DNA of 36,822 nucleotides from Rickettsiales bacterium (lineage in GTDB: Bacteria > Pseudomonadota > Alphaproteobacteria > Rickettsiales > SXRF01): contig CANHDY010000005.1 in NCBI GenBank assembly GCA_947459535.1, forward strand, positions 1 through 36,822, given 5' to 3'. Shown here in pieces: positions 1-36,822 of this stretch. The notes beneath the pieces were generated by a model. The model saw nothing but the letters and a program-made list of their open reading frames with translations. It did no database searches and was not told the origin of the DNA. Within the stretch, counting starts at the first letter, position 1. Every line of letters begins with the position of its first letter. Both the position numbers and the translations under genes were made by a program.

Positions 1-1
1 C

Positions 2-127
2 AAAAGCGTAAAGCCCGTGCTGTATATTCAGCGCGGCGTAGGTCGCTACATCGCCGCCGCGTTTGAAAATGGCGATCTGGTGATCGACAAAAACACCAAG
101 CTTCCCATCGCTTACAAGAATATCTGA
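2..127 (+). CDS. C-terminal fragment of an unidentified protein
   Basis: An open frame runs in from the left edge and ends at TGA 125-127, giving about 41 residues that finish in IAYKNI. The visible part is soluble-looking and mixed in charge, with a GVGRYIAAAF segment. I do not recognise the family from this tail. The gene is convergent with the ETF-QO gene and ends 53 bases from it. No clear terminator hairpin is visible between the two. The call rests only on the uninterrupted frame and a normal stop. Confidence 0.5.
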   Translation, partial: KSVKPVLYIQRGVGRYIAAAFENGDLVIDKNTKLPIAYKNI

Positions 128-180
128 TTCAGGCCTGTTTTGCCGCCGGTCAGATAGCCCCAGCGCTTTCTGTCGCAAAG

Positions 181-1764
181 CTACATGCCTGAATAGTTTG
201 GGCCACCCGCACCTTCCGGCGTTTTCCAGACGATATTCTGCGTTGGGTCCTTGATATCGCATGTTTTGCAGTGCACGCAGTTCTGTGCATTAATCTGCAA
301 CCTCGGCTGCGGGTCGCGCACTATCTCATACACACCAGCAGGGCAATAGCGCTGCTCCGGCGCGTCATACTGCGCGAGATTATGCGCAACAGGCACCTGC
401 GAGTCTTTCAGTGTCAGGTGGGCTGGCTGGTCTTCTTCATGGTTCGTACTGGATAGAAACACCGACGACAGCCGGTCAAATGTCAGCACACCATCGGGTT
501 TGGGATAATCAATCGGCTTGCAATCCTTCGCTGGTTTCAATGCCAGATGGTCAGGATGATGGCGCAGCGTCCATGGCGCTTTGCCTCGCAGCAGGAAAGT
601 ATCCAGCGCGGCATAGAGCAGCCCTGCCCATAGCCCGTAGCGGAAAGCCGGGCGAATATTACGCACCGCACGCAGCTCGCTATGAATCCAGCTTTGCTTC
701 ACACGCTGCGGATAGCTTGCGAGGTCGCCCTCCGCTATCGCTTCTGCCGCCAGCATCGCGGATTTAATGGCCGTATGAGAGCCTTTGATTTTCGGTACAT
801 TCATAAAACCTGCCGAGCAGCCAATCATAGCGCCGCCAGGGAACACCAGCTCGGGAATGGACTGAACCCCCCCCTCATTGAGCGCACGCGCGCCATAGGC
901 AATACGCCTGCCGCCCGCTAGCACACGACGGATGGCCGGGTGCGTCTTATAACGCTGAAATTCCATGAACGGGTCAAGATGCGGGTTCTCATAATCAAGC
1001 CCAACCACCAGCCCAAGCGCCACCTGATGCCCCTGCAGATGATACATAAACGAACCACCATAGGTTTTGCTATCCAGCGGCCAGCCAATGGTATGCACCA
1101 CCCTGCCCGCTTCGTGATGCTGCGGATCAACCTGCCATAACTCCTTGATGCCAATACCATAGGTTTGCGGCTGGGAATACTGCCTGAGATTGAACTCCCG
1201 CATGATACGCTCGCTGATTGAGCCGCGGCAACCCTCCGCCAGCAAGGTAAAGCGCGCGCGTATGGGCATGCCTGGTTGATAACTGGATTTTTTCTGCCCG
1301 TCCTTGCCGATACCGAACTCGCCCGTCACCACGCCGGCAACACGGCCTTCTTCCATGAGTATATCTGCCGCTGCAAAGCCCGGAAAAATCTGCACGCCCA
1401 GCCCTTCCGCCTGCTGACCAAGCCAGCGACAGAGATTGCTCATGCTGACAATAAAATTACCCTGATTATGCATCTGCGGCGGTGTCGGCAGACGAAACGC
1501 CCGGCGCGCCGTCAGCAGCATGAAATGATCGTCTTTTGCCGGTGTCAGCAGCGAGGCGGCCTGCTGCTGCCAGCCCGGCAGAAGCTCGTCAAGCGCGCGG
1601 GGCTCAATCACCGCGCCGGAAAGAATATGCGCGCCCACTTCCGAACCTTTTTCCAGCACACACACACTCAGCTGCGGTGCCAGCTGCCTGAGGCGGATGG
1701 CTGCCGCGAGTCCGGCAGGCCCAGCGCCTACAATCACGACATCATACTCCATCGTTTCGGTCAT
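181..1764 (-). CDS. etfD: Electron transfer flavoprotein-ubiquinone oxidoreductase
   Basis: This enzyme (ETF-QO, 527 residues) takes electrons from reduced electron transfer flavoprotein and passes them to ubiquinone at the inner membrane, linking fatty-acid and amino-acid dehydrogenation to respiration. The N-terminus has the FAD-binding GAGPAG turn (residues 13-18), followed by the long FAD/quinone-binding body. The C-terminus has a ferredoxin-like [4Fe-4S] site with Cys474 in CPAG and Cys496, Cys499 and Cys502 in a CxxCxxC stretch followed by DIKDP, as in the family. Length is close to the usual ~550. No etfAB genes are in view. It is divergent from the uracil-DNA glycosylase gene with 45 bases between the starts. 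A second ATG four codons in is a possible alternative start. Confidence 0.95.
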   Translation of the reverse strand: MTETMEYDVVIVGAGPAGLAAAIRLRQLAPQLSVCVLEKGSEVGAHILSGAVIEPRALDELLPGWQQQAASLLTPAKDDHFMLLTARRAFRLPTPPQMHNQGNFIVSMSNLCRWLGQQAEGLGVQIFPGFAAADILMEEGRVAGVVTGEFGIGKDGQKKSSYQPGMPIRARFTLLAEGCRGSISERIMREFNLRQYSQPQTYGIGIKELWQVDPQHHEAGRVVHTIGWPLDSKTYGGSFMYHLQGHQVALGLVVGLDYENPHLDPFMEFQRYKTHPAIRRVLAGGRRIAYGARALNEGGVQSIPELVFPGGAMIGCSAGFMNVPKIKGSHTAIKSAMLAAEAIAEGDLASYPQRVKQSWIHSELRAVRNIRPAFRYGLWAGLLYAALDTFLLRGKAPWTLRHHPDHLALKPAKDCKPIDYPKPDGVLTFDRLSSVFLSSTNHEEDQPAHLTLKDSQVPVAHNLAQYDAPEQRYCPAGVYEIVRDPQPRLQINAQNCVHCKTCDIKDPTQNIVWKTPEGAGGPNYSGM

Positions 1765-1809
1765 ACGCGGTGCTTTCCAATCATCCCAAACCCTACTATA
1801 TAGGGCAAT

Positions 1810-2595
1810 ATGGATAATAAAGCGTTACTGGACTGGTATCTTCTTGCCGGGGTTGATGAGGTGGTGGGCGATAGCCCAGTCAATCGCCTGCTGCCGCCGC
1901 CTGAGCCTCCGTTAGCTGCCGAAACTTCACCAGCCAAGCCCCCCGCTGCAAAGCTTTCTGTCCTTCACATCGGCGCTGCCTCGCCCATCGCCGCGGCAAC
2001 CGATGCGCGCGCGGCGGCAGATCGTTGCCAGAGCCTTGCAGAGCTGCGTGAAGCAGTGTTTGCGTTTGATGGCTGCGCGCTTAAGAAAACAGCCAGCAAA
2101 ACAGTCTTCGCTGATGGCAATCCGGACTCCGGCCTGATGATCATCGGCGAGGCGCCCGGGGCTCAGGAGGATCTTCAAGGCATCCCGTTCTGCGGCCCAA
2201 GCGGGGCACTGCTTGATAAAATGCTGACCAGCATTGGCCTATCGCGGGAAGGCTGCTACATCACCAACACTGTATTCTGGCGCCCCCCCGGCAATCGCCA
2301 GCCAAGCCCGGAAGAAACCGCCATCTGTCTGCCGCTGGTGGAAAAACATATCGCGCTGGTCAGGCCAAAACTTATCCTGCTGGCCGGCGGCACAGCCACC
2401 AGCACATTACTGGGGCAGGATAGCTCGCTATCGCGCCTGCGCGGAAAAATCCATCGCTACAGCAACCAGTATCTCGGCGCCGATATTCGCACCTTGGTCA
2501 CCTATCACCCCTCCTACCTTCTGCGAACACCAGCTCATAAAAAATATGCCTGGTCCGATCTGCTTAAGCTTAAGAAACTCATGGAAGAACATTAA
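1810..2595 (+). CDS. Uracil-DNA glycosylase, family-4-like, with a depleted Fe-S site
   Basis: Predicted DNA-repair glycosylase that removes uracil from DNA (261 residues). The SPO1-polymerase-type fold is shown by GEAPG (113-117), a WRPPGNR stretch (157-163) and the HPSYLLR motif (233-239). Residues 1-85 match the N-terminal extension common in alphaproteobacterial members, beginning with an ALLDWY...AGVDE segment. Family 4 enzymes bind a 4Fe-4S cluster with four cysteines. Here only two equivalent positions keep Cys (89 and 173), while the others appear to be Phe86 and Trp157. The protein may therefore lack the cluster, as seems to be the case in an alphaproteobacterial subgroup. The start is ATG 1810, preceded by a weak AGGG. 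The family call is firm, but exact substrate preference is not visible. Confidence 0.9.
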   Translation: MDNKALLDWYLLAGVDEVVGDSPVNRLLPPPEPPLAAETSPAKPPAAKLSVLHIGAASPIAAATDARAAADRCQSLAELREAVFAFDGCALKKTASKTVFADGNPDSGLMIIGEAPGAQEDLQGIPFCGPSGALLDKMLTSIGLSREGCYITNTVFWRPPGNRQPSPEETAICLPLVEKHIALVRPKLILLAGGTATSTLLGQDSSLSRLRGKIHRYSNQYLGADIRTLVTYHPSYLLRTPAHKKYAWSDLLKLKKLMEEH

Positions 2596-2700
2596 TCAAC
2601 TATCTATTATATAATAATATTTAACACAGGTTTCTATTAATTAATAATTCGTTAATTCACCTTGCGGCGTGCTTTAATTTCGGCTATGTATGGTCGCCCT
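2596..2700. other. AT-rich intergenic region before the lytic transglycosylase
   Basis: This stretch is strikingly richer in A/T than its surroundings, with runs of TATTATATAATAATATT and ATTAATTAATAATTCG. It probably carries the promoter of the downstream plus-strand cluster. I cannot pick one convincing -35/-10 pair. No Shine-Dalgarno sequence is visible before the ATG at 2701, so a very short leader is possible. Confidence 0.3.
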
Positions 2701-4233
2701 ATGCAGATTCAGAGACGATACCTCATCGCCCTCGCTTTGCTTCCGGCACTGGCTTTGGCCACTGCTCTCCTGAAGCCATGGCAGCATGTTCATTCGCACG
2801 GTTCGTCCGGCTCGCTTGTTTCGGCCATTCCCTTTCTTACCACCAGCAGCATGGAAGTGCTCAAATCTGCCGATGCAGAGGCTTACCGCGCCATTTTCGC
2901 TGCGCAGCAACATGGCGAGTGGCAAAGTGCTGATGCGCTGATCGGCACACTTACCAGCCCGGTGTTGATGGGTCATGTGCTGGCCGAACGCTATCTCAGC
3001 ACCAGCCATACCACCAGCAATGAAGAGCTCCAGGACTGGCTGAAACTCTACCACGAACACCCTCAAGCCAGCGCCCTTCGCGCCATGGCCGAGCGCCGCG
3101 GCGTGACACTCGCACATTTACCCAGCCAGAAACAGGCTCGCCTGCGCGGCTATGGCGATGATAACGGGCTTGCCGCCAGCTTTGCCGATTCGCCGCATGC
3201 GGTAACATGGCATAAAGCCATGAAAGCTTGGCGCGAAGGCAGCCGGATGGACGCCGCCAAGCTTTTTTCCAGCCTGCTGAAAGATGAAGATCTTTCTCCG
3301 TGGAAACGCGCCGCCGCCGCTTATTGGAGCCACCGCGCCTATCATCTTGCCGGACGCCGCGAACTGGCCAGCGAAATGCTGGAAATTGCCGCGAGCGAGC
3401 CTCGTAGTTTTTATGGCATTCTCGCGCGGCAGAAATTGGGGCAATCACTGGAACTGGATACCGACCCCATCGAACTTTCCGCGCATGATATGGAAGATGT
3501 GCTGGATCTGCCGCAGGCGCGCCGCGCGGTGGCGCTGGTTCAGGTTGGGCGCGATGATCTGGCAGAACGTGAACTCAGGCTTGCTTTTCCGGGTGCCCGC
3601 CATGAAGAAAAAATATTGCTGCTTGGCCTTGCCCACCGTCTCAATCTACCTTCGGTACAGATTGCGATGGCGCGTCAGCTTGGCGGCGATGAGCGCAGCT
3701 TTGATTTCGCGCGCTATCCCATTCCGCAGTGGGAACCGAAAGATGGTTTTCAGATTGATCCGGCGCTGCTTTACGCGCTTATACGTCAGGAATCCGGCTT
3801 TCACACCACCGCACAAAGCCCCGCAGGCGCGATGGGTTTGATGCAGCTGATGCCGGATACCGCCCGCTACATGAACCAGAAGCGCGAGGATAACCTGATC
3901 ACCGCGCTGCACACCAGCGATCCACATGTGAACATGGCGCTGGGTCAGGATTATGTGCGCCACCTACTGGCCAATGACATGGTAGAAGGCAACCTGATTT
4001 TCATGCTGACTGCCTACAATGCCGGGCCCGGCCGTTTGCAGGAATGGAAAAAATCGATTGATTATCGTGATGATCCGCTGCTTTTTATTGAAAGCATTCC
4101 CTACCCGGAAACCCGCAACTATGTGATGCAGGTCATGACCAATTACTGGATCTATTCTCAGCTTACCGGCAGCCCAAGTCGCAGCGCCAAGGCACTTCTT
4201 TCTGGCAGCTGGCCGTCCTACCAAGCGGGCTAA
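2701..4233 (+). CDS. slt: Soluble lytic murein transglycosylase (Slt70-like)
   Basis: Periplasmic enzyme that cleaves the MurNAc-GlcNAc bond of peptidoglycan with formation of the 1,6-anhydro product (510 residues from this start). The N-terminus reads as a signal peptide (RR, then a hydrophobic stretch to about residue 23). A long alpha-helical superhelical region fills about 50-340. The C-terminal SLT domain (about 348-500) has catalytic Glu364 in RQESGF, then GAMGLMQLMP, the YNAGPGR motif and IPYPETRNYV. I chose ATG 2701 because it puts the signal peptide at the start. A TTG at 2662 and ATG at 2686 are in-frame alternatives that would add 13 or 5 residues. It is followed two bases later by rnhB. 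Confidence 0.93.
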   Translation: MQIQRRYLIALALLPALALATALLKPWQHVHSHGSSGSLVSAIPFLTTSSMEVLKSADAEAYRAIFAAQQHGEWQSADALIGTLTSPVLMGHVLAERYLSTSHTTSNEELQDWLKLYHEHPQASALRAMAERRGVTLAHLPSQKQARLRGYGDDNGLAASFADSPHAVTWHKAMKAWREGSRMDAAKLFSSLLKDEDLSPWKRAAAAYWSHRAYHLAGRRELASEMLEIAASEPRSFYGILARQKLGQSLELDTDPIELSAHDMEDVLDLPQARRAVALVQVGRDDLAERELRLAFPGARHEEKILLLGLAHRLNLPSVQIAMARQLGGDERSFDFARYPIPQWEPKDGFQIDPALLYALIRQESGFHTTAQSPAGAMGLMQLMPDTARYMNQKREDNLITALHTSDPHVNMALGQDYVRHLLANDMVEGNLIFMLTAYNAGPGRLQEWKKSIDYRDDPLLFIESIPYPETRNYVMQVMTNYWIYSQLTGSPSRSAKALLSGSWPSYQAG

Positions 4234-4235
4234 GC

Positions 4236-4847
4236 GTGCCCGATCTTTCGCTTGAATACACGCATGACGGGGTTGTCGCCGGTGTCGATGAGGCCGGGCG
4301 CGGCCCATGGGCAGGGCCGGTGGTGGCTGCCGCGGTTATCCTTCGCCGCGATGCTATTCCTGCTGGCATCAATGATTCCAAACAGCTTTCTGCTGGCGCG
4401 CGCGAGATGCTTCATGATGCTATTTTAGCCAGCGCCATCTGCGGTATTGCCGAGGCCAGCGTGGAAGAGATTGACCGGCTGAATATCTGGGGCGCCACCC
4501 AACTTGCGATGCAGCGTGCGGTGGCACAGCTGACGCCAGCACCAACACTCGCATTGGTCGATGGCAAGCTGAGCCTCCCGCTTGCCTGCACGGTGATACC
4601 GGTGGTGGGCGGTGATGCGAAAAGCCTGTCGATTGCCGCGGCCAGCATTCTTGCCAAAGTCACGCGCGACCGGCTGATGCGCGGGCTTCACGAGCATTAT
4701 CCTGCGTACGGCTGGGAAAGCAATGCAGGCTATGGCACAGCACAGCATATCCGTGCCATTGAACGCTGCGGAATCACACCTCACCATCGCCGAAGTTTCA
4801 AACCCATCCGCGCCTACCTTGACGCACAGCAGAAAGTTCCAGCATGA
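4236..4847 (+). CDS. rnhB: Ribonuclease HII
   Basis: Removes RNA strands and single ribonucleotides from RNA/DNA hybrids in the cytoplasm. The 203-residue length matches the family. The DEAGRGP motif gives catalytic Asp18 and Glu19. Asp109 in LALVDG and Asp127 in VGGDAKS complete the DEDD set at the spacing of the E. coli enzyme. A SIAAASILAKVTRD segment (133-146) is typical of type 2 RNase H. The start is GTG 4236, two bases after the transglycosylase stop, and the stop overlaps the next ATG by four bases. Translation is therefore probably coupled through slt-rnhB-DUF721. Confidence 0.96.
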   Translation: MPDLSLEYTHDGVVAGVDEAGRGPWAGPVVAAAVILRRDAIPAGINDSKQLSAGAREMLHDAILASAICGIAEASVEEIDRLNIWGATQLAMQRAVAQLTPAPTLALVDGKLSLPLACTVIPVVGGDAKSLSIAAASILAKVTRDRLMRGLHEHYPAYGWESNAGYGTAQHIRAIERCGITPHHRRSFKPIRAYLDAQQKVPA

Positions 4848-5326
4848 GCGAAAAGCGTCGTTTCAGCCTGTTTCCCAAGCCACTTTCAGGCTGTATTGAA
4901 CCACTGACGCGACCGGTTATCCGCAAACACGCTGGCGCGCTGGCGCGGCTGCTCACGGATTGGCCATCAATTGCGGGCGAGTCACTCGCAGCCATCTGCC
5001 ATCCGCATCAAATCGCTCGTGGCCGCAGCAGCCAGCAAGGCGCCACACTCATGTTGGCGGTACAAAATGGCCACGCCACAGAAGTACAATATATGAGCGC
5101 GGTGCTCCTGGAACGAATCAGCCAGACGCTGGGGGATCACAGCATTCACCGCATCACCATCGCCCACACCTACACCCCTCCTGCAGCTCCGGCAAAAGCG
5201 CCTCCACGCACACGCGCGGCCGCCGGGCGCCTGAGCGCATGCGCCGCACAAGCCGCACTGGCCGAAGTAGAAGATGATGAGCTGAGACAAACACTGACCT
5301 CGCTTGCCAGCGCAATGGAGACATAA
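4844..5326 (+). CDS. DUF721 (DciA-like) protein
   Basis: A 160-residue basic protein of the DUF721 family. DciA members of this family load or recruit the replicative helicase DnaB in bacteria that lack DnaC. Visible features are a DWPSIAGESLA segment (about 39-49), a basic linker, a beta-rich LMLAVQNG stretch, and an ISQTLGDHSIHRITIAH ending typical of the domain. The C-terminal 45 residues are Ala/Pro/Arg-rich and probably flexible. In alphaproteobacteria a DUF721 gene next to a DsbA-type thioredoxin gene is a recurring arrangement, and that is seen here. It starts with a 4-base ATGA overlap with rnhB. A role in helicase loading is inferred from family only. Confidence 0.75.
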   Translation: MSEKRRFSLFPKPLSGCIEPLTRPVIRKHAGALARLLTDWPSIAGESLAAICHPHQIARGRSSQQGATLMLAVQNGHATEVQYMSAVLLERISQTLGDHSIHRITIAHTYTPPAAPAKAPPRTRAAAGRLSACAAQAALAEVEDDELRQTLTSLASAMET

Positions 5327-5417
5327 AAATCAAGCAGCTACCTGCGAACAAGATGGTTGCGAAAATCCGGCGCGAGCATTACAACATGCTTACCAAATAA
5401 CTTTCACGGAGAACCCC

Positions 5418-6155
5418 ATGCGCCTCTATGCTGCCGCCTTTGCTACCGCAGCTCTCATGCTGAATTTCGCTGTCGCTGCCAGCGCTCAACCAAAACCGTC
5501 AGAACCAGCGACCAGAGCCGTCCCGGCGGATACCAGCAATGAACCCAACCTGAAGGTTATCGAAGGTAGCGGCGGCATGTCCGTATCCCGCCTGATCACC
5601 GACGCGCCACTTCCCGGCGATTATGTCATGGGTAGCGATAAAGCCCCGCTGATCATGGTTGAATATGCCTCCTTCACCTGCCCGCACTGCGCTCATTTCA
5701 GCAACGCCGTATTGCCTGAGCTGGAAAAGAAATACATCGAAACCGGCAAAATGCGCTATATTCTGCGCCACTTTCCGCTGAATGAACCTGCGCTCAAAGC
5801 CTCGATGCTGGCAGAATGCGTCGGCGAGACCAGCCACCGCAAATATTATGTTTTTTCCAAAGTGATGTTTGATGCGCAGGCAAAATGGGCGTTTGATGGC
5901 AACTACATGGCAGGGCTTGAGACCATTGCCAATGTTGGCGGCCTCAGCAAACAGCAGTTTATGGAATGTGTCAGCAACACCGATCGGGAAATGCGCGTGC
6001 TGCAGGTCAAAAAAGCCGCCGGTGACGAGCTGAAAATCCCGCATACCCCCTATTTCTTCATTGGCGGCGAGGTCTATGGTGGCGAAAAAACTGTGCCTGC
6101 CATGTCGCAGTTTATTGACGCCAAACTGGCCAAGCTGGAAGAGAAGAAAAAATAA
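5418..6155 (+). CDS. Periplasmic DsbA-type thioredoxin (disulfide oxidoreductase)
   Basis: Predicted exported thiol-disulfide oxidoreductase of 245 residues. A signal peptide occupies about 1-23, ending ASAQ. After a Pro-rich linker, the thioredoxin fold carries the active-site Cys88-Pro-His-Cys91 in ASFTCPHCAHF. The cis-Pro loop reads IPHTPYFFI near the end, and an inserted helical region lies between. The CPHC pair is that of DsbA, so it most likely introduces disulfides into periplasmic proteins, but a DsbC/DsbG-like or cytochrome-maturation role cannot be excluded. ATG 5418 was chosen because CGGAGAA lies about 7 bases upstream and the signal peptide then begins immediately. An upstream in-frame ATG at 5304 would bury it. 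Confidence 0.9.
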   Translation: MRLYAAAFATAALMLNFAVAASAQPKPSEPATRAVPADTSNEPNLKVIEGSGGMSVSRLITDAPLPGDYVMGSDKAPLIMVEYASFTCPHCAHFSNAVLPELEKKYIETGKMRYILRHFPLNEPALKASMLAECVGETSHRKYYVFSKVMFDAQAKWAFDGNYMAGLETIANVGGLSKQQFMECVSNTDREMRVLQVKKAAGDELKIPHTPYFFIGGEVYGGEKTVPAMSQFIDAKLAKLEEKKK

Positions 6156-6177
6156 TATAAATCATCACCAGAATCGC

Positions 6178-6206
6178 TTGACAGCGGGGTGCTCACTCCA
6201 TAGATT
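6178..6206 (+). promoter_or_regulatory. Promoter of the F0 ATP synthase operon (housekeeping sigma type)
   Basis: TTGACA at 6178-6183 is a perfect -35 hexamer. It is followed after 17 bases by TAGATT at 6201-6206, which matches 4 of 6 positions of TATAAT. Transcription would start near 6213, about 15 bases before the atpI ATG at 6228, with AAAGGGG as the ribosome binding site. Confidence 0.7.
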
Positions 6207-6227
6207 GCCGAGCGCTGAAAGGGGCTT

Positions 6228-6515
6228 ATGACCGATTCAAAAACGCCGCCACCCTCACTTGAGGAGCTGCAGAAAAAAATCGATCAGCTCACCCCCCAAG
6301 GCACACCCGACGCGACAAGTTCGGAAGTAGCAGGCGCAGCCGCCAAAGCGATGCGCCTCGGCACCGAGCTGATGGCGGGGGCGCTGGTCGGTTGTTTTAT
6401 CGGTTACTGGATTGATAAATCAGCCACAACCAGCCCGATATTTCTGATTGTGTTTACGCTGCTCGGCTTTGCAGCGGGTGTCAGGAATATCATAAGGAAT
6501 ATGGATAAGGTTTAG
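6228..6515 (+). CDS. atpI: ATP synthase protein I (AtpI)
   Basis: Small inner-membrane protein (95 residues) that heads F0 operons and is thought to help c-ring assembly or Mg2+ supply to the complex. The first 40 residues are hydrophilic and Pro/Lys-rich. Two hydrophobic helices follow (about 50-65 and 70-88), with GALVGCFIGYWID and FTLLGFAAGVRN, the usual pattern of the alphaproteobacterial AtpI/Atp1 family. It stands first in the operon and is followed by atpB after 5 bases. Confidence 0.88.
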   Translation: MTDSKTPPPSLEELQKKIDQLTPQGTPDATSSEVAGAAAKAMRLGTELMAGALVGCFIGYWIDKSATTSPIFLIVFTLLGFAAGVRNIIRNMDKV

Positions 6516-6520
6516 GTATC

Positions 6521-7252
6521 ATGTCACAAGGTCACAGTCCGCTTTCACAATTCGAAGTTTATCCCCTGCTGCCAATGACGCTCGGCGGCGCGGATGTCAG
6601 CTTCACCAATGCCTCACTGTGGATGCTTATCGCTATTGTGCTTGCCACCAGCGTGATGATGCTGGGTGTGCGCAAACGTGCGCTTGTGCCGGGACGCTGG
6701 CAGTCCGTATCAGAACTCATGGTTGAATTTGTCTCTAACATTGTGCGCGAAAACGCCGGTAAGGAAGCCATGCGCTTTTTCCCGCTCATTTTTTCGCTGT
6801 TCATGTTCATCCTGTTCTGCAATCTCGCGGGCATGCTGCCTAAATCTTTCACTGTGACCAGCCACATCATTGTCACCTTTGCGATGGCTGCCTGCGTGTT
6901 TATCGGTGTCACGGTCATTGGTTTTATCCAGCACGGGCTGCATTTCTTTTCGCTGTTTCTTCCTAAAGGGACACCGGCATGGATGGCGCCGATAATGGTG
7001 GTCATCGAGATGATCTCTTATCTTGCCCGTCCGTTCAGCCTTTCCATTCGTCTTGCCGCCAATATGCTTGCGGGTCACGTGCTGCTCAAAATTCTTGCCG
7101 GCTTCGTGGTGATGATGGGCGCCTTTGGCATTTTACCTTTTGGTTTCCTATTGATTATTACCGGTTTTGAGATATTTATCGCCTGTCTTCAGGCCTACAT
7201 TTTTACCTTGCTGACCTGCATTTACCTGCATGATGCAATCCACCTTCACTAA
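6521..7252 (+). CDS. atpB: F0F1 ATP synthase subunit a
   Basis: Integral inner-membrane subunit (243 residues) that forms the two proton half-channels next to the c-ring. There are five to six hydrophobic helices. The conserved essential arginine is Arg177 in SIRLAANMLAGH, and the upstream helix contains ARPFSLS. The N-terminal SQFEVYPLLP segment is typical of alphaproteobacterial members. The gene sits between atpI and atpE in the F0 operon. No truncation is seen. Confidence 0.97.
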   Translation: MSQGHSPLSQFEVYPLLPMTLGGADVSFTNASLWMLIAIVLATSVMMLGVRKRALVPGRWQSVSELMVEFVSNIVRENAGKEAMRFFPLIFSLFMFILFCNLAGMLPKSFTVTSHIIVTFAMAACVFIGVTVIGFIQHGLHFFSLFLPKGTPAWMAPIMVVIEMISYLARPFSLSIRLAANMLAGHVLLKILAGFVVMMGAFGILPFGFLLIITGFEIFIACLQAYIFTLLTCIYLHDAIHLH

Positions 7253-7266
7253 TTTAACATGAATAG

Positions 7267-7533
<267 letters not shown>

Positions 7534-7554
7534 CCCAAGCCTGAAGCGCCCACC

Positions 7555-8046
7555 ATGCCTCAACTAGACCCCACCTGGTTTGCCTCTCAGCTCTTCTGGC
7601 TGGCATTATCTTTCGCGGCTCTTTTCTTTGTGATGTCGCGTTTGGTGCTGCCGCCGCTGCTGGCGATCATGGCCAAACGCCGTGATACCATTGACAGCGA
7701 CCTGAGCCTTGCTCAGGGCATGAAAACTGAGGCAGAGCAAGCTCGGGGGGCGTATGAGTCTACGCTGGCTGAGGCACGTTCCAAATCGCAGCAGCTGGTT
7801 GCGGACGCACTGCAGGAGCAAAAGCAGAAAGCAGAAGCAGCCAGCCGCGCGCTTGAGCAAGAAATTGCTGATCGCCTGCGCGAGGCAGAACGCCGTATCA
7901 CCACTCAGAAGCAGGAACTGATGGCAACCCTCACGCCGGTGACCGCAGAACTCACTGCCATGATTGTTGAAAAACTCTCCAACATACGCCCGGATGACAA
8001 TGCGGTATCCACCGCGATTACCCGCGGTGTAAAAACAGGTCGCTGA
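7555..8046 (+). CDS. atpG: F0F1 ATP synthase subunit b'
   Basis: One of two stalk subunits (163 residues). A single N-terminal transmembrane helix (about 12-32, LFWLALSFAALFFVMSRL) is followed by a long charged coiled coil rich in Glu, Gln and Ala. It starts with PQLDPTWFASQLFWL, typical of the b' form found in photosynthetic bacteria and alphaproteobacteria, where b and b' make a heterodimer. Its stop codon overlaps the next start by one base. The symbol atpG (also called atpF' or atpX) is used in annotation; this is not the F1 gamma subunit. Confidence 0.92.
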   Translation: MPQLDPTWFASQLFWLALSFAALFFVMSRLVLPPLLAIMAKRRDTIDSDLSLAQGMKTEAEQARGAYESTLAEARSKSQQLVADALQEQKQKAEAASRALEQEIADRLREAERRITTQKQELMATLTPVTAELTAMIVEKLSNIRPDDNAVSTAITRGVKTGR

Positions 8047-8540
8047 TGATGATGGATGTATTTCAGGAGCCAAAGTTCTGGGTGTCTGCTGCTTTTGTGG
8101 TATTTATCCTGCTCGTCTACAAAAAAGCCGCGGCATTCATCATTGGTGCTCTCGACGCTCGCTCACAGCGCATCAATGAGGAGCTGAAACAAGCCGAAAC
8201 ACTTCGCCGGGAAGCAGAGCAAGTGCTTGCACAATACAAACAGAAGCAAGCTGAATATCTCAAAGAAGCCGAGTCCATGCTCAGCAAAGCGAAGAATGAT
8301 GCAGCATTGCTGCGAGAACAGGCAGAGCGCGAGTTAAAGCTGGCCATGGAGGCACGTACTCAAAGCGCGATGGATCGCATTGCGCGCGAAGAGAGCCGCG
8401 CCATTGATGAAGTTCGCCATCATGTCGTTGATATTGCGCTAGCCGCTGCACGTAGCTTGATGGCGGAGCGTGCTGCCAAGTCTGATGCATCTGATCTAGT
8501 TCGTCTTGCCCTCAGCGATATTGAGCGCAAGATCCACTGA
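8046..8540 (+). CDS. atpF: F0F1 ATP synthase subunit b
   Basis: Second peripheral stalk subunit (164 residues). It begins with three consecutive Met codons and then DVFQEPKFWVSAAFVVFILLVYKKA, a short amphipathic start plus one transmembrane helix. A long charged coiled coil follows (about 35-164). It partners the b' subunit encoded just upstream, with a TGATG stop/start overlap. It is the last gene of the F0 cluster, and the F1 genes are not in this window, as is common in alphaproteobacteria. Confidence 0.93.
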   Translation: MMMDVFQEPKFWVSAAFVVFILLVYKKAAAFIIGALDARSQRINEELKQAETLRREAEQVLAQYKQKQAEYLKEAESMLSKAKNDAALLREQAERELKLAMEARTQSAMDRIAREESRAIDEVRHHVVDIALAAARSLMAERAAKSDASDLVRLALSDIERKIH

Positions 8541-8618
8541 TCTATTTCAATCTTCAATATTTTTTTACTAGCCATTACGACATTTAGCCCCTAACGTCAC
8601 TTTCCAAGGGAGTGCCGA

Positions 8619-9413
8619 ATGCGTCTGGTTGCCACCGCTCTTTTGATACAGTTACTACCCGCCATGGCAGCGGCAGGAGCATGGACTCAGCCAGCGGGTC
8701 GCAGCCAGCTGATTATCAGTGCAACCACCTACCACAGTGACAAGCGGCGTGAAGACTCAAGCATCACCACACGCCAGCCAACCTATCGCAAAACAGCCAT
8801 CAACCCTTATTATGAATATGGCCTGACCGACCATATCACGCTGGGAGCCAATTTATTCTTGATTCATGCCAGCCAGCAGGGAAGCAGTCAGACCGGCCTG
8901 GGCGACAGCGAGTTTTTTCTACGCCACCATCTACTGTCTTACAAGAGCTGGGTGTGGTCGATCGAGCCGATGATCAAGCTACCAAGCCCTCATTCGACCA
9001 GTGACACCCCGTCGCTTGGCGGCAATAGCGCGGATCTAGGCCTCACCACCAGAGCTGGCTATAGTTTTCGCGCTTTATCGCGCAGTCATTATCTGGATCT
9101 GGCCAGTGGCTACCACTACCGTTTCGGCAGCCCGCTCGACCAGATAAAGCTCTCCGCCGCACTGGGTATCGGTTTGTCCCCCAGCTGGTCTTTGTTATCG
9201 CAGCTTGATACTGTCTGGCGAGTATCCGAGCCACAGATAACCCGCTTTACCCAATCTCCGGCGGACGACTACAGCCTGATTAAAACCCAATTTTCAGCGC
9301 TATATCACCACAGCGAAAATACTCGTTGGCAAGTGGGATTATTCAGCCATCTGGACGGTCGTAACACCGGCCTTGGCACAGGTTTCATTGTATCCGCATG
9401 GAGGAATTTCTGA
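8619..9413 (+). CDS. Predicted outer-membrane beta-barrel protein
   Basis: Exported protein of 264 residues. A signal peptide (1-20, ending AAAG) is followed by alternating polar and hydrophobic strands with many aromatic residues. Examples are NPYYEYGLTDHITLGANLF, WSIEPMIKLPSP and YLDLASGYHYRFG. The chain ends AWRNF, and a terminal Phe is the usual signal for outer-membrane barrel assembly. The pattern resembles the Phenol_MetA_deg / small OMP barrel families, but I cannot assign a substrate. AAGGGAG lies 6 bases before ATG 8619. Its stop overlaps the start of the next gene, a membrane glycosyltransferase, as TGATG, so the two probably work together. One possibility is that it acts as an exit channel or anchor for the glycan. 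Confidence 0.65.
   Translation: MRLVATALLIQLLPAMAAAGAWTQPAGRSQLIISATTYHSDKRREDSSITTRQPTYRKTAINPYYEYGLTDHITLGANLFLIHASQQGSSQTGLGDSEFFLRHHLLSYKSWVWSIEPMIKLPSPHSTSDTPSLGGNSADLGLTTRAGYSFRALSRSHYLDLASGYHYRFGSPLDQIKLSAALGIGLSPSWSLLSQLDTVWRVSEPQITRFTQSPADDYSLIKTQFSALYHHSENTRWQVGLFSHLDGRNTGLGTGFIVSAWRNF
9400..9405 (+). promoter_or_regulatory. Ribosome binding site that fixes the glycosyltransferase start
   Basis: GGAGGA lies inside the end of the upstream barrel gene, 7 bases before ATG 9413. This favours 9413 over the in-frame ATG at 9398, which has no such sequence, and shows translational coupling through the TGATG overlap. Confidence 0.8.
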
Positions 9414-11281
9414 TGATCAAGCTGGGTGATATTCTGACCGGACGCGGCTGGATCAGCCAAGACATGCTGGCAAAAGCACTCCGTCTGCAGGAAAAGCAAT
9501 CAGGTAAATTGGGCGATACATTGGTGGCGCTGGGCGCTATAGGTCTTCGCCAGCTGCATCAGGCTTTGGCCGACCAACATGGGCTGCGCTACGTCAATCT
9601 GATGGATGAACCACCAGAATCGACGCTGCTGCACCAGATGCTCTCGCCCGAGCTGTGCCTATCGCGCAGATTGGTCCCATGGCGCCGCCATGAGGATGGC
9701 GGACTGATAATTGCCGTCACCGACCCGAGCGAAGAAACTAGAAAATGGTGCCGCAAACAATTTGGTAGCCTGACGCATCTGGTGATGACATCGCCGATGG
9801 ATATTCGCCTGATTCTCCAGCGCGAGTGTGGCCTGCAGCTTGAGCAGGCGAGCATTCTTTCGCTATGGCAGCGTCATCCTCTGCTTTCGTCTCGAAATGT
9901 CTGGTGGCCGGCGCAGCAGCGATGGTTTGCCGCGCTGGGGCTTATGATCGCACTGTGTTTACTGATAGCGCCATGGCAGACACTCGTAGCGCTGATGGTC
10001 ATTTTCAATCTTTTATTCTTTGCCACCTTGCTGTTTAAGAGCATTATTTTTCTTTCAGGACTGCGGTCGCAACCAACGCTTAACTGGCAGCAGATACTCG
10101 CGGATCTGGATGAGGCCAGCCTCCCCGTCTATACCATTCTTGTACCGATGTACCGCGAGAAAGAAAGCCTGCCGGGAATGTTGAAGTCGCTTGCCGCGCT
10201 TGATTATCCTGTCTCACGGCTGGATATCAAGCTGGTACTGGAGGCTGACGATGAAGAGACTTACCGCGCTGCCTGCGCTCTGAAACCGCCCTACCATATT
10301 GATATCATCCGCGTACCTGCCAGCCATCCGCGCACCAAGCCCAAAGCCTGCAATTATGCGCTTCGTTTTGCGCGCGGCGAATACATCACCATTTACGATG
10401 CAGATGATCGGCCAGAACCAACACAGCTGAAAAAGGCGGTGGCCATGTTTCGGCGCCTGCCGCCGGAAGTGGTCTGCCTGCAGGCCAGGCTGAACTACTA
10501 TAATGCTGGCGATAATCTGCTGACACGTTTCTTCTGCCTCGAATATGCGATGCTGTTTGGCACACTGATGCCCGGGCTTCAGCGCCTCGGCATTCCCATG
10601 CCGCTGGGTGGCACCAGTAATCATCTCGCGCTGGCGAAGCTGCGTGCGCTTGGTGAGTGGGATCCGTTTAATGTGACCGAAGATGCAGATCTTGGCACAC
10701 GCCTTTGCCTTGAAGGCGGCAAAACAGAAATGCTTGATTCCTTTACGCTTGAAGAAGCACCGATTCATGTCATGCCGTGGATACGTCAGCGTGGCCGTTG
10801 GATTAAAGGCTATATGCAGACCTGGCTGGTATATATGCGTGCCCCCATCATGCTTTATCAATCACTGGGGCTGGCTGGCTTTCTCGGTTTTCAGTTCTTC
10901 ATGGGGCTTTCCTGCCTGACATTTCTCGTGGCGCCGCTGGTCTGGCTGGTCAGCCTGCTATGGCTCACGGGATCGGTGCTGCATCACCTTCCTGAATGGC
11001 TGATAATGCTGGCGGTGGTCAATCTTGCATTTAATATCCTCAGCCACTGGATAATGGCCGCGGCCAGCCTGATACACCAGCATCACAGCAAATTTCGCCT
11101 GCTTTCAGGCGTGCTGTTTTTCCCGCTTTATCTGGCACTCCATTCCCTCGCCAGCTACCGCGCGCTATGGCAACTTTTTGTCGCGCCGCATCTATGGGAT
11201 AAAACTGAGCATGGCCTGAGCCAGCCATCCGCGCTAAATATCTCAGAAAATGAGGCGCTTAAAGTGAGAGTTGCGGCGTAA
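9413..11281 (+). CDS. Membrane glycosyltransferase (GT2) with N-terminal MshEN domain
   Basis: Predicted processive family-2 glycosyltransferase of 622 residues in the inner membrane. Residues 3-26 and 32-55 are two copies of the 24-residue MshEN pattern (R/K)LGxxLxxxGxxxxxxLxxxLxxQ, separated by the canonical 5-residue spacer. In MshE and NfrB this pattern binds cyclic di-GMP. Two helices follow (about 172-215). The GT2 domain (about 238-470) has [12 protein letters not shown] (329-332), TED (422-424, likely catalytic Asp) and QRGRW (459-463). Several C-terminal membrane helices follow. This is the plan of cellulose-synthase-like enzymes and of NfrB, although NfrB carries its MshEN domain at the other end. 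The partner barrel gene lies just upstream. The sugar donor and product are unknown. Confidence 0.9.
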
Positions 11282-11289
11282 TAAATCCG

Positions 11290-11319
11290 TTGACAAGCGC
11301 TGTAACACTACGCTAGACA
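11290..11319 (+). promoter_or_regulatory. Promoter of rpmJ
   Basis: TTGACA at 11290-11295 is followed after 18 bases by TAGACA at 11314-11319. It begins only 8 bases after the glycosyltransferase stop, and the expected start of transcription is about 20 bases before the rpmJ ATG. Confidence 0.6.
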
Positions 11320-11345
11320 TGCGGCCTGCAAATAAAGGAATGGTT

Positions 11346-11471
11346 ATGAAAGTTCTCAGCTCACTCAAATCTGCCAAAAAACGTGACAAAGACTGCCGCG
11401 TCGTTCGCCGCAAAGGCCGCGTTTATGTGATTAATAAGAAAAACCCACGCTTTAAAGCGCGTCAGGGCTAA
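11346..11471 (+). CDS. rpmJ: 50S ribosomal protein L36 (bL36), zinc-less form
   Basis: A 41-residue, very basic ribosomal protein. It begins [13 protein letters not shown] and ends NPRFKARQG, as in alphaproteobacterial bL36. Only one cysteine (Cys17) is present, so the CxxC...C...H zinc site of the C+ form is absent. This is the C- type usual in this class. AAAGGAA lies about 5 bases before ATG 11346. An upstream in-frame ATG at 11271 overlaps the preceding gene and would not give a normal N-terminus. It has its own promoter and a probable terminator just downstream. Confidence 0.95.
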
Positions 11472-11474
11472 TTC

Positions 11475-11870
11475 TTACTCCACAAATACCCTGATTTCAT
11501 GGCTAGAAACCGCCTTCGAGTTTTCGGAGGCGGTTTTAATGCGTTCTGCTGGCACACCAAGCTCCGCCATGGCGGCGGTAACTTCCTTCAATTGAGCAAT
11601 CGCTTTGCTGGCAGGAACCGGTGTCACACCGCGGCGGCTGACCGGCACCACCGATACCACACGATACACCACACCGGGGCGCAGATTCTCAGCATTGGCA
11701 ACAGCCTGCCGCAGCGGGCGGGCATAGTGCACATGCTCCTGATTAAAGCGAATAAGAAGCAGTGGACGCTGATCCGCTGATGCCGCTGCCGGTGCAGCAG
11801 AGGCAGTAACCGGTGCCAAAGCGAGTAAAAAAGATACAAGAACTGCAGAAATACGGGGCAGAGACGCCAT
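11475..11870 (-). CDS. Small exported protein of unknown function
   Basis: A 131-residue protein with a clear signal peptide (1-25, SFLLALAPVTASAAPA). The mature part has LLIRFNQEHVHYARPLRQAVANA, a PGVVYRVVSVVP segment, and a C-terminal stretch TAAMAELGVPAERIKTASENS...EIRVFVE. The last part resembles the GVxxxRI element of OmpA-like and SIMPL-type periplasmic domains, but the domain is too short for a firm assignment. GGGAG lies about 6 bases before the start. It is convergent with rpmJ (3 bases between stops), and its 3' coding region contains the rpmJ terminator-like hairpin. No function is proposed. Confidence 0.75.
   Translation of the reverse strand: MASLPRISAVLVSFLLALAPVTASAAPAAASADQRPLLLIRFNQEHVHYARPLRQAVANAENLRPGVVYRVVSVVPVSRRGVTPVPASKAIAQLKEVTAAMAELGVPAERIKTASENSKAVSSHEIRVFVE
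11507..11537 (+). terminator. Rho-independent terminator for rpmJ
   Basis: AAACCGCCT (11507-11515) pairs perfectly with AGGCGGTTT (11528-11536), giving a 9-bp stem with a 12-base loop, and the run TTTT ends at 11537. It is 35 bases past the rpmJ stop. It lies inside the coding sequence of the convergent small exported protein. On the minus strand the tail after the stem is TTTC, a poorer terminator. Confidence 0.65.
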
Positions 11871-12068
11871 AACAAACTCCCAAATGAATAAAACTGAAAT
11901 AAGCAGTAATGCAAGCGCGCGGGCGAGTCAATCCTGCGTCGCACAGGCTGCAAATAAAACCCTTGTATTTTGAGCAGCTATTGTTTAGTTTGCGCCTCCG
12001 CTGCACAAAAAAGCGCAGCAGATAAACATTCTAAAGCTCACCACCAGAGCCGTAGAATGGTGCCACGT
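11871..12068. other. Intergenic region between exported protein and tRNA-Arg
   Basis: This 198-base region should hold two divergent promoters, one for the minus-strand exported protein and one for the tRNA. A TAGAAT hexamer at about 12053-12058 could be the tRNA -10 element, but no good -35 partner stands out. A short inverted repeat (GCTGC...GCAGC) lies around 12000-12020. I see no open reading frame of note. Confidence 0.3.
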
Positions 12069-12145
12069 GGACCCGTAGCTCAGTTGGATAGAGCATTTGA
12101 CTACGAATCAAAAGGTCGGGCGTTCGAGTCGCTCCGGGTCCGCCA
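12069..12145 (+). tRNA. tRNA-Arg (anticodon ACG)
   Basis: A full 77-base cloverleaf can be folded by eye. The acceptor GGACCCG (12069-12075) pairs with CGGGTCC (12135-12141). The D arm is GCTC...GAGC. The anticodon stem TTTGA/TCAAA flanks the loop CTACGAA with anticodon ACG at 12103-12105. The T loop is TTCGAGT (12123-12129), and CCA is encoded at 12143-12145. The A34 would be edited to inosine to read CGU, CGC and CGA. The gene ends one base before the stop codon of the convergent rarA gene. Confidence 0.97.
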
Positions 12146-12146
12146 C

Positions 12147-13436
12147 CTACCCTTTCTTTTCCCTCAGTTTCTGCCAGTAATCGAGACGCTTGATAATCTC
12201 GCGCTCAAAACCGCGCTCATTGGGCTTATAAAATTGCTGGCGCGCCATGGTTTCTGGAAAATAATTCTGGCCGGAAAAGCCGTCTTCTTCATCGTGGTCA
12301 TAAGCATAATCCGCGCCGTAACCAAGCGCCTTCATCATCGTTGTCGGTGCGTTCAGAATATGTGCTGGCGGCATCAGCGAGCCGTGGCTTCGAGCGCTGC
12401 GTGCGGCAGCTTTTGCCGCAACATAAACCGCGTTGGATTTTGGGGCGGTTGCCAGATACACCACAGCCTGTGCGAGTGCCAGCTCTCCTTCCGGCGAGCC
12501 AAGAAACTCATACGCCTCTCTGGCGGCATTGGCCTGCATGAGCGCCTGCGGGTCGGCCATGCCAATATCCTCAGCCGCGAAACGCACCAATCTGCGTGCA
12601 ATATAAAGCGGGTTTTCGCCGCCTTCCAGCATCCGTGAAAACCAGTAAAGCGCCGCATCGACGTCGGATCCGCGCAGCGATTTGTGCAGCGCGCTGATGA
12701 GGTTGTAATGCCCATCCTGCTTTTTATCATAGACCGGTGCGCGCTTTTGCACATAAGCGGCCAGTTGCGCAGCATCCATCGCGTTGCCCTGATACGCCGC
12801 TACCAGCTCGCAAAAATTCAAAAGTGCGCGGCCATCGCCATCCGCCATCGCTATCAGCTGGAGCCGTGCTGGCTGCGTCAGCGGCAACGATTTGCCAAGC
12901 TTTGCTTCGGCGCGAAGCATCAATTGTTCGAGCGCTGGTTGCTCAAGGCGGCTCATCACCACCACCTGCATGCGTGAAAGCAGCGCGCTGTTGATTTCAA
13001 ACGAGGGGTTTTCGGTGGTGGCGCCAATGAGCACGATGGTGCCATCCTCAACCACTGGCAGAAATACATCCTGCTGGGCGCGGTTGAAACGATGAATTTC
13101 ATCCACAAACACCACCGTTTTTCTGCCATCCTGAGCACGCGTGCGAGCGCGCGCAAAAATCTCCTTCAGCTCTGCCGTGCCAGAGGCAACGGCCGATACC
13201 ACATCCATCTCATAGCCGCTCTGCTCTGCGATAATTCGGGCAAGCGTTGTTTTGCCGCAGCCGGGCGGCCCCCATAGCACCAGCGAGACAGGCCTGCGAC
13301 TTGCGAGCATCTGCCTGAGCATGTGCGATTGGCCAAGCAGCGCCTCCTGCCCTACCAGCTGGTCAAGCGAGGTTGGCCGCAGCTGCTCTGCCAGCGGCAT
13401 GTCGCTCGTCGTGTTTTGTTCAAAAAGTGTTTTCAT
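12147..13436 (-). CDS. rarA: Replication-associated recombination protein A (RarA/MgsA AAA ATPase)
   Basis: AAA+ ATPase of the clamp-loader group (429 residues) that acts at stalled replication forks. The start region contains [16 protein letters not shown]. Walker A is GPPGCGKT (56-63), Walker B is [11 protein letters not shown] (about 108-118), and sensor 1 is [13 protein letters not shown]. The C-terminal MgsA domain includes [21 protein letters not shown] and ends near NYFPE. Length and motifs are normal. It is convergent with the tRNA-Arg gene, with almost no space between, and divergent from the DUF6580 gene. Confidence 0.96.
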
Positions 13437-13482
13437 CCGCCGAAAGATTAGCTAAAGCTAGCATAGTAAACCAGAGAAAATC

Positions 13483-14010
13483 ATGATCACACCTCGCCTC
13501 ATCACCTTGAGCCTTATTGTTCTTGCTGCAGCTTTCTCGAGATTGCTGCCGCATCCCGATAATGTCACACCAATCGCCGCGCTGGCATTGTTTGCCGGCG
13601 TGTATCTGGAAAAAAAATGGCTGGCATTTGCGCTGCCTCTTTCGGCCATGCTCCTCAGCGATGCCATTCTTGGTTTTCACAGCAGCATGTGGGGGGTGTA
13701 TCTTGGCTTTGCGCTGATCACCTGCCTGGGCTTCCTGCTGAAAGAAAAAGCACAGCTACTACCTGTTGCAGCAGCGGCGACTCTGGGCTCAGTCGTATTT
13801 TTTATCACCAGCAATCTTGCCGTCTGGCTGTCGGCCGGTCTTTATCCGCTGACCACACAGGGGCTGGCACAGTGCTTCGTAGCGGCTATTCCGTTTTATC
13901 AAAACACACTGCTGGGCGATCTCTTTTATACCGGCCTGCTCTTTGTTGGTTTTGCGCAAGCCGAGCAGCGCTTTGCATGGCTTCGCAGCTCGCCGCTTAA
14001 AACCGCCTGA
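13483..14010 (+). CDS. DUF6580-type integral membrane protein
   Basis: A 175-residue protein with about five hydrophobic helices. Family-like elements are the N-terminal SRLLPHPDNVTPIAALALFAG and the second-helix LPLSAMLLSDAILGFH. A further element is the late segment FYQNTLLGDLFYTGLLFVG. These match the DUF6580 family, which looks distantly like small substrate-binding (S) components of ECF transporters. That resemblance is my inference and no substrate is indicated. It is divergent from rarA (46 bases between starts) and convergent with the flagellin gene (3 bases between stops). Confidence 0.7.
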   Translation: MITPRLITLSLIVLAAAFSRLLPHPDNVTPIAALALFAGVYLEKKWLAFALPLSAMLLSDAILGFHSSMWGVYLGFALITCLGFLLKEKAQLLPVAAAATLGSVVFFITSNLAVWLSAGLYPLTTQGLAQCFVAAIPFYQNTLLGDLFYTGLLFVGFAQAEQRFAWLRSSPLKTA

Positions 14011-14013
14011 TGA

Positions 14014-16344
14014 TTATGCCCTGCTACTGCTGAACTGCAGCGCGCCAAGCAGCGACGACTGCAGGCTGCGCGCCTGAGCAATCACCGCAACCGCCGCATT
14101 CACCCGCACCGCAGACTGCGCATAGTTGATCGATTCCTCAGCAATATCAGTATCCACCAGCACGCTGCGCGCCTGGGTGAGACCCTCGATGGTGCTGCTT
14201 AAATTACTGCGTGCAAAATCAAGCCGCTGCTGCTGCGCCCCCAATGTGCTGATCGTGCCAAGCACCGCATTGCGCGCAATCGCAATCGCGCTTTGCGCCG
14301 CTGCAGCAGCGGACTGGCTGGCCACGCTTGGCAAAGTGCCGTTAAACAGTGCGCTGCTGCGCGCATCGTCAATCACCACATTCAATACATCATCACTGCT
14401 GGTACCAAGCTGAAAGCTTGCGCCATTATCGCTGGCGCCAAGCCGCAGTGCTGAGCGAAACGCCGATGCAAAGGCCGCCGCTGCTTCAGCATCCGAAAAA
14501 TTCTTCTCAACGGATCCATTTCTTAGAATCAGCTGTTTATTGCTATCCACGACACTACTGAACACCACCGTTTCATACGCGCCGATACGCCCGCCCAGCC
14601 CAGTTTCCGCGCTGAACTCTTCGCCATTAATCACCAGCTTGATACGCCCATCGGCGCTCGTGGGCGCGGTGACAGTGAGGCTATCAATACGCACATCGCT
14701 GAAATCTTTCAGCTGCAGCCGCGCTGAAGCGTCCAGAAAACTGCCCGACGCCACCACATTACTCACCGGACGGCTGTTGTAAAATGTCAGGGTAGAAAAT
14801 GCGGCATTCATGCGGCTTGCAAACGTATCCGCGCTGCTTTGATTAGTGACAGCCAGCCCGCCGGAAGCAAGCTGCACATCCAGATACCCGCCCTCATTCG
14901 AGCGCAGCCGCACGGTGGTATTGGTTGCTGGTGTGGTGTCGCTGATGGTGGCGCTGTACACACTGCTGCCCACTGTCAGATTGAGCGTGATATTATCGGC
15001 TGAGTTATAGGTCGCGGAAAAGCCCTGAATCGTGCCAATAAAATCGCCGTTATTGATCGCTGAAACATTCACGCCGGTTGTTGTGCCATTATTCAGCGTT
15101 GTTGTTGAGAGGGTGCCATTAGCAATTGTTTCAGCAATATCCAGTGCGGCGCCGCTGAGGTCGGTGGGGTTGCCCGGCGTTTGACTGCGAATCGTGAGCG
15201 TATTGCCGCTGATGGAAAACTCCAGCTGCCGCAGCCCATAATTATCGCTGCCCTGATACTGGCTGAGTTTGGCGACAATATTCTGGAGCGTCTCTTCCGT
15301 CGTTGCGCCAATTTGAATTTCCGTGGCAGTCGAGGCGCTATTGCTGAAGCTGAAATTAATCAGCCCGCCATTGCCATTGTCGATGCGCAGCTGCTCACCG
15401 GCAGTGACTGCACCATTCAGCGTTAGCGTTGCGCTGGCCGCGACCTGCGCCTGCGCGGTGACCAGCGAATCACCCACAATGCCCGCCGCGCGCGTGCTGG
15501 AAAACCCCAGCCCATTATCAGCGCCGCCGGAAAGCGTAAACACGTTGGTCACGCTGGTGGCACCGCCCGAGGTAGTGAATGTGGTGGTGGAGCCGGCTTG
15601 GTTAATCACAAACTGGTTGCCCAAGGTGCCGCCGGAACGTGCGGTGAGCGTCAGCACGTTGGTGCCGGTACGTTCAGCCCGAACGCCAGAAAGTGCGGTG
15701 TTTGTAGAATTATTGATGGCAAGCACCAGATTATCGAGCGTTGTTTGCGTGCTGCCGCCCACGGCAAAATCGGTATTCGCCGCCAGCGAAACACCATTCA
15801 GCACCACCGTCTGACCTGCGGTCGGGTTCGCACTGAAAGTGAGCGCAGCGCTTGCTTTGGTGGCTGGGGTTGATTGTGTCAGTGCTTTAGCTGCGCCGGA
15901 GAGTGCGCCGGAAAGCAGCCGAATCGCATTAAAGGAAGTGTTGCTCGCAATGCGATCAATCTCAGAAAGATACTGGCTGAATTGCTGCTGCAGAAATGCA
16001 CGGTCTGTGCTGGTGAGTGATGCGCTGTTGGCCTGCACAGCGGTGGCATTCATCTGGTCGAGTATCTCGCGAATCTGGCCAAGCCCGCTATCAGCGACCT
16101 GAAGCAGGCTGGTGCCCTGCGCGACATTGATGGAGGCTTGCTTCAGCCCGGAAATCTGCGACTGCATACGCGCCGCGATGGAAAACGACGCCACATCATC
16201 GCTGGCGCGCGCCAGACGATTACCGCTGGAAAGTCGCAGCGTCGAATCAGCCAGCTCGTCGCTGGCGCGGTTTAAGGAAAATAAAGCCGGAGTAAAAAAC
16301 GCTGAGGAACTCAGCGACGAAGAAATCGTCGTCATAGACATCAT
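14014..16344 (-). CDS. Large flagellin
   Basis: A 776-residue flagellin, much longer than the 270-500 residues usual in this class. The N-terminal D0/D1 helices (about 1-148) show RASDELADSTLRLSSGNRLARASDD and the SQYLSEIDRIASNTSFN signature. The C-terminal helices (about 690-776) show TISTLGAQQQRLDFARSNL and LVDTDIAEES. The central 540 residues are Thr/Ser/Gly/Asn-rich. They include modules at about 175-250 and 315-405 that look like flagellin-hook-IN units (an ING-like turn, 'ETLxNxVxxI', then an LTL/LTI strand). These regions form the filament surface. No other flagellar gene is in the window. The start is one of three nearby Met codons. A sigma-28-like promoter lies upstream. Confidence 0.92.
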   Translation of the reverse strand: MMSMTTISSSLSSSAFFTPALFSLNRASDELADSTLRLSSGNRLARASDDVASFSIAARMQSQISGLKQASINVAQGTSLLQVADSGLGQIREILDQMNATAVQANSASLTSTDRAFLQQQFSQYLSEIDRIASNTSFNAIRLLSGALSGAAKALTQSTPATKASAALTFSANPTAGQTVVLNGVSLAANTDFAVGGSTQTTLDNLVLAINNSTNTALSGVRAERTGTNVLTLTARSGGTLGNQFVINQAGSTTTFTTSGGATSVTNVFTLSGGADNGLGFSSTRAAGIVGDSLVTAQAQVAASATLTLNGAVTAGEQLRIDNGNGGLINFSFSNSASTATEIQIGATTEETLQNIVAKLSQYQGSDNYGLRQLEFSISGNTLTIRSQTPGNPTDLSGAALDIAETIANGTLSTTTLNNGTTTGVNVSAINNGDFIGTIQGFSATYNSADNITLNLTVGSSVYSATISDTTPATNTTVRLRSNEGGYLDVQLASGGLAVTNQSSADTFASRMNAAFSTLTFYNSRPVSNVVASGSFLDASARLQLKDFSDVRIDSLTVTAPTSADGRIKLVINGEEFSAETGLGGRIGAYETVVFSSVVDSNKQLILRNGSVEKNFSDAEAAAAFASAFRSALRLGASDNGASFQLGTSSDDVLNVVIDDARSSALFNGTLPSVASQSAAAAAQSAIAIARNAVLGTISTLGAQQQRLDFARSNLSSTIEGLTQARSVLVDTDIAEESINYAQSAVRVNAAVAVIAQARSLQSSLLGALQFSSSRA

Positions 16345-16536
16345 GCCCGTTTTCGCTATGGACGATCCCTACGTGGGCTGACCATACCTGATACACGCGG
16401 TTCATTTACATAATGAAACCGGACACGGAGCCTACGTTGCTCCTACTGGCATCATACCAGCACACCAATCTTCGCATAAAGATATTTATAATTGTTTAAT
16501 CGTTATCGGATATTATTTAAATATCATTAACTAGAA
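16345..16536. other. Shared divergent region between flagellin and prepilin-like genes
   Basis: A 192-base region, AT-rich toward the prepilin side. It holds the sigma-28-like element, and two small inverted repeats (GGAGC/GCTCC at 16427-16443 and CTGG/CCAG at 16446-16460) that would sit in the flagellin mRNA leader. No convincing ribosome binding site or promoter is seen for the plus-strand prepilin gene. Confidence 0.4.
16503..16530 (-). promoter_or_regulatory. Possible sigma-28-type promoter for the flagellin gene
   Basis: Read on the minus strand, TAAT (16529-16526) is followed after exactly 15 bases by TCCGATAA (16510-16503). The flagellar sigma-28 consensus is TAAA-N15-GCCGATAA, so 10 of 12 positions agree. 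Transcription would begin near 16495 and give a leader of about 150 bases before the flagellin start. The AT-rich setting raises the chance of a coincidental match to the -35 part. Confidence 0.5.
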
Positions 16537-17424
16537 ATGCGCCTATCTAGAAATAATAAGCATATGAATCAATCGGATAATGGATTTACGTTATTGGAGC
16601 TTTCCATTGCGATAACCATCATCGGATTGCTGGTGGGAGGCGTGCTGGTGGGACAGGATCTCATCAAAGCTGCTCAGGTACGATCCACTGTTTCTCAGGT
16701 GCAGTCCTATGAAAGCGCCGCCATGGTGTTCAAAAATAAATATGGATGCCTGCCCGGCGACTGCAGTTCATCGAGCCAGTTTGGTTTCACGTCGGACTGT
16801 TCTGCACTGGGAGCCATCTGCGGCAATGGCACGATTGGCGGACGAACCAACCCAGCGCTGGATACGGACGAATACCGCGTGAGAGAATCATTTGATTTCT
16901 GGCTTCAGCTTTCTGAATCACAGCTGATAGAAGGTCGCTATGCCGGTGCAACAGCCGCCATTGCAGCCAATAATGCTGCGCCCGGCTATGCCTACCCGAC
17001 AACAAAAATCAGCGGCCAGGTTGGCTTGCTAGCAAGTGCGCTGGGCAACAATACCGGCGGACAAAACTATATAAGAACCAGCACAGGCACCACGATTGCC
17101 AGCAGTGCCTTTGCTACGAACCTGTTTCTTCCGATTATCAATTACATGCTCGATAGCAAGTTTGATGACGGGTTTCCAGATAGCGGTAAAATTCAGCTTG
17201 TCAGCGTCTATGAGGGTTGGAGCATGCCCAACCGCGAAATCGAAACGCTGGCAAAGAATGATGGCCTTTATCACAGCTATGGTCCGGCTGGCGCGACATC
17301 GCCCTACTGCGCTACAGATGATGATCCAAGCCTCTACAATGTGGCCAATGTTACGCCATCATTCAGCTATCCCGGCAGACCAGTCACGCCAAATTGCTCC
17401 ATCGCGTTTCAGATGAATTTCTGA
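16537..17424 (+). CDS. Type IV prepilin-like protein
   Basis: A secreted pilin or pseudopilin of 295 residues (286 if ATG 16564 is used). The processing motif is NG followed by FTLLELSIAITIIG, with the +5 Glu present, then a hydrophobic helix to about residue 45. The start at 16537 gives a 16-residue leader with several Arg/Lys, while 16564 gives a 7-residue leader without positive charge. I keep the longer form. The following KNKYGCLPGDC segment is typical of pilin-like proteins. The C-terminal globular part has several Cys residues (for example SPYC and TPNC near the end) that may form disulfides. No pilus assembly genes adjoin it, but a prepilin-peptidase-like gene lies 2 kb away. Confidence 0.85.
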   Translation: MRLSRNNKHMNQSDNGFTLLELSIAITIIGLLVGGVLVGQDLIKAAQVRSTVSQVQSYESAAMVFKNKYGCLPGDCSSSSQFGFTSDCSALGAICGNGTIGGRTNPALDTDEYRVRESFDFWLQLSESQLIEGRYAGATAAIAANNAAPGYAYPTTKISGQVGLLASALGNNTGGQNYIRTSTGTTIASSAFATNLFLPIINYMLDSKFDDGFPDSGKIQLVSVYEGWSMPNREIETLAKNDGLYHSYGPAGATSPYCATDDDPSLYNVANVTPSFSYPGRPVTPNCSIAFQMNF

Positions 17425-17530
17425 AACATCACCGTCAGTGCTGCTGATAAAAAACTTCCTGCTTGCATAGCAGCCATAAAAACGACTATTTTGCTGCACA
17501 TTTAAACATTTCCATCAAAAACATAGGCTT

Positions 17531-19351
17531 ATGTGTGGCATCCTTGGCATTACTGGGAACAAACCCGCAGCAGAGCGCATCCTCGAGGGGCTGCGCCAGC
17601 TGGAATATCGCGGCTATGATTCTGCGGGCATTGCCACGCTGACCCATGGCGGCATTGAACGCCGGCGCGCGCAGGGCAAGCTGAATCATCTGGCTGATGA
17701 GCTCAAAAAAGCACCTCTTCCCGGCACCACCGGCATCGGCCACACACGATGGGCAACCCACGGCGCGCCGAGCGAGACCAATGCCCACCCCCACGCCACG
17801 GATAAGGTCGCGGTGGTGCATAATGGCATTATCGAAAATTTCAAAGAGATTAAAGATCGCCTGATCGCGCGCGGCCACCGTTTCTACAGCCAGACCGATA
17901 CCGAAGTCGTGCCCGTGCTGGTAACTGATCTTCTGAGCGAAGGGCTAAGCCCGCGCGACGCCGTGATGCAGGCGCTGGGAGAGCTGCGCGGCGCCTATGC
18001 GCTGGCGCTTATTTTTGCGGATCATCCAGATTTAGTAATTGCTGCGCGAAACGGCCCGCCGCTAGCCATCGGCTATGGCGAGGGCGAGAATTACCTCGGT
18101 TCGGATGCGATTGCATTATCGCACCTCACCAGCCGCATCACTTATCTGGAAGATGGGGACTGGGCGGTCATCACCCCCGGTAGCGTCACCATCTATGACA
18201 GCAGCCATCAGGAAACATCCCGGCCAGTGCTGCAATCTGCATACAGCAGCGGCGCCATCGCCAAAGGCAATTACCGCCACTACATGCAGAAAGAAATTTA
18301 CGAGCAGCCGGGCGTGGTCGGCGAAACCCTCAAACTTTACTGCAACCCGGATACACTCACCACCACCCTGCCCACGCTGCCGTTTGATCTTGCGGCCATC
18401 CAGCGCGTACAGCTGGTGGCGTGCGGCACATCATACTATGCGGCCAGCGTCGCGAAATACTGGATAGAGTCGATGGCGCGCCTGCCGGTGGATGTTGATA
18501 TTGCTTCGGAATATCGTTATCGCCAGCCGATTATTGATAAAAACACGCTATGCGTTGTCATTTCGCAATCAGGCGAAACTGCCGATACGCTCGCGGTGCT
18601 GCGCATGGTCAAACCCATTCAGCCGACGCTGGCTATTGTCAACGTGCCGGAAAGCACCATCGCACGAGAAGCAGGCGCCGTACTGCACACCTATGCCGGG
18701 CCGGAAATCGGCGTGGCCTCCACCAAAGCTTTCACCACCCAGCTCGCCACGCTTGCCTGCCTGACGCTGGCACTGGCGGATGCCCGCAAATCTGCGCCAG
18801 TAGAGCAGCTGAAAGCGTGGTGTTCGCATCTGCTTGAAGTACCAGTGCTGATGAATGAAGCGCTGCACCATGATCACGCGCTGCAGGCACTGGCCAGCAA
18901 CCTGATGCATGCGCGCGATATGCTCTATATCGGTCGCGGCACCAGCTATGCCATCGCCATGGAAGGCGCGCTGAAAATGAAAGAAATTTCCTATATTCAT
19001 GCCGAAGCCTACGCCGCAGGCGAGCTCAAACATGGCCCCATTGCGCTGATTGATGAGCAGGTGCCGATTATGGTGCTCGCGCCCAGCGATAGCTGGTTTG
19101 AAAAAACCGCCTCCAACCTTCAGGAGGCCGCAGCGCGCGGCGGCCGCATTGTGCTCGTTACGGATAAAAAAGGCGCAGATGCCACAGGCGATATGGCCAG
19201 CGCCACCATCGTCATGCCAACATGTGACGCGTTTGTCGCGCCCCTGCTCTATGCGCTGCCCATGCAGCTGCTCGCCTATCATACGGCTGTACTCAAAGGC
19301 ACGGATGTTGACCAGCCGAGAAATCTTGCCAAGTCTGTCACTGTGGAATAA
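17531..19351 (+). CDS. glmS: Glutamine-fructose-6-phosphate aminotransferase (isomerizing)
   Basis: Makes glucosamine-6-phosphate from fructose-6-phosphate and glutamine, the first committed step to UDP-GlcNAc for peptidoglycan and lipopolysaccharide. The 606-residue length is standard. Cys2 (MCGILG) is the glutaminase nucleophile, with GHTRWATHG and the HNGIIENF loop in the N-terminal domain. Two SIS sugar-isomerase domains follow (CGTSYYA and SQSGETADT, then GRGTSYAIAMEGALKMKEI). The C-terminus NLAKSVTVE is the conserved end. The 106 bases upstream contain no obvious glmS riboswitch or ribozyme. It is convergent with the prepilin-peptidase-like gene, 12 bases away. Confidence 0.98.
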   Translation: MCGILGITGNKPAAERILEGLRQLEYRGYDSAGIATLTHGGIERRRAQGKLNHLADELKKAPLPGTTGIGHTRWATHGAPSETNAHPHATDKVAVVHNGIIENFKEIKDRLIARGHRFYSQTDTEVVPVLVTDLLSEGLSPRDAVMQALGELRGAYALALIFADHPDLVIAARNGPPLAIGYGEGENYLGSDAIALSHLTSRITYLEDGDWAVITPGSVTIYDSSHQETSRPVLQSAYSSGAIAKGNYRHYMQKEIYEQPGVVGETLKLYCNPDTLTTTLPTLPFDLAAIQRVQLVACGTSYYAASVAKYWIESMARLPVDVDIASEYRYRQPIIDKNTLCVVISQSGETADTLAVLRMVKPIQPTLAIVNVPESTIAREAGAVLHTYAGPEIGVASTKAFTTQLATLACLTLALADARKSAPVEQLKAWCSHLLEVPVLMNEALHHDHALQALASNLMHARDMLYIGRGTSYAIAMEGALKMKEISYIHAEAYAAGELKHGPIALIDEQVPIMVLAPSDSWFEKTASNLQEAAARGGRIVLVTDKKGADATGDMASATIVMPTCDAFVAPLLYALPMQLLAYHTAVLKGTDVDQPRNLAKSVTVE

Positions 19352-19363
19352 GGGCTGCTTAAC

Positions 19364-20134
19364 CTACCAGAACGTCGGTAGCACCGCGCCATAGAGCGCA
19401 CACAGCATCACCGCCAGCCCAAATGCCGCCGTGTAAGGCGCATGCATCAAACGCAGCTTGCCAACCAGCCAGAACAGCAACCAGAAGGCAGCGTAAAGCA
19501 CAAGAAATTGCGGCAGCAGCGCAGCGCCCACGCAAAGCCCGCCCACCACCAGCACCAGCGCCGGCGGCGGCAAGGTGTATATATGCCCGACCTTCACCAG
19601 CTTTTTTCGCCATATCAACGCTGCAATCAGCAGCGCATACAGCGCCCCCTCCACCATCGGATAAATACTGTGATCCATCAGTAGCCGCAGCATCGCGCCG
19701 GAAACCGCCACCACCACCAGCATGTTTTTTAGCACCAGAGCTTCATTGGCGTGAATCGCTGCAAGTACAATCAGAAAAACCCCAAGCATGGTGACCAATA
19801 GAAACTGCTCACCATAATTAAACTTGAAGTAAGCAAGCACCAATAGCGCGGCGACCAGCAGCTCCGTCCAGGTATGCGAAACAGGAAACGGCGTTTTGCA
19901 ATAACGGCAGCGATGCCGCAGCATCACTGCAGAAATTACAGGAAAAAGATCTTTGGTCGCAAGCGGCGTGCCGCAATGGCCGCAATAAGGCGGCTTATCC
20001 AGAATCAAGCGACCACGTGGCAGGCGGTGCACCAGACTGCAGGCATAATTCCCAATCGCAAAGCCCACGGCAATCGCCCAGATAACACCGCTGAGCACAT
20101 AGGCAATCTTGACATCCAGCACACCGTCAAACAT
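19364..20134 (-). CDS. Prepilin-peptidase-like protein lacking both catalytic aspartates
   Basis: A 256-residue polytopic membrane protein with the layout of the PilD/A24 family. The N-terminal segment IGNYACSLVHRLPRG is followed by a zinc-type C51xxC54-x21-C76xxC79 site, the same spacing as in PilD. A hydrophobic peptidase-like domain follows and ends in CALYG. The two active-site Asp positions appear to be His128 (in AAIHANEAL, where the family has IDxxxxxxP) and His184 (in VGHIYTL, where the family has GDVKL). Aspartyl prepilin cleavage is therefore unlikely. The protein might keep the methyltransferase or zinc-domain role, or have a new role. Its start overlaps the upstream EAL-like gene by one base. 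Confidence 0.8.
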   Translation of the reverse strand: MFDGVLDVKIAYVLSGVIWAIAVGFAIGNYACSLVHRLPRGRLILDKPPYCGHCGTPLATKDLFPVISAVMLRHRCRYCKTPFPVSHTWTELLVAALLVLAYFKFNYGEQFLLVTMLGVFLIVLAAIHANEALVLKNMLVVVAVSGAMLRLLMDHSIYPMVEGALYALLIAALIWRKKLVKVGHIYTLPPPALVLVVGGLCVGAALLPQFLVLYAAFWLLFWLVGKLRLMHAPYTAAFGLAVMLCALYGAVLPTFW

Positions 20135-21408
20135 CAGTTCGCCACCGCCAGTGTGGGTGTGACCAGCGAATCAATAAACCGCCCCTGAAAGAGTGTGATA
20201 CCAAGGCCATGGCCATAATCGACCGCCAGCTTATTATCACACCGGCATAAAATCACACGGTTATGCCCACAATCGGCGACCGCTTTCGCCAGCTCAACAT
20301 TCTGACGGCTGCTGAGATCCGATTCCACATCCGCGTTCCACTGCACTTTCAGCAAATCCAGCGACAATCTCTTGCGATCAATATTGATAAAGCTATTGAT
20401 GGTCAGCCCATCGAGGCACACACGATAGCCCATTTTCTGCGCCTGCGAACGAGCGAGTGTGAAGGCAGACATATCTGCAAACACATCCACCACCGGTAGC
20501 TCAAGCACCACCGATGATTTGATCTCCGGCGCCAGCATCGCATCAAACGCATCAAAATGTTCGGAAAGCAGCGTTTCTACATTCAGGTTGATGCTGACCG
20601 GATTCAGCCGCAGCGAAACCGCATCACGACGTATCAGATCCAGCACGCGTTCATCCATGGCGCAGCTGAGATATTTAAACAACCATCGATTCGTGAGCAT
20701 GTGGGAATCGGCCACCAACACCTGCCGAAGCTGTGGAATATGCAGGTAACACTCGTCAAACAGGCGGCGTGCAGAAAAATTCTGCCCCACGACACAGACC
20801 GGCTGGCGACGCATCACCGACGCCAGATCCACCGATCGAATCTCTGCTTCAATAGCCTCAAAAAGCGGCAGGCCAGCGCTCACCTGCGATGGCTGCGACG
20901 GCGCTGAAGCGGCCGGAGTTACTGTTCTCACAGATTCCAGCACAGGCGTGCGAGGCGAGGATTCTGTCTGGCGTTCTGGCTGTGTGGTTTTACGAGCTGC
21001 AGCGGCCATGCGGCGATTGCACATTTCGGCAAAACCATTCCAATCACGCGCAAGATCATAAATCGTGCAGAAATCAGGGTTTTCATGGCCTTCATCGGTA
21101 TAGGCGAGCGGATCGTCCATGTAGAGATACCGCAGCTGAAACACCAGCTTGTTCAGCACTGTTTTTTCCAGCTGCTGCACCAGCACAATAATGCCATGAT
21201 CCTGCAGCAGAAAAATACCGCCTTCATAGGTTTTGAGCAGGTCGTTAATCAGGTTAATAGCGATTTTCACCTGATATTCACTCTGATATTGCTCAAGCAG
21301 ATCGGAGAGCTTGAAGTGCACCGCTTGCCACCCCTGCGGGTCGCGGATGGTGCTCAGCATATCCACCAGCTTAGCTTCTGCAGAACGCATGATGATCGCG
21401 ATCGTCAT
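20134..21408 (-). CDS. Degenerate EAL-domain-like protein
   Basis: A soluble 424-residue protein. Residues about 10-135 form a helical N-terminal part I do not recognise, followed by a Pro/Ser/Thr linker (about 140-180). The C-terminal part (about 190-412) follows the EAL fold pattern, with VSINLN (Asn274), LEL (Glu303), CLDGL (Asp333), LLKVQ (Lys354) and LFQG (Gln408). The EAL signature itself is absent. The second Asp of DDFG is Gly, and the AEGVE segment reads LCRCDNK. Cyclic-di-GMP hydrolysis is unlikely, but binding or a protein-interaction role is possible. The start lies 3 bases after the stop of the AsmA-like gene, and the stop overlaps the next gene. Confidence 0.65.
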   Translation of the reverse strand: MTIAIIMRSAEAKLVDMLSTIRDPQGWQAVHFKLSDLLEQYQSEYQVKIAINLINDLLKTYEGGIFLLQDHGIIVLVQQLEKTVLNKLVFQLRYLYMDDPLAYTDEGHENPDFCTIYDLARDWNGFAEMCNRRMAAAARKTTQPERQTESSPRTPVLESVRTVTPAASAPSQPSQVSAGLPLFEAIEAEIRSVDLASVMRRQPVCVVGQNFSARRLFDECYLHIPQLRQVLVADSHMLTNRWLFKYLSCAMDERVLDLIRRDAVSLRLNPVSINLNVETLLSEHFDAFDAMLAPEIKSSVVLELPVVDVFADMSAFTLARSQAQKMGYRVCLDGLTINSFINIDRKRLSLDLLKVQWNADVESDLSSRQNVELAKAVADCGHNRVILCRCDNKLAVDYGHGLGITLFQGRFIDSLVTPTLAVAN

Positions 21409-21411
21409 GGC

Positions 21412-24189
21412 TTAATTCCCAATAATACGTTTTGATACATAAGCTTCCAGCGAGTCGGTATCCGTGGTCATGTCCGCATCGTCGACCGAGCCGGTAAGCT
21501 GCACACTGAGTGTCGGCACGGTTTCCGAAGTCATGGCAGGAAACTGGAATAAAGTCGAGAGATTCATCGTCCAGGGTATCAGCCTGAGCTCACCGGTAAG
21601 GTTCCCGACCATGTTGCCAGATTTAAGTGTGATCCCAGGCGTACGCACCAGCCCGTTTTTTATGTTTAGATAGCCTTCCATGGAAAATTCCGTACTGCCA
21701 TTAGGCAGTGCCAGATTCACGTTGGTCACCACATCGGCCGTCGTGCGCGACACCGCAACCGTATCCACCACACTTCTGAGGTTAAAGTTCGACACATTCA
21801 CCCCAACCCCGTTCAGCGTTAGCTTGGCATCTGCCTGCTGCACCCACGATAGCGGGTTGACACCAGATGTCGTTATCGTACCACTCACACCCAGCCTGCC
21901 GGTGATATTGGTGCGCTTGCTGAAGGTGGCAATAATTTCTGCAAGATCAGCATTGGTGATGGTAAAGCCAAGCGATGTGCTCGGCACCTTGCCACCGTCG
22001 AGTGTGCCGGTAATTTCGCAGCGCCCCTGCCAGAAACCAAAATTAAGTGCCTGAATGGTCAGCACACGGTCACGCAGCACCGACTTCATGCGAAAGCGCT
22101 GAAACACCGTATCACGGTGAATCAGCCGCCCAAGGCTGATATCGAAAGTAGCGTTATACCCCTCCATCCAGCCCATATCAAATAGCTCCTCAGACCACGC
22201 TTTGCCGCCCTGCTGGCTTGGTTTCAGCGCGGCAATATCCGTTTCTGCAACCTTGTCTGACTCAGCGTCAGTAGCACCTGCGGCATTTTCCGGCGCAGCC
22301 ATGAAATAGCGTGTGTTCAGATCGCTGCTATCGTTATAGACTACGGTAAAGTAAGGCACATCGCTTTTCACATTCAGATTAAAGCTCGCCTCAACCGTGT
22401 GGCTCGGATAGTAAAAGCGCAGGTTATAAATGCCAAATTCTCCCTCTTGCGCAAAAAGCCTAAACGCCGCAGACTGCCCTGGCATATCCAGAAACGTAAA
22501 ACCATCCACAATCACTTTGAAATCAACACTCGTTTTCAGTTTTTTGAGCCAGCTGAAATTCATGCTTTTATCAAAGCGCAGAAAATAATCGCTTTTATTC
22601 TGGCTGGAGCGACCTTCGCGCCACACATCGCGGAAATAATCAAAGTTAATATCGCGCAGCTTTACATCCGCCTCAATGCGTGGCTTGCCGTCAAAATACG
22701 CCACCATACCGCCACTCAGATTCAGCTCATTAAGCTTCACATCAGCCTCCGAAAGCCGCACCTGCTCCGGCGAGATAAACAGATTTGAGCGCACCGAAAA
22801 CGCGCCAAACCCTGCCTCCGGCAAATCGCCTGCGTTAGGGTCAAGCAGGGTCATCACTTCGCGCAGGCTGGAACCCTGCGATTCCATGGATCCCTCAAAG
22901 CGCAGGTTTTTGGATGCGCCTTGTGAAATGATACCAAACAGCGACAGCGACGCATCACCCGGCAGCTGTATTCCCAGCTGATTAATGGTAATGGCAGCAT
23001 CTTCCATCTCCGCAGAGATCCTTGCCTTCTGCCAGATTTTATCCCCCACCAGCACCGTCTCAGCCGCGGCGATCACACTCAGTCTAAGCTGGTCAGGCAG
23101 CGCCATCTCCGGCTTTTCAAATTCATCGCGCATCAGCGCCGCTGCATCTGGTTTTCTCTGTTCAGCGAGCAGCAAAGCCAGCGCCTGCCAGTCATGAAAT
23201 TGAAACTGTGAAAATTCTGCCTTCACATCAAACGCAGGCGCTTTGTCCCATGCAAAGCTGATGCTACCGGATGCTTTTGAACCCAGCCCTTCAAAGACCG
23301 CTTCTTTCAGCGCTACCGCCCAACCATCCTGCGACCAGACACCCGCAAGTTTTATCGGTAGTAACGGCTGCGATACATTCTGCGCCGGGGTTGATGGCTG
23401 CGTCGAAAGCCAGTAGTTCAGATCTTCGATACGGCTTGCAAAATCACCGCTGATGCGCAGCTTCTCATCCACATAGCCGAGCTGGCCTTTTAGCGTAATT
23501 TCGTCATTCCTGCTGGCAAGACGAACATCCAGCGGGCGCAAACCATCTGGCGTCGGCGCTGGCGCAAGCGCTGCATTCAAGCGCAGCTTATGCCCCGCAA
23601 TCTCAGCACCACCGGAAAGATTCAGCTGGCTACCGGTATTGATCGTCAGATTAATATTCCTGATGGGTAGCGCCTGATTACTCAGGTCGTTGTAATAAAA
23701 CACTCTGCCACTGACAAACACCAGCTCCATCGGCCGCGTAGGCTCGCCGGAGCGCAGCATCGGCTCGAGCAGATCCTGTGCCAGCCAGTCCCAGTGCACT
23801 TTACCATCATTGGCTCGGCGCATCTCAAGCAGCGAATTTTCGAAAGTAATCGATGAAACGGCAATCTGATCCGAAAAAAGCGATAGCATATCCGCGCTGA
23901 TATACACAGCCTGAGCCGTGAAGGTCGGGGCGGGGTCTTTATCGTCGATACCGCGCAGTTCCAACCCCGGCACAAAAAGACCGGGCGTTGGCAAGAGCCG
24001 CGCCGTCACACGCCCTTTGATGACGACATCTTTGCCTGTACGCTCCTTGATGGTGCGAATAATCTGCTCGCGGTAATCCTTGGTATCGATGAAGCCTTGC
24101 GCCACCAGCGTCACACCAAGCAGCAGCAGCACGCCAGCCGCCACGCCAACCAACTTTCGCAGAACAGACTGAAATGAGTGTTTAATCAT
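21412..24189 (-). CDS. AsmA family protein
   Basis: A 925-residue envelope protein with one N-terminal membrane helix (about 12-32) and a very long beta-rich periplasmic body. The N-terminal AsmA domain is shown by IKERTGKDVVIKGRVTARLLPTPGLFVPGLELRG. The C-terminal AsmA_2-like region has TNITGRLGVSGTITTSG, VSNFNLRSVVDTV and a late GELRLIPWTMNL. AsmA-like proteins are related to VPS13-type bridges and are thought to move phospholipid between inner and outer membranes or affect outer-membrane assembly. It is the first gene of a three-gene minus-strand operon with the EAL-like and prepilin-peptidase-like genes. The 63 bases upstream separate it from metW. Confidence 0.88.
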   Translation of the reverse strand: MIKHSFQSVLRKLVGVAAGVLLLLGVTLVAQGFIDTKDYREQIIRTIKERTGKDVVIKGRVTARLLPTPGLFVPGLELRGIDDKDPAPTFTAQAVYISADMLSLFSDQIAVSSITFENSLLEMRRANDGKVHWDWLAQDLLEPMLRSGEPTRPMELVFVSGRVFYYNDLSNQALPIRNINLTINTGSQLNLSGGAEIAGHKLRLNAALAPAPTPDGLRPLDVRLASRNDEITLKGQLGYVDEKLRISGDFASRIEDLNYWLSTQPSTPAQNVSQPLLPIKLAGVWSQDGWAVALKEAVFEGLGSKASGSISFAWDKAPAFDVKAEFSQFQFHDWQALALLLAEQRKPDAAALMRDEFEKPEMALPDQLRLSVIAAAETVLVGDKIWQKARISAEMEDAAITINQLGIQLPGDASLSLFGIISQGASKNLRFEGSMESQGSSLREVMTLLDPNAGDLPEAGFGAFSVRSNLFISPEQVRLSEADVKLNELNLSGGMVAYFDGKPRIEADVKLRDINFDYFRDVWREGRSSQNKSDYFLRFDKSMNFSWLKKLKTSVDFKVIVDGFTFLDMPGQSAAFRLFAQEGEFGIYNLRFYYPSHTVEASFNLNVKSDVPYFTVVYNDSSDLNTRYFMAAPENAAGATDAESDKVAETDIAALKPSQQGGKAWSEELFDMGWMEGYNATFDISLGRLIHRDTVFQRFRMKSVLRDRVLTIQALNFGFWQGRCEITGTLDGGKVPSTSLGFTITNADLAEIIATFSKRTNITGRLGVSGTITTSGVNPLSWVQQADAKLTLNGVGVNVSNFNLRSVVDTVAVSRTTADVVTNVNLALPNGSTEFSMEGYLNIKNGLVRTPGITLKSGNMVGNLTGELRLIPWTMNLSTLFQFPAMTSETVPTLSVQLTGSVDDADMTTDTDSLEAYVSKRIIGN

Positions 24190-24252
24190 GGCTCGCTTGG
24201 AATATCATCACGAACAGATATCGTAGGGAGTATTCCATAATTTTTCACTAAA

Positions 24253-24858
24253 TTATTTTGTAATCATGAAAACACCCTGCTCGCCACACAGGTTGGCAAG
24301 CAAGCCATAGCGGGAAAATCTTGCTGGCGCGCCCTGATGCGACACCCATAAACGCTGCTCAATCGTCAGGCCCAGCGTTTCGCACAGCACCACAAAATCA
24401 CGAATCGTGCAGAAATGAATATTCGGCGTATCGTACCACTGATAGCTGAGGCTGCGCGTCACCGGCATACGGCCATGCCACAGCAGGTAAAAACGGTTTT
24501 TCCAGTGGCCGAAATTCGGCACCGACACAATCGCATGACGGCCAATACGCACCAGCTGTTCCAGCACTTCTCTGGGGTTATCCAGCGCCTGCAGCGTCTG
24601 GCTGAGAATGGCATAGTCATAGGCCTGCGTCGGATAATAGGCAAGATCGCTGCCGGCATCGCCCTGAATCACCGAAAGTCCGCGCGCAATGGCACGATTA
24701 ACGCGCTGCTGGTTGATTTCAATGCCACGGCCACGAATCGCTTTTTCACGCTGCAACCAATCGAGCAGGTCGCCCTCGCCGCAGCCAATATCAATCACAC
24801 TGGCGCCGTGGGGCACCATGCTGGCAATCGCCTGTAAATCGACACGAAGCAGGCTCAT
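24253..24858 (-). CDS. metW: Methionine biosynthesis protein MetW
   Basis: A 201-residue class I methyltransferase-like protein that partners MetX in the acyl-homoserine step of methionine synthesis. It shows [10 protein letters not shown] at the start, the SAM-type motif [22 protein letters not shown] and [12 protein letters not shown], all typical of MetW. ATG 24858 was chosen because it overlaps the metX stop as ATGA, a common coupling. An ATG four codons further upstream is the alternative. It lies directly downstream of metX, as in other alphaproteobacteria. Confidence 0.94.
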
Positions 24859-26015
24859 ACCACGCCCCATTTTCGTGCTGATCCATCCAGAAACCCCTGC
24901 AATGTTTCATCAAACACCGGCAAATCAAGCAGAAAGGAATCATGTCCCTTATCGCTATCGATCTCCGCATAGCTGACATCCGCGGCCACTGCGTTCAGTG
25001 CACGCACCAGCTGCTTGCTCTCAAAAGGGGTGTACAGCCAGTCGCTGGTAAAGGCCACCACCAGAAACCTGACCGGCGTGCCGGCAAACACCTCCGCAAG
25101 ACCATGCTTGCCTCCGCTCGTCAGGTCAAAATAGCTGGCAGCGCGGGTGAGGTAGAGGTAACTGTTCGCATCAAAGCGATCGACAAAGCTCATGCCCTGA
25201 TGACGCAGGTAGCTTTCAATCGTAAAATCCGCATCAAACCCATAAGTGTAGTGCTCTCGGTTTTGCAGGCTGCGGCCGAATTTTTCCTGCAGCATCGCTT
25301 CTGAAAGATAGGTCACATGCGCCGCCATCCGCGCCACAGCCAGCCCCTTGCTGGGATACTGGCGCTGCTGAATGTAGCTGCCGCCGCACCAGCTGGGATC
25401 GGCCATAATCGCCTGACGACCAATTTCATGAAACGCGATATTCTGAGCAGACTGGCGAGTGGCGGTGGCAATCACCGCTGCTGATTGAACACGCTGGGGA
25501 AATCGCACCGTCCATTCCAGCGCCTGCATACCACCCATGGATCCGCCCACCACCGCAAACAGCCGTTCAATACCAAGATAGTCCAGCAGCAGCGCCTGCG
25601 CCTGCACCATGTCGCCCATAGTGATAAACGGAAAATCCAGCCCATAAGGCTCGCCGGTGTCAGGGTTTGTTTCTTTCGGGCCAAACGAGCCCATGCAGCC
25701 GCCCAGCACATTGCTGCACACCACAAAAAAACGATCCGTATCAATCGGCTTACCGGCGCCGACCATGCGGTGCCACCAGCCGTCTTTTCCAGTGACGGGG
25801 TGAGTGCCGCACACATACTGATCCCCGGTTAAAGCGTGGCAGATTAAAATCGCATTGCTGCGCTCGGCGTTCAGTGTGCCGTAGGTCTGGTAGGCAATGG
25901 GAATATCACGCACGCTGGCGCCATTTTCCAGCTTCAGCGGCGTGCTGCCAGCGAGGCACACCACATGCCCCACTTCAACCTGCCGGTACGATGCACCAAA
26001 GAAAGAAACCACCAT
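24855..26015 (-). CDS. metX: Homoserine O-acetyltransferase/O-succinyltransferase (MetX)
   Basis: Activates homoserine with an acyl group from acetyl- or succinyl-CoA for methionine synthesis. It is an alpha/beta hydrolase with nucleophile Ser159 in GGSMGGMQ, Asp325 in TSDWLY and His358 in KGHDSF. The N-terminal part has [25 protein letters not shown]. From ATG 26015 the protein has 386 residues, the usual size. An in-frame ATG at 26081 would add 22 residues and leave only 28 bases to the divergent chorismate mutase start, so I prefer the shorter form, though neither has a clear ribosome binding site. Acyl donor choice cannot be judged safely by eye. Confidence 0.93.
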
Positions 26016-26109
26016 CCTTTCTTGATAGGTGATGCGTGTGAGCGGGTCAAGCGCCTGCCGCCCTCGAGTTGCGCTTGCCATTTTCCGGCGCGTCCATTAT
26101 CGCTCAGGC

Positions 26110-26985
26110 ATGAGCACAAAAGATACCACACCGCCCGAACTGAAAGCCTTCCGCGACCGCATTGATGCGGTGGATGACCAGCTGATTGCGCTTTTTAAGC
26201 AGCGCGCGGGCATTGTGCGCGAAGTGGGGCGCTACAAACATCGCGTCAAGCCGGGCATCTGCCCCATTCGTCCGGCGCGTGAGGCGCATATGGTGGCGCG
26301 GATCGCCGCGGCATTTGCCGGCAGCGAGTTCAGCCCGGCCGCTGCGGCCACGCTGTGGCGCACGTTGATTGGCGCCTCCACCGCCATGGAAGCGCCACTG
26401 CCGATTGCCGCGGCCACCAGCGCCGGTGATGATTCGCTTTACTGGCTGGCGCGGGAATATTTCGGGCCATTCCTGCCGATCAGCCGTCAGCCCACCGCCC
26501 GGCGCGCTGTCAGCGAAGTCTTTGACGGCCGGGCATCGGTCTGTGTGCTGCCGTTGATACAAGCAGACGAGCAGGAAAGCTGGTGGCCACTGCTGATGCA
26601 GGAGCGCGAGGTGCCGCTGCGTGTCTTTGCGCATGTGCCCTACACTTATTTTTCAGGCGATGAGAAATCCAGAGTTGGCGGCTTTGCGGTAGCGGCGCTC
26701 GAAACAGAAATCACCGGCGATGATCGCACGCTGGTAGTGCTTGAAACATCCCACGATGTAAGCCAGAGCCGCTTGAATAGTGCGCTGGAGGCGGCGGCGC
26801 TGGATGCGCGCTGGCTGCACACGGCCAGCCCGGGCACAGCCAGACGCCAGCACGTGCTGGATGTGGCGGGTTTTCTCAGCGAAAACAGCGAGGCGATCAC
26901 AGGTCTGAAAAAGGTTCTGGAACCGGCACTTGAGCGGGTGTATATCCTCGGCCATTATGCTTCTCCCATCATCCTTACGACCTGA
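26110..26985 (+). CDS. Chorismate mutase with degenerate prephenate dehydratase/ACT-like C-terminus
   Basis: A 291-residue protein. Residues 8-92 are an AroQ-type chorismate mutase helical domain that converts chorismate to prephenate. The active-site set Arg15, Arg32, Lys43, Arg57 and Glu58 is visible. Residues about 95-215 look like a shortened, eroded prephenate dehydratase region (LAREYFG, then VFDGRASVCVLPL), without a clear Thr-Arg-Phe motif. Residues about 205-285 resemble an ACT regulatory domain, ending VYILGHYASP, comparable to the VLGSYP end of PheA. It appears to be a relic or regulatory P-protein. It is followed 4 bases later by hisC, then tyrC. ATG 26110 is used. An ATG at 26029 would overlap the metX promoter zone. 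Confidence 0.85.
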   Translation: MSTKDTTPPELKAFRDRIDAVDDQLIALFKQRAGIVREVGRYKHRVKPGICPIRPAREAHMVARIAAAFAGSEFSPAAAATLWRTLIGASTAMEAPLPIAAATSAGDDSLYWLAREYFGPFLPISRQPTARRAVSEVFDGRASVCVLPLIQADEQESWWPLLMQEREVPLRVFAHVPYTYFSGDEKSRVGGFAVAALETEITGDDRTLVVLETSHDVSQSRLNSALEAAALDARWLHTASPGTARRQHVLDVAGFLSENSEAITGLKKVLEPALERVYILGHYASPIILTT

Positions 26986-26989
26986 CCCT

Positions 26990-28075
26990 ATGCCCCAGCT
27001 TTCACCCAAACCCGGTATTCTTGATATCGCTCCCTATGTGGGCGGCAAATCCAGCACGCGGCCGGGCGTCAAAACCATCAAACTTTCTTCCAACGAAAAC
27101 CCGCTCGGTGCCAGCCCGCTGGCGGCGAGCGCCTATAGTGCAGCCGCCGCGACCCTTCACCGCTATCCGGATGGCAGCGCGGCCAAGCTGCGCGAGGCGA
27201 TTAAGCATGTGCATGGCCTGCCTGCAGAAAATTTAATCTGCGGCGCCGGCTCCGATGAGCTGATTGGCCTGCTCATCCATGCCTATGCCGGAGTGGGTGA
27301 TGAGGTGCTGATGAGCCGCCATGGGTTTCTCATGTATCAGATCTACGCGCAGGGCTTTGGCGCCAGCGTGGTGATGGCACCGGAAAAAAATCTCCATACT
27401 GATGTTGATGCCATGCTTGCGGCAGTCAGCCCGCGCACGCGCATCGTGTTTGTGGCCAACCCGAACAACCCCACCGGCACCTACCTGCCGCGCTCAGAGC
27501 TCCACCGTCTTCATGCGGGCCTGCCTTCGAATGTGCTGCTGGTGATTGACGATGCCTACAGCGAGTATGTGACGGCCGATGATTACAGCGATGGCCATGA
27601 GCTGGTGCGCCACGGCAATGTCTGCGCGCTGCACACTTTTTCTAAAATTCATGGGCTTTCTGCGCTGCGCGTGGGCTGGGGCGTAACCAGCGCTGAGATT
27701 GCTTCGGTCATCGGACGCATACGCGGGCCATTCAATCTCTCCACCCCTGCCATCGAGGCCGCCGCCGCCGCCATCATGGATGAGACCTTCATCCGCACCT
27801 CGCGTGATACGAATAACCAGCAGCTGGCATGGATGCAGCGTGAGCTGAGCGCGCTTGGGCTGCAGGTCGTGCCGAGTGTCACCAATTTCGTGCTGGTACG
27901 TTTCGCTGGCGAACCTCATAGCGCTAAACAAGCCAATAGCTACCTCACCGAGCGCGGCATCATCCCGCGTGAGGTCGCGAGCTATGGACTTGCGGATTAT
28001 CTTCGTATCAGCATCGGCCTTGCGCAGGAAAACCGCGCCGTTATCGATACTCTCAAGCAATTTCTGGGGCGCTGA
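26990..28075 (+). CDS. hisC: Histidinol-phosphate / aromatic aminotransferase
   Basis: PLP-dependent class I/II aminotransferase of 361 residues. The N-terminal part has IKLSSNENPLG and LHRYPDG, the middle NPNNPTGTYL, and the PLP lysine is Lys219 in HTFSKIHGLSALRVGWG. These are family marks of HisC. HisC acts on imidazole-acetol phosphate in histidine synthesis. HisC homologues placed next to tyrC often also transaminate phenylpyruvate or 4-hydroxyphenylpyruvate, and the position between chorismate mutase and prephenate dehydrogenase suggests that role. ATG 26990 is used, since the ORF extension upstream overlaps the previous gene. It ends in a TGATG overlap with tyrC. Confidence 0.92.
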   Translation: MPQLSPKPGILDIAPYVGGKSSTRPGVKTIKLSSNENPLGASPLAASAYSAAAATLHRYPDGSAAKLREAIKHVHGLPAENLICGAGSDELIGLLIHAYAGVGDEVLMSRHGFLMYQIYAQGFGASVVMAPEKNLHTDVDAMLAAVSPRTRIVFVANPNNPTGTYLPRSELHRLHAGLPSNVLLVIDDAYSEYVTADDYSDGHELVRHGNVCALHTFSKIHGLSALRVGWGVTSAEIASVIGRIRGPFNLSTPAIEAAAAAIMDETFIRTSRDTNNQQLAWMQRELSALGLQVVPSVTNFVLVRFAGEPHSAKQANSYLTERGIIPREVASYGLADYLRISIGLAQENRAVIDTLKQFLGR

Positions 28076-29160
28076 TGTTTCTTTTCGAACGCATCACCAT
28101 CATCGGCCTCGGGCTCATCGGCAGCTCGCTGGCACGCGCCATCAGGCAGCAAGAGCTATCCGGCACGCTTGTTGGCTGTGATCAGGATGAAGAGTCGCTA
28201 CTCTATGCGCGCTCGCACAAGCTGGTGGATCTTGCGCTGCGTGATCCTGCCACTGCCGTGAAGCAATCCGATCTGGTGATTCTCGCTGTACCCCCAGGCA
28301 GCATGGGCGATGTCGCAAAACAGATGCGCCCAGGCCTTCGCAAAGGCGCGATTGTGATGGACACCGCCTCAGTGAAGCAGCCGGTGATTGAATCCATCAG
28401 CGCGCAGCTGCCGACCACGGTGGATTTCATTCCCGCTCACCCGATTGCCGGCAGCGAACATGCTGGCATCAGCGCTGGCCGCGCGGATTTATTTTCCGGC
28501 CGGCGTGTCATCCTCACCCCGGCGGAGCCACTTCAGGGGCGTATGCTGGAGCTCATGACGCGCTTCTGGCAAAGCCTTGGCGCACGCGTCGAGGGTGTGC
28601 CGCCGCAGCTCCATGACACCATCTACGCCCATATCTCCCATCTGCCGCAGCTGCTCGCTTTTGCCACACGCGGCATCGTTCCTTCTGGCGGCCGCGAAAT
28701 ACTCGAGCGTTTCACGCGCCTGCAGGCGTCGCCGCCGGCGCTCTGGGCGGATATTTTTCTGCTGAACCGCGAGCCGCTGCTCGCAGCGCTGGATCGCTAC
28801 ATGGATGCGCTATGGCATATTAAAAGCGAGCTATTGCAGGCGCCTAAGGATGAAGGTAGCCAAAGCGATGAAGCCATGGTGCGCAGTATGCTGCTACCGC
28901 GCATTCTGGCGGCGTGCCTTGTCACCACCGTCATGGAATGTGAAAAAAAGCTCGGCTTCAGTTTCTCGCGCTACAGCGGGCAGGGATTCAAGGATTTCAC
29001 CGCGCCAGCGAGCGAAACGCCTGACGGGGATATCGAACAGATTTCGAACCACTACCTGTCCACCCTTGCCCTGCTTCAGCAGGTTCTGGACACGCTCAGC
29101 AAACTGCGCGAACTGCTTTCCGGCGGGCAGCTATCATCACTTTCCTCAGCGCTCAAATAG
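28075..29160 (+). CDS. tyrC: Prephenate/arogenate dehydrogenase
   Basis: NAD(P)-dependent oxidative decarboxylation of prephenate (or arogenate) toward tyrosine, 361 residues. The Rossmann motif GLGLIGSSLAR (11-21) is at the start. Family elements SVKQPVIE, FIPAHPIAGSEHAG and HDTIYAHISHLPQLLAFA follow, the last containing catalytic-region His residues. GQGFKDFTAPA is near the C-terminus. The C-terminal helical domain is about 50-60 residues longer than in minimal enzymes. It is coupled to hisC by a one-base stop/start overlap. Its 3' end overlaps the convergent HAD phosphatase gene by 15 bases. Confidence 0.93.
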   Translation: MFLFERITIIGLGLIGSSLARAIRQQELSGTLVGCDQDEESLLYARSHKLVDLALRDPATAVKQSDLVILAVPPGSMGDVAKQMRPGLRKGAIVMDTASVKQPVIESISAQLPTTVDFIPAHPIAGSEHAGISAGRADLFSGRRVILTPAEPLQGRMLELMTRFWQSLGARVEGVPPQLHDTIYAHISHLPQLLAFATRGIVPSGGREILERFTRLQASPPALWADIFLLNREPLLAALDRYMDALWHIKSELLQAPKDEGSQSDEAMVRSMLLPRILAACLVTTVMECEKKLGFSFSRYSGQGFKDFTAPASETPDGDIEQISNHYLSTLALLQQVLDTLSKLRELLSGGQLSSLSSALK

Positions 29161-29811
29161 CCGCAAGGTCTGGTTGTGATCGCGCACATGCGCGTCATAA
29201 GCAAAGCCGAGAAAATGGGTCGCGCTGTAATCAGGGTGCGTGGCCGCATGCTCACCATATAAAATCGCTGTGCAGCCAGTATTGTGCGCGCATTCAAGAT
29301 CAATATCGCTATCGCCGATAAACCACACATCTCTGGCGGGTTTAATCTGGGTTTTTTCAAACGCCATATGCACCGGGTCCACAAAGGGTTTATCGCGGCG
29401 CGCATCGTCCGCGCCCACCACATGGTCAAACCAGCTCTGCCAGCCAATATGCTGCACTTCCTGCCTCAGGTTTGGTCCTTTTTTATTACTCACCACCACG
29501 CAGTAAAGCCCCTGCTCCTTCACGCGCGCAAGCACTTCCTCAGCACGCGGAAGCGCTTCCAGCCGGTCGAGATGATGCTTGCGATAGTGGCGCTGATAGA
29601 TCTCACCGGCCTGTTGCCAATGCTGCCCAAAAATTTCAGGGAATGAATCGCGCATCGATTTACGCACGCGGTTTTTGGTCTGCTCGAAGCTCCAGGGCTG
29701 CTGCCCCATTTCTTCAAACGTGGCCACCAGCGCGGCGTGGATAATCGGCCAGGTGTTCACCAGCGTGTTATCCCAGTCAAAAATCACTGCTCTTGGTTCA
29801 GTTAAGGTCAT
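29146..29811 (-). CDS. HAD-family phosphatase (phosphoglycolate phosphatase-like)
   Basis: A 221-residue haloacid dehalogenase superfamily hydrolase. Motif I is FDWDNTLVNTW with Asp12 as nucleophile and Asp14, motif II is the VVSNKKG Ser, motif III is the Lys in RRDKPF, and motif IV is GDSDIDLECA. The cap domain is helical (about 20-90). It resembles Gph but the substrate is not certain. ATG 29811 was chosen because AGGA lies about 9 bases upstream and it gives a 14-base overlap with the transaminase gene. The ATG at 29850 would overlap it by 53 bases. It is the last gene of the long minus-strand operon. Confidence 0.88.
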   Translation of the reverse strand: MTLTEPRAVIFDWDNTLVNTWPIIHAALVATFEEMGQQPWSFEQTKNRVRKSMRDSFPEIFGQHWQQAGEIYQRHYRKHHLDRLEALPRAEEVLARVKEQGLYCVVVSNKKGPNLRQEVQHIGWQSWFDHVVGADDARRDKPFVDPVHMAFEKTQIKPARDVWFIGDSDIDLECAHNTGCTAILYGEHAATHPDYSATHFLGFAYDAHVRDHNQTLRLFER

Positions 29812-30676
29812 CGCGGCGAAATCCTGTGCTGGTGAAAACATGCTGGTCATAGAGCGCCTGAAGCTGGCGCGTCACGCTGCCAACCTCGCCGCTGCCGATT
29901 GGTTTGCCATCGAGCGATACCACCGGCAGCACATTAATGCTCGTTGAGGTGATAAATGCCTCGCGCGCGGCCATGGCCTCGGCGGGGCTGAAAGGCCGCT
30001 CGGTAACCTGAAAACCGCCGGCGCGTGCAAGCCCAAGCAGCACATCGCGGGTAATGCCGCCGAGAATGCGCTCATCGGCCGGGTGGGTAATGATATGGCC
30101 GTCATCATTCACAATATAGCTGTTGGAAACAGCGCCTTCGGTCATCATGCCGTCGGTCGCCACCAGCCACGCCTCGCGTGCGCCGCTTCTGGCGGCTTCC
30201 TGTTTTGCCAGCACATTGGCAAGTAGCGAGATGGATTTAATATCCCTGCGCGCCCAGCGCTGGTCAGGCTGGCTGATCACAGCAACGCCGCGCAGCACCT
30301 CAGCCGGTTTAGGAAATTTCGCCGCACCCACCGTCATCACCAGCGACGGCCGAGCCGATTTCGGAAAAGCGTGGTCACGCCGTGCCACCCCCCGGCTTAT
30401 CTGCAGATACAGCCCGCCATGCTCGCGGTTGTTTCGGGCAATCAGCTCATCAATCACCAGCGCCAGCGCTGCGCGGCTCATCGGCGCGGCAATGGCCAGC
30501 GCTTTCAGGCTGCGTTCAAGGCGGGCAAAGTGCAGCTCGCCATCCAGCAGACGGCGATGATAAAACGCGATATACTCATAAATCCCATCAGAAAACTGAT
30601 AGCCGCGATCTTCAATCGGCACCACCGCATGCGACTGCGCCACAAAACGACCATTCACATAGGCAATACGCGCCAC
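29798..30676 (-). CDS. dat: D-amino acid aminotransferase (class IV PLP enzyme)
   Basis: Fold-type IV PLP transaminase of 292 residues, most like D-alanine aminotransferase, which links D-Ala and D-Glu pools for peptidoglycan. Visible are the start YVNGRFV, EDRGYQFSDGIYEYI, the PLP lysine Lys147 in RRDIKSISLLANVLAKQ, MTEGAVSNSYIV and LGGITRDVLL. The RDIKS context and length fit the D-amino acid group better than branched-chain transaminase or aminodeoxychorismate lyase, but specificity is inferred. It starts 8 bases after the stop of the glycosyltransferase/epimerase fusion, so it probably belongs to the same transcript. Confidence 0.88.
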   Translation of the reverse strand: MARIAYVNGRFVAQSHAVVPIEDRGYQFSDGIYEYIAFYHRRLLDGELHFARLERSLKALAIAAPMSRAALALVIDELIARNNREHGGLYLQISRGVARRDHAFPKSARPSLVMTVGAAKFPKPAEVLRGVAVISQPDQRWARRDIKSISLLANVLAKQEAARSGAREAWLVATDGMMTEGAVSNSYIVNDDGHIITHPADERILGGITRDVLLGLARAGGFQVTERPFSPAEAMAAREAFITSTSINVLPVVSLDGKPIGSGEVGSVTRQLQALYDQHVFTSTGFRRDDLN

Positions 30677-30684
30677 AAATCCCC

Positions 30685-32493
30685 CTAATACCCCTCAATG
30701 TCTTTCATACCACCGCTCAGGAAGCGGCGGCCGTAATAGCCGAAATCGCGCGCGGCGTCATCATGGAAAAACATCAGATCATCATTCATCCGGCGGGCGA
30801 TCTCGCCGTTGATATGTTTTTTGCGTGTCATCACGCCGACCATATCAAGAATAAACGGCAAGGTCGTATTCTCTTCAATTCGTGGGCGCCTGCCGCAGAC
30901 AGCGAAGATACGCTCGAGCATCGCACGGTAGGTCAGCACCTCACCGCCGCTCACATTATACGCCTTGCCATAAGCGGCTTTGCAGTTCACCAGCTTCACC
31001 GCAGCGGAGCCAAGATCGTCCGCATGCACTGGCTGGCGTTTACCCACCGCCGGCGGGTAGACCGGCAGAAAATTGAGAAAACCAATCAGCTTGGCCAGCG
31101 AGGTCACATTCACATCCAGCCCCACACCATAGGTCATGGTTGGGCGCAGAATAGTACATTTCATACCCATCTGCGCGGTGCGCTCCAGCGTATCACGCTC
31201 GGCGCGCGCCAGCTTCTCCACCAGCCCCTGCTCATAACTATTGCGCGAGAGCACCTTGCCAAACACCGAGGTCGAGCCAAACGCAATCACCCGCGCCACC
31301 TCTGCCTGCTTAAGCAGTGCCAGCGTCGGCGGCAGGTGCCACAGCGGCGCGCAATGCACCACCACATCCACCAGATAGCCGTCAAGATGCAGTTCGTCAT
31401 CGGTCAAATCGCCCTTCAGCCAGCGCAGATGCTCATGCTCAAAAGCAATCGGGTCGCTGCGGCTGATCGCCAGCACACCGGCGCCCGCGGCAATCATGTG
31501 TTTCACCACACTCAGGCCAACCTGGCTGGTCGCGCCGGTCACCAGCACCGTTTTACCGGCCAGTTCGCCGGTGACGGGCAGGTCAGCAAGGCCGGATGCC
31601 AGCACCATGAGCCGTTTATCGGCAATGCTGTGCGACATAGCGTAGCTCGGCCGCGCTTTCACACTCAGCCAGTAACGGGTGACGCGCCATGCCATCACCA
31701 GCAGCGCCGCCAGCCGCACCAGCAGCATCATCCCCGGCGGGTAGCCAGCTGCGAAATGCTTGGAAAAATAATGCACCACCCCGCGCATACGCTGCCATTC
31801 AAGACGATAACGTCTGCTGTTATCATTCGTATTCAGCCGGGTGACGCGTATGTTAGTAGCAAGCAATGTGCGGCCGCCAATACGGTGCACACGTTGGCAC
31901 AAATCCATGCCAGCGCCACGCACCACATACGCCTCATCGAGCCCGCCAAGCTGCTGATAATCCTTGCGGCGCAAGCACAGGCAGGCGCCAGAAACCGCAG
32001 GCACCAGCTGCACCCCCGCACTAAGCTCGACAGGCGCTGGATTTTTTTTGCCAAAAGGCCATAGCCTTGCCAGTGCCGAGCGCGCAGAAAGAAGGCTGCG
32101 CGCTTGGTCGCCCATCAGCTGACCGCGTGCATTACGCGTGGCAGCGCCTACCAGCACCGCATCGCTATGCGACTCAAACGCAGCCATCATGGTTTCAATC
32201 GCCGCGGGCGGCAGCAGACAGTCAGGATTCAGTAGCAGCACATAATAGCCGCTGGCCTGCTGAACTCCGAGATTAGATCCTTTGGCATAGCCGACGTTCC
32301 CGTGGCCGCTCACCACCTTCAGGCGGCGCTCGGTCAGCGCGAGCTGGCGCAGCCGCGCAAGCACATCCGGCGGGTTTCCATTATCCACCACCACCAGCTC
32401 AGCAAGCTGTTTCTGCCTCAGCACACTGCTGATGGAGGCAAAAAGAATTGCCCCCGTGTGATACGACACCATCACAACGCTGGTCGTGGTCAT
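30685..32493 (-). CDS. Glycosyltransferase family 2 / NAD-dependent epimerase fusion
   Basis: A 602-residue two-domain protein. Residues 1-250 are a rhamnosyltransferase-like GT2 domain with VMVSYHTG, VVVDNGN, LLLNPDC (87-93) and GAGMDLCQR. A membrane-associated stretch (about 255-277) follows. Residues 313-600 form an extended SDR domain with nucleotide motif GATSQVG (320-326), FGSTSVFG and LRPTMTYG. In the catalytic region Tyr420 and Lys427 are seven residues apart instead of the usual four, so activity is uncertain. The start ATG 32493 overlaps the rfbC stop as ATGA and has GGAG about 6 bases upstream. Position after rfbBADC suggests transfer of rhamnose or a derived sugar in surface polysaccharide synthesis. 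Confidence 0.88.
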   Translation of the reverse strand: MTTTSVVMVSYHTGAILFASISSVLRQKQLAELVVVDNGNPPDVLARLRQLALTERRLKVVSGHGNVGYAKGSNLGVQQASGYYVLLLNPDCLLPPAAIETMMAAFESHSDAVLVGAATRNARGQLMGDQARSLLSARSALARLWPFGKKNPAPVELSAGVQLVPAVSGACLCLRRKDYQQLGGLDEAYVVRGAGMDLCQRVHRIGGRTLLATNIRVTRLNTNDNSRRYRLEWQRMRGVVHYFSKHFAAGYPPGMMLLVRLAALLVMAWRVTRYWLSVKARPSYAMSHSIADKRLMVLASGLADLPVTGELAGKTVLVTGATSQVGLSVVKHMIAAGAGVLAISRSDPIAFEHEHLRWLKGDLTDDELHLDGYLVDVVVHCAPLWHLPPTLALLKQAEVARVIAFGSTSVFGKVLSRNSYEQGLVEKLARAERDTLERTAQMGMKCTILRPTMTYGVGLDVNVTSLAKLIGFLNFLPVYPPAVGKRQPVHADDLGSAAVKLVNCKAAYGKAYNVSGGEVLTYRAMLERIFAVCGRRPRIEENTTLPFILDMVGVMTRKKHINGEIARRMNDDLMFFHDDAARDFGYYGRRFLSGGMKDIEGY

Positions 32494-33050
32494 GCGGCGC
32501 TCCATCTGGGTGGATTGGCACAATATTCCTGCCAGCTTAGCTGCTGGGTATCGCGCGCGGAAAGAACCGGATTTTGAACCGGCCACGCAATCGCCAGCGC
32601 CGCATCATCAAAACGAATACCACCCTCGCCCTCGCGGCGATACGGCGCATCAACTTTGTATACCACATCCGCCGGTTCATCGCCCATCACGCAGAAACCA
32701 TGGGCAAACCCAGCGGGCACCCACAGCAGCAGACCGTTCATGTCCGAAAGCTCAAGGCCGACATGGCGACCAAATGTCGGTGAATGCGGCCGAATATCCA
32801 CCGCCACATCAAAAATCCGCCCACGAGTCACCCCCACCAGCTTGCCTTGTGCCGGCTCGTGCTGATAGTGCAGCCCGCGCAGCACACCCGGCGCTGAGCG
32901 CGAGTGATTATCCTGAACAAAATCATGCGCAAGGCCATGCGCTGCCCACTGGCTGGCCTGAAAGCGCTCAACAAAAAAACCGCGCTCGTCCCCCAGCACA
33001 TTCAGCTGAATCACCTTGAGGTCAGCGATCGGAGTATCAATCACGCGCAT
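32490..33050 (-). CDS. rfbC: dTDP-4-dehydrorhamnose 3,5-epimerase
   Basis: Third step of dTDP-L-rhamnose synthesis. The 186-residue cupin protein has DERGFFVERF, the catalytic His in VLRGLHYQ, VAVDIRP, WVPAGFAHGF, and the VVYKVDAPYRREGEGGIRFDD segment with the catalytic Tyr region. Length is standard. It overlaps rfbD by 14 bases at its start and the fusion gene by 4 bases at its end. Confidence 0.96.
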   Translation of the reverse strand: MRVIDTPIADLKVIQLNVLGDERGFFVERFQASQWAAHGLAHDFVQDNHSRSAPGVLRGLHYQHEPAQGKLVGVTRGRIFDVAVDIRPHSPTFGRHVGLELSDMNGLLLWVPAGFAHGFCVMGDEPADVVYKVDAPYRREGEGGIRFDDAALAIAWPVQNPVLSARDTQQLSWQEYCANPPRWSAA

Positions 33051-33951
33051 GGGAAAACTTCACCCTGAAACAAGCCTCAAGCCCGCACATCCATTCATCC
33101 ATGGCGACTCCAAGAACCCGCTTTGCCTTCTCGCAGCTAAGCCGCGAGTTCTTCGGGCGCGCGGCTGGCACGGGGTAGTCAGAGGTCGCAATTGGCAGAA
33201 CCTGCTGGCATGTCAGGCTGTAGTTCTGAACCGAATTCATGGCTCTGGCAAGCGTAAAAATTGCCGTCGCAAAGCCATGCCAGCTGGTTTCGCCGGCCGC
33301 CGCCAGATGATAAACGCCGCGAGGAAAAACCGGCTGAGAAAGTGCCGCCTCCAGCCCAGCCACCAGCTCGCGGGCAAACATCGGCACATAGGTTGGCGCG
33401 CCGATCTGATCCGCCACCACACGCAGCGTCTCGCGCTCTTTCATCAGCCGCAGCATGGTGTTAAAAAAGTTGTTGCCATGCGCGTCGTAAAGCCATGAGG
33501 TGCGAAAAATCAGATAATCACCACCGGCCTGCTCAATCAGCTGCTCACCCGCCAGCTTATGCGCGCCATAAGCATTCAGCGGCGCTGTCTGTTCATCTTC
33601 GCGGCGCGCGTGCTCGCCGCTGCCATCAAACACATAGTCGGTCGATACATGCACCAGCGGCAAGCCATGGCGCACGCACCATTGCGCCAGCTCGCCCACC
33701 GCCTCGGCATTGATACGCAGCGATATCGCCGCGCCTTCGCCCTGCGCCTTATCCACCTGCGTGTAGGCTGCGGCATTAATCACTGCATGCGGCCGCCCCT
33801 CGGCCAGCGCCAGCTCAAGCTGTTGTGTGAAGTCCGGCGCCATTAGATCAAGCTGCGGCAAGCCCACAAAACGCGCCTGCGAGCCCAGTTGCTCGCTCAG
33901 CGCCTGTGCCAGCTGGCCACCCACGCCCAGCACCAGATATCGGGCGGTCAT
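33037..33951 (-). CDS. rfbD: dTDP-4-dehydrorhamnose reductase
   Basis: Last step of dTDP-L-rhamnose synthesis, reducing dTDP-4-dehydrorhamnose with NAD(P)H (304 residues). The nucleotide-binding start is [12 protein letters not shown]. Then come [24 protein letters not shown], the catalytic pair in NAYGAHK (Tyr and Lys four apart), and FRTSWLY. It overlaps rfbA by four bases (ATGA) and rfbC by 14. Confidence 0.95.
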
Positions 33952-34826
33952 ACGCTGCCAAACTCGCGGGCAATGCTCGCAAGATAGGCGCCATAATCAC
34001 TCTTGCCATAGGCGGCAATCAGCGCCTTAAACTGCGTAAGGTCAATCAAGCCGCGACGAAGCGCCACTTCTTCAAGACAAGCAATTTTCACCCCCTGACG
34101 CGCCTCAATAATCTGCACATAGTGTGCGGCTTGCATCAGCGCGTCTGGCGTGCCGGTATCCAGCCATGCCGAGCCGCGGCCAAGCAGCTCAACCTGCAAT
34201 GCGCCACGCGCAAGATAGGCTTTATTGACATCCGTTATTTCCAGCTCGCCGCGCGGGGATGGCTTGAGTGATTCAGCAATCCTCACCACCTCTGCGTCAT
34301 AAAAATAAAGCCCGGTCACCGCATAGTTGGATTTAGGCTGTTTTGGTTTTTCTTCAATCGAGAGGGCTTTGCCCGCAGCATCCATCTCCACCACGCCATA
34401 GCGCTCAGGGTCACGCACCTGATAGGCAAATACGCGTGCGCCCTCACGCAGGATGGCCGCCTCTTCAAGTCGCTTGGTAAGCGACTGACCATAAAAAATA
34501 TTATCCCCCAGAATCAGGCACACCGGCGATCCGGCGATGAATTCACGGGCAATCAGAAATGCCTGAGCAATGCCTTCCGGCTTCGGTTGCTCGGCATAGT
34601 GCAGACGAAGGCCAAGCGCCGAGCCATCGCCAAGAAGTTCACGCATCAGGGGCAGATCGCGCGGGGTGGAAATAATCATCACCTCGCGAATACCCGCCAG
34701 CATGAGCACCGAAAGCGGATAAAACAACATCGGCTTATCATAAACCGGCAACATCTGCTTGCTGATGGCATTGGTCATCGGCGCAAGCCGTGTCCCAGCG
34801 CCGCCCGCCAGAATAATTCCCTTCAT
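33948..34826 (-). CDS. rfbA: Glucose-1-phosphate thymidylyltransferase
   Basis: First step of the pathway, joining dTTP and glucose-1-phosphate (292 residues). The N-terminal nucleotide-binding motif is [13 protein letters not shown], followed by [45 protein letters not shown] and [11 protein letters not shown], all standard. ATG 34826 is used: it overlaps the rfbB stop as ATGA and places the motif right at the N-terminus. A further ATG 9 codons upstream lies inside rfbB. Confidence 0.96.
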
Positions 34827-35839
34827 GCCGCCCTCCGGATGGCATCCACCCATGCGCGGTTATCCAGATACCAGCGAACCGTTGCCTCAAGCCCGCTCTC
34901 CAGCGTCATCTGCGGCAGGTAGCCAAGTTCACGCTGTGCCTTGCTATCATCAATCGCATAGCGACGGTCATGTCCGGGGCGATCCGCCACAAAAGTAATC
35001 TGCTGTGCATACGATACATTATCAGCACGCGGACAAAGCTTGTCCAGCAGCGCGCATAATTGTTTCACCATCGTAATATTCTGCGCTTCGGCACGGCCAC
35101 CAAAATCATACACCTCACCTGTTTTGCCCTGCGCCAGCGCCAGAAGCAGGCCGCGGCAATGATCGCTGACATGAATCCAGTCGCGAACATTAAGGCCATC
35201 GCCATAAACCGGAAGCGGCTTGCCCGCCAGCGCAGAGTCAATCATGCGCGGAATCAGTTTTTCCGGGTGCTGGCGGGGGCCATAATTATTCGTGCAATGG
35301 GTGATAAGGCACGGCAGGCCGTAAGTTTCAAACCATGCACGTGCGAGATGATCCGCCGCTGCTTTCGATGCGGAATAAGGCGAGTTCGGCCGCATCGGCG
35401 AGGTTTCACTGAAAGCACCCGTAGCGCCCAGCGAACCATACACCTCATCGGTGGAAACCTGCAGCACACGAAAACCTTCTGGCGCCTGCGGCTGATAAGC
35501 GCGGCAAGCTTCCAGCAGCGAAAATGTGCCGAGGATGTTCGTATCCATAAAATCACGCGGGCCGCTGATGGAGTTATCAACGTGCGACTCCGCCGCCATA
35601 TTCACCACCCAGCGCACGCGGTGTTCGCTGAGCAAACGCAGTACCAGCGACTGATCCCCAATATCGCCAACCACCAGCTGCCAGTTGCCGCGAATCCATT
35701 CCAGATTAGCGCGGCTGCCGGCGTAGGTAAGCTTATCGAGCACCACCACATGGTGTCCCGCCGCCACGCACGCGGCCACCATCGAGCTGCCAATAAAGCC
35801 AGCGCCGCCGGTGAGTAAAATGCTATGGCCTGCGCTCAT
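34823..35839 (-). CDS. rfbB: dTDP-glucose 4,6-dehydratase
   Basis: Second step of dTDP-L-rhamnose synthesis, making dTDP-4-keto-6-deoxyglucose (338 residues). It is an extended SDR enzyme with [12 protein letters not shown] at the start, [23 protein letters not shown] with the catalytic Asp-Glu pair, [11 protein letters not shown] with Tyr and Lys, and the [12 protein letters not shown] segment. It starts with a 4-base ATGA overlap with the tonB-like gene. Confidence 0.96.
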
Positions 35840-36690
35840 CGTGTAAATACAATCGGCACAATAAATTCAATCATCTCGCCTGAGGGATAGTCTCTCGGCG
35901 CAGCAGGCACAGGATTCGCGCGACGCACAGTTTCAAGCGCAGCGCGATCCAGCTCCTCAAGGCCGCTACGCTTATCCAGTTCCAGAAAGCGAATATTACC
36001 GCGACGATCAATCCGGATGCGAACCGATGCCACCGCGCGCTCTGGCTGGCCACTCACCATCAGTTTTTCAGGCTTGAATTTATCAATCCATGAGGAAATC
36101 AGCTGCTCATAGCGCGTAATCATATCCGTGCCGTCGCTTGCTTCAAGCTGAGCCGGTTCGGCTTCACGCACATATTGCTTGGTTACCACTGACTGTACGG
36201 GGGCTGCCACAGCCACGCCCTCAGAGCGCATATCAAAAGGTTTGGCCTTCGCCATCGGTTTTTGAGTATTGGCTGGTGCTTCCTTTTTATTTTTCGGCGC
36301 CGGTTTCTCAACCACCTCCGTGCGATCATCGGTGCGCGCGGTGCTTTGAATATCACGTGCGATTTTCTCAATCACCTGCTCCACACCCGCAGCATTTGCC
36401 GATGTGCGGGGCATACTGGTGCTGCTATCATCCAGCGAAGCATCCTCTGTTTCAGCAAGTTTAAGGCTGAGCACACGTACCGGAATATCCACCACCTCAT
36501 CGCGTGGCAGGCTGCGCCAGATACCATAGGCCGCACTGTGTATCGCAAGCGCTGCAAGCATCGCCAGAAAAAGATAACCATCATGAATTTTTTCGTGCGT
36601 CTCGCTGCGACGAGTCAGTAGTTGTATGATCCGCCGCGCCATACTCGCACGCCAGTTCAACCACAACGGCATCAGCGCATCAGTTCGCAT
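35836..36690 (-). CDS. TonB-family energy transducer
   Basis: A 284-residue TonB-like protein that would transmit inner-membrane proton-motive force to outer-membrane transporters. A basic cytoplasmic start is followed by one transmembrane helix (about 38-58). A periplasmic linker is rich in Lys, Ala and Pro (VEKPAPKNKKEAPA). The C-terminal TonB domain (about 195-284) has ASVRIRIDRRGNIRFLELDKRSG, LDRAALETVRRANP and EFIVPIVF. ATG 36690 was chosen because AGG lies about 9 bases upstream and it overlaps the exbD end by 11 bases. ATGs at 36720 and 36672 are alternatives. It heads straight into rfbB by a 4-base overlap, which is unusual company for tonB. A TolA-like role is less likely given the C-terminal domain. 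Confidence 0.88.
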   Translation of the reverse strand: MRTDALMPLWLNWRASMARRIIQLLTRRSETHEKIHDGYLFLAMLAALAIHSAAYGIWRSLPRDEVVDIPVRVLSLKLAETEDASLDDSSTSMPRTSANAAGVEQVIEKIARDIQSTARTDDRTEVVEKPAPKNKKEAPANTQKPMAKAKPFDMRSEGVAVAAPVQSVVTKQYVREAEPAQLEASDGTDMITRYEQLISSWIDKFKPEKLMVSGQPERAVASVRIRIDRRGNIRFLELDKRSGLEELDRAALETVRRANPVPAAPRDYPSGEMIEFIVPIVFTR

Positions 36691-36822
36691 CAATTCGCAC
36701 CTGTCCAGATTGAGTGACAATCGATAAGTTTTTGCCGCCCGCTTTTTTGATAGCTTCCATCAACTCCACCACCCGGTTTGCAGGCACCTGTGCATCCGCT
36801 TTCACAGTGATAATTTTTCCGG
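36680..36822 (-). CDS. ExbD/TolR-family protein, C-terminal part
   Basis: The frame enters from the right edge and ends at TGA 36682-36680, giving about 46 residues of the periplasmic ExbD/TolR domain. Recognisable are IITVKADAQVPANRVVELM and the later KKAGGKNLSIVTQ stretch. The following tonB-like gene makes ExbD more likely than TolR. ExbD works with ExbB as the proton-driven motor for TonB. The N-terminal helix and the plug residue are outside the window. Confidence 0.82.
   Translation of the reverse strand, partial: GKIITVKADAQVPANRVVELMEAIKKAGGKNLSIVTQSGQVRIDAN

Follow-up and report, generated by a model that had tools for sequence, protein, structure and literature searches.

An XagA-XagB-like pair of a predicted outer-membrane β-barrel and an MshEN glycosyltransferase in a Rickettsiales bacterium: a likely cyclic di-GMP-controlled glycan secretion system

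Within the window, by which we mean the whole analysed stretch of 36,822 nucleotides from a contig of a Rickettsiales bacterium, two overlapping genes encode a small predicted outer-membrane β-barrel and a membrane glycosyltransferase (GT) that carries an MshEN-type sensor at its N-terminus. Judged from these sequences and their relatives, the pair is probably a reduced form of the XagA-XagB exopolysaccharide synthase and exporter, and it likely acts as a glycan secretion system under the control of cyclic di-GMP (c-di-GMP).

Organization of the two genes

The XagA-like barrel gene (8619-9413, forward strand) encodes 264 amino acids (aa); it is supported by the list of open reading frames (ORFs), an alignment of 21 orthologues, an AlphaFold2 model, and a profile match, and it is preceded by a likely Shine-Dalgarno region, AAGGGAG, at 8607-8612. 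Its product begins with a signal-peptide-like N-terminus, MRLVATALLIQLLPAMAAAGAW, and ends in F264. The XagB-like MshEN-GT2 gene follows on the same strand at 9413-11281, and its start overlaps the stop codon of the barrel gene (TGATG). The mechanical ORF list places this start at 9398 (627 aa), whereas the ATG at 9413, which gives a protein of 622 aa, is supported by a Shine-Dalgarno sequence, GGAGG (9400-9404), located 8 nt upstream and within the barrel gene. The barrel frame and the overlap had been proposed in an earlier sequence-only reading of this DNA, and their coordinates proved right. Both the overlap and the GGAGG inside the barrel gene are compatible with translational coupling. 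Scans for promoters and terminators gave signals near background.

The GT2 catalytic domain spans 10130-10801 (PF13641, PF13632, PF00535, and invariant alignment columns) and contains the motifs DADD (10397-10408, residues 329-332), TED (10676-10684, residues 422-424), and QRGRW (10787-10801, residues 459-463). Across 23 sequences from the window’s order these motif positions do not vary, except that D or E occurs at 331 and that G461 is variable. The AlphaFold2 model of the GT has a pLDDT of 89.9 and finds its top PDB match in BcsA (4p00).

Relationship to XagA-XagB and to other glycan systems

Full-length homologues of the GT were found across many phyla in a scan of named genomes. One of them, Xanthomonas cucurbitae XagB (locus L034), shares 43% identity with the window protein over residues 4-614, and the gene immediately 5′ of xagB (L034 3900-4922) is matched by the barrel profile at 125.6 bits (E = 3.9e-37). 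Since the GT matches XagB along its full length and the barrel is homologous to the adjacent upstream gene, xagA, in the same gene order, we identify the window pair, by homology, as XagA-XagB. With XagA/XagB as its closest system, the architecture is thus not new. In X. oryzae pv. oryzicola, an rpfG mutant forms elevated biofilm, which is reduced by deletion of xagA or of xagB, and the Xag biofilm polysaccharide has been shown only genetically, in Xanthomonas (PMC3609779); a 2019 review still described the nature of the polymer as unknown (PMC8042644).

The Xanthomonas xagABCD cluster differs in what it adds to this pair. Two genes follow L034 xagB in the positions of xagC and xagD, the fourth gene of the cluster being a GH113 glycosidase, whereas in the window’s order neither was found: the XagC profile, positive in four control genomes (three of them outside the model), matched none of 50 relatives, and the XagD protein was likewise absent from 50 relatives in a search that had no positive control. 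BcsB was also undetected by profile in all 55 genomes of the order, with a positive E. coli control, and a scan of the ten neighbouring ORFs revealed no exopolysaccharide genes, in agreement with the sequence-only reading, which had seen none next to the pair. Because BcsB, XagC, and XagD went undetected in 50-55 relatives, absences that at the genome-wide level are based on profile searches, we read the pair as a two-gene reduction of Xag. Elsewhere, the same GT is found with a BcsB-like gene (in Mariprofundus, Acidocella, Aquificota, and Hyphomicrobiales), and also with XagC, XagD, and a receiver protein whose GGDEF domain is degenerate. In the Xag clusters of several alphaproteobacteria this response regulator lies between XagC and the barrel (L046 8358-9341, with equivalents in L043, L047, L049, L057, L060, and L063). 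Its role as a dedicated diguanylate cyclase was considered for the Hyphomicrobiales clusters and rejected; the GGDEF signature is missing, and for this reason the gene was not counted as evidence. GH113-like matches in the window’s order were set aside as XagD candidates. They fall in long frames, mostly of 1070-1300 residues, away from the pair, and many relatives have one (for instance the frames of 1229-1250 residues at contigs C2, 14797-15585, and C22, 13365-13628, of genome G000, where these stretches are GH113-like); they are probably gene-transfer-agent or phage-tail (host-specificity) proteins.

Other systems, too, share parts with the pair. The Sfz/Sfb stalk clusters of iron oxidisers (PMC8250860, PMC4643136) contain a XagB homologue, Sfz2, which in Mariprofundus ferrooxydans PV-1 is 39% identical to the window GT (L072 5001-6851) and has a distant XagA-like barrel downstream (9354-10310); unlike the window pair, these clusters also have the BcsB-like Sfz1, XagC, and XagD. 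The BcsA/BcsB/BcsC system resembles the pair in its GT2 fold and its DxD, TED, and QxxRW motifs, as the top PDB match also indicates, but in the window protein MshEN replaces PilZ, a BcsB profile search of the genome was negative, and the pair includes no TPR porin partner. The GT was not assigned to the cellulose synthases: the CelA equivalog TIGR03030 scores 55.2 bits against a cut-off of 699.1.

A further comparison is with NfrB/NfrA of E. coli, to which the sequence-only reading had likened the pair. The two would work alike, as a c-di-GMP-activated MshEN-GT2 enzyme with an outer-membrane barrel, and the three common parts together with the overlap of the nfr genes (PMC8669469) could be taken to suggest an NfrB/NfrA-type system with swapped domains. 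However, NfrB has its GT first and its MshEN domain C-terminally, at 488-638, against 3-137 in the window GT; identity over the GT part is only 25%; and NfrA, a protein of 990 aa with TPRs, is matched by neither of the two barrel profiles, whereas XagB and XagA match far better. Domain order and the absence of detectable NfrA homology led us to reject membership in this family, and the suggested kinship did not hold up. We consider a domain-swapped NfrBA, already disfavoured, to be extremely improbable, although by analogy the working principle may be common to both.

The MshEN sensor

The N-terminus of the GT carries two tandem 24-residue c-di-GMP motifs (MshEN_N; residues 3-26 and 32-55, positions 9419-9577) that match the strict pattern (R/K)LGxxLxxxGxxxxxxLxxxLxxQ from residues 3 and 32 and are separated by a spacer of five residues (27-31). 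The NCBIfam model of the MshE-related c-di-GMP motif, NF053729, covers residues 3-55 with 51.5 bits (E = 6.5e-14) and thus exceeds its cut-off of 38, which argues against a chance occurrence of the tandem motifs. The MshEN_C subdomain follows at residues 56-137 (9578-9823; Pfam PF05157, 42.8 bits against a cut-off of 23.1), and the GT also matches the crystallised MshE domain 5htl (E = 7.7e-7). Both the perfect motif pair and the placement of an MshEN-type sensor ahead of a cellulose-synthase-like GT2 enzyme, as first read from the sequence, are therefore borne out by profiles and conserved motifs. The window protein retains each of the twelve contact and core positions that were compared (K3, L4, G5, L19, L23, and Q26; K32, L33, G34, L48, L52, and Q55), with K in place of R, so that it shows two motifs, the five-residue spacer, and the conserved contact residues of an MshEN c-di-GMP receptor. 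The relaxed 24-residue pattern of PMC5013675, which misses true members when taken literally, was left out of the statistics.

NF053729 finds a match in each of the 23 sequences from the order, and its cut-off is also passed by Xanthomonas XagB (41.2 bits) and Mariprofundus Sfz2 (56.5 bits). The N-terminus of XagB is a candidate, by sequence, for the c-di-GMP-binding protein of then unknown identity that a 2015 paper predicted to be encoded in xagABC operons (PMC4624772). Similarly, the N-terminus of Sfz2, described in the stalk-gene work as an EpsE-like domain (PMC8250860, PMC4643136), carries the c-di-GMP motif. In the genome from which the window comes, six GGDEF matches were counted, and one further MshEN protein was found, a PilB/GspE-like ATPase.

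It is conceivable that the MshEN domain is structural, or too weak a c-di-GMP binder, and that the synthase is controlled solely through its expression. This would agree with the transcriptional c-di-GMP control of the xag genes in Xanthomonas (PMC8042644), with the replacement of the last Gln of motif II by His in 11 of the 23 sequences of the order, with the score of a Hyphomicrobiales member (19.3 bits) below the cut-off, and with XpsE, which lost binding through changes in key residues (PMC5013675). Two genomes of the order, moreover, have orthologous GTs that lack the MshEN domain and measure 462-498 aa (G037, L144 7032-8417; G047, L145 6415-7908, reverse strand), which by their sequences are cases of sensor loss within the order. 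Yet the window protein keeps the twelve positions, its motif scores well over the cut-off, and substitutions at Arg9, Asp12, and Gln32 of MshE shift affinity less than fivefold, hydrophobic residues weighing more (PMC5013675). Given the matched motif model, the Gln kept in the window, and this tolerance of MshE, the window protein likely binds c-di-GMP, and we regard control by expression alone as unlikely. In both sensor-less genomes the barrel gene remains beside the GT, which indicates that the barrel goes with the synthase rather than with the sensor. In another genome (G013, L021), two overlapping frames (992-1498 and 1441-2829) encode the MshEN domain and the GT, so the sensor may there exist as a protein of its own, unless a sequencing frameshift is the cause.

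Fold of the barrel

The AlphaFold2 model built from the 21 barrel orthologues is a confident β-barrel (pLDDT of 88.8), as anticipated from the sequence. Its best fold match is the 12-stranded COG4313 channel Pput2725 (4rl8; 237 residues, 2.5 Å, Z of 24.3), followed by FapF, the exporter of biofilm amyloid in Pseudomonas (5o65; Z of 22.9), and by the oligosaccharide porins NanC and KdgM (Z of about 19). Both Pput2725 and FapF align over nearly the full length of the barrel, although at 12% identity. In a profile scan no Pfam family and no TPR matched the window barrel, and PF13557 was detected in only one of the 21 orthologues (1.9e-4); the model thus has the 12-stranded COG4313 fold while the family profile finds no match in the window protein. 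We therefore predict a 12-stranded COG4313/FapF-type channel that, in line with the earlier reading, has no TPR scaffold. This modelled fold does not in itself establish what the barrel does, and the partners differ: the window barrel is paired with a polysaccharide synthase, whereas FapF exports amyloid and Pput2725 is thought to be a hydrophobic importer.

The fold match opens a second alternative, namely that small hydrophobic molecules are taken up through the barrel as a COG4313-type channel, that the GT makes an unrelated product or glycosylates a lipid, and that their pairing reflects old co-transcription. The match to Pput2725 and the single PF13557 hit point in this direction; for the COG4313 channel, whose lumen is occluded by the N-terminus, import of hydrophobic molecules is thought likely (PMC4493636). 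On the other hand, FapF has the same fold and exports, and in the biofilm of the rpfG mutant the deletion of xagA phenocopies that of xagB (PMC3609779). The genomic context, described below, bears on this reading in both directions, and on balance we hold an uptake function to be improbable, favouring the Xag synthase-exporter.

Conservation and linkage of the pair

The sequence-only reading had made co-occurrence of the barrel and the GT in other genomes a point on which it should stand or fall. Orthologous GTs (E of 1e-60 or better) are present in 38 of the 55 genomes searched in the order, an uncultured lineage of alphaproteobacteria, and the barrel gene lies within 1.3 kb of the GT in 31 of these, on another contig in two, and was undetected in five. 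Counted over genomes, 33 have both, five the GT only, one the barrel only, and 16 neither (Fisher p = 1e-8, not corrected for kinship); in the sole barrel-only genome the barrel sits at a contig edge. Within the order, the expectation of co-occurrence was thus borne out. The locus order atpF-barrel-GT-rpmJ is retained in the order, with ATP-synthase (F0) genes upstream in 15 of 20 neighbourhoods and rpmJ downstream in 13 of 20, and the GTs of the order form one fully supported tree branch, shared with four unplaced alphaproteobacterial MAGs. The kept locus and the single branch point to an old two-gene unit that was vertically inherited within the order.

Beyond the order the association is weaker, and the expected co-occurrence was seen only in part: of the eight barrel-carrying genomes in the rest of the class, three place the barrel next to the GT or within a common cluster, another three carry the two genes unlinked, and the remaining two are without the GT. 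These unlinked and GT-less barrels speak for the uptake alternative. Against it, barrel and GT are neighbours in several phyla, with the barrel on either the upstream or the downstream side. In keeping with an outer-membrane role of the barrel, and with phyla assigned by ourselves, a barrel was found near the same GT at none of 22 loci from monoderm phyla versus 34 of 58 others (p = 3.5e-7), and at 0 of 14 versus 26 of 45 when only loci with full flanks are compared. A further argument against uptake comes from G086 (L149 3572-9986), where XagB is absent and the neighbours of the barrel are an NDP-sugar epimerase, a GH10-like glycosidase, and another membrane enzyme of the GT2 type; this context fits a general role of the barrel as an exit. 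G086 possibly has a second polysaccharide system that employs the same kind of barrel. The context in G061, the other genome with the barrel and without this GT, was uninformative.

Proposed mechanism and genomic surroundings

If the pair works as a reduced Xag system, c-di-GMP from a GGDEF enzyme of the host would dock in XagB between its two RLG/LxxxLxxQ motifs and thereby relieve or re-orient the cytosolic GT2 domain, as has been proposed for NfrB and is known in principle for BcsA. XagB would then polymerise a nucleotide sugar and thread the chain through the transmembrane channel that it forms itself; the chain would cross the periplasm without BcsB or a TPR scaffold and emerge from the 12-stranded XagA barrel to serve as an adhesive or biofilm polymer. 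The overlap of the genes could provide a matched supply of synthase and pore.

It is tempting to speculate that these two genes suffice, which would make for a very small synthase-dependent polysaccharide secretion system with its sensor fused to the synthase, a single 12-stranded barrel as its exit, and no TPR scaffold, BcsB-like subunit, or OPX protein; we put this forward tentatively, the odds being somewhat against it. The polysaccharide pores known so far have 16-18 strands, and a 12-stranded barrel is narrower. Were two genes indeed enough, XagA would represent a new class of polysaccharide exit channel. In any case, the small barrel suggests a testable route by which the Xag polymer could leave the cell, in a lineage with the system reduced to two genes.

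Further downstream in the window, a 776-aa flagellin, whose N-terminal and C-terminal flagellin domains are separated by a long middle part, is encoded at 14014-16344. At 16537-21408, 5-10 kb from the pair, lie genes for a pilin-like N-methylation protein, a prepilin-peptidase N-terminal domain, and a weakly matching EAL-domain protein.
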